Below, in pieces: positions 1-33,558 of a stretch of 33,558 bases of DNA (positions are counted from its first letter, which is position 1; every line of letters begins with the position of its first letter). Below the pieces are notes generated by a model. It was given only the letters and a program-made list of their open reading frames with translations, was not told the origin of the DNA and ran no database searches. This DNA comes from Chloroflexota bacterium (GTDB lineage Bacteria > Chloroflexota > Dehalococcoidia > DSGV01), in assembly GCA_021787985.1 (NCBI GenBank), contig JAJYLG010000032.1, positions 1 through 33,558 of the forward strand. Reading direction: 5' to 3'. Both the position numbers and the translations under genes were made by a program.

Positions 1-2
1 GC

Positions 3-230
3 CTGCCGTGCTACTGCGGTTGCGGCGCCTCCCAGGGACACCGCAGCCTGCAGGACTGCTTCCTCATCCCCACGGGCGGATACGACGCGCACGCGGCGAC
101 CTGTGGCATCTGCGAGCGCGAGGCGGTCGAGGCGCGCCGCCTGCAGGGCGAGGGCCAAGACACCTCCGCGATCCGCGCGTTCATCGACGCGAACTTCGGC
201 CGCTTCGGCGCGCCTACCAACACGCCCTGA
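3..230 (+). CDS. PCYCGC-motif protein, C-terminal part (5' end outside window)
   Basis: The frame is open from the first bases to the TGA at 228-230 and gives 75 residues with no start codon inside the window, so this is the 3' end of a gene that begins upstream. The fragment opens with LPCYCGCGASQGHRSLQDC and later has CGICEREA. That is the hallmark of the PCYCGC-motif (lipo)protein family, whose function is not established. The Cys-rich pattern (PCYCGCG, a Cys about 10 residues on, then CxxC) suggests metal or redox chemistry at the cell surface; this is inference. The next gene starts only 12 bases downstream, so the two are probably co-transcribed. The N-terminal signal or lipobox cannot be seen. 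Confidence 0.8.
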   Translation: MPCYCGCGASQGHRSLQDCFLIPTGGYDAHAATCGICEREAVEARRLQGEGQDTSAIRAFIDANFGRFGAPTNTP

Positions 231-237
231 AAGGAGG
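231..237 (+). promoter_or_regulatory. Strong ribosome binding site for the selenoprotein candidate
   Basis: AAGGAGG lies directly after the stop of the PCYCGC gene and 5 bases before the ATG at 243. It fixes the start of the next gene and shows that this frame is actively translated, which matters because the gene has an in-frame TGA. Confidence 0.8.
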
Positions 238-242
238 CCCCC

Positions 243-746
243 ATGGCCAAGCGGAAGACAAGACCGACATCCCGCTCGTGGTTCCTCTCACGCCTGTTGC
301 TCGGCGTGTCCCTGGTCGCCGTCGTCGGCGCCGCCGCCTGGCTCTTCGTCGTGGCACGCCCGCGTGGCACGGCGGGAACGGCTGCCCCGTCGCCGGCCGC
401 GTCGGGCACGGCCGTAGCGGCGGGCGTCCAGGCGCTCGATCCCTCGGTCGACCTGGGCCGCGTGCCACTCAACACGACGGTGAAGCATGCGTTCCGGCTG
501 CAGAACGTCGGGGCGGCGCCGGCCACGCTGGGCCGAGCGCGTATCGAAGTCCTGGAGGGCTGCTGACCGCCCGAGCCGGTCGTGGGTGCCACGACCATCC
601 AGCCCGGGGCGGACACAACGGTCTCGCTGAGCATGATGATGCATCCCGGCATGGAGGGGCCGCACCTCTTCCGCGTGACGGTGCCCGTTCAGGGCGCGGT
701 CGGCTCGGGCGAGCTGCAGCTCTACGTGAAGGCGGACTTCAGGTAG
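243..746 (+). CDS. Membrane-anchored DUF1573-like protein, candidate selenoprotein (TGA 564-566 read as Sec)
   Basis: The ATG at 243 has a near-perfect RBS. The frame meets TGA at 564-566 (codon 108) and then stays open, coding-like and family-like, to TAG at 744-746, giving 167 residues if TGA is read through. Residues about 12-38 are hydrophobic, a signal anchor. Residues about 65-167 look like an Ig-like DUF1573 domain (DLGRVPLNTTVKHAFRLQN before the TGA; TTIQPGADTTVSL and GPHLFRVTVPV after it). The TGA lies in EGC-U-PPEPVV, where I recall homologues having a second Cys (GCCPP), so Cys107-Sec108 would be a redox or metal pair. A Met/His-rich stretch MMMHPGMEGPH follows. A hairpin at 578-596 resembles a bacterial SECIS. 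The alternative is a plain nonsense mutation giving a 107-aa product. No Sec machinery genes are in the window. Confidence 0.72.
578..596 (+). promoter_or_regulatory. bSECIS-like stem-loop downstream of the in-frame TGA
   Basis: GGTCGTGG (578-585) pairs perfectly with CCACGACC (589-596) around the loop GTG. The helix starts 11 bases after the TGA at 564-566, and the apical loop is 19 bases after it. Bacterial SECIS elements are known to place an apical loop with G/U residues about 16-37 bases after UGA, and the E. coli fdhF element has similar spacing and a GU in the loop recognised by SelB. The match is by eye, with no energy calculation. Confidence 0.65.
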
Positions 747-803
747 GCCGAGCCTGCCGCCGCACGAAGGCGGGGGCCGGGCGCCGCGCTCCGTGTTGCC
801 GCA

Positions 804-1860
804 TCAGGCGCCCTGGCGGCGGATGGTGCCCACGGCCAGCGCGGCGAACAGGGCGGCGAACGCGAGCACGGCGAGGAGATCGAGGCGCACGGACGTGGTG
901 AGCAAACCCTGCCCTTTCAGCATCACATCGCGCAGGGCGCCGACGCCGTAGGTCAGCGGCAGCGCGTAGGCGGCAGGTCGGAGCCAGTCGGGCAGGGACG
1001 ACAGCGGCCAGATGACGCCGCAGAGCAATCCCTGCGGGAGGATGACGATGGGGATGAACTGGACGGCCTGGAGCTCGGTGCGGGCGAAGGTCGAGAGGAA
1101 GATCCCGAGGTTGACCGCCACCAGGGCGAGGGCCAGCACCAGCACGAAGACGCTGAGCAGCGCGCCGTGGTAGTGAACGCGTAGGCCGAGGACGGCTACG
1201 AGGATGACCGCCACGGCCTGGAGCAGGGCGAACAGCCCGAACCCTGCCATGTAGCCGACGACCAGCTCAGAACGACGCAGGGGAGCTGCCATCAGCCGCT
1301 CCAGGGTCCCGGCGACTCGCTCGCGCAGGAAGGCCACGGCCGTCAGCAGAAAGACGAAGAAGAAGGCGAAGTAGCCGACCATCGCCGGCGCGAAGAAGTC
1401 GAGGGCGTCGTAGCGCGGCCCGCCGTGCACGTAGGTGATGTCGACGTGCGGCGGAGTGAGGCCGCTGGGCGCGCCGCCCAGGCCGAGCAGCGCCAGCGGT
1501 TGCCGGGTCGGTGCCTTCGAGGACCACGCGAGCCTGCACGTTGGGCGGGACGCCGCTCACAACGACGGCCGCCTGCACGTCGCTGCTCCGCACCCGCTCG
1601 AGGGCCTCGTCCGCGCTCATGACCGTTACCTGCGCGCGGCCCGTGGCGCAGAGGGCGTCGGCGAAGCGTGAGGCCAGGGCGGCGTCCGTGACGGGGCTCG
1701 CCACGGCGATGCGACGGTCCGGCTGCTGGTGGCGCAGCAGGTATCCGATCAGCGCGAGGACGACCACCGGCACCACGAGGAGCAGGGCCAGCGTCCGCGG
1801 GTCGCGGCGGAACTGCTGGACCACCCGGACGCTCACGGCCCACGTCCTAGTTCGGTTCAC
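804..1860 (-). pseudogene. ABC-2 type transporter permease, interrupted by a frameshift near 1490-1515
   Basis: The N-terminal part (GTG at 1858-1860, GGAG about 8 bases upstream) has one membrane segment (ALLLVVPVVVLALIGYLL) and an extracytoplasmic stretch ending about VVLEGTDPA. The remainder continues in another frame from about LALLGLGGAPSGLTPPHVD through ITYVHGGPRYDALDFFAPA and five more membrane segments to the stop at 804. Together they make one ABC-2 permease of normal order: N-terminal TM, large loop, conserved FFFVFLLT and RERVAGTLERLMAAPL, then TM helices. One single-base indel explains the split. The gene overlaps the 3' end of the ATPase gene by about 12 bases, as expected for an exporter pair. 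A real mutation and a sequencing or assembly error cannot be told apart here. Confidence 0.7.
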
Positions 1861-2569
1861 CCTGCGTCTCCGCAAGCGTGAGGTAGACGGACTTCAGGTT
1901 CGCGGCGCCGACGCGCCGGCACAGCTCCTCGGGCGTGCCTTCCGCCAGGAAGGCGCCGCCGCGCAGGATGCCCAGGCGGTCGGCCTGCTCCGCTTCCTCC
2001 ATCATGTGGCTGGTCAGCATGATGGTGACGCCCGTCTCGTTCAGGCGACGGAAGTGGCCCCAGAACGTGGCGCGCAGCAGCGGGTCCAGGCCGACGGTCG
2101 GCTCGTCGAGGAACAGGAGTCGTGGCCGGTGGACCAGGGCGCAGGCCAGCGACGTGCGCTGCAGCATGCCGCCGCTGAAGGTGCGGAGCGGGCTGTCGGC
2201 GCGGCCGGCGAGCTGGACCAGCTCCAGCACCTCGTCCACCGGACGGCGGTCGGTGAGGCCGTAGGTCCGAGCGAAGAACGCGATGTTCTCGCGGGCGGTC
2301 AGGTCGTAGTAGAGGGCCGGTAGCTGCGGCATGTAGCCGATGTGCTGGAGGATGGCGCGATCGGGGATGGCGCGGCCGAGGACGGTGACAGCGCCCCGGT
2401 CCGGCCTGCTCAGGCCAAGCAAGACGCGGATCAGCGTCGTCTTGCCCGAGCCCGACGGCCCCAGCAGCCCGTAAGTGATCCCGGCGGGCACGGTCAGATT
2501 GACGCCACGCAGGACCTCGAGGGCCCCGAACCGCTTCCACACGTCGCCCGCGCGCACGGCATCGCTCAT
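1847..2569 (-). CDS. ABC transporter ATP-binding protein (ABC-2 exporter)
   Basis: This 240-aa ATPase has Walker A GPSGSGKTT, Q-loop region YMPQLPALYYDLTARENI, signature FSGGMLQR, Walker B LLFLDEPTVGLD and the H-loop LTSHMMEEAEQ. It is the drug/daunorubicin-type (CcmA/NodI-like) ATPase that pairs with ABC-2 permeases. I place the start at MSDAVRAGDVWKRFG (ATG 2567-2569), because the 72 residues further upstream in the open frame are low-complexity and unlike the family. The permease gene overlaps its 3' end, so the two form a transcriptional unit. The substrate is unknown. Since the partner permease is frameshifted, the transporter may be inactive. Confidence 0.9.
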   Translation of the reverse strand: MSDAVRAGDVWKRFGALEVLRGVNLTVPAGITYGLLGPSGSGKTTLIRVLLGLSRPDRGAVTVLGRAIPDRAILQHIGYMPQLPALYYDLTARENIAFFARTYGLTDRRPVDEVLELVQLAGRADSPLRTFSGGMLQRTSLACALVHRPRLLFLDEPTVGLDPLLRATFWGHFRRLNETGVTIMLTSHMMEEAEQADRLGILRGGAFLAEGTPEELCRRVGAANLKSVYLTLAETQGEPN

Positions 2570-2855
2570 GACGGGCCTGCGTGCGCCTGCCTGCGCGTCC
2601 GCGCGGGGCGGGTCGCGTGTGCGTTGCGAGGCATCAAGCACTTGAGCAGCAGGTCCACGCTCGATCTTGCCCCACCCTACCTTCCCTGCGACACCGCTGG
2701 CAATCCGCGGCGTCGAGTCGTCGCCTGTCGCGCACCCCCCGTGTCTCGGCGGTCGTGAGAGCGGGACGCATCCCGCTCGCGACACGCGCGGGCGCGGCGT
2801 CGGCGCCGCGGTACCGTGCTACGATCGCGCCGAATCGCAGCGGGAGGGAGACATC
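2570..2855. other. Divergent intergenic region (286 bp)
   Basis: This gap lies between the ABC exporter ATPase (minus) and the HSL-family hydrolase (plus). It contains an extended -10-like TGCTACGAT at 2817-2825 facing the hydrolase. I see no RNA gene and no convincing small ORF. Confidence 0.5.
2817..2825 (+). promoter_or_regulatory. Possible extended -10 promoter element for the hydrolase gene
   Basis: TGCTACGAT fits the extended -10 pattern TGnTAnnnT and lies 30 bases before the ATG at 2856. No clear -35 box is seen in the GC-rich sequence upstream. The same motif recurs before pncB and, as variants, before other genes in the window. Confidence 0.35.
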
Positions 2856-3806
2856 ATGCCGCTGGACCCACAGGTGCAAGCGCTGCTCGCTGAGGCCGCC
2901 GCCTCCGGCCGGCCGCCGTACGAGCGCATGTCGCCTGCCGAGGCGCGCCGGGCCTTCCTCGAGCTCAAGGACCTGGCCGGCCCACCCGAGCCGGTCGCCC
3001 GCGTCGAGCACCGGACCATCCCCGGCCCCGGCGGCGAGATCCCCGTCCGCGTGTACCGGCCCGACGGCCGCCCGCCTTTTCCCGGCCTGGTCTACTACCA
3101 CGGCGGCGGCTGGGTCATCGGCGACCTCGACACGCACGACTCGCCCGTCCGCGCGCTCGTCCACCGCGCGCGCTGCGTCGCGGTGTCCGTCGGCTACCGC
3201 CTGGCGCCGGAGCACAAGTTCCCCGCCGCGGTCGAGGACGCCTTCGCCGCCTTTCGCTGGACGGCCGCGCACGCCGACTCGCTCGGCATCGACCCGACGC
3301 GCATCGCCGTCGCCGGCGACAGCGCGGGCGGCAACCTGGCGGCGGTCGTGCCGCTGATGGCCCGCGACGAGCCTGCCCCCGCGGAGGCGGGGGGCGGCCC
3401 GGCGCCCGCGTTCCAACTCCTCATCTACCCCGTCATCGACCACGACTTCACCACCGCGTCCTACCGGCAGAACGCGACCGGCTACCAGCTCACGCGGCGG
3501 ACGATGCAGTGGTTCTGGGAGCAATACCTGGGGACGCCGGAGGACGGGCGCGACCCCCACGCCTCGCCGCTGCGAGCCGAGGACCTCCACGGCCTGCCGC
3601 CGGCGTTCGTGATCACGGCCGAGTTCGACCCGCTGCGCGACGAGGGCGAGGCGTACGCGCGCCGGCTGCGGGAAGCGGGCGTGCCGGCCGTAGTGCGGCG
3701 CTACGATGGCCTGATCCACGGGTTCTTCCGCATGGCCGGGGTCCTCGACGCCGGCCGGCGCGCGATCGAAGAGGCGGCCGCCGCGCTGCGCCAGGCCCTG
3801 GGCTGA
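2856..3806 (+). CDS. Alpha/beta hydrolase, hormone-sensitive-lipase family esterase
   Basis: This 316-aa carboxylesterase/lipase acts on short- to medium-chain esters; the physiological substrate is unknown. The oxyanion-hole motif HGGGWVIGD, nucleophile motif GDSAGGN, acid residue in AEFDPLRDEG and catalytic His in LIHGFFRM are all present in family order. The cap region (LDPQVQALLAEAAASG) is typical of bacterial HSL enzymes. The ATG at 2856 follows GGGAGGGAG and is preferred over the longer open frame, whose extra N-terminus is GC-rich non-family sequence. The gene converges on rdgB with a 17-base gap. No signal peptide is visible, so it is likely cytoplasmic. Confidence 0.9.
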   Translation: MPLDPQVQALLAEAAASGRPPYERMSPAEARRAFLELKDLAGPPEPVARVEHRTIPGPGGEIPVRVYRPDGRPPFPGLVYYHGGGWVIGDLDTHDSPVRALVHRARCVAVSVGYRLAPEHKFPAAVEDAFAAFRWTAAHADSLGIDPTRIAVAGDSAGGNLAAVVPLMARDEPAPAEAGGGPAPAFQLLIYPVIDHDFTTASYRQNATGYQLTRRTMQWFWEQYLGTPEDGRDPHASPLRAEDLHGLPPAFVITAEFDPLRDEGEAYARRLREAGVPAVVRRYDGLIHGFFRMAGVLDAGRRAIEEAAAALRQALG

Positions 3807-3823
3807 CACGAGGCGCGCCACCG

Positions 3824-4435
3824 CTACCGGAAACCGGGCGAGCGCGCCAGCAGCGCCAGCAGGCGGGGCAGCAGCGCCCGCGCGGCGCGGGCGCGGTGGC
3901 TGCGGCGGTTCTTCTCCTCGGCCGGCATTTGCGCCGCCGTCAGCCCCAGCTCCGGGTCGATGAAAACGGGGTCGTAGCCGAAGCCGTCGTCGCCGGCGGG
4001 GCGCTCGGCGATGCGCCCCTCCCAGACCCCCTCGGCCCACGCCTCGCGGCCGTCCGGTAGCGCGGCCACCAGCAGGCAGCGGAAGCGCGCGGCGCGCCGC
4101 TCGGGTGGTATGCCCTCCAGCTCCGTCAGCAACCGGCGCAGGTTGTCGGCGTCACGCGCACCCGGGCCCGCGAAACGTGCGCTGCGCGGACCGGGCGTGC
4201 CGGCGAGCGCATCGACCTCGATCCCCGAGTCGTCGGCGACCGTCAGCAGACCCGAGGCCTCGCGGCCGGCCAGCGCCTTGGCACGCGCGTTGGCGCGGTA
4301 CGAGTCGTCCGTCTCGGAGACGTCGAGGGTGATATCCAGCTCGCGCGCGCCCACCAGGTCGAAGGGCGAGCCCTCGAAGAGTGCCGCGTACTCGCGCAGC
4401 TTCCCCGGGTTCGCGGTGGCCACGAACAGCAGCAT
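3824..4435 (-). CDS. rdgB: Non-canonical purine NTP pyrophosphatase (RdgB/HAM1)
   Basis: This enzyme hydrolyses dITP, ITP and XTP to monophosphates and so keeps deaminated purines out of nucleic acids. The 203-aa protein has family motifs in order: ATANPGKLREY (substrate loop, residues about 6-16), SYRANARAKALA, VADDSGIEVDALAGTPG with the catalytic acidic residues, GDDGFGYDPVF and SHRARA near the C-terminus. The length matches the family. It is transcribed divergently from folC across 49 bases. In many bacteria rdgB sits beside rph, but no rph is visible here. Confidence 0.93.
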   Translation of the reverse strand: MLLFVATANPGKLREYAALFEGSPFDLVGARELDITLDVSETDDSYRANARAKALAGREASGLLTVADDSGIEVDALAGTPGPRSARFAGPGARDADNLRRLLTELEGIPPERRAARFRCLLVAALPDGREAWAEGVWEGRIAERPAGDDGFGYDPVFIDPELGLTAAQMPAEEKNRRSHRARAARALLPRLLALLARSPGFR

Positions 4436-4460
4436 CTCCCGGAGCGTACCCCAGCCGTTC

Positions 4461-4482
4461 CCCGCCCGCTATCATGGGCGGG
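4461..4482 (+). promoter_or_regulatory. Hairpin with embedded -10-like box just before folC
   Basis: CCCGCCC (4461-4467) and GGGCGGG (4476-4482) form a 7-bp stem with the loop GCTATCAT, ending 2 bases before the folC ATG. The loop holds TATCAT, a plausible -10 for folC that would give an almost leaderless transcript. No RBS is obvious for folC. Confidence 0.35.
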
Positions 4483-4484
4483 CG

Positions 4485-5837
4485 ATGGAGTATCGCGACG
4501 CGCTGGCCCGCATCCACGGGCTCGTGAACTACGACAGCACCGGCTTCGCGCGCGACCGCATGCGTCGCGACGAGCTGAAGCTGGAACGCGTGCGCTCCGT
4601 GCTGCGCGCGCTCGGCTCGCCTGAACGCGGGCGCCATACGGTGCACGTCGCCGGCAGCAAGGGCAAGGGCTCGACCGCGGCGATGACCGCCGCCATCTTG
4701 CGAGCCCACGGCCTGCACGCCGGCCTGTTCACCAGCCCCCACCTGCACACCTTCCGCGAGCGCATCGCCGTCGACGGCGAGAAGGTGAGCGAAGAGCGCT
4801 TCGCCGCGCTGGTGGACGAGGCCTGGCCAGTGGCGACGGCGGCGGCCGGCCCGGGCGAGCGGCTCACCTTCTTTGAGGTGCTCACGGTGATGGGCTTCCT
4901 CGAGTTCCGGCGCGCGGCCTGTGACTGGCAGGTGGTGGAGGTCGGCCTCGGCGGTCGGCTGGACGCCACCAACGTCCTCGACGCGAAGGAGGTCTGCGCC
5001 ATCACCCCGCTCTCGCTGGAGCACACGCAGATCCTGGGCGACCGGCTGGAGCAGATCGCCGGCGAGAAGGCCGGCATCCTGCGGCCGGGCGTGTCCTGCG
5101 TGCTTGCGCCCCAGCGGCCGGCGGCCGCGGAGCGGGTGGCCGAGGAGGCGGCGCGCCTGGGCTGTCCGCTGCACGCCGTGACAAAGGAGTGCCGCCTGCG
5201 CATCGAGTCGCTCACCATCGACGGCTCCCGCTTCACCCTGCAGACGCCGGCCGGCCGCTATCGGCTACCGCTCCCGCTGCTCGGCCGCCACCAGGTGGAG
5301 AACGCGGCCACCGCCGTGCGCATCTGCGAGCTGGCGCTGGGCGAGGCGCTGCGGCCGGAGCTGGTGGCGCGCGGGCTGGCGGGGGTGCGCTGGCCGGGAC
5401 GGCTCGAGGCCCTGCGCCGGTCCGCCGCCAGCGGATGGCTGCTGGTGGACGGCGCGCACAACGCGGACAGCGCGCGGCGCGTGGCCGAGACGGTGGCCGA
5501 GGTGCTCCCCGGCCGGCCGGTACACCTGGTGCTGGGCGTGATGCGCGATAAGGATGTGGCCGGAATCGCCGGCCGGCTCGCCGCGCTCGACCCGCAGGTG
5601 TACGCGGTGGCGCCGCGCCTGCCGCGAGCGCTCCCGGCCGAGGAGCTGGCCGCGGCCTGCCGCACGGTCCTTCCCGGAAGGACGCCCTGGTACCCGAGCG
5701 TGGAAGCCGGACTGCAGGCGGCGCTGGCCGCGGCCGCGGTCGTGGATGGAGTCGTGCTGGTCTGCGGCTCGCTGTTCACGGCCGCCGAGGCGCGGGAGGC
5801 CGTGCTGGGCATCCTGCCAGACCTCGTCCCGGTATGA
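4485..5837 (+). CDS. folC: Bifunctional folylpolyglutamate synthase / dihydrofolate synthase
   Basis: FolC is a Mur-ligase-family ATP-dependent enzyme that adds glutamate to (dihydro)pteroate or folate. The 450-aa protein has the P-loop HVAGSKGKGSTAAM, the downstream LFTSPHLHTFRERI, VEVGLGGRLDATNV, the linker ITPLSLEHTQILG, the lysine region IAGEKAGI, and the C-terminal domain motif DGAHNADSARR. The start ATG at 4485 gives MEYRDALARIHGLVNYD, the usual family N-terminus. The upstream extension of the open frame is antisense to rdgB and is discarded. Whether both synthase activities are present cannot be told from sequence alone. Confidence 0.93.
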   Translation: MEYRDALARIHGLVNYDSTGFARDRMRRDELKLERVRSVLRALGSPERGRHTVHVAGSKGKGSTAAMTAAILRAHGLHAGLFTSPHLHTFRERIAVDGEKVSEERFAALVDEAWPVATAAAGPGERLTFFEVLTVMGFLEFRRAACDWQVVEVGLGGRLDATNVLDAKEVCAITPLSLEHTQILGDRLEQIAGEKAGILRPGVSCVLAPQRPAAAERVAEEAARLGCPLHAVTKECRLRIESLTIDGSRFTLQTPAGRYRLPLPLLGRHQVENAATAVRICELALGEALRPELVARGLAGVRWPGRLEALRRSAASGWLLVDGAHNADSARRVAETVAEVLPGRPVHLVLGVMRDKDVAGIAGRLAALDPQVYAVAPRLPRALPAEELAAACRTVLPGRTPWYPSVEAGLQAALAAAAVVDGVVLVCGSLFTAAEAREAVLGILPDLVPV

Positions 5838-5901
5838 GAGAATCCAGCTTGCCCGCCGGTGCGCCCGCGGGGGCGGCCGGCCGACCGGGAGAAAGGGCCG
5901 A

Positions 5902-7155
5902 ATGGGGAATCGCGACGAGACCCGCGTAGTCATCACCGGCATGGGGGTCATCTCACCGCTGGGGGAGAACGTCGAGACGTTTTGGGAGGCGGTCGTCGCC
6001 GGCCGCAGCGGCGTGGGGCCGATGACACTGGCCGACCCGGCCAGCTACCCCTGCAGGATCGCCGCCGAGGTGCGCGACTGGCAGCCGGAGCGCCACATCG
6101 ACCGCAAGGAAGCACGGCGGATGGCGCGCTTCAGCCAGTTCGCCGTCGCCGCGGCCGGCCAGGCGCTGGCCGACGCCGGCGTGGACCCGGCGCACGCGGA
6201 GCGCGAGCGGCTGGCCGTGCTGCTGGGCAACGGCAACGGCGGCTACCCCGACATCGACCAGGCGATGCGCGTCATCGTCGAGAAGGGCGGGATGCGCATC
6301 GACCCGTTCTTCATGCCCAAGAGCCTGCCGAACATGGCCGCCGCCCAGGTGGCGCTGCAGTTCGGCCTCAAGGGTTACAACGGCACGGTCGTCACCGCCT
6401 GCGCCGCCGCCACGCAGGCGGTGGGCGAGGCCTTTCGGCTGGTGCGCGACGGCCGCGCCGACGCGGTGGTCACGGGCGGCACGGAGGCCGGGATCAGCGA
6501 GCTGGGGCTGGCCGCGTTCTCCGTCATGCGCGCGCTCAGCACCCGCAACGACGCGCCGCAGCGCGCCAGCCGGCCGTTCGACCGCGACCGTGACGGCTTC
6601 GTGCCGGGCGAAGGCGCGGCCTGCTTCATCGTCGAGCGGCTGGACCACGCGCTGGCGCGCGGCGCCACGCCGCTGGCCGAGCTGATCGGCTTCGCCGTCA
6701 CCGCCGACGCCTATCACCTGGTCGCGCCTTGCGCCGATGGCGAGGGCGCCGGGCGCGCGATCCGCCTCGCGCTCCAGGACGCCGGCCTGGGACCGGAGGA
6801 GGTAGACTACATCAACGCGCACGGCACCTCCACGCCGCTCAACGACGTCTCGGAGACCAAGGCGATCAAGGCGGCGCTCGGCGAGCACGCCTACCGCGTG
6901 CCGGTCAGCTCGACCAAGTCGATGATCGGGCACGCGCTGGGCGCGTCGGGCGCGCTGGAGCTGGTGGCCACGGTGCAGGCGCTGCGCACTGGCTGGGTGC
7001 ACCCGACCGTCAACCTGGACAACCCCGACCCGGAGTGCGACCTGGACTACGTGCCCAACCGGGCGCGCCGGGTCGAGCCGCGCGTGGCGCTGAAGGAGAG
7101 CTTCGGCTTCGGCGGACAGAACGCCGTGCTGGCGCTGCGCCGCTGGGAAGGCTGA
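5902..7155 (+). CDS. fabF: Beta-ketoacyl-ACP synthase II (FabF-type ketosynthase)
   Basis: This 417-aa condensing enzyme elongates acyl-ACP with malonyl-ACP in fatty acid synthesis. The active-site Cys is C167 in TACAAATQAVGEA, and the two catalytic His are in INAHGTSTPLND and MIGHALGASGALE. The C-terminal GFGGQNA loop is present. The start ATG at 5902 follows GGGAG and AAGGG and begins VVITGMGVISPLG, the standard N-terminus; the longer open frame overlaps folC and is not used. No acpP or other fab genes lie nearby, so it may be a stand-alone copy. A role in a dedicated lipid or polyketide pathway is possible but unsupported. Confidence 0.92.
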   Translation: MGNRDETRVVITGMGVISPLGENVETFWEAVVAGRSGVGPMTLADPASYPCRIAAEVRDWQPERHIDRKEARRMARFSQFAVAAAGQALADAGVDPAHAERERLAVLLGNGNGGYPDIDQAMRVIVEKGGMRIDPFFMPKSLPNMAAAQVALQFGLKGYNGTVVTACAAATQAVGEAFRLVRDGRADAVVTGGTEAGISELGLAAFSVMRALSTRNDAPQRASRPFDRDRDGFVPGEGAACFIVERLDHALARGATPLAELIGFAVTADAYHLVAPCADGEGAGRAIRLALQDAGLGPEEVDYINAHGTSTPLNDVSETKAIKAALGEHAYRVPVSSTKSMIGHALGASGALELVATVQALRTGWVHPTVNLDNPDPECDLDYVPNRARRVEPRVALKESFGFGGQNAVLALRRWEG

Positions 7156-7169
7156 GCCCGCCCGCCGCA

Positions 7170-7310
7170 CGACCGGGTCGCGGCAGGCAGGCCCAGGGCC
7201 GCCAGCAGCGCGTCCGCGCTCGCGCCGTCCTCGACTTCCACGGTCGCGCGGCCGGCGGGCAGCCGGCCGGCCAGCGCGCCCTTGAGCGTGACCTCGACCC
7301 GCGCCGTCAC
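7170..7310 (-). pseudogene. ThiS/MoaD-like ORF, C-terminally truncated
   Basis: GTG at 7308-7310 overlaps the acetamidase stop (GTGA), so translation would be coupled. The first ~40 residues (VEVTLKGALAGRLPAG, then VEVEDGASADALLAALGLP) look like the first half of a ThiS/MoaD-type ubiquitin-fold sulfur carrier. The family would then continue with VNG and end in a C-terminal GlyGly. Instead the frame leaves the family at about 7180 and runs antisense into the 3' end of fabF, with no GG tail. I read it as a remnant cut by a rearrangement next to fabF. The similarity is short, so confidence is low. The frame formally stays open to 7047. Confidence 0.4.
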
Positions 7311-8647
7311 CAGCCCGCCGGTCGGCCGTACTGCGCCTCGACCAGGTGGCCGATGCCCAGCCGCTCCAGGCGGGCGCGCGGCGCCAGCAGGTTGATCTGG
7401 ACGAAGCCCGGCAGGCGTCCGATCTCGACCGCGCCCGAGATGGTGGCCCGGTTCTTCACCTCGTCGGTCGTCATCCCCAGCAGCGCCGCCGCCCGCGTCA
7501 CGCCGTTGTCGACCGCCGCGTTGATGAACGCGCCCGAGCCGAGCACCTGGACCGGCAGGACGGGGCCCTCCAGCCTCGTTCTGTTGGCGTCGGCCAGCGC
7601 ACGGCCGCGAGCCACCTCCTCGGCCGTGAACGGCCGGGCGAGGAACGGCAGGTCCTCGGCGGGCGGCAAGAGGACCGGGCCGTCCAGCGCCAGCCCCTTG
7701 ATCACCTCGACTCGCACGACGACGCGGGCGCCGATGTCCGTGGTGTGCACGGCCACCTCCCCGTCGCCGATCATGGCGTGAACATCGCCCGCGTAGATCC
7801 CGGCCCCGTCGACCTTCGCCGGCACGATCACGATGCTGCCTTCGCGAACGGAATCGACGTCCATGTGGACGTCGGTGCGCAGCTCGAGCTGCTCCTCGGT
7901 CACGGCGAACTCGTGCTCAGCCCCAACCAGGAACGCGCCGAAGTCGCCACAGTTATGCGAGCTCGGCAGGTCGATGGCTGGGATGGAGCCGAGGTTGCCA
8001 ACCGAGATCCGGCAGCGGGTCATGACGCCCACGAGGTCGGCCTTGGCCAGCGCCACGATCGGGTGCTGGCGGCTGTGCTCGGTCAGCCCGACCCAGGCGC
8101 GGCCGTCACGTCCGATCTCCTGCGCGCGCTCGGGCGTGACGGTCACGCCCAGCGTCTTCGTGTCGTCGAAGACCATCGTGTAGCCCTCGACCATGTGGAA
8201 CGGGATCACCTCGCTGTGGCAGGTCCGGCAGCGCACGGCGCTCTCGCCGAGTCCGTCGAGGTAGGTGTCGGGATAGAGGAAGTGGCGGCCGGCGTCGCGG
8301 CAGGTCGGGCAGATGCCCGCCACGAACGGGTCGCTGAGGTAGCGTCCGTCCCAACCGGTATGGGTGCCCGAGGTGGTGGCGCGCGAGACCTGCTCGACCC
8401 GCTCGACGTGCAGGGCGACCGCGTCGCCGGCCTTCGCCCCTTGCACCCGCACCGGCAGCGTCACCTCGTGCCCGCTGCGGATCGCCGGCGTGATCATCGG
8501 ACCCCAGCAGCCGGGCACGGTGAGGAACTCGATCCGCCCGCCGTCCTTGACCGGACCGAGCATCTCGTTGCTGGGCCCCACGATGTCCGTGTAGCGGTCC
8601 ACCACCACCCGCTCCAAGGGGGTGGTGGGAGTGGCCGGAGCTGTCAT
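7307..8647 (-). CDS. Acetamidase/formamidase family protein with zinc-ribbon-like insert
   Basis: This 446-aa FmdA/AmdA-family protein is predicted to hydrolyse short amides such as formamide or acetamide to ammonia and the acid. Family features include GCWGPMITPAI, the metal/active-site stretch SSHNCGDFGAFLVGAEHE (about residues 230-247), GEVAVHTTDI and the ALLGMTTDEVKN C-terminal region. Unusually, residues 113-143 carry two CxxC pairs (CPTC at 113-116, CRTC at 140-143) that look like a zinc ribbon. The ATG at 8645-8647 has a strong GAGGAGG RBS. The substrate is uncertain, and the insert may set these proteins apart as a subfamily. Confidence 0.85.
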   Translation of the reverse strand: MTAPATPTTPLERVVVDRYTDIVGPSNEMLGPVKDGGRIEFLTVPGCWGPMITPAIRSGHEVTLPVRVQGAKAGDAVALHVERVEQVSRATTSGTHTGWDGRYLSDPFVAGICPTCRDAGRHFLYPDTYLDGLGESAVRCRTCHSEVIPFHMVEGYTMVFDDTKTLGVTVTPERAQEIGRDGRAWVGLTEHSRQHPIVALAKADLVGVMTRCRISVGNLGSIPAIDLPSSHNCGDFGAFLVGAEHEFAVTEEQLELRTDVHMDVDSVREGSIVIVPAKVDGAGIYAGDVHAMIGDGEVAVHTTDIGARVVVRVEVIKGLALDGPVLLPPAEDLPFLARPFTAEEVARGRALADANRTRLEGPVLPVQVLGSGAFINAAVDNGVTRAAALLGMTTDEVKNRATISGAVEIGRLPGFVQINLLAPRARLERLGIGHLVEAQYGRPAGW

Positions 8648-8806
8648 GGCTGGACCTCCTCGCAGGCTGTCTCTTCATCGTAGGCGGTGGGGTCAACGGC
8701 GCCGGGGACCGCGCCGTCCGCCGAGGAGACGGGCACCAGGCGCGGCCGAACGCCGTCAAGCGGGCGATGCGCCTCGGTCTCCCGTCATCTGTCCGTGCGC
8801 TGCGCG

Positions 8807-9613
8807 TCAGAAGCGGCGGCGCGCCACTCCTACCTGGGCGAGGACGAGCGCGACGACGATGATCACCAGCGAGACGGCCACCGGCGACCAGTGGACAGCC
8901 GTCCGGCCGATGGCGCGCGACGCCGCGATCCCCGCCAGATTGACGGGCATCGCCTGACCCACGGCGCGTGACCAGGCAAACAGGAACGGCGAGGCAACGA
9001 ACGACCCCAGCAGCAGGCCGAAGCCGACGAAGCCCACGACCGCCTGGGATGCGAACCAGGCGCTCACCGCCAACGTGCAGGCCATGAAGAGCCACGCGTG
9101 CAACAACTGCGGAAGCATGGCGAGCAGCAGGTCGTGGAGGCGGAACCCATCGAACAACAGGAGAGCAGAGCCCACGACGAGCACGCCGGGCACCACCAGC
9201 AGCATCGCCGTCCAGAATGCGTAGGAGACCAGCTTCGCGCCCAGGAACGCCGACCGCGACAGCGGCTTGGTGAACGCCCACGCGGCCGTCCCCTCGGCCC
9301 ACTCCCGGCTCAGCGCGCCCATGGTGGCGGCGACCACCACGGCCAGGCTCACCGAGCTGTTGAGGGCCGCCCAGCCACCGACCCAGCTCTCGCGGAAGCT
9401 CGCTCCCACCAGCCGGCGCCCGCCCCGCAGCGGTGCGTCCGCCAGCAGGTACGCGAGCAGCACCAGCAGCACGACCGCGACCATCTGCACGCCCAGCGCT
9501 ACCCACAAGCGCTTCGTGCGCCGCCATTCCGGCAGCTCCTTGGCGAGCAGCGCCTGCCGAAAGCCGAGCAGGGGTGGTGCGCGCCGGGGCGCCCGCTTCT
9601 GAGTCAGCTCCAT
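8807..9613 (-). CDS. ABC-2 type transporter permease
   Basis: This 268-aa integral membrane protein has about six hydrophobic segments: ALGVQMVAVVLLVLLAYLL, then a loop, SVSLAVVVAATMGALS, MLLVVPGVLVVGSALLLF, LLHAWLFMACTLAVSAWF, VVGFVGFGLLLGSFVA and VAVSLVIIVVALVLA. The motif SREWAEGTAAWAFTKPLSRSAFLGAK between helices 2 and 3 is the usual ABC-2 coupling segment (its length is quoted only as a motif; see 9240-9320). The ATG at 9611-9613 overlaps the end of the ATPase gene by 10 bases, so translation is coupled. The long upstream frame is an antisense shadow of the ATPase and is discarded. The substrate is unknown. Confidence 0.82.
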   Translation of the reverse strand: MELTQKRAPRRAPPLLGFRQALLAKELPEWRRTKRLWVALGVQMVAVVLLVLLAYLLADAPLRGGRRLVGASFRESWVGGWAALNSSVSLAVVVAATMGALSREWAEGTAAWAFTKPLSRSAFLGAKLVSYAFWTAMLLVVPGVLVVGSALLLFDGFRLHDLLLAMLPQLLHAWLFMACTLAVSAWFASQAVVGFVGFGLLLGSFVASPFLFAWSRAVGQAMPVNLAGIAASRAIGRTAVHWSPVAVSLVIIVVALVLAQVGVARRRF

Positions 9614-10596
9614 CGGTCCGCCTCCGCCCCCGCGGCCACGGGCTGGCGGTCGATCTCCCCCGCCAGCGCCTCGAGGAAGACGCGCTCGAGCGACGCGGCG
9701 CCCACCCGGAAGAGCTGGAGCTCGAGCCCGCACTCGACGATCAGCCGCGGCAGCTCGGACCGCGCCCGCTGTGGGTCGTTGACCGACAGCCACAGCCGTG
9801 CCACGCCGTCCGGCGAGGGGTCTTGCTGCACCCGCTCGACGAAGTCCAGCGTGCCCGCCCGCCGGATGAGCTCGACCGCGTCTCCGTGCACCTCGACCTG
9901 AACGGCCGCGCTGCCCTCCTGCTGCAGCAGATCGCGCAGCCGCGCCTGCCGTACCAGCCGCCCCGCGCGCATCATGCACACGTGGTCGGCGACGCGCTCC
10001 ACGTCCTCGAGGATGTGGGTCGAGTAGAACACGGTCACGCCCAGGTTGCGCAGCCGGCCCATCATTGCGATCACATCTCTCCGCCCGAGCGGGTCGAGCG
10101 ACGCCGCCGGCTCGTCGAGGATCAGCGCGCGCGGCTCTCCCATCAACGCTTGCGCGACGCCGAGCCGTTGCCGCATGCCCCCCGAGTAGCTGGCGACGCG
10201 CCGGTCGGCCGCATCGCTGATGCCCGCCAGCTCGAGCGCATCCCCGACCCGCGCCGTGAGCGGCCGCTCCGCCCACGGATAGAGGCTGCCGGTGTAGCGG
10301 AGGAACTCCCGCCCGGTCATCCACTCGTAGAAGCGCGGGTCCTGGCTCAGGTATCCGAGTGACGAGAGCGCGCCCAGCATTCCCGGGCCGGCGGGCTGCC
10401 CCAGCACCTCGGCCTGGCCCGAAGTGGGCGGCGTCAGCCCCACGAGCATCTTGATGACCGTGGTCTTACCCGCGCCGTTCGGCCCGATGAACCCGCAGAC
10501 CGCGCCGACGGGCACCTCCAGGTCCACCTGGTCGGCAGCCAGCACGCGCCCGTAGCGCTTCGTCAGCGCCCGCGTGATGATGGCGGTCTCAGCCAC
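9604..10596 (-). CDS. ABC transporter ATP-binding protein (ABC-2 exporter)
   Basis: This 330-aa ATPase has Walker A GPNGAGKTT, Q-loop GYLSQDPRFYEWMTG, signature YSGGMRQRLG, Walker B ALILDEPAASLDP and the H-loop FYSTHILEDVE. A C-terminal extension of about 110 residues (from about residue 220) is typical of the CcmA-like ATPases of this class and may be regulatory. It forms an operon with the permease immediately downstream. Expression probably starts in the 185-base gap before 10782, although no clear promoter on this strand was found. This is the second ABC-2 exporter in the window and appears intact, unlike the one at 804-2569. Confidence 0.92.
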   Translation of the reverse strand: MAETAIITRALTKRYGRVLAADQVDLEVPVGAVCGFIGPNGAGKTTVIKMLVGLTPPTSGQAEVLGQPAGPGMLGALSSLGYLSQDPRFYEWMTGREFLRYTGSLYPWAERPLTARVGDALELAGISDAADRRVASYSGGMRQRLGVAQALMGEPRALILDEPAASLDPLGRRDVIAMMGRLRNLGVTVFYSTHILEDVERVADHVCMMRAGRLVRQARLRDLLQQEGSAAVQVEVHGDAVELIRRAGTLDFVERVQQDPSPDGVARLWLSVNDPQRARSELPRLIVECGLELQLFRVGAASLERVFLEALAGEIDRQPVAAGAEADRWS

Positions 10597-10694
10597 GGCC
10601 GGCCCGGGTCGACGGACTCCCAGCCCAGAGCAAACGCTGCATCATCCCCACTCGCCTGCCACCCACCGTCCCAGAAGCGGAGCAGTTAGCGCCA

Positions 10695-10703
10695 TGCTAT
10701 CAT
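10695..10703 (+). promoter_or_regulatory. Possible extended -10 promoter (TGCTATCAT)
   Basis: TGCTATCAT matches TGnTAnnnT and lies about 80 bases before a GTG start with a GGAGG site (10771-10775). It suggests a plus-strand transcript into the small ORF at 10782. No -35 box is seen. Confidence 0.3.
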
Positions 10704-10781
10704 CCGGCCGCCGCGGGGCGCTGGTTGGAGTTCGAGCAACGGGAGTGAGAGAGTACGGCAAGAGGCGATGGGAGGCAGGCG

Positions 10782-11081
10782 GTGAGGGTGCGGCTCCCCA
10801 ACGAGCTGCCCACGGACCAGGCCAATCGGGAGGTCCTGCGAGCGCTCGCGGGCCTGGAAGGCGAAGAGCTGAAAGGGCTGCTCGTCATCGTGGAGGTCGT
10901 CGGACACGCATTCGGCGTCCGCCCGCCGGACCGTCTCTTCCGCGAGGTGCGCCATGCCTCCTCCGGTTCCGGGTTGGCTGCGAGCGGGTTCTCTCGGTCG
11001 AACGACCACCGCGCCGGGTTATCGGCGATGTACTTACGGATTCGCTGGAGCGATTCCTCGCTCCGGATGACGTGCTCGTAG
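10782..11081 (+). CDS. Unrecognised small ORF, probably a truncated gene
   Basis: GTG at 10782 follows GGAGG with a spacing of 6 and lies downstream of an extended -10-like motif. The first ~58 residues (RLPNELPTDQANREVLRALA, then LLVIVEVVGHAFGVRPPD) look like ordinary protein. After about 10950 the frame is antisense to the RAYT gene and looks like noise. One reading is that a gene was cut when the RAYT element arrived downstream. No family is recognised. A chance ORF remains possible. Confidence 0.3.
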   Translation: MRVRLPNELPTDQANREVLRALAGLEGEELKGLLVIVEVVGHAFGVRPPDRLFREVRHASSGSGLAASGFSRSNDHRAGLSAMYLRIRWSDSSLRMTCS

Positions 11082-11211
11082 TAGTTGCGCTGCCAGGCGG
11101 GTCGGCCGCGAGTGCTCCGCCGTGCGTTGATGCGACGCGCCGTAAACGTCTTGAACGCTCGCACGATTTCGGACAGGCTGTGATCTGTCCGGGTTGATGG
11201 CGCGCTGGGGA

Positions 11212-11226
11212 CGGGTTTGAAACCCG
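11212..11226. repeat. REP-type palindrome inside the RAYT reading frame
   Basis: CGGGTTTGAAACCCG is a perfect palindrome around a central G and matches the core of the longer REP at 11583-11613. In the transposase frame it encodes the GAGFKPVP insertion. The flanks (GGGGA and CTCC) pair only imperfectly, as in a degenerated copy. Confidence 0.75.
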
Positions 11227-11582
11227 CTCCGGCGCCAACCGCGTTGTCCGCCAGCACGATGACTCCATGCACGTGATTGGGCATGATGACGAACGCGTCC
11301 AATCGCACACGCGGGGAGTGGACGGGCAATCCGTCCCATACTGCCAGCACGATGCCGCCCATCTCGTTCAGTCACGTTTCGCCATTCACCACGTCGCCGA
11401 ACAGGTAGTCCCCATCCTGAACGCAAAGGGTTACGAAGTAGGCACCGGCCCGGCTGTAGTCGTAACCCTGCAAGCGAATGGAACGACGAGCGTGCCGTTC
11501 CGGGTCGTAGGTCATCAGACACGTCTATCGACGACGCGCGCGGCGTCGGGGATGGCAGGAGTGTATCGCACGGGGCCGCGAC

Positions 11583-11613
11583 GGTAGGGGCGGGTTTGAA
11601 ACCCGCCCCTACC
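11583..11613. repeat. REP element: 31-base perfect palindrome
   Basis: Two 15-base arms (GGTAGGGGCGGGTTT and its complement) pair perfectly around a single central G. The element lies 68 bases upstream of the RAYT start and shares its core with the copy inside that gene. Such hairpins are the presumed substrates of RAYT proteins. Confidence 0.85.
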
Positions 11614-11659
11614 AACGGTCGTTGACCAGGGTAGTCTCGCGACGGACACTGGCTGCGCA

Positions 11660-12313
11660 TTGACTCACCAGCCACCCAACGACGACCCCGCCAGCCCGCA
11701 GCCGTGGGCGACCTCCTCCTCGGAGACAAAGACCGGCGGCGACGGCCAGACCTCCTTCTGGCAGCGCGTGCGCCGCCGCCTGGCCGGCCTCCTGCGGGGC
11801 GAGGACCTGCTGCGGCCGCCCCCGCCGCTCTCACCGCCCGACGTCAGACCGATCGGCTGGGTGCGCAGCCCGCTGACCGTGGGCGGCCCATACCGGACCG
11901 CCGAGGCCTGGATCGTCCTTTACCCCGAGCACGCGCCGCGCCTGGCCGGGCTCGACGGCTACTCGCACGTCGCCGTGCTCTTCTGGCTGCACGAGGTGCG
12001 CGACGAGCTGCGCGCTCGCACGCAGGTCCATCCGCGCGGCGACCAGTCGCTGCCGCTGGTGGGCGTCTTCGCCACCCGCTCCCCGCATCGCCCCAACCCG
12101 CTCGGCCTGAGCGTCGTGCGCCTGCTCGAGGTCCGCGGGCACGCGCTGCGCGTCTCCGGGCTCGACGCCGCGGACCGCACGCCGGTCCTGGACCTCAAGC
12201 CGCACCTGCCGCCTTACGACTGCCCACAGGACGTCACCCTGCCGCCGTGGTCGATCGCGGGCCACACCCGTGACGCCGGTAGCAGCGCGGAAGCCGCGGC
12301 CCCCGGACAATAG
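11660..12313 (+). CDS. trmO: tRNA (N6-threonylcarbamoyladenosine37-N6)-methyltransferase, TrmO/TsaA family
   Basis: TrmO methylates t6A37 of certain tRNAs using S-adenosylmethionine, through an unusual beta-barrel fold. Family motifs are PIGWVRSPLT (domain start, about residue 64), GYSHVAVLFWLHEVR, GVFATRSPHRPNPLGLSVVR and LDAADRTPVLDLKPHLPPYD. The open frame starts with TTG at 11660 and carries about 60 low-complexity residues before the domain. A later start is possible, but no better start codon with an RBS was found. The total of 217 aa is longer than the core domain of about 150 aa. It begins a plus-strand run with the glycosylase (4-base gap) and the cupredoxin (overlapping). Confidence 0.85.
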   Translation: MTHQPPNDDPASPQPWATSSSETKTGGDGQTSFWQRVRRRLAGLLRGEDLLRPPPPLSPPDVRPIGWVRSPLTVGGPYRTAEAWIVLYPEHAPRLAGLDGYSHVAVLFWLHEVRDELRARTQVHPRGDQSLPLVGVFATRSPHRPNPLGLSVVRLLEVRGHALRVSGLDAADRTPVLDLKPHLPPYDCPQDVTLPPWSIAGHTRDAGSSAEAAAPGQ

Positions 12314-12317
12314 CGGC

Positions 12318-13016
12318 GTGGACCGGCTCACGGACGCCCGCGGGCTGTACGAGGCGCTGCTCGCCGCCCACGGCCCGCAGGGGTGGTGGCCGGGCGGGCG
12401 CGGCTTCTCGCTGCCGGTCGGCGCGATCCTGGTGCAGCACACGACCTGGGCCAGCGTGGAACGCGCGCTCGACAATCTCCGAGGCGCGGGGCTGCTCGAT
12501 CCGCCGGCGCTGGCTGCCGCCGACCCAGCAGCCGTCGCCGAGCTGGTCCGGCCTGCCGGGTTGCCGCGGCAAAAGGCGGAACGGCTGACCGGGTTCGCCC
12601 GCGCCCTGGTGGAGGACTTCGGCGGCAGCCTGGAGCTGCTCTACGCCGCCGAGCCGCACCACCTGCATGCCTGGCTGCTGGCGCGCCGCGGCATCGGCCG
12701 CGAGACGGCCGAGAGCGTCATGCTGTACGGCGCGCGCCTGCCGGTGCCGGTCGTCGACGCGTACGCGCGCCGGATCGTGCGCCGGCTCGGACTGGCGCCC
12801 GATGGCGACGCGGACGCCGCCTGGCGCGAGTGGTTCGCGGGGCAGCTTCCTGCCGACGCCACACTGCTCGGCGAGCTGCACGCGCTCCTGGTGGAGCACG
12901 GCAAGCGGTTCTGCCGGGTGGCCCCGCGCTGCACCGGCTGCCCGTTGAGGGCGTGCTGCCCGGTCGGCCGGCAGCGGACGGCCGGGGCGCTTCCGGCCGA
13001 GGAGGTGTCTGTGTGA
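12318..13016 (+). CDS. Endonuclease III-like (HhH-GPD) DNA glycosylase, MagIII-type
   Basis: This 232-aa base-excision-repair glycosylase has an HhH motif ARRGIGRETAESVMLYGARL followed by the conserved Asp in VPVVDAYARRI. The Lys of bifunctional Nth is replaced in GIGRETA, which fits monofunctional MagIII-like 3-methyladenine glycosylases. The C-terminal cysteines CRVAPRCTGCPLRACC form the usual [4Fe-4S] loop. The GTG at 12318 begins 4 bases after trmO; an alternative GTG at 12270 would overlap trmO. The 3' end overlaps the cupredoxin start by GTGA. The exact damaged base it removes is not predictable here. Confidence 0.85.
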   Translation: MDRLTDARGLYEALLAAHGPQGWWPGGRGFSLPVGAILVQHTTWASVERALDNLRGAGLLDPPALAAADPAAVAELVRPAGLPRQKAERLTGFARALVEDFGGSLELLYAAEPHHLHAWLLARRGIGRETAESVMLYGARLPVPVVDAYARRIVRRLGLAPDGDADAAWREWFAGQLPADATLLGELHALLVEHGKRFCRVAPRCTGCPLRACCPVGRQRTAGALPAEEVSV

Positions 13017-13423
13017 GATGGATTCCGCGCGTCACGACCGTCATGCTGCTGCTCGTTGCGGTCGGCGCGGCGGCCGCCTGCGGGAGCAGCGGGCCGAAGA
13101 CGAGCGTCACGGTCACGCCGGTGCCGGGTGGGACCGCCGAGCTCACCGTCACGATGGGCGACTTCTACTTCGACCCGAACGCCATCACCGTGCCAGCCGG
13201 CCAGCGGCTGCGGCTGGTGCTGCCCAACGTCGGCAAGATGCCACACAACTGGCACCTGCTGAGCTACAAGGGGCCGGACGGCAAAGAGTTCCAGTCCGCG
13301 GTCATCCAGGGCGGGCAGAGCTCACAGATCGAGCTCGTGGTGAGCACGCCCGGCACGTACAAGTTCCGCTGCGACGTGCACCCGGACGTGATGACCGGCA
13401 CGCTTATCGTCACCGGATCCTGA
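13013..13423 (+). CDS. Cupredoxin-domain lipoprotein
   Basis: This 136-aa exported blue-copper-like protein has an N-terminal signal with a lipobox (VAVGAAAAC), so it is probably lipid-anchored outside the membrane. The cupredoxin ligands are visible: His in MPHNWHL, then Cys, His and Met in KFRCDVHPDVM, the type 1 copper set. The start GTG at 13013 overlaps the glycosylase stop (GTGA) and has GAGGAGG at 12998-13004. It may carry electrons for a respiratory enzyme; the NXR-like operon at the far end of the window is a candidate partner, but nothing links them directly. Confidence 0.88.
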   Translation: MRWIPRVTTVMLLLVAVGAAAACGSSGPKTSVTVTPVPGGTAELTVTMGDFYFDPNAITVPAGQRLRLVLPNVGKMPHNWHLLSYKGPDGKEFQSAVIQGGQSSQIELVVSTPGTYKFRCDVHPDVMTGTLIVTGS

Positions 13424-13450
13424 GGCAGCGCGACGCCCGCTCGCCGCGCG

Positions 13451-14842
13451 TCAGCCGCCGCGGCTGGTGCTGCGACGGGCGGACGGCGCTATCAGGTCGG
13501 TCTGGGGATGCACCGGCAAGACCACCGGTTGCCGCGGCTTCTGCGAGAAGTCGAAGTCGCTCAGCAGGTTGCCGAGCTGCGGTGCGTTCTCACGGACGTC
13601 GGGGCGCGGGTCGGGACGGCCGTCGGTCTTCGGGTCGATGCGCTGTCCGCCCAGGAAGTCGTCCTCGATGAACTTGATGTATGCATCATAGCTAAGGTTC
13701 TGGTGATCGATGTAGCCCTGCTTGGCGTAGGGGCTAATCACCAACCCCGGCACCCGGATCCCGTAGCCAAGGGCGTCGACCTGCGGCGGCACGACGTGGT
13801 CGTAGAAGCCGCCCCAGTCGTCCCAGCTCAGGAAGATCGCCGTGCTGGCCCAGTCGGGGCCCTGCATGATGGCATTGATCAGGCCGGTGACGTAGCTCTC
13901 CCCGGTGCTCACCAGGTTCGGCGGGTGCTCGCTGTCGCGCCCGTTGGGGAGGATCCAGGAGACCGCCGGCAGGCTGCCATCCTTGGCGGCCTGGTAGAAC
14001 CGTGCCAGGTCCTGAACGTTGCCGAGCTGGTTGTCCTGGTGCACGTCGACGAAGCCGGGAATGACGTTCCAGATGTCGGGGACGGAGGGCCGTGAGGCGC
14101 CCTGGTCGAGATACCACGCCCAGCTCACGCCGGCCCTGTTCAGCAGGTAGGTGAGGTCCGTCCAACCGTACGTCGGGTCCGAGGCGCTATGCGCCAGCTT
14201 GGGATCGAGCGCGCTCTGGCAGCTCATGGGACTCGTCGGCTGGCTGCAGGTCGCCGACCAGGCCGACACCAGGTACAGGTGTGACGGGAAGCTCCAGGAG
14301 TGGACGGACTCGAACATGTGGTCCTGCAGCACGAAGTCGCGCGCGTAGGCCCAGTAGTTGGGGATGTCCTTGCCATCGTGATAACCCATGACGTCGGGGC
14401 TCTGCGACTGCTGGACGCAGTTCGGGTCGAACGGGCTGCGGCGGCAGGCCCGCGTGCTGGCGTGGAGCGCCTCGCGGATGAAGCCGTCCATCTTGCCGCC
14501 GTTGACATCGGCCGCCGAGTGGACGGCGTCGTGCGGGCCTCCGAAGTTCAGGTCGTAGCGATCATGGAACGGCAGAACGCATGCGCTCGTTGTCGGATCG
14601 GGAACGCAGACGCCGGGCTGCCCGTCCTTCATCGGGATGCCGTCGGCCCCGGGATAGGTGCCGAAGTACGAGTCGAACGAGCGGTTCTCCTGCATGATGA
14701 CGACGACGTGCTTGATCTTGTGGATATCGGACGGGATGGAGGCGGTGGACCCCGCCTTCGAGCCGCCGCCACAGGCGGCCAGCAGCAGCACCCCGACGCC
14801 CGCCGCCGGCATCCACCAGCGACGCCCTCGGATCACCGTCAT
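13451..14842 (-). CDS. Phosphoesterase (phospholipase C / acid phosphatase family) lipoprotein
   Basis: This 463-aa secreted phosphoesterase of the PF04185 family (bacterial phospholipase C, AcpA) has a signal peptide with lipobox LLLAACGGG. The metal-site motifs are [46 protein letters not shown] and [17 protein letters not shown], all in family order. The substrate could be phospholipid or a phosphomonoester; the family is broad. The length is close to that of short acid-phosphatase members and lacks the extra C-terminal domains of long phospholipases. It converges on the cupredoxin gene with a 27-base gap. Confidence 0.88.
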
Positions 14843-15052
14843 GCACCCACTCTAGGCCGCCGTCCGGCCCCGATCGTTAGCCGGGGGCGATCCGGAGGTA
14901 ACAAGGACGTAAACTCGCCCGATCGGCGGCCGCCGCGCCCGTGAGGCCGGGATGAAGCGCGTGGCGTTCCTTCACGGCCGTGCGGACTACCGTTGTGGGA
15001 TGGGTAGATACTCGACGGTCGCTGGTGTTACTCTTGGACGGGAGGTATTACG
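14843..15052. other. Intergenic region between phosphoesterase and vapB (210 bp)
   Basis: This is a divergent promoter region. TGTTACTCT near 15026-15034 fits an extended -10 (TGnTAnnnT) for the toxin-antitoxin pair, and GGGAGG at 15040-15045 is its RBS. I see no RNA gene. Confidence 0.35.
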
Positions 15053-15298
15053 ATGACCGTCACCACGGTGAATCCGAAGGGGCAGGTCACGATCCCCGAG
15101 CCGCTGCGCCGCAGATACGGGCTGCTGCCCGGGCGCAAAGTCGTCTGGATCGAGCACGATGACGTCCTCATCGCCCGACCGCTGCTGTCGGCGAGAGAGC
15201 TGCGGGGACGTTTCCGCTCGCGGCCCGGTGAACCCACGCTGACGAAGGAGCTGCTCGCGGAACGACGGGCGGACCGCGAGCGCGAGGATGCCCGATAG
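15053..15298 (+). CDS. AbrB/VapB-type antitoxin
   Basis: This 81-aa protein has an N-terminal SpoVT/AbrB swapped-hairpin DNA-binding domain (VNPKGQVTIPEPLRRRYGL, then GRKVVWIEHDDVLIARP) and a charged C-terminal tail that would bind the toxin. The ATG at 15053 follows GGGAGG with suitable spacing. Its stop overlaps the start of the PIN toxin by 11 bases, the classic coupling for a VapBC module. The antitoxin alone or as a complex with the toxin is expected to repress its own promoter. Confidence 0.88.
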   Translation: MTVTTVNPKGQVTIPEPLRRRYGLLPGRKVVWIEHDDVLIARPLLSARELRGRFRSRPGEPTLTKELLAERRADREREDAR

Positions 15299-15710
15299 GC
15301 TCGTGCTCGACGCTCACGCAGTGCTGACGCTGCTGGAAGACGAGCCCGGTGCGGACGCACTGGAGCAGGCGCTCAGCACCGGCGATCCCTGGATGACTCT
15401 CGTCAATCTGGGAGAAGTCTGTTACATGATCGAGCGTCGATACGGCGCGGTGGAAGCTGACCACGTTTGGCAGAGCCTGGGCTCGGACGAGCCGGCTGAC
15501 GGCCGGGTGGCCATCCGCTGGGTGCCCGTCGATGAGACGCTGGTCCGCGGCGCGGCGCGTCTCAAGGCGGCGGGCGGCATGAGCTACGCCGACTGCTTCA
15601 CGGCGGCGGCGGCCGAGCTGCTCGGCTGCCCCGTGCTCACCGGCGACCGGGAGTTCGTCGCGGCGGAACGCGCCGGCATCGCGGTTCGCTGGCTGCACGC
15701 CGCCGGCTAA
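15288..15710 (+). CDS. PIN-domain ribonuclease toxin, VapC family
   Basis: This 140-aa toxin has the acidic residues of a PIN domain in order: LVLDAHAVL (Asp), VNLGEVCY (Glu), SYADCFTAA (Asp) and LTGDREFVA (Asp). PIN toxins cleave tRNA or rRNA using Mg2+. The ATG at 15288 lies inside the antitoxin gene. The module appears intact, in contrast to the broken TumE-like toxin at 19000-19398. Confidence 0.9.
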   Translation: MPDRLVLDAHAVLTLLEDEPGADALEQALSTGDPWMTLVNLGEVCYMIERRYGAVEADHVWQSLGSDEPADGRVAIRWVPVDETLVRGAARLKAAGGMSYADCFTAAAAELLGCPVLTGDREFVAAERAGIAVRWLHAAG

Positions 15711-15759
15711 CCATCTCGGGGCGGCCGCGTTGCGCCGCCAGCTCGACCGCTGTCGCTGG

Positions 15760-16560
15760 CTACTCCTGGTTGAAGCGCGGCTCGCGCTTCTCGAGAAAGG
15801 CGCGCACCGCCTCCTGGTGATCGGGGGTGTGGCGCAGCTCTCGGATCGCGTAGCCCTCCTGGGTGACGACGCGGCGCAGGTCCGCTTCGAGCGAGTTCTG
15901 ATGCAGCAGCCGCTTGGTCGCCCACACCGATGCGGCCGGGTTGCCGGCGATCTCCTCGGCGAGGGCCATCGCCTCCTCCATCAGCCGCTCGTGCGGCACC
16001 ACGCGATCGACGAGGCCACGCTCCTTCGCCTCGGCAGCATCGACGATGCGGCCGGTGAGCGCCAGGTAGAGCGCCTGCGGCAGCCCGGCCACCTGCGGCA
16101 GATAGCGCGTGCTGCCGCACTCGGGCGACAGGCCAACGCGCACGAACCGGGCCGAGAAGCGCGCGCGTTCCGACGCGATGCGGATGTCGCACGCGAGCGC
16201 CATCGTCAGGCCGACGCCCACCGCGGGGCCGTTGATCGCGGCGACGGCCGGCTTGCCGCGCGTGAGGACGATCGGCACCTCCGGGCTGCCGCTCTGGTCC
16301 AGCAGCGGCGAGACGCGCGCGCCGTCGCCGGCCTCGATGTTGCGCGCCCAGCCGGTGATGTCCGCGCCCGCGCAAAAGCCCCGCCCGGCTCCGGTGACCA
16401 CCAGCGCGCCCACCCGCGGGTCCTGCGCCGCACGCTGGACAGCGTCGATCAGCTCGTTCTCCAGCGTCCGCGTCCAGGCGTTCAGCTTCTCGGGCCGGTT
16501 CAGCGTGACGAGCACGACGCGTCCGCGCCGCTCGTACACGATCTGCTCGTAGTCCGCCAT
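15760..16560 (-). CDS. Enoyl-CoA hydratase/isomerase (crotonase) family protein
   Basis: This 266-aa crotonase-fold enzyme acts on acyl-CoA thioesters, probably in fatty-acid or aromatic-acid degradation. Visible motifs are LNRPEKLNAW, the oxyanion-hole segments GRGFCAGADI and KPAVAAINGPAVGVG, and ACDIRIASERARF followed by GLSPECGSTRYLPQ, where the Glu is at a catalytic position. The C-terminus EAVRAFLEKREPRFN is typical. The start ATG at 16558-16560 follows GGAGGGG. It stands alone on this strand. Exact substrate and activity (hydratase, isomerase or hydrolase) cannot be assigned. Confidence 0.9.
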   Translation of the reverse strand: MADYEQIVYERRGRVVLVTLNRPEKLNAWTRTLENELIDAVQRAAQDPRVGALVVTGAGRGFCAGADITGWARNIEAGDGARVSPLLDQSGSPEVPIVLTRGKPAVAAINGPAVGVGLTMALACDIRIASERARFSARFVRVGLSPECGSTRYLPQVAGLPQALYLALTGRIVDAAEAKERGLVDRVVPHERLMEEAMALAEEIAGNPAASVWATKRLLHQNSLEADLRRVVTQEGYAIRELRHTPDHQEAVRAFLEKREPRFNQE

Positions 16561-16658
16561 CGTCCCCTCCGTGTGCCGGCGCGATCCCGCGCGGCCACCT
16601 GCGATCCTAAGGCAGGAGAGAATCTGACGCCAGTGTCAGCGAGGCGGCCGACCCGGCC

Positions 16659-17084
16659 TCACCCCTGCCAGTGGCTCACGTCCACGGGAAAGAGGAACCT
16701 GTGCTTCTCCCAACGGTCCACCTGACAGCCGTCGGTGCGGCGGAAGGTCGTGTCGATCCGCTGGTCACGGAAGGTGCCGGTGACGCGGGCGACAGCCGGT
16801 CCCCCGTAGATCTGGGTGCACATCGCGTCCTTGGGGACGGGCGCGAACGGGTCCTTGAGCGCATCGAGCGCGCGGCAGGCGGCGTCAGCGTTCGGCAGGG
16901 TGCCACCGGCCGGGTCGCAGCGCAGCGTCCAGCTTTGCGAGCCGCCCTTGTCCGTTCCCTGTGGCCAGACCTCGATCTGCAGGTCGGTCTTGCTGGCCGG
17001 CGCGGGGGACGCCCCGCCGGCGCACGCGGCAGCCATCACGACGGCCACGCTGATGATGAACGGCAGCACGAGCCTGGCAAACAC
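16659..17084 (-). CDS. Subtilisin-inhibitor-like (SSI family) lipoprotein
   Basis: This 141-aa exported protein has a signal peptide ending in a lipobox (VVMAAACAGG). The mature part resembles the Streptomyces subtilisin inhibitor family: SWTLRCDPAGGTLPNADAAC, ALDALKDPF, MCTQIYGGP, VTGTFRDQRID and TDGCQ. It has four Cys that would form the two family disulfides. SSI proteins inhibit extracellular serine proteases. Here the lipid anchor suggests a role at the cell surface, and the reactive-site loop next to MCTQ is only weakly like classical SSI, so inhibition is not certain. It lies alone between two other minus-strand genes. Confidence 0.75.
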   Translation of the reverse strand: MFARLVLPFIISVAVVMAAACAGGASPAPASKTDLQIEVWPQGTDKGGSQSWTLRCDPAGGTLPNADAACRALDALKDPFAPVPKDAMCTQIYGGPAVARVTGTFRDQRIDTTFRRTDGCQVDRWEKHRFLFPVDVSHWQG

Positions 17085-17196
17085 GGTCGTCCTCCTGCGT
17101 GGCAGCGGACGGCGCGCGCACCGTACCGCGGAAGGGCTCGGCCCTCCAGATCCGTAACGCGGTCCGACGCGTCCGCGTTCCCCCGTGCGCGGTCGC

Positions 17197-17745
17197 TCAG
17201 GGTCGTCCCCGCAGCGAGTCGCCGATCGCCTGAAGCTGGCGCGCGTGGTCTAGGTCGTGCACGCGCAGAAAGAGCAGCCACTCGCGCCAGTTCAGCCCAC
17301 CGAAGGCGAAGTGGCCAGCCCGGGCGTCCAGGTGCTCGTCGCCCCGCGCGCGCAGCACGCGAGCGTACAAGCGCTCACGCGCGCCCCGCAGCGGCTCCCA
17401 GAAGCGGCCGCCGGATGCGGGCGGCACCGACAACCGCCGGTCCTGCGCCGGCGACTCGCTGGAGGCCGCGCCGCGCTCCAGCAGGTCGAGGATGAGACGC
17501 GTCGTCGTCGCGTTGGCCGACAGGACGTGGCCCGTCACCTGCGCGGCGGACCACTCACCCGCGGCCGGGGGCTCGCCGAACCGCCCCACCGGCACGACCA
17601 GCGCCGCGTCGCGGAGCTGCCACGAGTCGCGGCGCACCTTGCTCACGAGCTCCGGCAGCCTCAGGTTCGCCGCCTGGCTCAGCAGGTAGGCCCGTACTCG
17701 CTCGATCTCCTCCTGCGACCCCTGCACTTGCTCCCGGACCTGCAT
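17197..17745 (-). CDS. DinB family protein
   Basis: This 182-aa four-helix-bundle protein of the DinB/YfiT type has metal-binding His positions seen in QVTGHVLSANA and RVHDLDHARQLQAI (the HDxDHxxQ ending is characteristic). Members include bacillithiol or mycothiol transferases and many uncharacterised proteins; the substrate here is unknown. The start ATG at 17743-17745 has GGGAGGA upstream. The very long upstream frame is antisense to the acyl-CoA dehydrogenase and is discarded. It is transcribed divergently from that gene across 78 bases. Confidence 0.82.
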   Translation of the reverse strand: MQVREQVQGSQEEIERVRAYLLSQAANLRLPELVSKVRRDSWQLRDAALVVPVGRFGEPPAAGEWSAAQVTGHVLSANATTTRLILDLLERGAASSESPAQDRRLSVPPASGGRFWEPLRGARERLYARVLRARGDEHLDARAGHFAFGGLNWREWLLFLRVHDLDHARQLQAIGDSLRGRP

Positions 17746-17823
17746 CGTATCGTCCTCCCTCGCTCCGCCGGCACCGACGGTCGGCGACAGTGTACGCTGG
17801 CGGGCGAGGAGGCGGCAGACATC

Positions 17824-18984
17824 ATGGACTGGTCGCTCACGCCGACACAAGCGCGCTTCCTCGCGGAGCTGCGCGCGTTCCTCGACACGGCGATCGACCG
17901 CCCGTTCTCCGCTCGGCCGTACGGCGCATCCGAGGAGGCTGAGTGGGAACGCGCCCGTGCGCTGCACCGGGCGCTGGCCGCCCGCGGCCGGTATGCCCCG
18001 GCGTTCCCCCGCGAGCTGGGTGGCGCCGACCTCGGCCCGATCGAGACGGCGCTGGTCGACGCCGAGCTCGCCGCCCGTCGCGTTCCCGACGTCGGCAGAA
18101 TCCCCGCGGTCGGATACTTCGGGCCGACCATCCAACGCTGGGGCACGCCGGCGCAGATCGCCCGCCACGTGGGGGCGATCGGTCGGGCGGAGGTCGTGTG
18201 GTGCCAGGGCTTCAGCGAGCCCGCCGCCGGCTCTGACCTGGCCGCGCTGCAGGCGCGCGCCGTCCGCGACGGCGATGGCTGGCGCATCAACGGACGCAAG
18301 GTCTGGACCAGCGACGCGCTGCACGCGGGCTGGTGCTACCTTCTGGCCCGCACCGACCCGCAGGCGCCGCGACATCGCGGGGTCTCTGCCTTCCTCGTGC
18401 CGATGGATGCGCCGGGCATCGAAGTGCGGCCGCTGGTCAACGTGGCCGATGCCCCAGCCTTCGCCGAGGTGACCTTCGACGACGTCTTCGCGCCCGCCGA
18501 TGCGCTCCTCGGCGAAGCGGGCCGCGGCTGGTACGTGGCGACAACCACCCTCGACCTGGAGCGTGTGTCGCTCTCGCGCTGGGCAGCGGTGCTGCGCGAC
18601 CTGGAGGACGCGGCGACCTGGCTGCGCCACCGGCCGATTGGCCGAGGACGGACGACCGACCGCCTGGCGCTGGCCGACGCCTTCATCAGCGCCAACGTGG
18701 CGCGCGTTCTCGCCGCCCGCGTCAACGATCGCCACGCGCGCGGTGAGCTGGTCGGCAGCGAGGCGTCCGTCGCCAAGCTGCTCTCGTCCGAGCTGGGCCA
18801 GCGGGTCGCCCACCTGCTCGCCGGGCTGGGCGGGCTGCCGGCACTCGCCCACGCGGACGGCGCACCGGTGCCGGGGACCGGCGAGGCGGTCACCAGCACC
18901 GTGCCGTGGACCATCGCCGGCGGCACGAGCGAGGTGCAGCGCAACATCATCGCGCAACGCGGGATCGGCCTGCCGCGCTCCTGA
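17824..18984 (+). CDS. Acyl-CoA dehydrogenase family protein
   Basis: This 386-aa flavoenzyme is predicted to oxidise acyl-CoA thioesters with FAD. Motifs are WCQGFSEPAAGSDLAAL (FAD/substrate signature), INGRKVWTSDALHAGWC, AFAEVTFDDVFAP, LLGEAGRGWYVATTTLDLER and the C-terminal IAGGTSEVQRNIIAQR signature. GAGGAGG precedes the ATG at 17824. The catalytic Glu position is not obvious by eye, so the chain-length class is open. The last codons and stop (18964-18986) are duplicated at 19678-19706, which suggests that the DNA between was inserted at the 3' end of this gene. Confidence 0.9.
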   Translation: MDWSLTPTQARFLAELRAFLDTAIDRPFSARPYGASEEAEWERARALHRALAARGRYAPAFPRELGGADLGPIETALVDAELAARRVPDVGRIPAVGYFGPTIQRWGTPAQIARHVGAIGRAEVVWCQGFSEPAAGSDLAALQARAVRDGDGWRINGRKVWTSDALHAGWCYLLARTDPQAPRHRGVSAFLVPMDAPGIEVRPLVNVADAPAFAEVTFDDVFAPADALLGEAGRGWYVATTTLDLERVSLSRWAAVLRDLEDAATWLRHRPIGRGRTTDRLALADAFISANVARVLAARVNDRHARGELVGSEASVAKLLSSELGQRVAHLLAGLGGLPALAHADGAPVPGTGEAVTSTVPWTIAGGTSEVQRNIIAQRGIGLPRS

Positions 18985-18992
18985 CTCTCCGC
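18964..18992 (+). repeat. Direct repeat, left copy (end of acyl-CoA dehydrogenase)
   Basis: These 29 bases, starting ATCGGCCTGCCGCGCTCC and including the dehydrogenase stop, recur at 19678-19706 with one mismatch (T to C at the eighth base). They flank a 685-base stretch that holds a toxin-antitoxin pair. Confidence 0.85.
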
Positions 18993-18999
18993 CCGTCCG

Positions 19000-19398
19000 T
19001 CACTGACGCCCGAGGAAGCCTTCGATCTCCCGGATCACCGCCGTCAGCGTGGGGGGCGGATGCTCCGCAGCCACCTCGGAGGGTCCGCGGTGCACGTGGT
19101 GCGGAAACCAGGCTGTGCCATGGAGGTGAGGAGCGTTATCGTAGCGGAACCGGGTAGCTCCCTGCGAATCCGCCTAGTGAAACCGGTAACCGCGCCACTC
19201 CGGGAACTCGGAGCTCCAGCAAACAGCCAGGGCAACCGTCAACCGCGAATCATCGGGAAATGCCACCGCCAGGTCCAGAAAGCCTACCTGCTGGTCCGGA
19301 CTCAGTCGCGGCCGTGGTTCCTCATGTATTACGCCGCCCGCGTAAATCAGCCGCTGGACCACGCGGTCGAAGTAATCGAGCAGCCCAGATGGCCCCAC
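19000..19398 (-). pseudogene. TumE-like (DUF6516) toxin gene with an in-frame amber codon
   Basis: GTG 19396-19398 starts directly after the upstream gene's TGA. The frame reads LDYFDRVVQRLIYAGGVIHE and SSEFPEWRGYRFH, then TAG at 19174-19176. It resumes in frame with ADSQGATRFRYDNAPHLHGT and FPHHVHRGPSEVAAEHPPP and ends TAVIREIEGFLGRQ at 19000. RYDNAPH followed by FPHHVHRG is the hallmark I recall for the DUF6516/TumE toxin family. A Tyr codon to TAG change explains the stop. Without the C-terminal half the toxin is probably inactive, while its partner at 19399 is intact. The family name is from memory. Confidence 0.72.
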
Positions 19399-19629
19399 TC
19401 AGGGCCGCTGTCGCCCGGTCGCCTGCACGTGCGCGAGCATGTCCCAGAGCGCCGACCACACGGTGAAGTCATGCGCGTCGCCGAGCTCCCCCCGCGTGTA
19501 AGCCACAAGGAAGTCGGCCGACGACATGGCATGTCGCGCCTCTAACGCCTCGATCTCTCGTCGGATGTCTGTCTCGGAGAAGATGACCGGTCTGACCGTG
19601 GTTCCCATCTCCCGCCTCGACGGCCGCAT
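19399..19629 (-). CDS. Putative antitoxin of the TumE-like toxin (TumA-like)
   Basis: This 76-aa protein contains EIEALEARHAMSSADFLVAY and RGELGDAHDFTVWSALWDML. It is helical and acidic, and it directly precedes the TumE-like toxin (TGA then GTG, no gap). That order and the TRGELGDAHDFTVW pattern fit the small partner proteins found with DUF6516 toxins. The start could be the ATG at 19627-19629 (GGAGG only two bases upstream) or the ATG at 19606-19608 (GGGAG immediately upstream); neither spacing is ideal. An extended -10-like motif lies at 19641-19649 on this strand. It appears intact although the toxin is broken. Confidence 0.6.
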   Translation of the reverse strand: MRPSRREMGTTVRPVIFSETDIRREIEALEARHAMSSADFLVAYTRGELGDAHDFTVWSALWDMLAHVQATGRQRP

Positions 19630-19640
19630 TTCCTCCGCTC

Positions 19641-19649
19641 ATCATAGCA
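19641..19649 (-). promoter_or_regulatory. Possible extended -10 promoter of the TumE-like cassette
   Basis: On the minus strand this reads TGCTATGAT (TGnTAnnnT), 12 bases before the ATG at 19629. TTGACC lies 23 bases further upstream, which is too far for a standard -35, so the element may work as an extended -10 alone. Confidence 0.35.
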
Positions 19650-19677
19650 AGACCGGAAGACCGCTCTCAGGTCAAGT

Positions 19678-19706
19678 ATCGGCCCGCCGCGCTCCTGACT
19701 CTCCGC
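19678..19706 (+). repeat. Direct repeat, right copy
   Basis: This copy matches 18964-18992 at 28 of 29 bases, and similarity does not extend past either end by more than a base or two. It duplicates the last codons of the acyl-CoA dehydrogenase gene, outside any gene. Confidence 0.85.
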
Positions 19707-19805
19707 TCCCGCGCCGAAGCTTGGGCAAGCTCCGCGGGGACGAGTCGCCCGGCGCCTGTCCGCCGCGCCATCTGCGATTCGGTGATTCAAGATCCGGGCG
19801 GCGGG

Positions 19806-20570
19806 TCAGCCGGCCGCCCGCGCGACGACGACCAGCCGCTCGCTACCCGGCCCGAGCGCGCCCGCGTCGAAGTCGCCGTACTCCGCCTCCACGCGCCAGC
19901 CGGTGCGCTCGAGCAGCAGGCGCAGCTCACCGCCAGTGACCAACCGAAGCGCCACCTCGACCTCGTGCCGCCGCACGGGACCGCCGGCCGTCCACTCCTC
20001 GATCCGCGCCCAGGCACGCCGCCCCTGCCGCCAGGGTTCGGCGCGCCAGCGGAGCGACACCTCACGGCGCAAGCCGTCCGCCTCGTCCCAGACGGCGAGC
20101 GGCTGCCAGGGACGCTCGCCCTCCTCCCAGTCAGCCCACGGCCCCGCCGGCAGCGTCACGTCGAGCGCCAGCGCTCCGCCCGGACGCGTCACGGCGCGCC
20201 AGCCCGCGAGCACCGCGAGCTGCTGCGCCTGGTCGACGCAATGGAGAAACGTGTCCGCCGCGCACACGACCAGGGCGAACGGACCACCGGGCGGTGACTC
20301 GAGCTCGGCTCGATGGAACGAGAGCCGCGGGCCCGCCGCCGACGCGAGGCGCCCCGCCTCTGCCAGCATTGCCGCGCTGCGGTCGTACCCGGTGACGGCG
20401 ATCCCCTGGGCGGCGATAGCGCGCGCCACCCGGCCGGTGCCGCAGCCGGCGTCGAGCACCGGTCCGCCCTCACGGCGGGCCAGCGCGGCGTAGAACCCCG
20501 CGTCGCCGTTGCGCGGGTCGAAGACCCGCTCGTAGAAGGCGGCGAGGGGGCCGTACGGGTCGGCCGTCAT
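19806..20570 (-). CDS. Class I SAM-dependent methyltransferase
   Basis: This 254-aa Rossmann-fold methyltransferase has the SAM-binding motif I VLDAGCGTGRVARAIA, then GIAVTGYDRSAAMLAEA (acidic end of beta-2), AELESPPGGPFALVVCAADT (motif IV region) and TRPGGALALDVTLP. The substrate is unknown. The ATG at 20568-20570 overlaps the stop of the upstream lipoprotein gene (ATGA), so they are translationally coupled. The longer open frame runs antisense-like through the upstream gene and is not used. Confidence 0.87.
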   Translation of the reverse strand: MTADPYGPLAAFYERVFDPRNGDAGFYAALARREGGPVLDAGCGTGRVARAIAAQGIAVTGYDRSAAMLAEAGRLASAAGPRLSFHRAELESPPGGPFALVVCAADTFLHCVDQAQQLAVLAGWRAVTRPGGALALDVTLPAGPWADWEEGERPWQPLAVWDEADGLRREVSLRWRAEPWRQGRRAWARIEEWTAGGPVRRHEVEVALRLVTGGELRLLLERTGWRVEAEYGDFDAGALGPGSERLVVVARAAG

Positions 20571-21925
20571 TCGGTGCCGGGGTCCGCGGGCCGGCGCGGA
20601 TCGGTGAACGGGAGCCCCACCGTCGCCGGGTCGATGTGCGAGAGGTCCTCGCCCGCCGGGCGGCGGCCGTTCTGCACCCAGCCGACCAGGTCGTCCCAGC
20701 CGCGGTCGATCTCCTGGGGCGAGAAGCTGCAGTGACCGGCGCTGCGGACCGCCCGCTGCACCAGCAGGTCCTGGCGGCCGGCCGCCTTCACCCGCGCCAG
20801 GTACTCCTGCTCCATCGAGATCGGCACGAACAGGTCGCCCGTGCCGTGGAGCGTCAGCAAGGGGCGCTGCAGCCGCCCGCTGGTCGGCGCCAGGTCGGGG
20901 TGGACACGCGGGTCGCGCAGCGCCGGATCGGCAGCGAACCGCGGCACGGCGGCGTTCAACGGCGCGTCGGCGGCCGGGTCGCCCGTCGAGTAGCTCACGC
21001 CCACGTTCGTCGAGGCGGCGATCGGCGGCTGCTGGCGAGCGGGGTCGAGCAGCGCGAAGCCGAAGGAGACCGCCCACTGCTGTTCCAGCCCTTGCAGGAA
21101 GAACGGCCGCGGACCGCCGGTGAGGTCACGGAGCGCGGCGATGAACCGCCGGCCCGCGGCGGTGGGGTTGCTCGGCGTACCGAGCGCCGTGGTCATGCGG
21201 CCGAGCGCCGCGTTGAGATCCGCGCCGGCATGCGGCGGCAGGGTCACGCCGGAGAAGTACTGTGCCAGCGCGAGCCAGCTCAACAGGTAGTCGAGCTCAG
21301 ACTCGCCAGAGACCGCCCCGCAGAGCGCCAGCCCGCCGGCGAACGGCGTGTCCGGCTGCTCCAGCGACAGGGCGACCGAGTTGCCGCCCATCGACTGCCC
21401 GATGATGTAGCTCCGTCGCGGCTCGCCGACGCGCCGCGCAAACTCCCCCACCAGCAGGCGGCTGTCGAGCGCACCCAGCCCCGGGACGTAGCCGGTGGTG
21501 CGGTAGCTGCTCGCGGCCCACGCGAAGCCCTCGGACAGGAGCTGAGCCGCGTTCGGCGGGGCCTCGATGGCCAGCTCATGACCCTCGCCCTGGTAGCCGT
21601 GCGCGTAGACGGCCAGCTCGCCGTTCCAGCGCTCCGGCACCTGGATGACGTACTCCGCGCCGTCCAGCGTGCCGCTGAGCTGCCGCACGCCCGCCGGGGC
21701 GACGATCTTCACGGGCGCCGGTTGGTAGGCGCCCGACGGCGTGAAGGGCGTCGCGGTGGCCAGCGCCGGCGTGGTGGCGGAAGCCCGCGGCGTCGCGGTC
21801 CGCGTGACGGGAGGCATCGCCGTCGCGGTCGAAGTGGCAGGGTGGCCCGCGGTCGCCGCACGGCCGCCGCAGGCGGTGAGCGCCAGCGCCAGCGTCGCGA
21901 GCAGCGTTGCGCTCCACCGCGTCAC
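20567..21925 (-). CDS. Alpha/beta-hydrolase lipoprotein
   Basis: This protein of about 452 aa has a signal peptide and lipobox (LALALTACGG), a Thr/Ala/Pro-rich linker of about 45 residues and an alpha/beta-hydrolase domain. The nucleophile elbow is YIIGQSMGGNSVALS, the likely acid is in HGTGDLFVPIS and the catalytic His is in RSAGHCSFSP. It resembles secreted esterases of the tannase/feruloyl-esterase or peptidase-like group, but the substrate is unknown. I choose GTG 21923-21925 (VTRWSATLLATLALAL); the open frame extends upstream to 22000, overlapping apt. It is divergent from apt by 55 bases. Confidence 0.8.
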   Translation of the reverse strand: MTRWSATLLATLALALTACGGRAATAGHPATSTATAMPPVTRTATPRASATTPALATATPFTPSGAYQPAPVKIVAPAGVRQLSGTLDGAEYVIQVPERWNGELAVYAHGYQGEGHELAIEAPPNAAQLLSEGFAWAASSYRTTGYVPGLGALDSRLLVGEFARRVGEPRRSYIIGQSMGGNSVALSLEQPDTPFAGGLALCGAVSGESELDYLLSWLALAQYFSGVTLPPHAGADLNAALGRMTTALGTPSNPTAAGRRFIAALRDLTGGPRPFFLQGLEQQWAVSFGFALLDPARQQPPIAASTNVGVSYSTGDPAADAPLNAAVPRFAADPALRDPRVHPDLAPTSGRLQRPLLTLHGTGDLFVPISMEQEYLARVKAAGRQDLLVQRAVRSAGHCSFSPQEIDRGWDDLVGWVQNGRRPAGEDLSHIDPATVGLPFTDPRRPADPGTE

Positions 21926-21980
21926 TGCCGTACAACGCAAGCGCACGCGCCGTGCGGCCCGCTCTGGAGGAACGCCTACC

Positions 21981-22496
21981 GTGGACCTGAAACGCTTCAT
22001 CCGCGATGTACCTGACTTTCCGCAGCCTGGGGTGATCTTCCGCGATATTACCCCTTTGCTGCGCGATGCGACCGCGCTCCACCACGTGATGGACCGCTTC
22101 TATGAGATCTACAAGGACGAGGCGATCGACGCCATCGCGGCCATCGAGTCGCGCGGCTTCATCTTCGGCGCGCCGCTGGCCGACCGGCTGGGCGTCGGCT
22201 TCGTACCGGTGCGCAAGCCCGGCAAGCTGCCCGCGGCGCGCATGACGATCGAGTACTCGCTCGAGTACGGCACCAGCCAGCTCGATATCCACCAGGACGC
22301 CCTCCGCCCCGGCCATCGCGTGGTCGTGGTCGACGACCTGCTGGCGACCGGCGGCACGGCTGCCGCCACCGCCAAGCTGGTGGAGCTGATCGGCGGCCAG
22401 GTGCACTCCTTCCTCTTCCTGGTCGAGCTGGAGTACCTGGGTGGCCGCGCCCGCCTGGAGCCGTACCGCATCGAGCGGCTGCTCAGCTACGAGTAG
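21981..22496 (+). CDS. apt: Adenine phosphoribosyltransferase
   Basis: Apt salvages adenine with PRPP to form AMP. The 171-aa protein starts DLKRFIRDVPDFPQPGVIFRD, the family N-terminus, and has IAAIESRGFIFGAPLA, VPVRKPGKLP and the PRPP-binding loop VVVVDDLLATGGTAAAT. The length is standard. The start GTG at 21981 follows GGAGG (21966-21970). It is separated by about 500 bases from pyrE, another phosphoribosyltransferase. A hairpin with no U tract follows the stop. Confidence 0.95.
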   Translation: MDLKRFIRDVPDFPQPGVIFRDITPLLRDATALHHVMDRFYEIYKDEAIDAIAAIESRGFIFGAPLADRLGVGFVPVRKPGKLPAARMTIEYSLEYGTSQLDIHQDALRPGHRVVVVDDLLATGGTAAATAKLVELIGGQVHSFLFLVELEYLGGRARLEPYRIERLLSYE

Positions 22497-22502
22497 CCGG
22501 CC

Positions 22503-22523
22503 GCCTGCCTGCAGCAGGCAGGC
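22503..22523. repeat. Inverted repeat after apt
   Basis: GCCTGCCTG and CAGGCAGGC form a 9-bp perfect stem with loop CAG, 6 bases after the apt stop. There is no T-run, so it is either an unusual terminator or a repeat remnant. A REP-like GTAGGGGC follows at about 22531. Confidence 0.6.
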
Positions 22524-22601
22524 GAGTCGGTAGGGGCGCCTGCTCCCGCCACGCGCAGGCGCGGACCGGCCGCCGGACCACGGGGGTCGGTCTGCCTGCC
22601 C

Positions 22602-22955
22602 GTGCGAGAGGCTGAACGGAACGATCTCGCGGAAGACGGCATCGTTCTCGCCCCGCCGGGGTCCGCAAGGCCCAGGACCGGGACCGACGCGACGGCCGCC
22701 CGGCTCGCGCTGGAGCGCATCCGCGCGTTTGGCCCCACCACGGTACGCCAGGTTGCGCTTGCCCGCGTCATGATCAAGGACCGGACGCCGCCCTTCGATC
22801 GCTTGTGCTGGGTGGTTAGCCTGGAGCCCGCCCACGTGCAGATCCCTTCCACCGGGCCCCGCGAAGGGCCGCCATTCGCCGCGCAGTACGCGCTCGTCTT
22901 TGTGGAGGCACAAACCGGGCCGTTCCTTTTCTTCGCGCTCAAGGGGGCACGCTGA
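22602..22955 (+). CDS. Hypothetical protein, possibly a truncated secreted protein
   Basis: This 117-aa frame from GTG at 22602 has a plausible body, with RLALERIRAFGPTTVRQVAL and RLCWVVSLEPAHVQIPSTGP, then QYALVFVEAQTGPFLFFALK. That ending resembles small secreted proteins of unknown function that end in VFVDAQTG-like strands, but there is no signal peptide, so the N-terminus may be lost. No RBS is seen. The sequence before it (22503-22600) contains repeat-like hairpins. No family assignment is made. Confidence 0.45.
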   Translation: MREAERNDLAEDGIVLAPPGSARPRTGTDATAARLALERIRAFGPTTVRQVALARVMIKDRTPPFDRLCWVVSLEPAHVQIPSTGPREGPPFAAQYALVFVEAQTGPFLFFALKGAR

Positions 22956-22998
22956 CCGCGTTTGCCCCGCTCCGACCGCTCCCGTACGCTGGGGAGCG

Positions 22999-23634
22999 AT
23001 GCGATTGCCAACCTTGACTGAGGCCCACGCGGAGCTCGTCCGCCTGCTGCGGGAGCGCGCGTTCCTGCGTGGCGACTTCGTCCTCACCAGCGGCCGACGC
23101 TCCTCGTGGTACTTCAACGGCAAGCTCGTCACGCTCGACGCCCGCGGCGCGGCGCTGACCGGCATGCTCGTCGCCCACTGCTGCCGCGCCCACGGATGCG
23201 AGGCGGTGGGTGGCCTCAGCATGGGCGCCGACCCGGTAGCCTCCGCCGCCGCGGCCTATGCCGGCTGGCAGGGGTGGGAGCTCGGCGCCTTCCTCGTGCG
23301 CAAGGAGAAGAAAGAGCACGGCGCGCAGGACCGCATCGCCATGGCCGCCGCGGCCGACGGCCGGCCGCTGCTCGGTCCGGGCCGACGCGTTGCGCTGGTC
23401 GAGGACGCGGTGACGACCGGCGGCTCGATCCTGCAGGCGCTCGACGCCGTGCGCGCCGCCGGCGCCGACGCGACCCTCGCCGTCACGCTTGTCGACCGGC
23501 TGCAGGGCGGCAGCGACCGCCTGCGGGCCGAGGGCTTGACGGTGGTCGCCCTGGCCGCGGCCGACGACGAAGGCAACCTGACGGCGCTCCCCCTGCCGGC
23601 CGCCGTGCTGGCGTCTGCGGCAAGACCAGCATGA
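22999..23634 (+). CDS. pyrE: Orotate phosphoribosyltransferase
   Basis: PyrE converts orotate and PRPP to OMP in pyrimidine synthesis. The 211-aa protein has FVLTSGRRSSWYFNGKLVTL, GGLSMGADPVASAAA, the loop LVRKEKKEHGAQ (catalytic Lys region) and the PRPP-binding motif RVALVEDAVTTGGSILQAL. The ATG at 22999 is preceded closely by GGGGAG. The stop overlaps the start of the JAMM peptidase gene (ATGA). No other pyr genes lie in the window. Confidence 0.93.
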   Translation: MRLPTLTEAHAELVRLLRERAFLRGDFVLTSGRRSSWYFNGKLVTLDARGAALTGMLVAHCCRAHGCEAVGGLSMGADPVASAAAAYAGWQGWELGAFLVRKEKKEHGAQDRIAMAAAADGRPLLGPGRRVALVEDAVTTGGSILQALDAVRAAGADATLAVTLVDRLQGGSDRLRAEGLTVVALAAADDEGNLTALPLPAAVLASAARPA

Positions 23635-24041
23635 CGCTGCGGCTGCCGCGCTCGTACGTCGAGCAGATGGTGGATCACGCGCTCCGCGGCCGCCCCGAGG
23701 AGGCTTGCGGCGTCATCCTCGGGGAGAACGGCGAGCCGCGCCGGCTGTACGAGCTGGAGAACGCCGAGCACAGCCCCTATCGCTACGCCGTCGGCGGCAA
23801 GGACCTGCTGATGCTCGAGCGCGAGTGCCGCGAGAACGACTGGCAGTACCTGGTCATCTACCACTCCCACACCCAGACCGAGGCCTACCCGAGCCCCACT
23901 GACGTGCGGCTGGCCGCCCTGCGTCCGGAGCCGTACTACGTGGTCATCTCGCTGCGCGAGCCCGGCCGCCCGCTGGCCCGCGCCTTCCGCATCGTCGACG
24001 CCCAGATCAGCGAAGAGCCGCTCGAGGTCAGCGAGGCGTAG
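23631..24041 (+). CDS. M67 (JAMM/MPN+) family metallopeptidase
   Basis: This 136-aa single-domain protein is a zinc-dependent JAMM peptidase. The catalytic Glu is in PEEACGVILGE, and the metal-binding signature is H-S-H-x7-S-x2-D (YHSHTQTEAYPSPTDVRL), an exact fit to the JAMM pattern. Stand-alone bacterial members often remove a C-terminal extension from ThiS/MoaD-like sulfur carriers and sit beside them. None is adjacent here, although a truncated ThiS/MoaD-like ORF lies at 7170-7310. The start ATG overlaps the pyrE stop (ATGA), so the two are co-translated. The target is not known. Confidence 0.88.
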   Translation: MTLRLPRSYVEQMVDHALRGRPEEACGVILGENGEPRRLYELENAEHSPYRYAVGGKDLLMLERECRENDWQYLVIYHSHTQTEAYPSPTDVRLAALRPEPYYVVISLREPGRPLARAFRIVDAQISEEPLEVSEA

Positions 24042-24193
24042 CGTTCACCGCCAAGACGCGGAGCACGCCAAGCAAACGAGGGGTTGGATCGCGCAGCGCG
24101 CGGAGGAGGACCAGCCTTCGGGCCCGCGCCGGCAGCCGGCGCGAGAGCGCCTCAGCAGCCGGCGTGCATCGGCGCGGATGTGTGGATGCTTCC

Positions 24194-24814
24194 TCAGCGG
24201 CCGGCGCGCGCGACCGCTGTCTCGCCGCGGGCCGGCCGGACGCCCGCCAGCTCCAAGAAGCGCTCGTGCACGCGCGTGTCGTCGGTCAGCTCCGGGTGGA
24301 AGCTGGTCGCCAGCAGATTCCCCTGCCGCACCGCCACGACCGTCCCGTCGGCCAGTCGCCCGAGGACGCGCGCCTGCGGCCCGACATCCGTGAAGATCGG
24401 TGCGCGGATAAACACCGCCCGCACCGGTCCGCCCCCGATCCCCTCGATCTCCACGTCCGCCTCGAACGAGTCGATCTGGCGGCCGAAGGCGTTGCGGTCG
24501 ACGACCATGTCCATCAGCCCGAGCGACGGCCGGTCGAGCGTGCGCACCTCGCGCGCCAGCAGGATGGCGCCGGCACAGGTGCCCCAGACCGGCATGCCCG
24601 CCAGGGCGCGCTCGCGCAGCGGCTCGAACAGGCCGAACTGCAACAGCAGCCGGCTGATGGTGGTGGACTCGCCACCGGGCATGATGAGCGCCGCGACGCG
24701 TTCGAGCTGGTCGCGCCGGCGCACGTCCAGGGCGGGCACGCCCAGCCGCGTCAGCACGGACAGGTGCTCGGCGAAATCGCCCTGCAGCGCGAGAACCCCG
24801 ACCGTCGGCTCCAT
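24194..24814 (-). CDS. pdxT: Pyridoxal 5'-phosphate synthase glutaminase subunit PdxT
   Basis: PdxT releases ammonia from glutamine and passes it to PdxS. The 206-aa protein has the class I glutaminase features GVLALQGDFAEHL, IMPGGESTTISRLL, the nucleophile Cys in PVWGTCAGAILLA, and His/Glu in ATSFHPELTDD. The length is standard. It lies 12 bases after pdxS on the same strand, the typical pdxST operon. Confidence 0.95.
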   Translation of the reverse strand: MEPTVGVLALQGDFAEHLSVLTRLGVPALDVRRRDQLERVAALIMPGGESTTISRLLLQFGLFEPLRERALAGMPVWGTCAGAILLAREVRTLDRPSLGLMDMVVDRNAFGRQIDSFEADVEIEGIGGGPVRAVFIRAPIFTDVGPQARVLGRLADGTVVAVRQGNLLATSFHPELTDDTRVHERFLELAGVRPARGETAVARAGR

Positions 24815-24826
24815 GGGATGTCGCGT

Positions 24827-25717
24827 CTACCAGCCGCGCGTGGCCAGCAGCTCCTGCTCGGGGAGCTTGGCGACGTCGAGCCCGCGCATCGCGTCGCCCA
24901 GCCCGCGCGAGACCTCGGCGATGACCGACGGATCGTTATAGTAGGTGGTCGCCTTGACGATCGCCCGCGCGCGGCGCTCCGGGTCCTCCGACTTGAAGAT
25001 GCCGGAGCCGACGAAGACGCCGTCCGCGCCGAGTTGCATCATCATCGCCGCGTCGGCCGGGGTCGCGATGCCGCCGGCGGTGAACATCACCACCGGCAGG
25101 CGGCCAAGGTCTTTCACCTCGCGCACCAGCTCCACCGGGGCGCCCAGCCGCTTCGCCTCGGCATAGAGCTCGTCGTCGGGCATGTTCTGCAAGCGGCGGA
25201 TGTCGTCCATTACCTGGCGCATGTGGCGCACCGCCTCGACGACGTTGCCGGTGCCCGCCTCGCCCTTGGTGCGGATCATCGCCGCGCCTTCGGAGATGCG
25301 CCGCAGCGCCTCGCCCAGGTCACGGCAGCCGCAGACGAACGGCACCTTGAACGGCTGCTTGTCGATGTGATGCGCCTCGTCGGCGGGCGTCAGCACCTCG
25401 GACTCGTCGATGTAGTCCACGCCCAGCGCCTCGAGCACCTGCGCCTCGACGAAGTGGCCGATGCGGCACTTCGCCATCACCGGGATGGAGACGGCGTCCA
25501 TGATGCGCAGGATCAGCTCGGGGTCGGACATGCGGGCGACACCGCCCGCTGCGCGGATGTCGGCCGGGACGCGCTCCAACGCCATCACGGCGCAGGCGCC
25601 AGCCTCCTCGGCGATCTTGGCGTGCTCGGGCGTGACCACGTCCATAATCACGCCGCCCTTGAGCATCTGCGCCAGGCCCGCCTTCGTGCGGAATGTCGCC
25701 TTCTCCGGTTCCTGCAT
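24827..25717 (-). CDS. pdxS: Pyridoxal 5'-phosphate synthase subunit PdxS
   Basis: PdxS makes PLP from ribose 5-phosphate, glyceraldehyde 3-phosphate and ammonia. The 296-aa (beta/alpha)8 protein has [13 protein letters not shown] (Asp26), the catalytic Lys83 in [15 protein letters not shown] and Lys151 in [12 protein letters not shown]. It also has [20 protein letters not shown] and the C-terminal tail. I place the start at ATG 25715-25717 ([14 protein letters not shown]); the 20 residues further upstream are not family-like. The pdxS-pdxT order gives the full DXP-independent B6 pathway. Confidence 0.96.
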
Positions 25718-25785
25718 CTCGCCACACCCCGTCCGCCCCCAGGCGGACCGCAGGCTGGGCACGACGCCCGCCTGCATCTATATCC

Positions 25786-25815
25786 AGTCTAGAGGCCGCT
25801 TGCCGGGCGCCTCAA
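25786..25815 (-). promoter_or_regulatory. Possible pdxST promoter
   Basis: On the minus strand TTGAGG (25810-25815) and TAGACT (25786-25791) are 18 bases apart, a fair match to -35 and -10 boxes, about 70 bases before the pdxS start. This is by eye and unscored. Confidence 0.3.
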
Positions 25816-25867
25816 GGCAACCGCCGACAGGCGGCACGGGTCCCGCGGGCGGAATCTCGGGCACTCC

Positions 25868-25876
25868 TGCTACGAT
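25868..25876 (+). promoter_or_regulatory. Possible extended -10 promoter of pncB
   Basis: TGCTACGAT is identical to the motif before the hydrolase gene at 2817 and lies 29 bases before the pncB ATG. No -35 is visible. Confidence 0.35.
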
Positions 25877-25905
25877 CCGCGTGACTTCTCGGTCTGCGAG
25901 GTCCA

Positions 25906-27303
25906 ATGACGCCCGAGGTCCCTCCCGGCATGTTCGTCTCCGGACCGCTCGCGCTGCGCGACGCGGCGCTCTTCACCGACCTGTACGAGCTGACGATGGC
26001 CGCATCCTACTTCCGCGAGGGGATGCATGAGGAGCCCGCCGCCTTCAGCCTGTTCGTGCGCCGGCTGCCGCCCGGCCGCTCATTCCTCGTCGCCGCAGGA
26101 TTGGAGGACGCGCTCGCCTACCTGCAGTCGCTGCGCTTCTCCGAGGCGGCGATCGCCTACCTGGACTCCCTGCGCCGCTTCCCGCCGGACTTCCTCGACT
26201 ACCTGCGCAGCCTGCGTTTCACGGGCGAGGTGCGCGCGCTGCCGGAGGGCACGGTCTTTCTCGCCGATGAGCCACTTCTGGAGGTGCGCGCACCGGCCGT
26301 CGAGGCGCAGCTCGTCGAGACGGCGGTCATCAACTTCTGCCATCTGCAGACCCTGCTGGCGAGCAAGGCCGCGCGCTGCGTGATCGCCGCCCGCGGCCGC
26401 CCGGTGATCGACTTCGGGCTGCGCCGCGCCCACGGGATCGACGCCGGCATGAAGGCGGCTCGCGCCTCGTACATCGCCGGCGCGGTGATGAGCAGCAACG
26501 TGCTCGCCGGCGAGTACTACCGCATCCCGCCGACCGGCACCATGGCCCACTCCTACGTCAGCGCTTTCCCGCGCGAGGCCGACGCGTTCCGCGCCTTCGC
26601 CCGCGCCTTTCCCGACAACACCGTCCTGCTGCTCGACACGTATGACACGCTCGCCGGCGCGCGGACGGCGGCGGCGGTCGGCCGCGAGCTGGAGGCCGCC
26701 GGCCGGCGGCTGTTCGCGGTGCGCCTGGATAGCGGTGACGTGCTGAGCCTCAGCCGCGAGGTGCGCCGCATCCTCGACGAGGCCGGGCTGATGTCGGTGC
26801 GCATCGTCGTCAGCGGCGGCCTGGACGAGATGGACGTGGAGCGCTTCGTCGAGGCCGGCGCTCCGATCGATGTGTTCGCGGTGGGCACGCGGATGGACGT
26901 GTCGGCCGACGCCCCCTACCTGGACATCGCCTACAAGCTGGTGAGCTTCGGCGGGCGCGACGTGATGAAGCAGAGCACCGGCAAGAGGACCTGGCCCGGC
27001 GAGAAGCAGGTCTATCGCTTCCGCGACACCGACGGCCGTTACGCGGGCGATCTTGTCGCGCTGCGCGACGAGCCTCCACCAGAGGGCGGCGAGCCGCTGC
27101 TGCGTACGGTGATGGAAGACGGCCAGCCGGTTCTGCCGGGCGAGACGCTGGACGCGATGCGCGAGCGTTGCGCCGCGCAGATCGCCGCGCTTCCCGAAGA
27201 TGTCCGTCGGTTGCGCAGCGGCGCGCTCTACCCGGTGCGCTACAGCGAACGGCTGATCGCGCTCACCCGCGCGGTCGAGCAGCAGAGCGGAACGGAAATT
27301 TGA
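25906..27303 (+). CDS. pncB: Nicotinate phosphoribosyltransferase
   Basis: PncB converts nicotinate and PRPP to nicotinate mononucleotide in NAD salvage. The 465-aa protein has FTDLYELTMAASYF, FSLFVRRLPPGRSFLVAAG, VIDFGLRRAHGIDAGMKAAR (catalytic His/Arg region), GTMAHSYVSAFP, LLLDTYDTLAGAR, VRLDSGDVLSLS and GGLDEMDVERF, and ends in the usual C-terminal subdomain. ATG at 25906 is used. It is divergent from pdxS across 188 bases and converges on the 69-aa ORF downstream. Confidence 0.95.
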   Translation: MTPEVPPGMFVSGPLALRDAALFTDLYELTMAASYFREGMHEEPAAFSLFVRRLPPGRSFLVAAGLEDALAYLQSLRFSEAAIAYLDSLRRFPPDFLDYLRSLRFTGEVRALPEGTVFLADEPLLEVRAPAVEAQLVETAVINFCHLQTLLASKAARCVIAARGRPVIDFGLRRAHGIDAGMKAARASYIAGAVMSSNVLAGEYYRIPPTGTMAHSYVSAFPREADAFRAFARAFPDNTVLLLDTYDTLAGARTAAAVGRELEAAGRRLFAVRLDSGDVLSLSREVRRILDEAGLMSVRIVVSGGLDEMDVERFVEAGAPIDVFAVGTRMDVSADAPYLDIAYKLVSFGGRDVMKQSTGKRTWPGEKQVYRFRDTDGRYAGDLVALRDEPPPEGGEPLLRTVMEDGQPVLPGETLDAMRERCAAQIAALPEDVRRLRSGALYPVRYSERLIALTRAVEQQSGTEI

Positions 27304-27349
27304 CATTTCAGACTTCGGCGGGCGGGCGGTCGAGGTACTCGGCCACGGG

Positions 27350-27559
27350 TCAGACGGGCCGGCCCTTGGGCGGCCGCTCGACCAGGCCCGCGCCCGGGTT
27401 GAAGAACTCGAACCGCCGCCGCGCCACGAAGCTGATCAGCTCGCTCAGCTCGCGCGTATCGGACAGCGTGAACGGCTCGGGAAACTCGATGCGCCCGTCC
27501 TGGTGCAGCACGAAGCGCACGCGATCGTCGAAACGGAACTCCTCGCTGCGGCCGGTCAT
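27350..27559 (-). CDS. Small hypothetical protein (69 aa)
   Basis: This compact, acidic and aromatic protein starts MTGRSEEFRFDDRVRFVLHQ and contains DGRIEFPEPFTLSDTRELSE and FVARRRFEFFNPG. It has no signal or membrane segment. It follows the lipoprotein gene by 40 bases on the same strand and could be co-transcribed with it, downstream of the NXR-like operon. I do not recognise a family. The coding-like composition and ATG start support a real gene. Confidence 0.5.
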   Translation of the reverse strand: MTGRSEEFRFDDRVRFVLHQDGRIEFPEPFTLSDTRELSELISFVARRRFEFFNPGAGLVERPPKGRPV

Positions 27560-27599
27560 CGCGCGGGCCTCCTGCCTGAAGCGTAGCAGCCGCGGCGCG

Positions 27600-28292
27600 T
27601 CAGGGAGCGGAGAGGTCGCGCAGGGTGGCGAGCAACGACGCCGCGCCGCCGGCGATGCCCGAGCTGTCGGGCGTGGTCGAGGCGAAGAGCTGCACCAGGT
27701 AGCCGGAGCGGGTCGCGGTCAGCACCAGCACGCTCCCGCCCAGGCGGCAGGCGCGCACCGCGCGGCCGAAGAGCGGGAGGGAGACCGGCGTGCCACCGAC
27801 GCACACTTTCGTGCTCGGGCCGGGATCGCGCGGACCGCGCAGAAGGAAGACGACGGAGTCGAAGTTGGGCGCCGCGGAGGCGCCGGCGGGATGGTCGCCG
27901 GGCACCAGGACATCGAGCGTTCGCTGGCTGGAGGAGAACCAGGTGGTGCTGCCGGGCGGTATGCAGAACCCCAGGCGCAGCGTGTCGATCAGGGCGGGGT
28001 CCCAGCCCTTGGGGCAGGAGAGCTCGCCGACCGGCGGCAGCACCACGTCGGCGTCGGCGACCGCGGCCGGCAGGTCTCCCGGCGCGAGATGCGCCAGGCC
28101 CTTCAGGCGCGACCCAGCCGCGAAGGTGCGCGCGCCGACCGGCGGCGTCGGAGCTGGGGTGGCGGTCGAAGACCCGCTGGCGGTCGCGAGCGGGCCGGAC
28201 TGGGCAGGCCGCCGGGACGCCTCGCTGCGGCAGGCGGCGGTCGCAACGACGGCGCAGATGAACGCAAGGGCGAGCGCCGCGCGGGGACGCAT
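27600..28292 (-). CDS. Hypothetical lipoprotein downstream of the NXR-like operon
   Basis: This 230-aa protein has a signal peptide and lipobox (FICAVVATAACRS) followed by a Thr/Ala/Pro-rich linker to about residue 55. The body has four further cysteines (in LSCPKGWDP, LGFCIPPGS, TKVCVGGTP and VRACRLGG) that could form two disulfides. There is no recognised domain and no haem- or copper-binding motif. It lies 128 bases after the gamma subunit on the same strand, so a shared transcript is possible but not shown. Confidence 0.7.
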   Translation of the reverse strand: MRPRAALALAFICAVVATAACRSEASRRPAQSGPLATASGSSTATPAPTPPVGARTFAAGSRLKGLAHLAPGDLPAAVADADVVLPPVGELSCPKGWDPALIDTLRLGFCIPPGSTTWFSSSQRTLDVLVPGDHPAGASAAPNFDSVVFLLRGPRDPGPSTKVCVGGTPVSLPLFGRAVRACRLGGSVLVLTATRSGYLVQLFASTTPDSSGIAGGAASLLATLRDLSAP

Positions 28293-28420
28293 TGCCAGTC
28301 ATCCGGGCCGGCGCACCACGGCCGTACTGCCGCGCGCGGGTCGGCCCTCCTCCTGCTCAGTACAACGTCCGCCGCGGCGATCAGCGCACGCGGCGTGCGA
28401 CCCGCCGGGGCAAGACGGCG

Positions 28421-29425
28421 TCAGCGCTCCGGCGGCCGCACCACCGCGTAGATGAGCACGAACAGCCCGACCGTCGCCGCGCCGAACATGCCGATGAGGA
28501 GCGCCAGCGTCTGCCCGGCGCCCCAGTGCAGCCCGCCGCCGCCAGCGGTGCGGGCGGCGATCTGCAGGTCGAGGAAGGACGACACGCTCTTCATGCCGTC
28601 GCGGTTGCCGCGCGCGCCGTCCCACACGGCGAGGGCGACGTTCGTCGTGGTGCCGGGCGAGAGGGACGGCATGCCCGCGGGCTGAGTCATGTCGCGGTAG
28701 AGCAGGACGCGCCACCTGCCGTCGCGCCACTCACCCAACCCGTGCACGTCCTGCTGGGGGGCGTCGGTCAGGGTACCGAACTGGTTGGCGACGAGGTTGT
28801 CGATCGGGGTGGTCCGTGCCGGGATGCTGACCAGGTTGTTCACGTCCCGCGCGGTCATGTAGACCGGGTCGTTGCGGAAGGGGTACAGGTCGACCTGCAT
28901 GTCGGGGTGCAGCGCCTGAATCGAGGCGCTGGCCTGCTTGGTGGCGATGTCCTCCTGCCACACCGCCCGCCACTGCCAGATGTTCACGCCGCGGTCCGGC
29001 GCGACGTCGCCCATGCAGAAGGAAGGCACGGTCTTGCCGGGCGTGCGCGGGAATTCGACCGCGGCGGCGTCGCCGTACTGCGTCAGTCCGAGTGTCAAGT
29101 CGCGGGTGGAGTCGCCCCACTCCAGCAGGATGTAGAGCCGCTTGCCGTCGTGCAGGGCGCGGGCGCGGACAGTGGCCACCTCGCCGCCGCCCATCGGGTT
29201 GGTCACGTTCTGCATGGAGAGCGTCACGTCGACGCTCGGCGCCTGGTCCCACACGGAGGAGTACAGGTTGGTGGTCGACACCTTGCCGCTGGCGGCGGGG
29301 GCGACCAGCAGCGGATTCTGCGAGCGGACGGGATTGACCCCGGCGACCGCCAACAGCACCGCGGCCACGAGCAGCCCGAGGGGGAGCGCGGCGCGGCGGC
29401 CGCGGGTGAGGCCAAGACGTTTCAT
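28421..29425 (-). CDS. NXR/DMSO-reductase-family gamma subunit, haem b-binding
   Basis: This 334-aa exported protein has an N-terminal hydrophobic segment (residues about 12-30, Sec-type or anchor) and one C-terminal membrane helix (about 305-327). Between them is an ethylbenzene-dehydrogenase-like haem-binding domain: LYILLEWGDST, AAVEFPRTPG, PSFCMGD (Met138, a likely axial ligand by analogy with EbdC) and GVNIWQWRAVWQ. In type II DMSO-reductase enzymes this subunit passes electrons between the beta subunit and the respiratory chain. Its start overlaps the chaperone stop (ATGA). The C-terminal anchor suggests a complex tethered to the outer face of the membrane. Confidence 0.85.
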   Translation of the reverse strand: MKRLGLTRGRRAALPLGLLVAAVLLAVAGVNPVRSQNPLLVAPAASGKVSTTNLYSSVWDQAPSVDVTLSMQNVTNPMGGGEVATVRARALHDGKRLYILLEWGDSTRDLTLGLTQYGDAAAVEFPRTPGKTVPSFCMGDVAPDRGVNIWQWRAVWQEDIATKQASASIQALHPDMQVDLYPFRNDPVYMTARDVNNLVSIPARTTPIDNLVANQFGTLTDAPQQDVHGLGEWRDGRWRVLLYRDMTQPAGMPSLSPGTTTNVALAVWDGARGNRDGMKSVSSFLDLQIAARTAGGGGLHWGAGQTLALLIGMFGAATVGLFVLIYAVVRPPER

Positions 29426-30180
29426 GACGGGCCGCCTTCCTCCTCGCGTGACGGGCGGACGGCCGGCGGCGCGTCGACCACGGGGCAGCCGTCGCAGTCC
29501 TCCGGCTCGGGCAGCGGCTGCGGCTCGGGACTCCAGGCGGGGAGGTCGTGCAGGCGGAGCCGCCGCGTCTCGGCCGCGACGAGCTGTTGGAGGAGGTCCG
29601 CGGCGGCGCGGTAGGCGGGGTCGTCCACGCGCGCGCGGGTGCGCTGCGCCACGGCGGGCAGCCAGCGCGCCAGGTGGTCTCGGTAGAAGGCGCGCAGCGC
29701 AGCGCGGCAGATGCGCGCGGACTCACGGTCGCCGTGACGGCGGGCGACGGCCTCCTTGGTGGAGAGCAGATAGCAGAACTCCAGCTCGACGGCCAGATGG
29801 TCGGGCGGCTCGCCTTGCACCTCGACGCCGAAGGCGCGGTAGAAACCGGCGAGGTCGGCCATCTGCGTCGTCTGCTGGAAGAGGTTGCGGGAGCTGTAGG
29901 AGGTCTCGTACAGCGGGCAGTCAGGCGAGCGGGTGTGGGTATAGGCGCGGGCGTAGCGCCGCTCGAGCTCGTCCGCGTCGCGCGGCAGGGCGTCGGCGAC
30001 ACGATGCGCGGCGGCGGCGGCGGCGGGCCCCAGCACCTCGGCCGCGGCCGGCAGCGCCTCCAGCGCCTCGCGCAGCGCCGGCGCGTTCTCACGGCTGGGC
30101 GGCGACCAGGCGAGCGCCAGCGCCCGGTAGCACACCGCGCGGGCGATGGCCCGGTCGCCCAGCAGCCGCTCGGCGCTCAT
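29422..30180 (-). CDS. TorD/NarJ-family chaperone for the molybdoenzyme
   Basis: This 252-aa protein is helical throughout and carries the family pattern LYETSYSSRNLFQQTTQMAD followed by LAGFYRAFGVE, then LAVELEFCYLLSTKEA. TorD-like chaperones hold the apo-alpha subunit until the Mo-bis-MGD cofactor is loaded and before export. I choose ATG 30178-30180 because the beta-subunit stop overlaps an AGGAG site at proper spacing; the frame is open to 30228. It lies within the operon between beta and gamma subunits and overlaps gamma by 4 bases. Confidence 0.88.
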   Translation of the reverse strand: MSAERLLGDRAIARAVCYRALALAWSPPSRENAPALREALEALPAAAEVLGPAAAAAAHRVADALPRDADELERRYARAYTHTRSPDCPLYETSYSSRNLFQQTTQMADLAGFYRAFGVEVQGEPPDHLAVELEFCYLLSTKEAVARRHGDRESARICRAALRAFYRDHLARWLPAVAQRTRARVDDPAYRAAADLLQQLVAAETRRLRLHDLPAWSPEPQPLPEPEDCDGCPVVDAPPAVRPSREEEGGPS

Positions 30181-30190
30181 CGCCGCGCTC

Positions 30191-31450
30191 CTAGACCGAG
30201 TTGATGTACCGGTCGGATGGCCGCTCATAGAAGGGCTCCATTACGGTGATGCGCACCGCCTCTCGGCCGCGCTTGTCGAAACCGACGACGGTGTCGTTGT
30301 AGAGGGACCAGGTCTTGCCACCGACGGTAACGTCGCGGACCTTGGGGCCCTCCTGGATCTCGTAGCGGAAGATGACCGTGCGGGTTGCACGGAAGAGCTG
30401 CAGCACGGCGGTCAGCTCGCGCGAGGGCAGCTCGTAGCGGGCGATGGCGTCGTCCACGCCGGGGCCGAACATCTGGCGCAGGTAGGGACGCGGCACCCAG
30501 CGCGGGGGGATGTAGTAGACGTTCGGGCCGGTGCCGAACTGGGGGTAGAGCGGCAGCGCCACCCGCTCGACGTGCACCAGAAAGTAGAGCGGGTTGGAGC
30601 GGTCCTCCGCCCAGGTGCCGTCCGAGTTGAGCCGCGCCAGCCCTTGGAGGCGGATCTTGCCGACGCACGCCGACATGCAGCGCGTTTCCATCGGCACTCC
30701 GTCGCTCAGGGGGTCGGCCCCCTCGATGCGCGGGTAGCACGCGATGCATTTCTCCGAGACGCGCGTCGTGGTGCGGAACATGGGCTTCTTGTATGGGCAC
30801 TCCTCGGCGCACTTGCGGTAGCCGCGGCAGCGCGACTGGTCGATCAGCACGATGCCGTCCTCGTGCCGCTTGTAGATGGCGTTGCGCGGGCAGGCGGCCA
30901 GGCAGGCGGGGTAGGTGCAATGGTTGCAGATCCGCTGCAGGTAGAAGAACCAGGTCTCGTGCTCGGGCAAGGACACCGGCTTCGGCCGGCGCAGGTCGCC
31001 GGTGCCGTTGCGCGCGGTGTCCTCGTAGAGGTTGGGCGCCGTCCAGTCCTCGTCCTTGGGCAGGTAGCCGAGCGCCTCCTGGCCGGCGTTCTGCTTGGCG
31101 GCGGCTTCGAAGATCGTCATCCCCTGGTAGGTGCCGTAGGGCGCGGTCTTCGCGTCCTTGTTGGCGGCGTCCCACGTCTGCCCGCCGGGGTTCACCTGCT
31201 CCAGCATCTGCAGCAGGTGGACGTCCCACTGGTGCGGGTAGCCGCCGTAGGGCTTGGTCTCGACGTTGTTCCACCACATGTACTCCTGGCCTTCGCTGAA
31301 GGTCCAGGTCGACTTGCAGGCCATGCTGCAGGTCTGGCAGGCGATGCAGCGGTTGATGTTGAAGACGGCGGCGAACTGCCACTCGGGGTGCGCCTCCGGA
31401 AAGCGGTAGCGCATCTTGCGGCCGAGCTGCCAGTTGAACACGTCGGCCAT
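30191..31450 (-). CDS. nxrB: Nitrite oxidoreductase/nitrate reductase-like beta subunit (four Fe-S clusters)
   Basis: This 419-aa electron-transfer subunit carries four cysteine sets: Cys35/38/41/45, Cys175/178/183/187, Cys208/214/218 with Tyr211 in place of the fourth Cys (the expected [3Fe-4S] site), and Cys235/238/258/262. The stretches NWQLGRKMRYRFPE, VFNINRCIACQTCSMACKST, YMWWNNVETKPYGGYP and LPEHETWFFYLQRICNHCTY match, from memory, NxrB of Nitrospira and anammox bacteria far better than E. coli NarH. The ATG at 31448-31450 follows one base after the stop of the 92-aa gene. Whether the complex oxidises nitrite, reduces nitrate or uses another oxyanion cannot be settled from this subunit. 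Confidence 0.9.
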   Translation of the reverse strand: MADVFNWQLGRKMRYRFPEAHPEWQFAAVFNINRCIACQTCSMACKSTWTFSEGQEYMWWNNVETKPYGGYPHQWDVHLLQMLEQVNPGGQTWDAANKDAKTAPYGTYQGMTIFEAAAKQNAGQEALGYLPKDEDWTAPNLYEDTARNGTGDLRRPKPVSLPEHETWFFYLQRICNHCTYPACLAACPRNAIYKRHEDGIVLIDQSRCRGYRKCAEECPYKKPMFRTTTRVSEKCIACYPRIEGADPLSDGVPMETRCMSACVGKIRLQGLARLNSDGTWAEDRSNPLYFLVHVERVALPLYPQFGTGPNVYYIPPRWVPRPYLRQMFGPGVDDAIARYELPSRELTAVLQLFRATRTVIFRYEIQEGPKVRDVTVGGKTWSLYNDTVVGFDKRGREAVRITVMEPFYERPSDRYINSV

Positions 31451-31451
31451 C

Positions 31452-31730
31452 TCAGTCGCCCCCTTCCGCGGCGGTCGGGCCGAAGACCTCGCCGATCAGC
31501 CGCTGCACCCAGTCCGAGCCGCGCAGCTCCAGCACGCCGTTGGTGCCGGCGAAGTAGGGGTTGGCAAAGAGCTTCGCGATGCGCGGCGGGTCCCAGCCCA
31601 TGCGCGCGTACTCCTCGATGAAGCAGCGGGCCATGGCCTCGAGGCCGTCGCCTTCGCCATCCCAGGGGATGCGCACGGCGATCGCTTCCAGCGGGTCGCT
31701 CGTCTCGTAGGACTTGCGGGCGCCTTGCAT
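31452..31730 (-). CDS. Small protein (92 aa) between the alpha and beta subunit genes
   Basis: The ATG at 31728-31730 is preceded by AGGAGG that overlaps the alpha-subunit stop, and the stop is one base from the beta start, so translation is tightly linked. The protein has EAMARCFIEEYARMGWDPPR and RIAKLFANPYFAGTNGVLEL, then DWVQRLIGEVFG. It is largely helical, soluble, and has no cofactor motif. I recall similar short proteins beside other molybdopterin oxidoreductases in diverse bacteria, but none has a known role. A function in assembly or maturation of the alpha-beta unit is an inference from position. Confidence 0.8.
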   Translation of the reverse strand: MQGARKSYETSDPLEAIAVRIPWDGEGDGLEAMARCFIEEYARMGWDPPRIAKLFANPYFAGTNGVLELRGSDWVQRLIGEVFGPTAAEGGD

Positions 31731-31739
31731 GGCGGCCTC

Positions 31740-33557
31740 CTAGGCGCGCACCAGGCCGCCGGCCAGGTAGCGCAGCATGAAGTCGTCCTCGCTGCCGGGC
31801 CGCCGCGAGCGCTCGTCCGGCAACCAGAGTCCCTTGCCGTCGATGCCTCCCGCCTCGGCGCGGGTGATGCGGATCAGCGTCTCCTTGGGCACGGTGTTAA
31901 CCGCGTGATTGTCCTCCTCGTAGCCGAAGACGAAGCCCATGAGTCCGAGCTTCTTGTGGAAGAGGCTGTCGGTCTGATGCATGGGCGGCGCCCAGCCGCG
32001 GGTGACGCTCTGCTGGCTGCCGTAGCGGAAGGTGGCCTGGTACCCGGTCTCCGGCGAGAGCGCGAGCCCGTCTGGCCGGGTCTCGTGCGCATGGACGGTG
32101 CGTTCGGTGGCCATCCAGCCGGAATGCTTCATCATCGTGACCTCGTACGGGTAGGACGGATTGATCTTCACGCGCACCATGCAACGCGCCACCTTGTAGA
32201 ACGGGTCGTCCGGCTTCCAGCCGCGATACGGCCGGTCCGAGGCGGGCCCGTCGATCCAGATGTAGTCGCCGTCCTCGATGCCGAGGTCGCGGGCGGCCTC
32301 CGGGTTGACGTGGAGCTGCCAATCGCCGACGCCCGGGCTGCGACGGTCGCGGCGGTACGGGTCGCCGAAGTTGCTGCTCCAGATCAGGTTCCAGTCGACC
32401 ACGGCCCACGACGAGTGGGTGGTGTGCCGCTGCTTCGGGGTCATGCAGTAGAAGCGGTAGCCCTGGTCGAACAGCGGGTTGCGGGTCTGCTTGACCTCGC
32501 TCCACGGCATCTTGACGTTGCGCACCGCACGCAGGTCCGCGTCGGTCGCGTCGAGGGCGATGCCGTAATCCTTTGGTCGGACATAAGGGCTGGAGGAGAC
32601 GATGACGTTGGGAAGGTAGGGTGTCGCTTCGACGGGCTCGCGGTGGGACACCAGGTTCTCGCCGTAGTCGATCGCCTCGGGCAGGTCGCAGTAGCTGTTG
32701 AGCCGGCCGGTGTCGGTGTAGAACGGAATGCTGTCGTGCACCTGTTCGTAGAAGGGGATGCGCGGGTAGGTGCGATACATCATCAGGGCGGCGCCGGGCT
32801 CGCCGTACTTGCCTCGCATGATGTCGTCCACCGTGTAGCCGACCGTGGTGAACGACGCGTCCAGAATGCGTTGGATGTGGACATGCGAGCGCTTCTCGAG
32901 CACGAACTTCCAGTAGTCGGAGCAGCGGCGGTCCTTCAACTCGTCGGCCAGCGCGGCGGCGACCCGCGCGAAGACCATCGGGTCGTCGAGCGTGTCGTAG
33001 AGCGGCTTGATGCCGCCACCGCCCCAGATCTGGAGGAACGGGTTGGAGCAGGAGCCGGCCAGCTCCAGGTCCTGGAACTCGAGCCACGAGTTGACGGGCA
33101 GCACGACATCGGCGTACTCGGCGGAGCCCGTCCACTCGATCTGCTGGTCGATGATCAAGTCAACCTTGGGGTTGACGTTCTTGATGATGTCGTAGTGCCA
33201 CTTGGCAACGTTGAGCAGGTTGGCGTTGTTGTACCAGATGACCTTGGTGGGTGTGGGCATGTGGGTCTTCCCGGTGAAGACCTTGCGTCCCTGCGGCGTC
33301 TCGACGATCAGCGGACGGTCGCCGAAGCCCCAGTAGCCGGGCTCTTCGCCGTGGCCGGTCTCGCGGATGTTGGCGCGCGTGACCTTGGCCGCGGGGTCGA
33401 GCACGGGGTTGAACGGGTCCTCTTTCGTCCAAGCGGCGAGGCCGGGACCGACCCAGGGGGTGCCCTGGAAGATCGCCCCCTTGTAGTTGCCCGCCCAGGT
33501 GTGGCAGCCGGCGCCGCGCTTGCCGATGTTGCCCGTCAGCAGCAGCGGCAGGTACAG
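31740..33557 (-). CDS. nxrA: Nitrite oxidoreductase/nitrate reductase-like alpha subunit, C-terminal part (5' end outside window)
   Basis: The frame is open from the window edge to TAG at 31740 and gives 605 residues, roughly the C-terminal half of an enzyme of about 1,100-1,200 aa. The start lies upstream, and an internal GTG at 33404 is not the start. It begins LYLPLLLTGNIGKRGAGCHT and continues with FTGKTHMPTPTKVIWYNNAN, EYADVVLPVNSWLEFQDLEL, RFYCMTPKQRHTTHSSWAVV, NFGDPYRRD, the MGD-binding domain (about 31900-32430) and RYGSQQSVTRGW. From memory these match the Nitrospira/anammox-type NxrA. The active-site Asp and N-terminal Fe-S cluster lie outside the window, so activity cannot be inferred here. 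Confidence 0.9.
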   Translation of the reverse strand: MYLPLLLTGNIGKRGAGCHTWAGNYKGAIFQGTPWVGPGLAAWTKEDPFNPVLDPAAKVTRANIRETGHGEEPGYWGFGDRPLIVETPQGRKVFTGKTHMPTPTKVIWYNNANLLNVAKWHYDIIKNVNPKVDLIIDQQIEWTGSAEYADVVLPVNSWLEFQDLELAGSCSNPFLQIWGGGGIKPLYDTLDDPMVFARVAAALADELKDRRCSDYWKFVLEKRSHVHIQRILDASFTTVGYTVDDIMRGKYGEPGAALMMYRTYPRIPFYEQVHDSIPFYTDTGRLNSYCDLPEAIDYGENLVSHREPVEATPYLPNVIVSSSPYVRPKDYGIALDATDADLRAVRNVKMPWSEVKQTRNPLFDQGYRFYCMTPKQRHTTHSSWAVVDWNLIWSSNFGDPYRRDRRSPGVGDWQLHVNPEAARDLGIEDGDYIWIDGPASDRPYRGWKPDDPFYKVARCMVRVKINPSYPYEVTMMKHSGWMATERTVHAHETRPDGLALSPETGYQATFRYGSQQSVTRGWAPPMHQTDSLFHKKLGLMGFVFGYEEDNHAVNTVPKETLIRITRAEAGGIDGKGLWLPDERSRRPGSEDDFMLRYLAGGLVRA

Positions 33558-33558
33558 C

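Follow-up and report, generated by a model that had tools for sequence, protein, structure and literature searches.

A gene near the start of this Chloroflexota contig is interrupted by an in-frame TGA. The question raised by the locus is whether this codon ends translation or is read as selenocysteine and, in the latter case, what the product may do. The window (i.e. the whole stretch of 33,558 nt that was analysed) contains the gene at 243–746 on the forward strand, encoding 167 amino acids when the TGA at 564–566 (codon 108) is translated as Sec; this assignment is based on the translation and on homologues with TGA or Cys at the same position. No other in-frame TGA precedes the stop codon, a TAG at 744–746. 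The original prediction was right that the frame stays open past the TGA to this TAG, but its count of 65 following codons was too high, the actual number being 59. The ribosome-binding site that it had described (AAGGAGG), a strong Shine-Dalgarno sequence, is present at 231–237 on the forward strand, 5 nt 5' of the ATG at 243.

The contig start cuts the preceding gene, a member of the PCYCGC family (OS_HP4/CYCXC-like), leaving only its 3' part (3–230, forward strand; stop TGA at 228–230). This fragment matched PF13798 with 67.8 bits, above the cut-off, and NF041379 with 61.6 bits, below the cut-off of 90. As the PCYCGC-family gene ends 12 nt upstream of the selenoprotein gene, the two probably form one transcript. 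At the far end of the window, minus-strand genes at 28421–33404 in the ORF list resemble those of a molybdopterin oxidoreductase, including a ferredoxin-type subunit, one more subunit and a chaperone.

Selenocysteine machinery and homologues with Sec or Cys at codon 108

A search of the genome for selA, selB, selC and selD had been proposed with the original prediction, and all four were found. Matches were obtained for selA (contig C72, 490 bits), selB (C8, 342 bits), tRNA-Sec (C86, 78.7 bits) and selD (C22, 332 bits), the last being of the Sec type and carrying an in-frame TGA itself. Homologues of the window selenoprotein were detected in 15 genomes in a search of 100 relatives. The TGA was aligned at G-C-U-P in 13 of these 15, with TGC and TGT being present in G011 and G036, respectively; selA was not found in the G011 genome, which is 69% complete. 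Widening of the searches to 393 genomes of the class and 400 of the phylum yielded further members. The fetched loci contained 44 distinct genes with a TGA (including that of the window), always at GC-U-P, and three with a Cys codon (TGC/TGT) at codon 108, namely those of G011 and G036 and one of two tandem paralogues in G322, the other of which has Sec. On a phylogenetic tree the Cys-containing rows require three changes, at least two of which are forced by well-supported branches. Homologues therefore have either Cys or Sec at this residue, and the TGA, far from being confined to one assembly, recurs in dozens of independent genomes.

Any lone in-frame TGA may originate as an ordinary stop codon, a frameshift, a sequencing error or the mark of a pseudogene. 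For this gene, such an origin is hardly credible given the 44 distinct genes with TGA at one codon and the Cys pairs, to which are added the Sec machinery and the covarying hairpin and downstream purifying selection described below. Genome-wide reassignment of TGA to another amino acid would also produce an in-frame TGA without termination. This explanation is so improbable as to be negligible: tRNA-Sec, SelA, SelB and SelD are present, TGA appears to be a normal stop elsewhere (e.g. in the PCYCGC-family gene just upstream) and homologues without Sec have Cys at this residue rather than Trp or Gly.

Several members have unusual architectures. A rhodanese domain is fused to the GC-U-P selenoprotein domain at 245–1006 (minus strand) of L012, the same place as L035, in G078. 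Two-domain proteins are encoded in L011, L056 and L058, with Sec replaced by Ala or Asp in the first domain and the TGA retained in the second. A tblastn search of plasmids gave no match to the selenoprotein. The single match of an exact-motif DNA scan of genome contigs lay in an HD-domain gene of Paenibacillaceae, from an unrelated family, and was rejected as due to chance; as the scan also missed known motif-bearing relatives, it says little about the breadth of the family.

A conserved bSECIS hairpin follows the TGA

The hairpin of the original prediction was recovered as described, at 578–596 on the forward strand, with an 8-bp stem and a GUG loop (GGTCGTGG-GTG-CCACGACC). It starts 11 nt after the TGA, its loop begins 19 nt after the TGA and its energy is -12.5 kcal/mol. 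The published bSECIS model specifies a loop of 3–9 nt with a G among its first two nucleotides, a stem of 4–16 bp, a distance of 16–37 nt from the UGA and an energy of at most -7.5 (PMC13188914), and the window hairpin fits this model in loop, stem, distance and energy. A search of Rfam gave no real match.

A hairpin in the same register was present in all 44 TGA members, with stems of 6–9 bp, loops of GUN or AGUUC and loop starts 18–22 nt (nearly always 19 nt) after the TGA. No hairpin was found in this register in the three Cys members. Among 36 distinct hairpins, 93% of cells were paired as compared to 72.5% in shuffles, and both sides were altered, indicating compensatory changes, in seven of the eight pairs. 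The covariation score was 0.641 as compared to 0.246 in shuffles (0/500 as high) and did not exceed 0.302 when the partners were slid; kinship among the sequences inflates these scores, but has no bearing on the absence of the hairpin from the Cys forms. When synonymous-codon choice in the hairpin was tested sequence by sequence, with codon usage taken from these sequences themselves, the signal was weak (P values of 0.02–0.26 each), and reliance is therefore placed on the covariation and on this absence.

The codons downstream of the TGA encode part of a conserved domain

Two sets of closely related members were used to count codon differences after the TGA; the window and its nearest relative have diverged too far to be informative. 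Synonymous differences exceeded nonsynonymous differences in both the f104 set (440 versus 188) and the f33 set (190 versus 98), a pattern of purifying selection indicating that the downstream codons evolve as protein. An Ig/PapD-like domain was modelled for residues 59–167 (417–743, forward strand) by AlphaFold2 with a pLDDT of 96.9 and a pTM of 0.87. The model is a sandwich domain with three strands encoded after the TGA. A Foldseek search with this model matched HYDIN/ASH/PapD-like Ig domains and no thioredoxin fold; the PDB sequence matches were likewise HYDIN and similar Ig domains, giving no functional hint.

Codon 108 is almost certainly selenocysteine, and the gene a true selenoprotein gene, because the sel genes, the TGA/Cys homologues, the hairpin, the constrained downstream codons and the fold all point the same way. 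The proposal of a selenoprotein with a Cys-Sec pair is thus borne out by the Sec genes, by 44 TGA and three Cys members and by a covarying hairpin. In this strongly supported reading, UGA 108 is decoded by SelA, SelB, SelC and SelD under the direction of the hairpin at 578–596.

Conserved residues and a candidate metal site

Alignment of 47 sequences showed G72, N88, G106, C107, U/C108, P109 and H141 (window numbering) to be invariant, and M137 and several other residues to be >90% conserved. Four of these form the motif G106-C107-U108-P109 (558–569, forward strand), with U or C at 108. The nearly invariant M137 (651–653) and the invariant H141 (663–665) fall in the forward-strand motif MHPGMEGPH (639–665), a source of candidate metal ligands together with C107 and U108. 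Judged from the sequences, Cys107, Sec108, Met137 and His141 may form a soft-metal site.

The N-terminus of the window protein contains one hydrophobic segment, a putative membrane anchor, and many homologues have instead a lipoprotein-type signal ending in Cys. The selenoprotein domain should therefore face outward.

Copper-linked genes lie near the selenoprotein gene at many loci

To control the gene neighbourhoods, 40 further regions, similar in total length, were taken from genomes carrying the gene. With seeds drawn from the target loci themselves, so that the counts are biased upward, PCYCGC genes were found near 27 of 46 target loci (0/40 controls), NapH-like ferredoxins near 16 (0/40), cupredoxins near 16 (3/40) and Cu-ATPases near nine (0/40). 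Several of the loci had no copper gene near the selenoprotein gene. By genome, PCYCGC and the selenoprotein co-occurred in 11 of 15 (P = 5e-7). In the window, the PCYCGC-family gene is the sole adjacent copper-linked neighbour, the region further upstream being off the contig. The operon of the f104 set has the order PCYCGC, CuA cupredoxin, NapH-like ferredoxin, CuA-cytochrome c and selenoprotein, and both of its CuA proteins have complete CuA ligand motifs. This gene set, with its two CuA-type proteins, was noted in loci L114–L123; we know of no role for the arrangement.

The best overall explanation, to which we assign a probability of roughly 0.55, is that the protein is an outward-facing selenoprotein acting as a Cu(I) chaperone or reductant. 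A soft-metal or copper role is proposed because of the copper and CuA gene neighbourhoods and the conserved Cys-Sec-Met-His residues; for copper itself, the prediction stands at about even odds. The original prediction had named soft-metal or redox chemistry, which these neighbourhoods support and which we still only infer. The membrane-anchored protein would present an outward-facing Ig/PapD-like domain, whose adjacent Cys107-Sec108 pair, together with Met137 and His141, would hold Cu(I). With the PCYCGC protein and the NapH-like ferredoxin as putative partners, copper would be delivered to, or reduced for, copper proteins outside the cytoplasm, CuA domains among them. A narrower and more tentative version, at clearly less than even odds, is a dedicated selenium-dependent CuA assembly factor, in which the Cys-Sec-Met-His Ig-domain protein would load or reduce copper.

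Two other roles for a true selenoprotein were considered. A thiol-selenol redox partner, serving for instance cytochrome c maturation or the reduction of disulfides, could form a selenylsulfide from the adjacent Cys and Sec; the copper genes would then be no more than co-regulated. TlpA/ResA genes were present in 5/46 loci as compared to 0/40 controls, and the Cys form of G011 has ResB and genes for cytochrome c biogenesis next to it (both identified by eye). In G021 a gene resembling CcdA/DsbD, likewise identified by eye and without a Pfam hit, follows downstream, and in G078 the selenoprotein domain is fused to rhodanese. We consider this role unlikely, as redox activity alone does not account for the conservation of His (invariant) and Met (nearly so), copper genes are the commoner neighbours and the fold is not that of thioredoxin. 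The second role is that of an extracytoplasmic scavenger, not a chaperone, for resistance to copper or other soft metals. Such a function would suit G023, with CsoR and CopA (a two-HMA Cu-ATPase) directly 3' of the selenoprotein gene, G078, with CopA (Cu-ATPase) and a His/Met-rich protein at the locus, and the Met-rich proteins encoded close to f104 members. The conserved operon, however, in which CuA electron-transfer proteins occur together with a NapH-like ferredoxin, resembles respiration or assembly and not resistance, making a scavenger quite improbable.

The subfamily ties selenium use to copper-protein genes and provides the PCYCGC family with a partner. If the narrower version is true, a CuA assembly factor whose gene shares an operon with those of PCYCGC and NapH-like proteins would be widespread in one bacterial phylum.

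Comparison with known selenoproteins and copper-delivery proteins

The original description as DUF1573-like holds at the level of the family, with 40 of 47 members matching PF07610 (best E value 3.6e-14), but not for the window protein itself, which at 21.7–23.5 bits falls below the Pfam gathering threshold of 26.1. Weak matches to the OS_HP2 model NF041425 were obtained for 19 of 47 members (best E value 5e-11); its cut-off of 100 bits was passed by no genome among 151, the window protein reaching 14.6 bits. OS_HP2, the catalogued DUF1573 selenoprotein, has Sec in a UGC motif (PMC2398784, PMC13188914). The two families share a DUF1573-like Ig domain with Sec in some members, but differ in motif, U-G-C in OS_HP2 and E-G-C-U in the window family. 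Profile alignment to a canonical DUF1573 member places EGC against CGC and Sec in an insert, such that the window family has Glu at the known Sec position and Sec after the second Cys position. The window family is distinct from OS_HP2 because its Sec is at another position, and differing Sec positions are treated as separate subfamilies in the 2026 catalogue of 119 entries. The GCU-type DUF1573 form is absent from this catalogue, and searches of the literature on DUF1573 with selenocysteine or copper, on PCYCGC and on Chloroflexi selenoproteins turned up no account of the window protein. Judged against the published catalogue, unpublished GenBank annotation aside, the GC-U-PP family is an uncatalogued DUF1573-like subfamily, a well-supported addition to selenoproteins with a non-thioredoxin fold.

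In G004 and G073, a further DUF1573-like gene is interrupted by two in-frame TGAs (L167 near 2554 and L168 near 1902, both minus strand). The motifs are GG-U-M-U-G and GG-U-S-U-G where canonical DUF1573 members have CGC, and a SECIS-like hairpin lies 18–19 nt past the second TGA, in the register seen in the GC-U-P members. These genes possibly represent a double-Sec DUF1573-like variant in two genera.

The OS_HP4/CYCXC (PCYCGC, PF13798) family, whose gene lies next to that of the selenoprotein in the window and often near it at other loci, is unrelated in sequence to the window selenoprotein, a partner from another family. It is also a selenoprotein family: the genes matching PF13798 in seven relatives (G023, G036, G027, G088, G056, G007 and G073) have a single in-frame TGA each, in keeping with the known OS_HP4 selenoproteins. 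An adjacent Cys-Sec pair, as in the window family, is found in the CU-motif metal selenoproteins SaoL, SaoC, MbdU and KCU-star (PMC13188914). The NCBIfam models of these four matched none of the 47 members, and the PCuAC and Sco families were absent from the Pfam hits of the same members. Sco and PCuAC are outward-facing proteins that deliver copper to, or reduce it for, CuA through Met/His or Cys/His ligands. The role proposed for the window protein, copper for CuA, is the same by analogy, but would be carried out by an Ig/PapD-like fold with a Cys-Sec pair.
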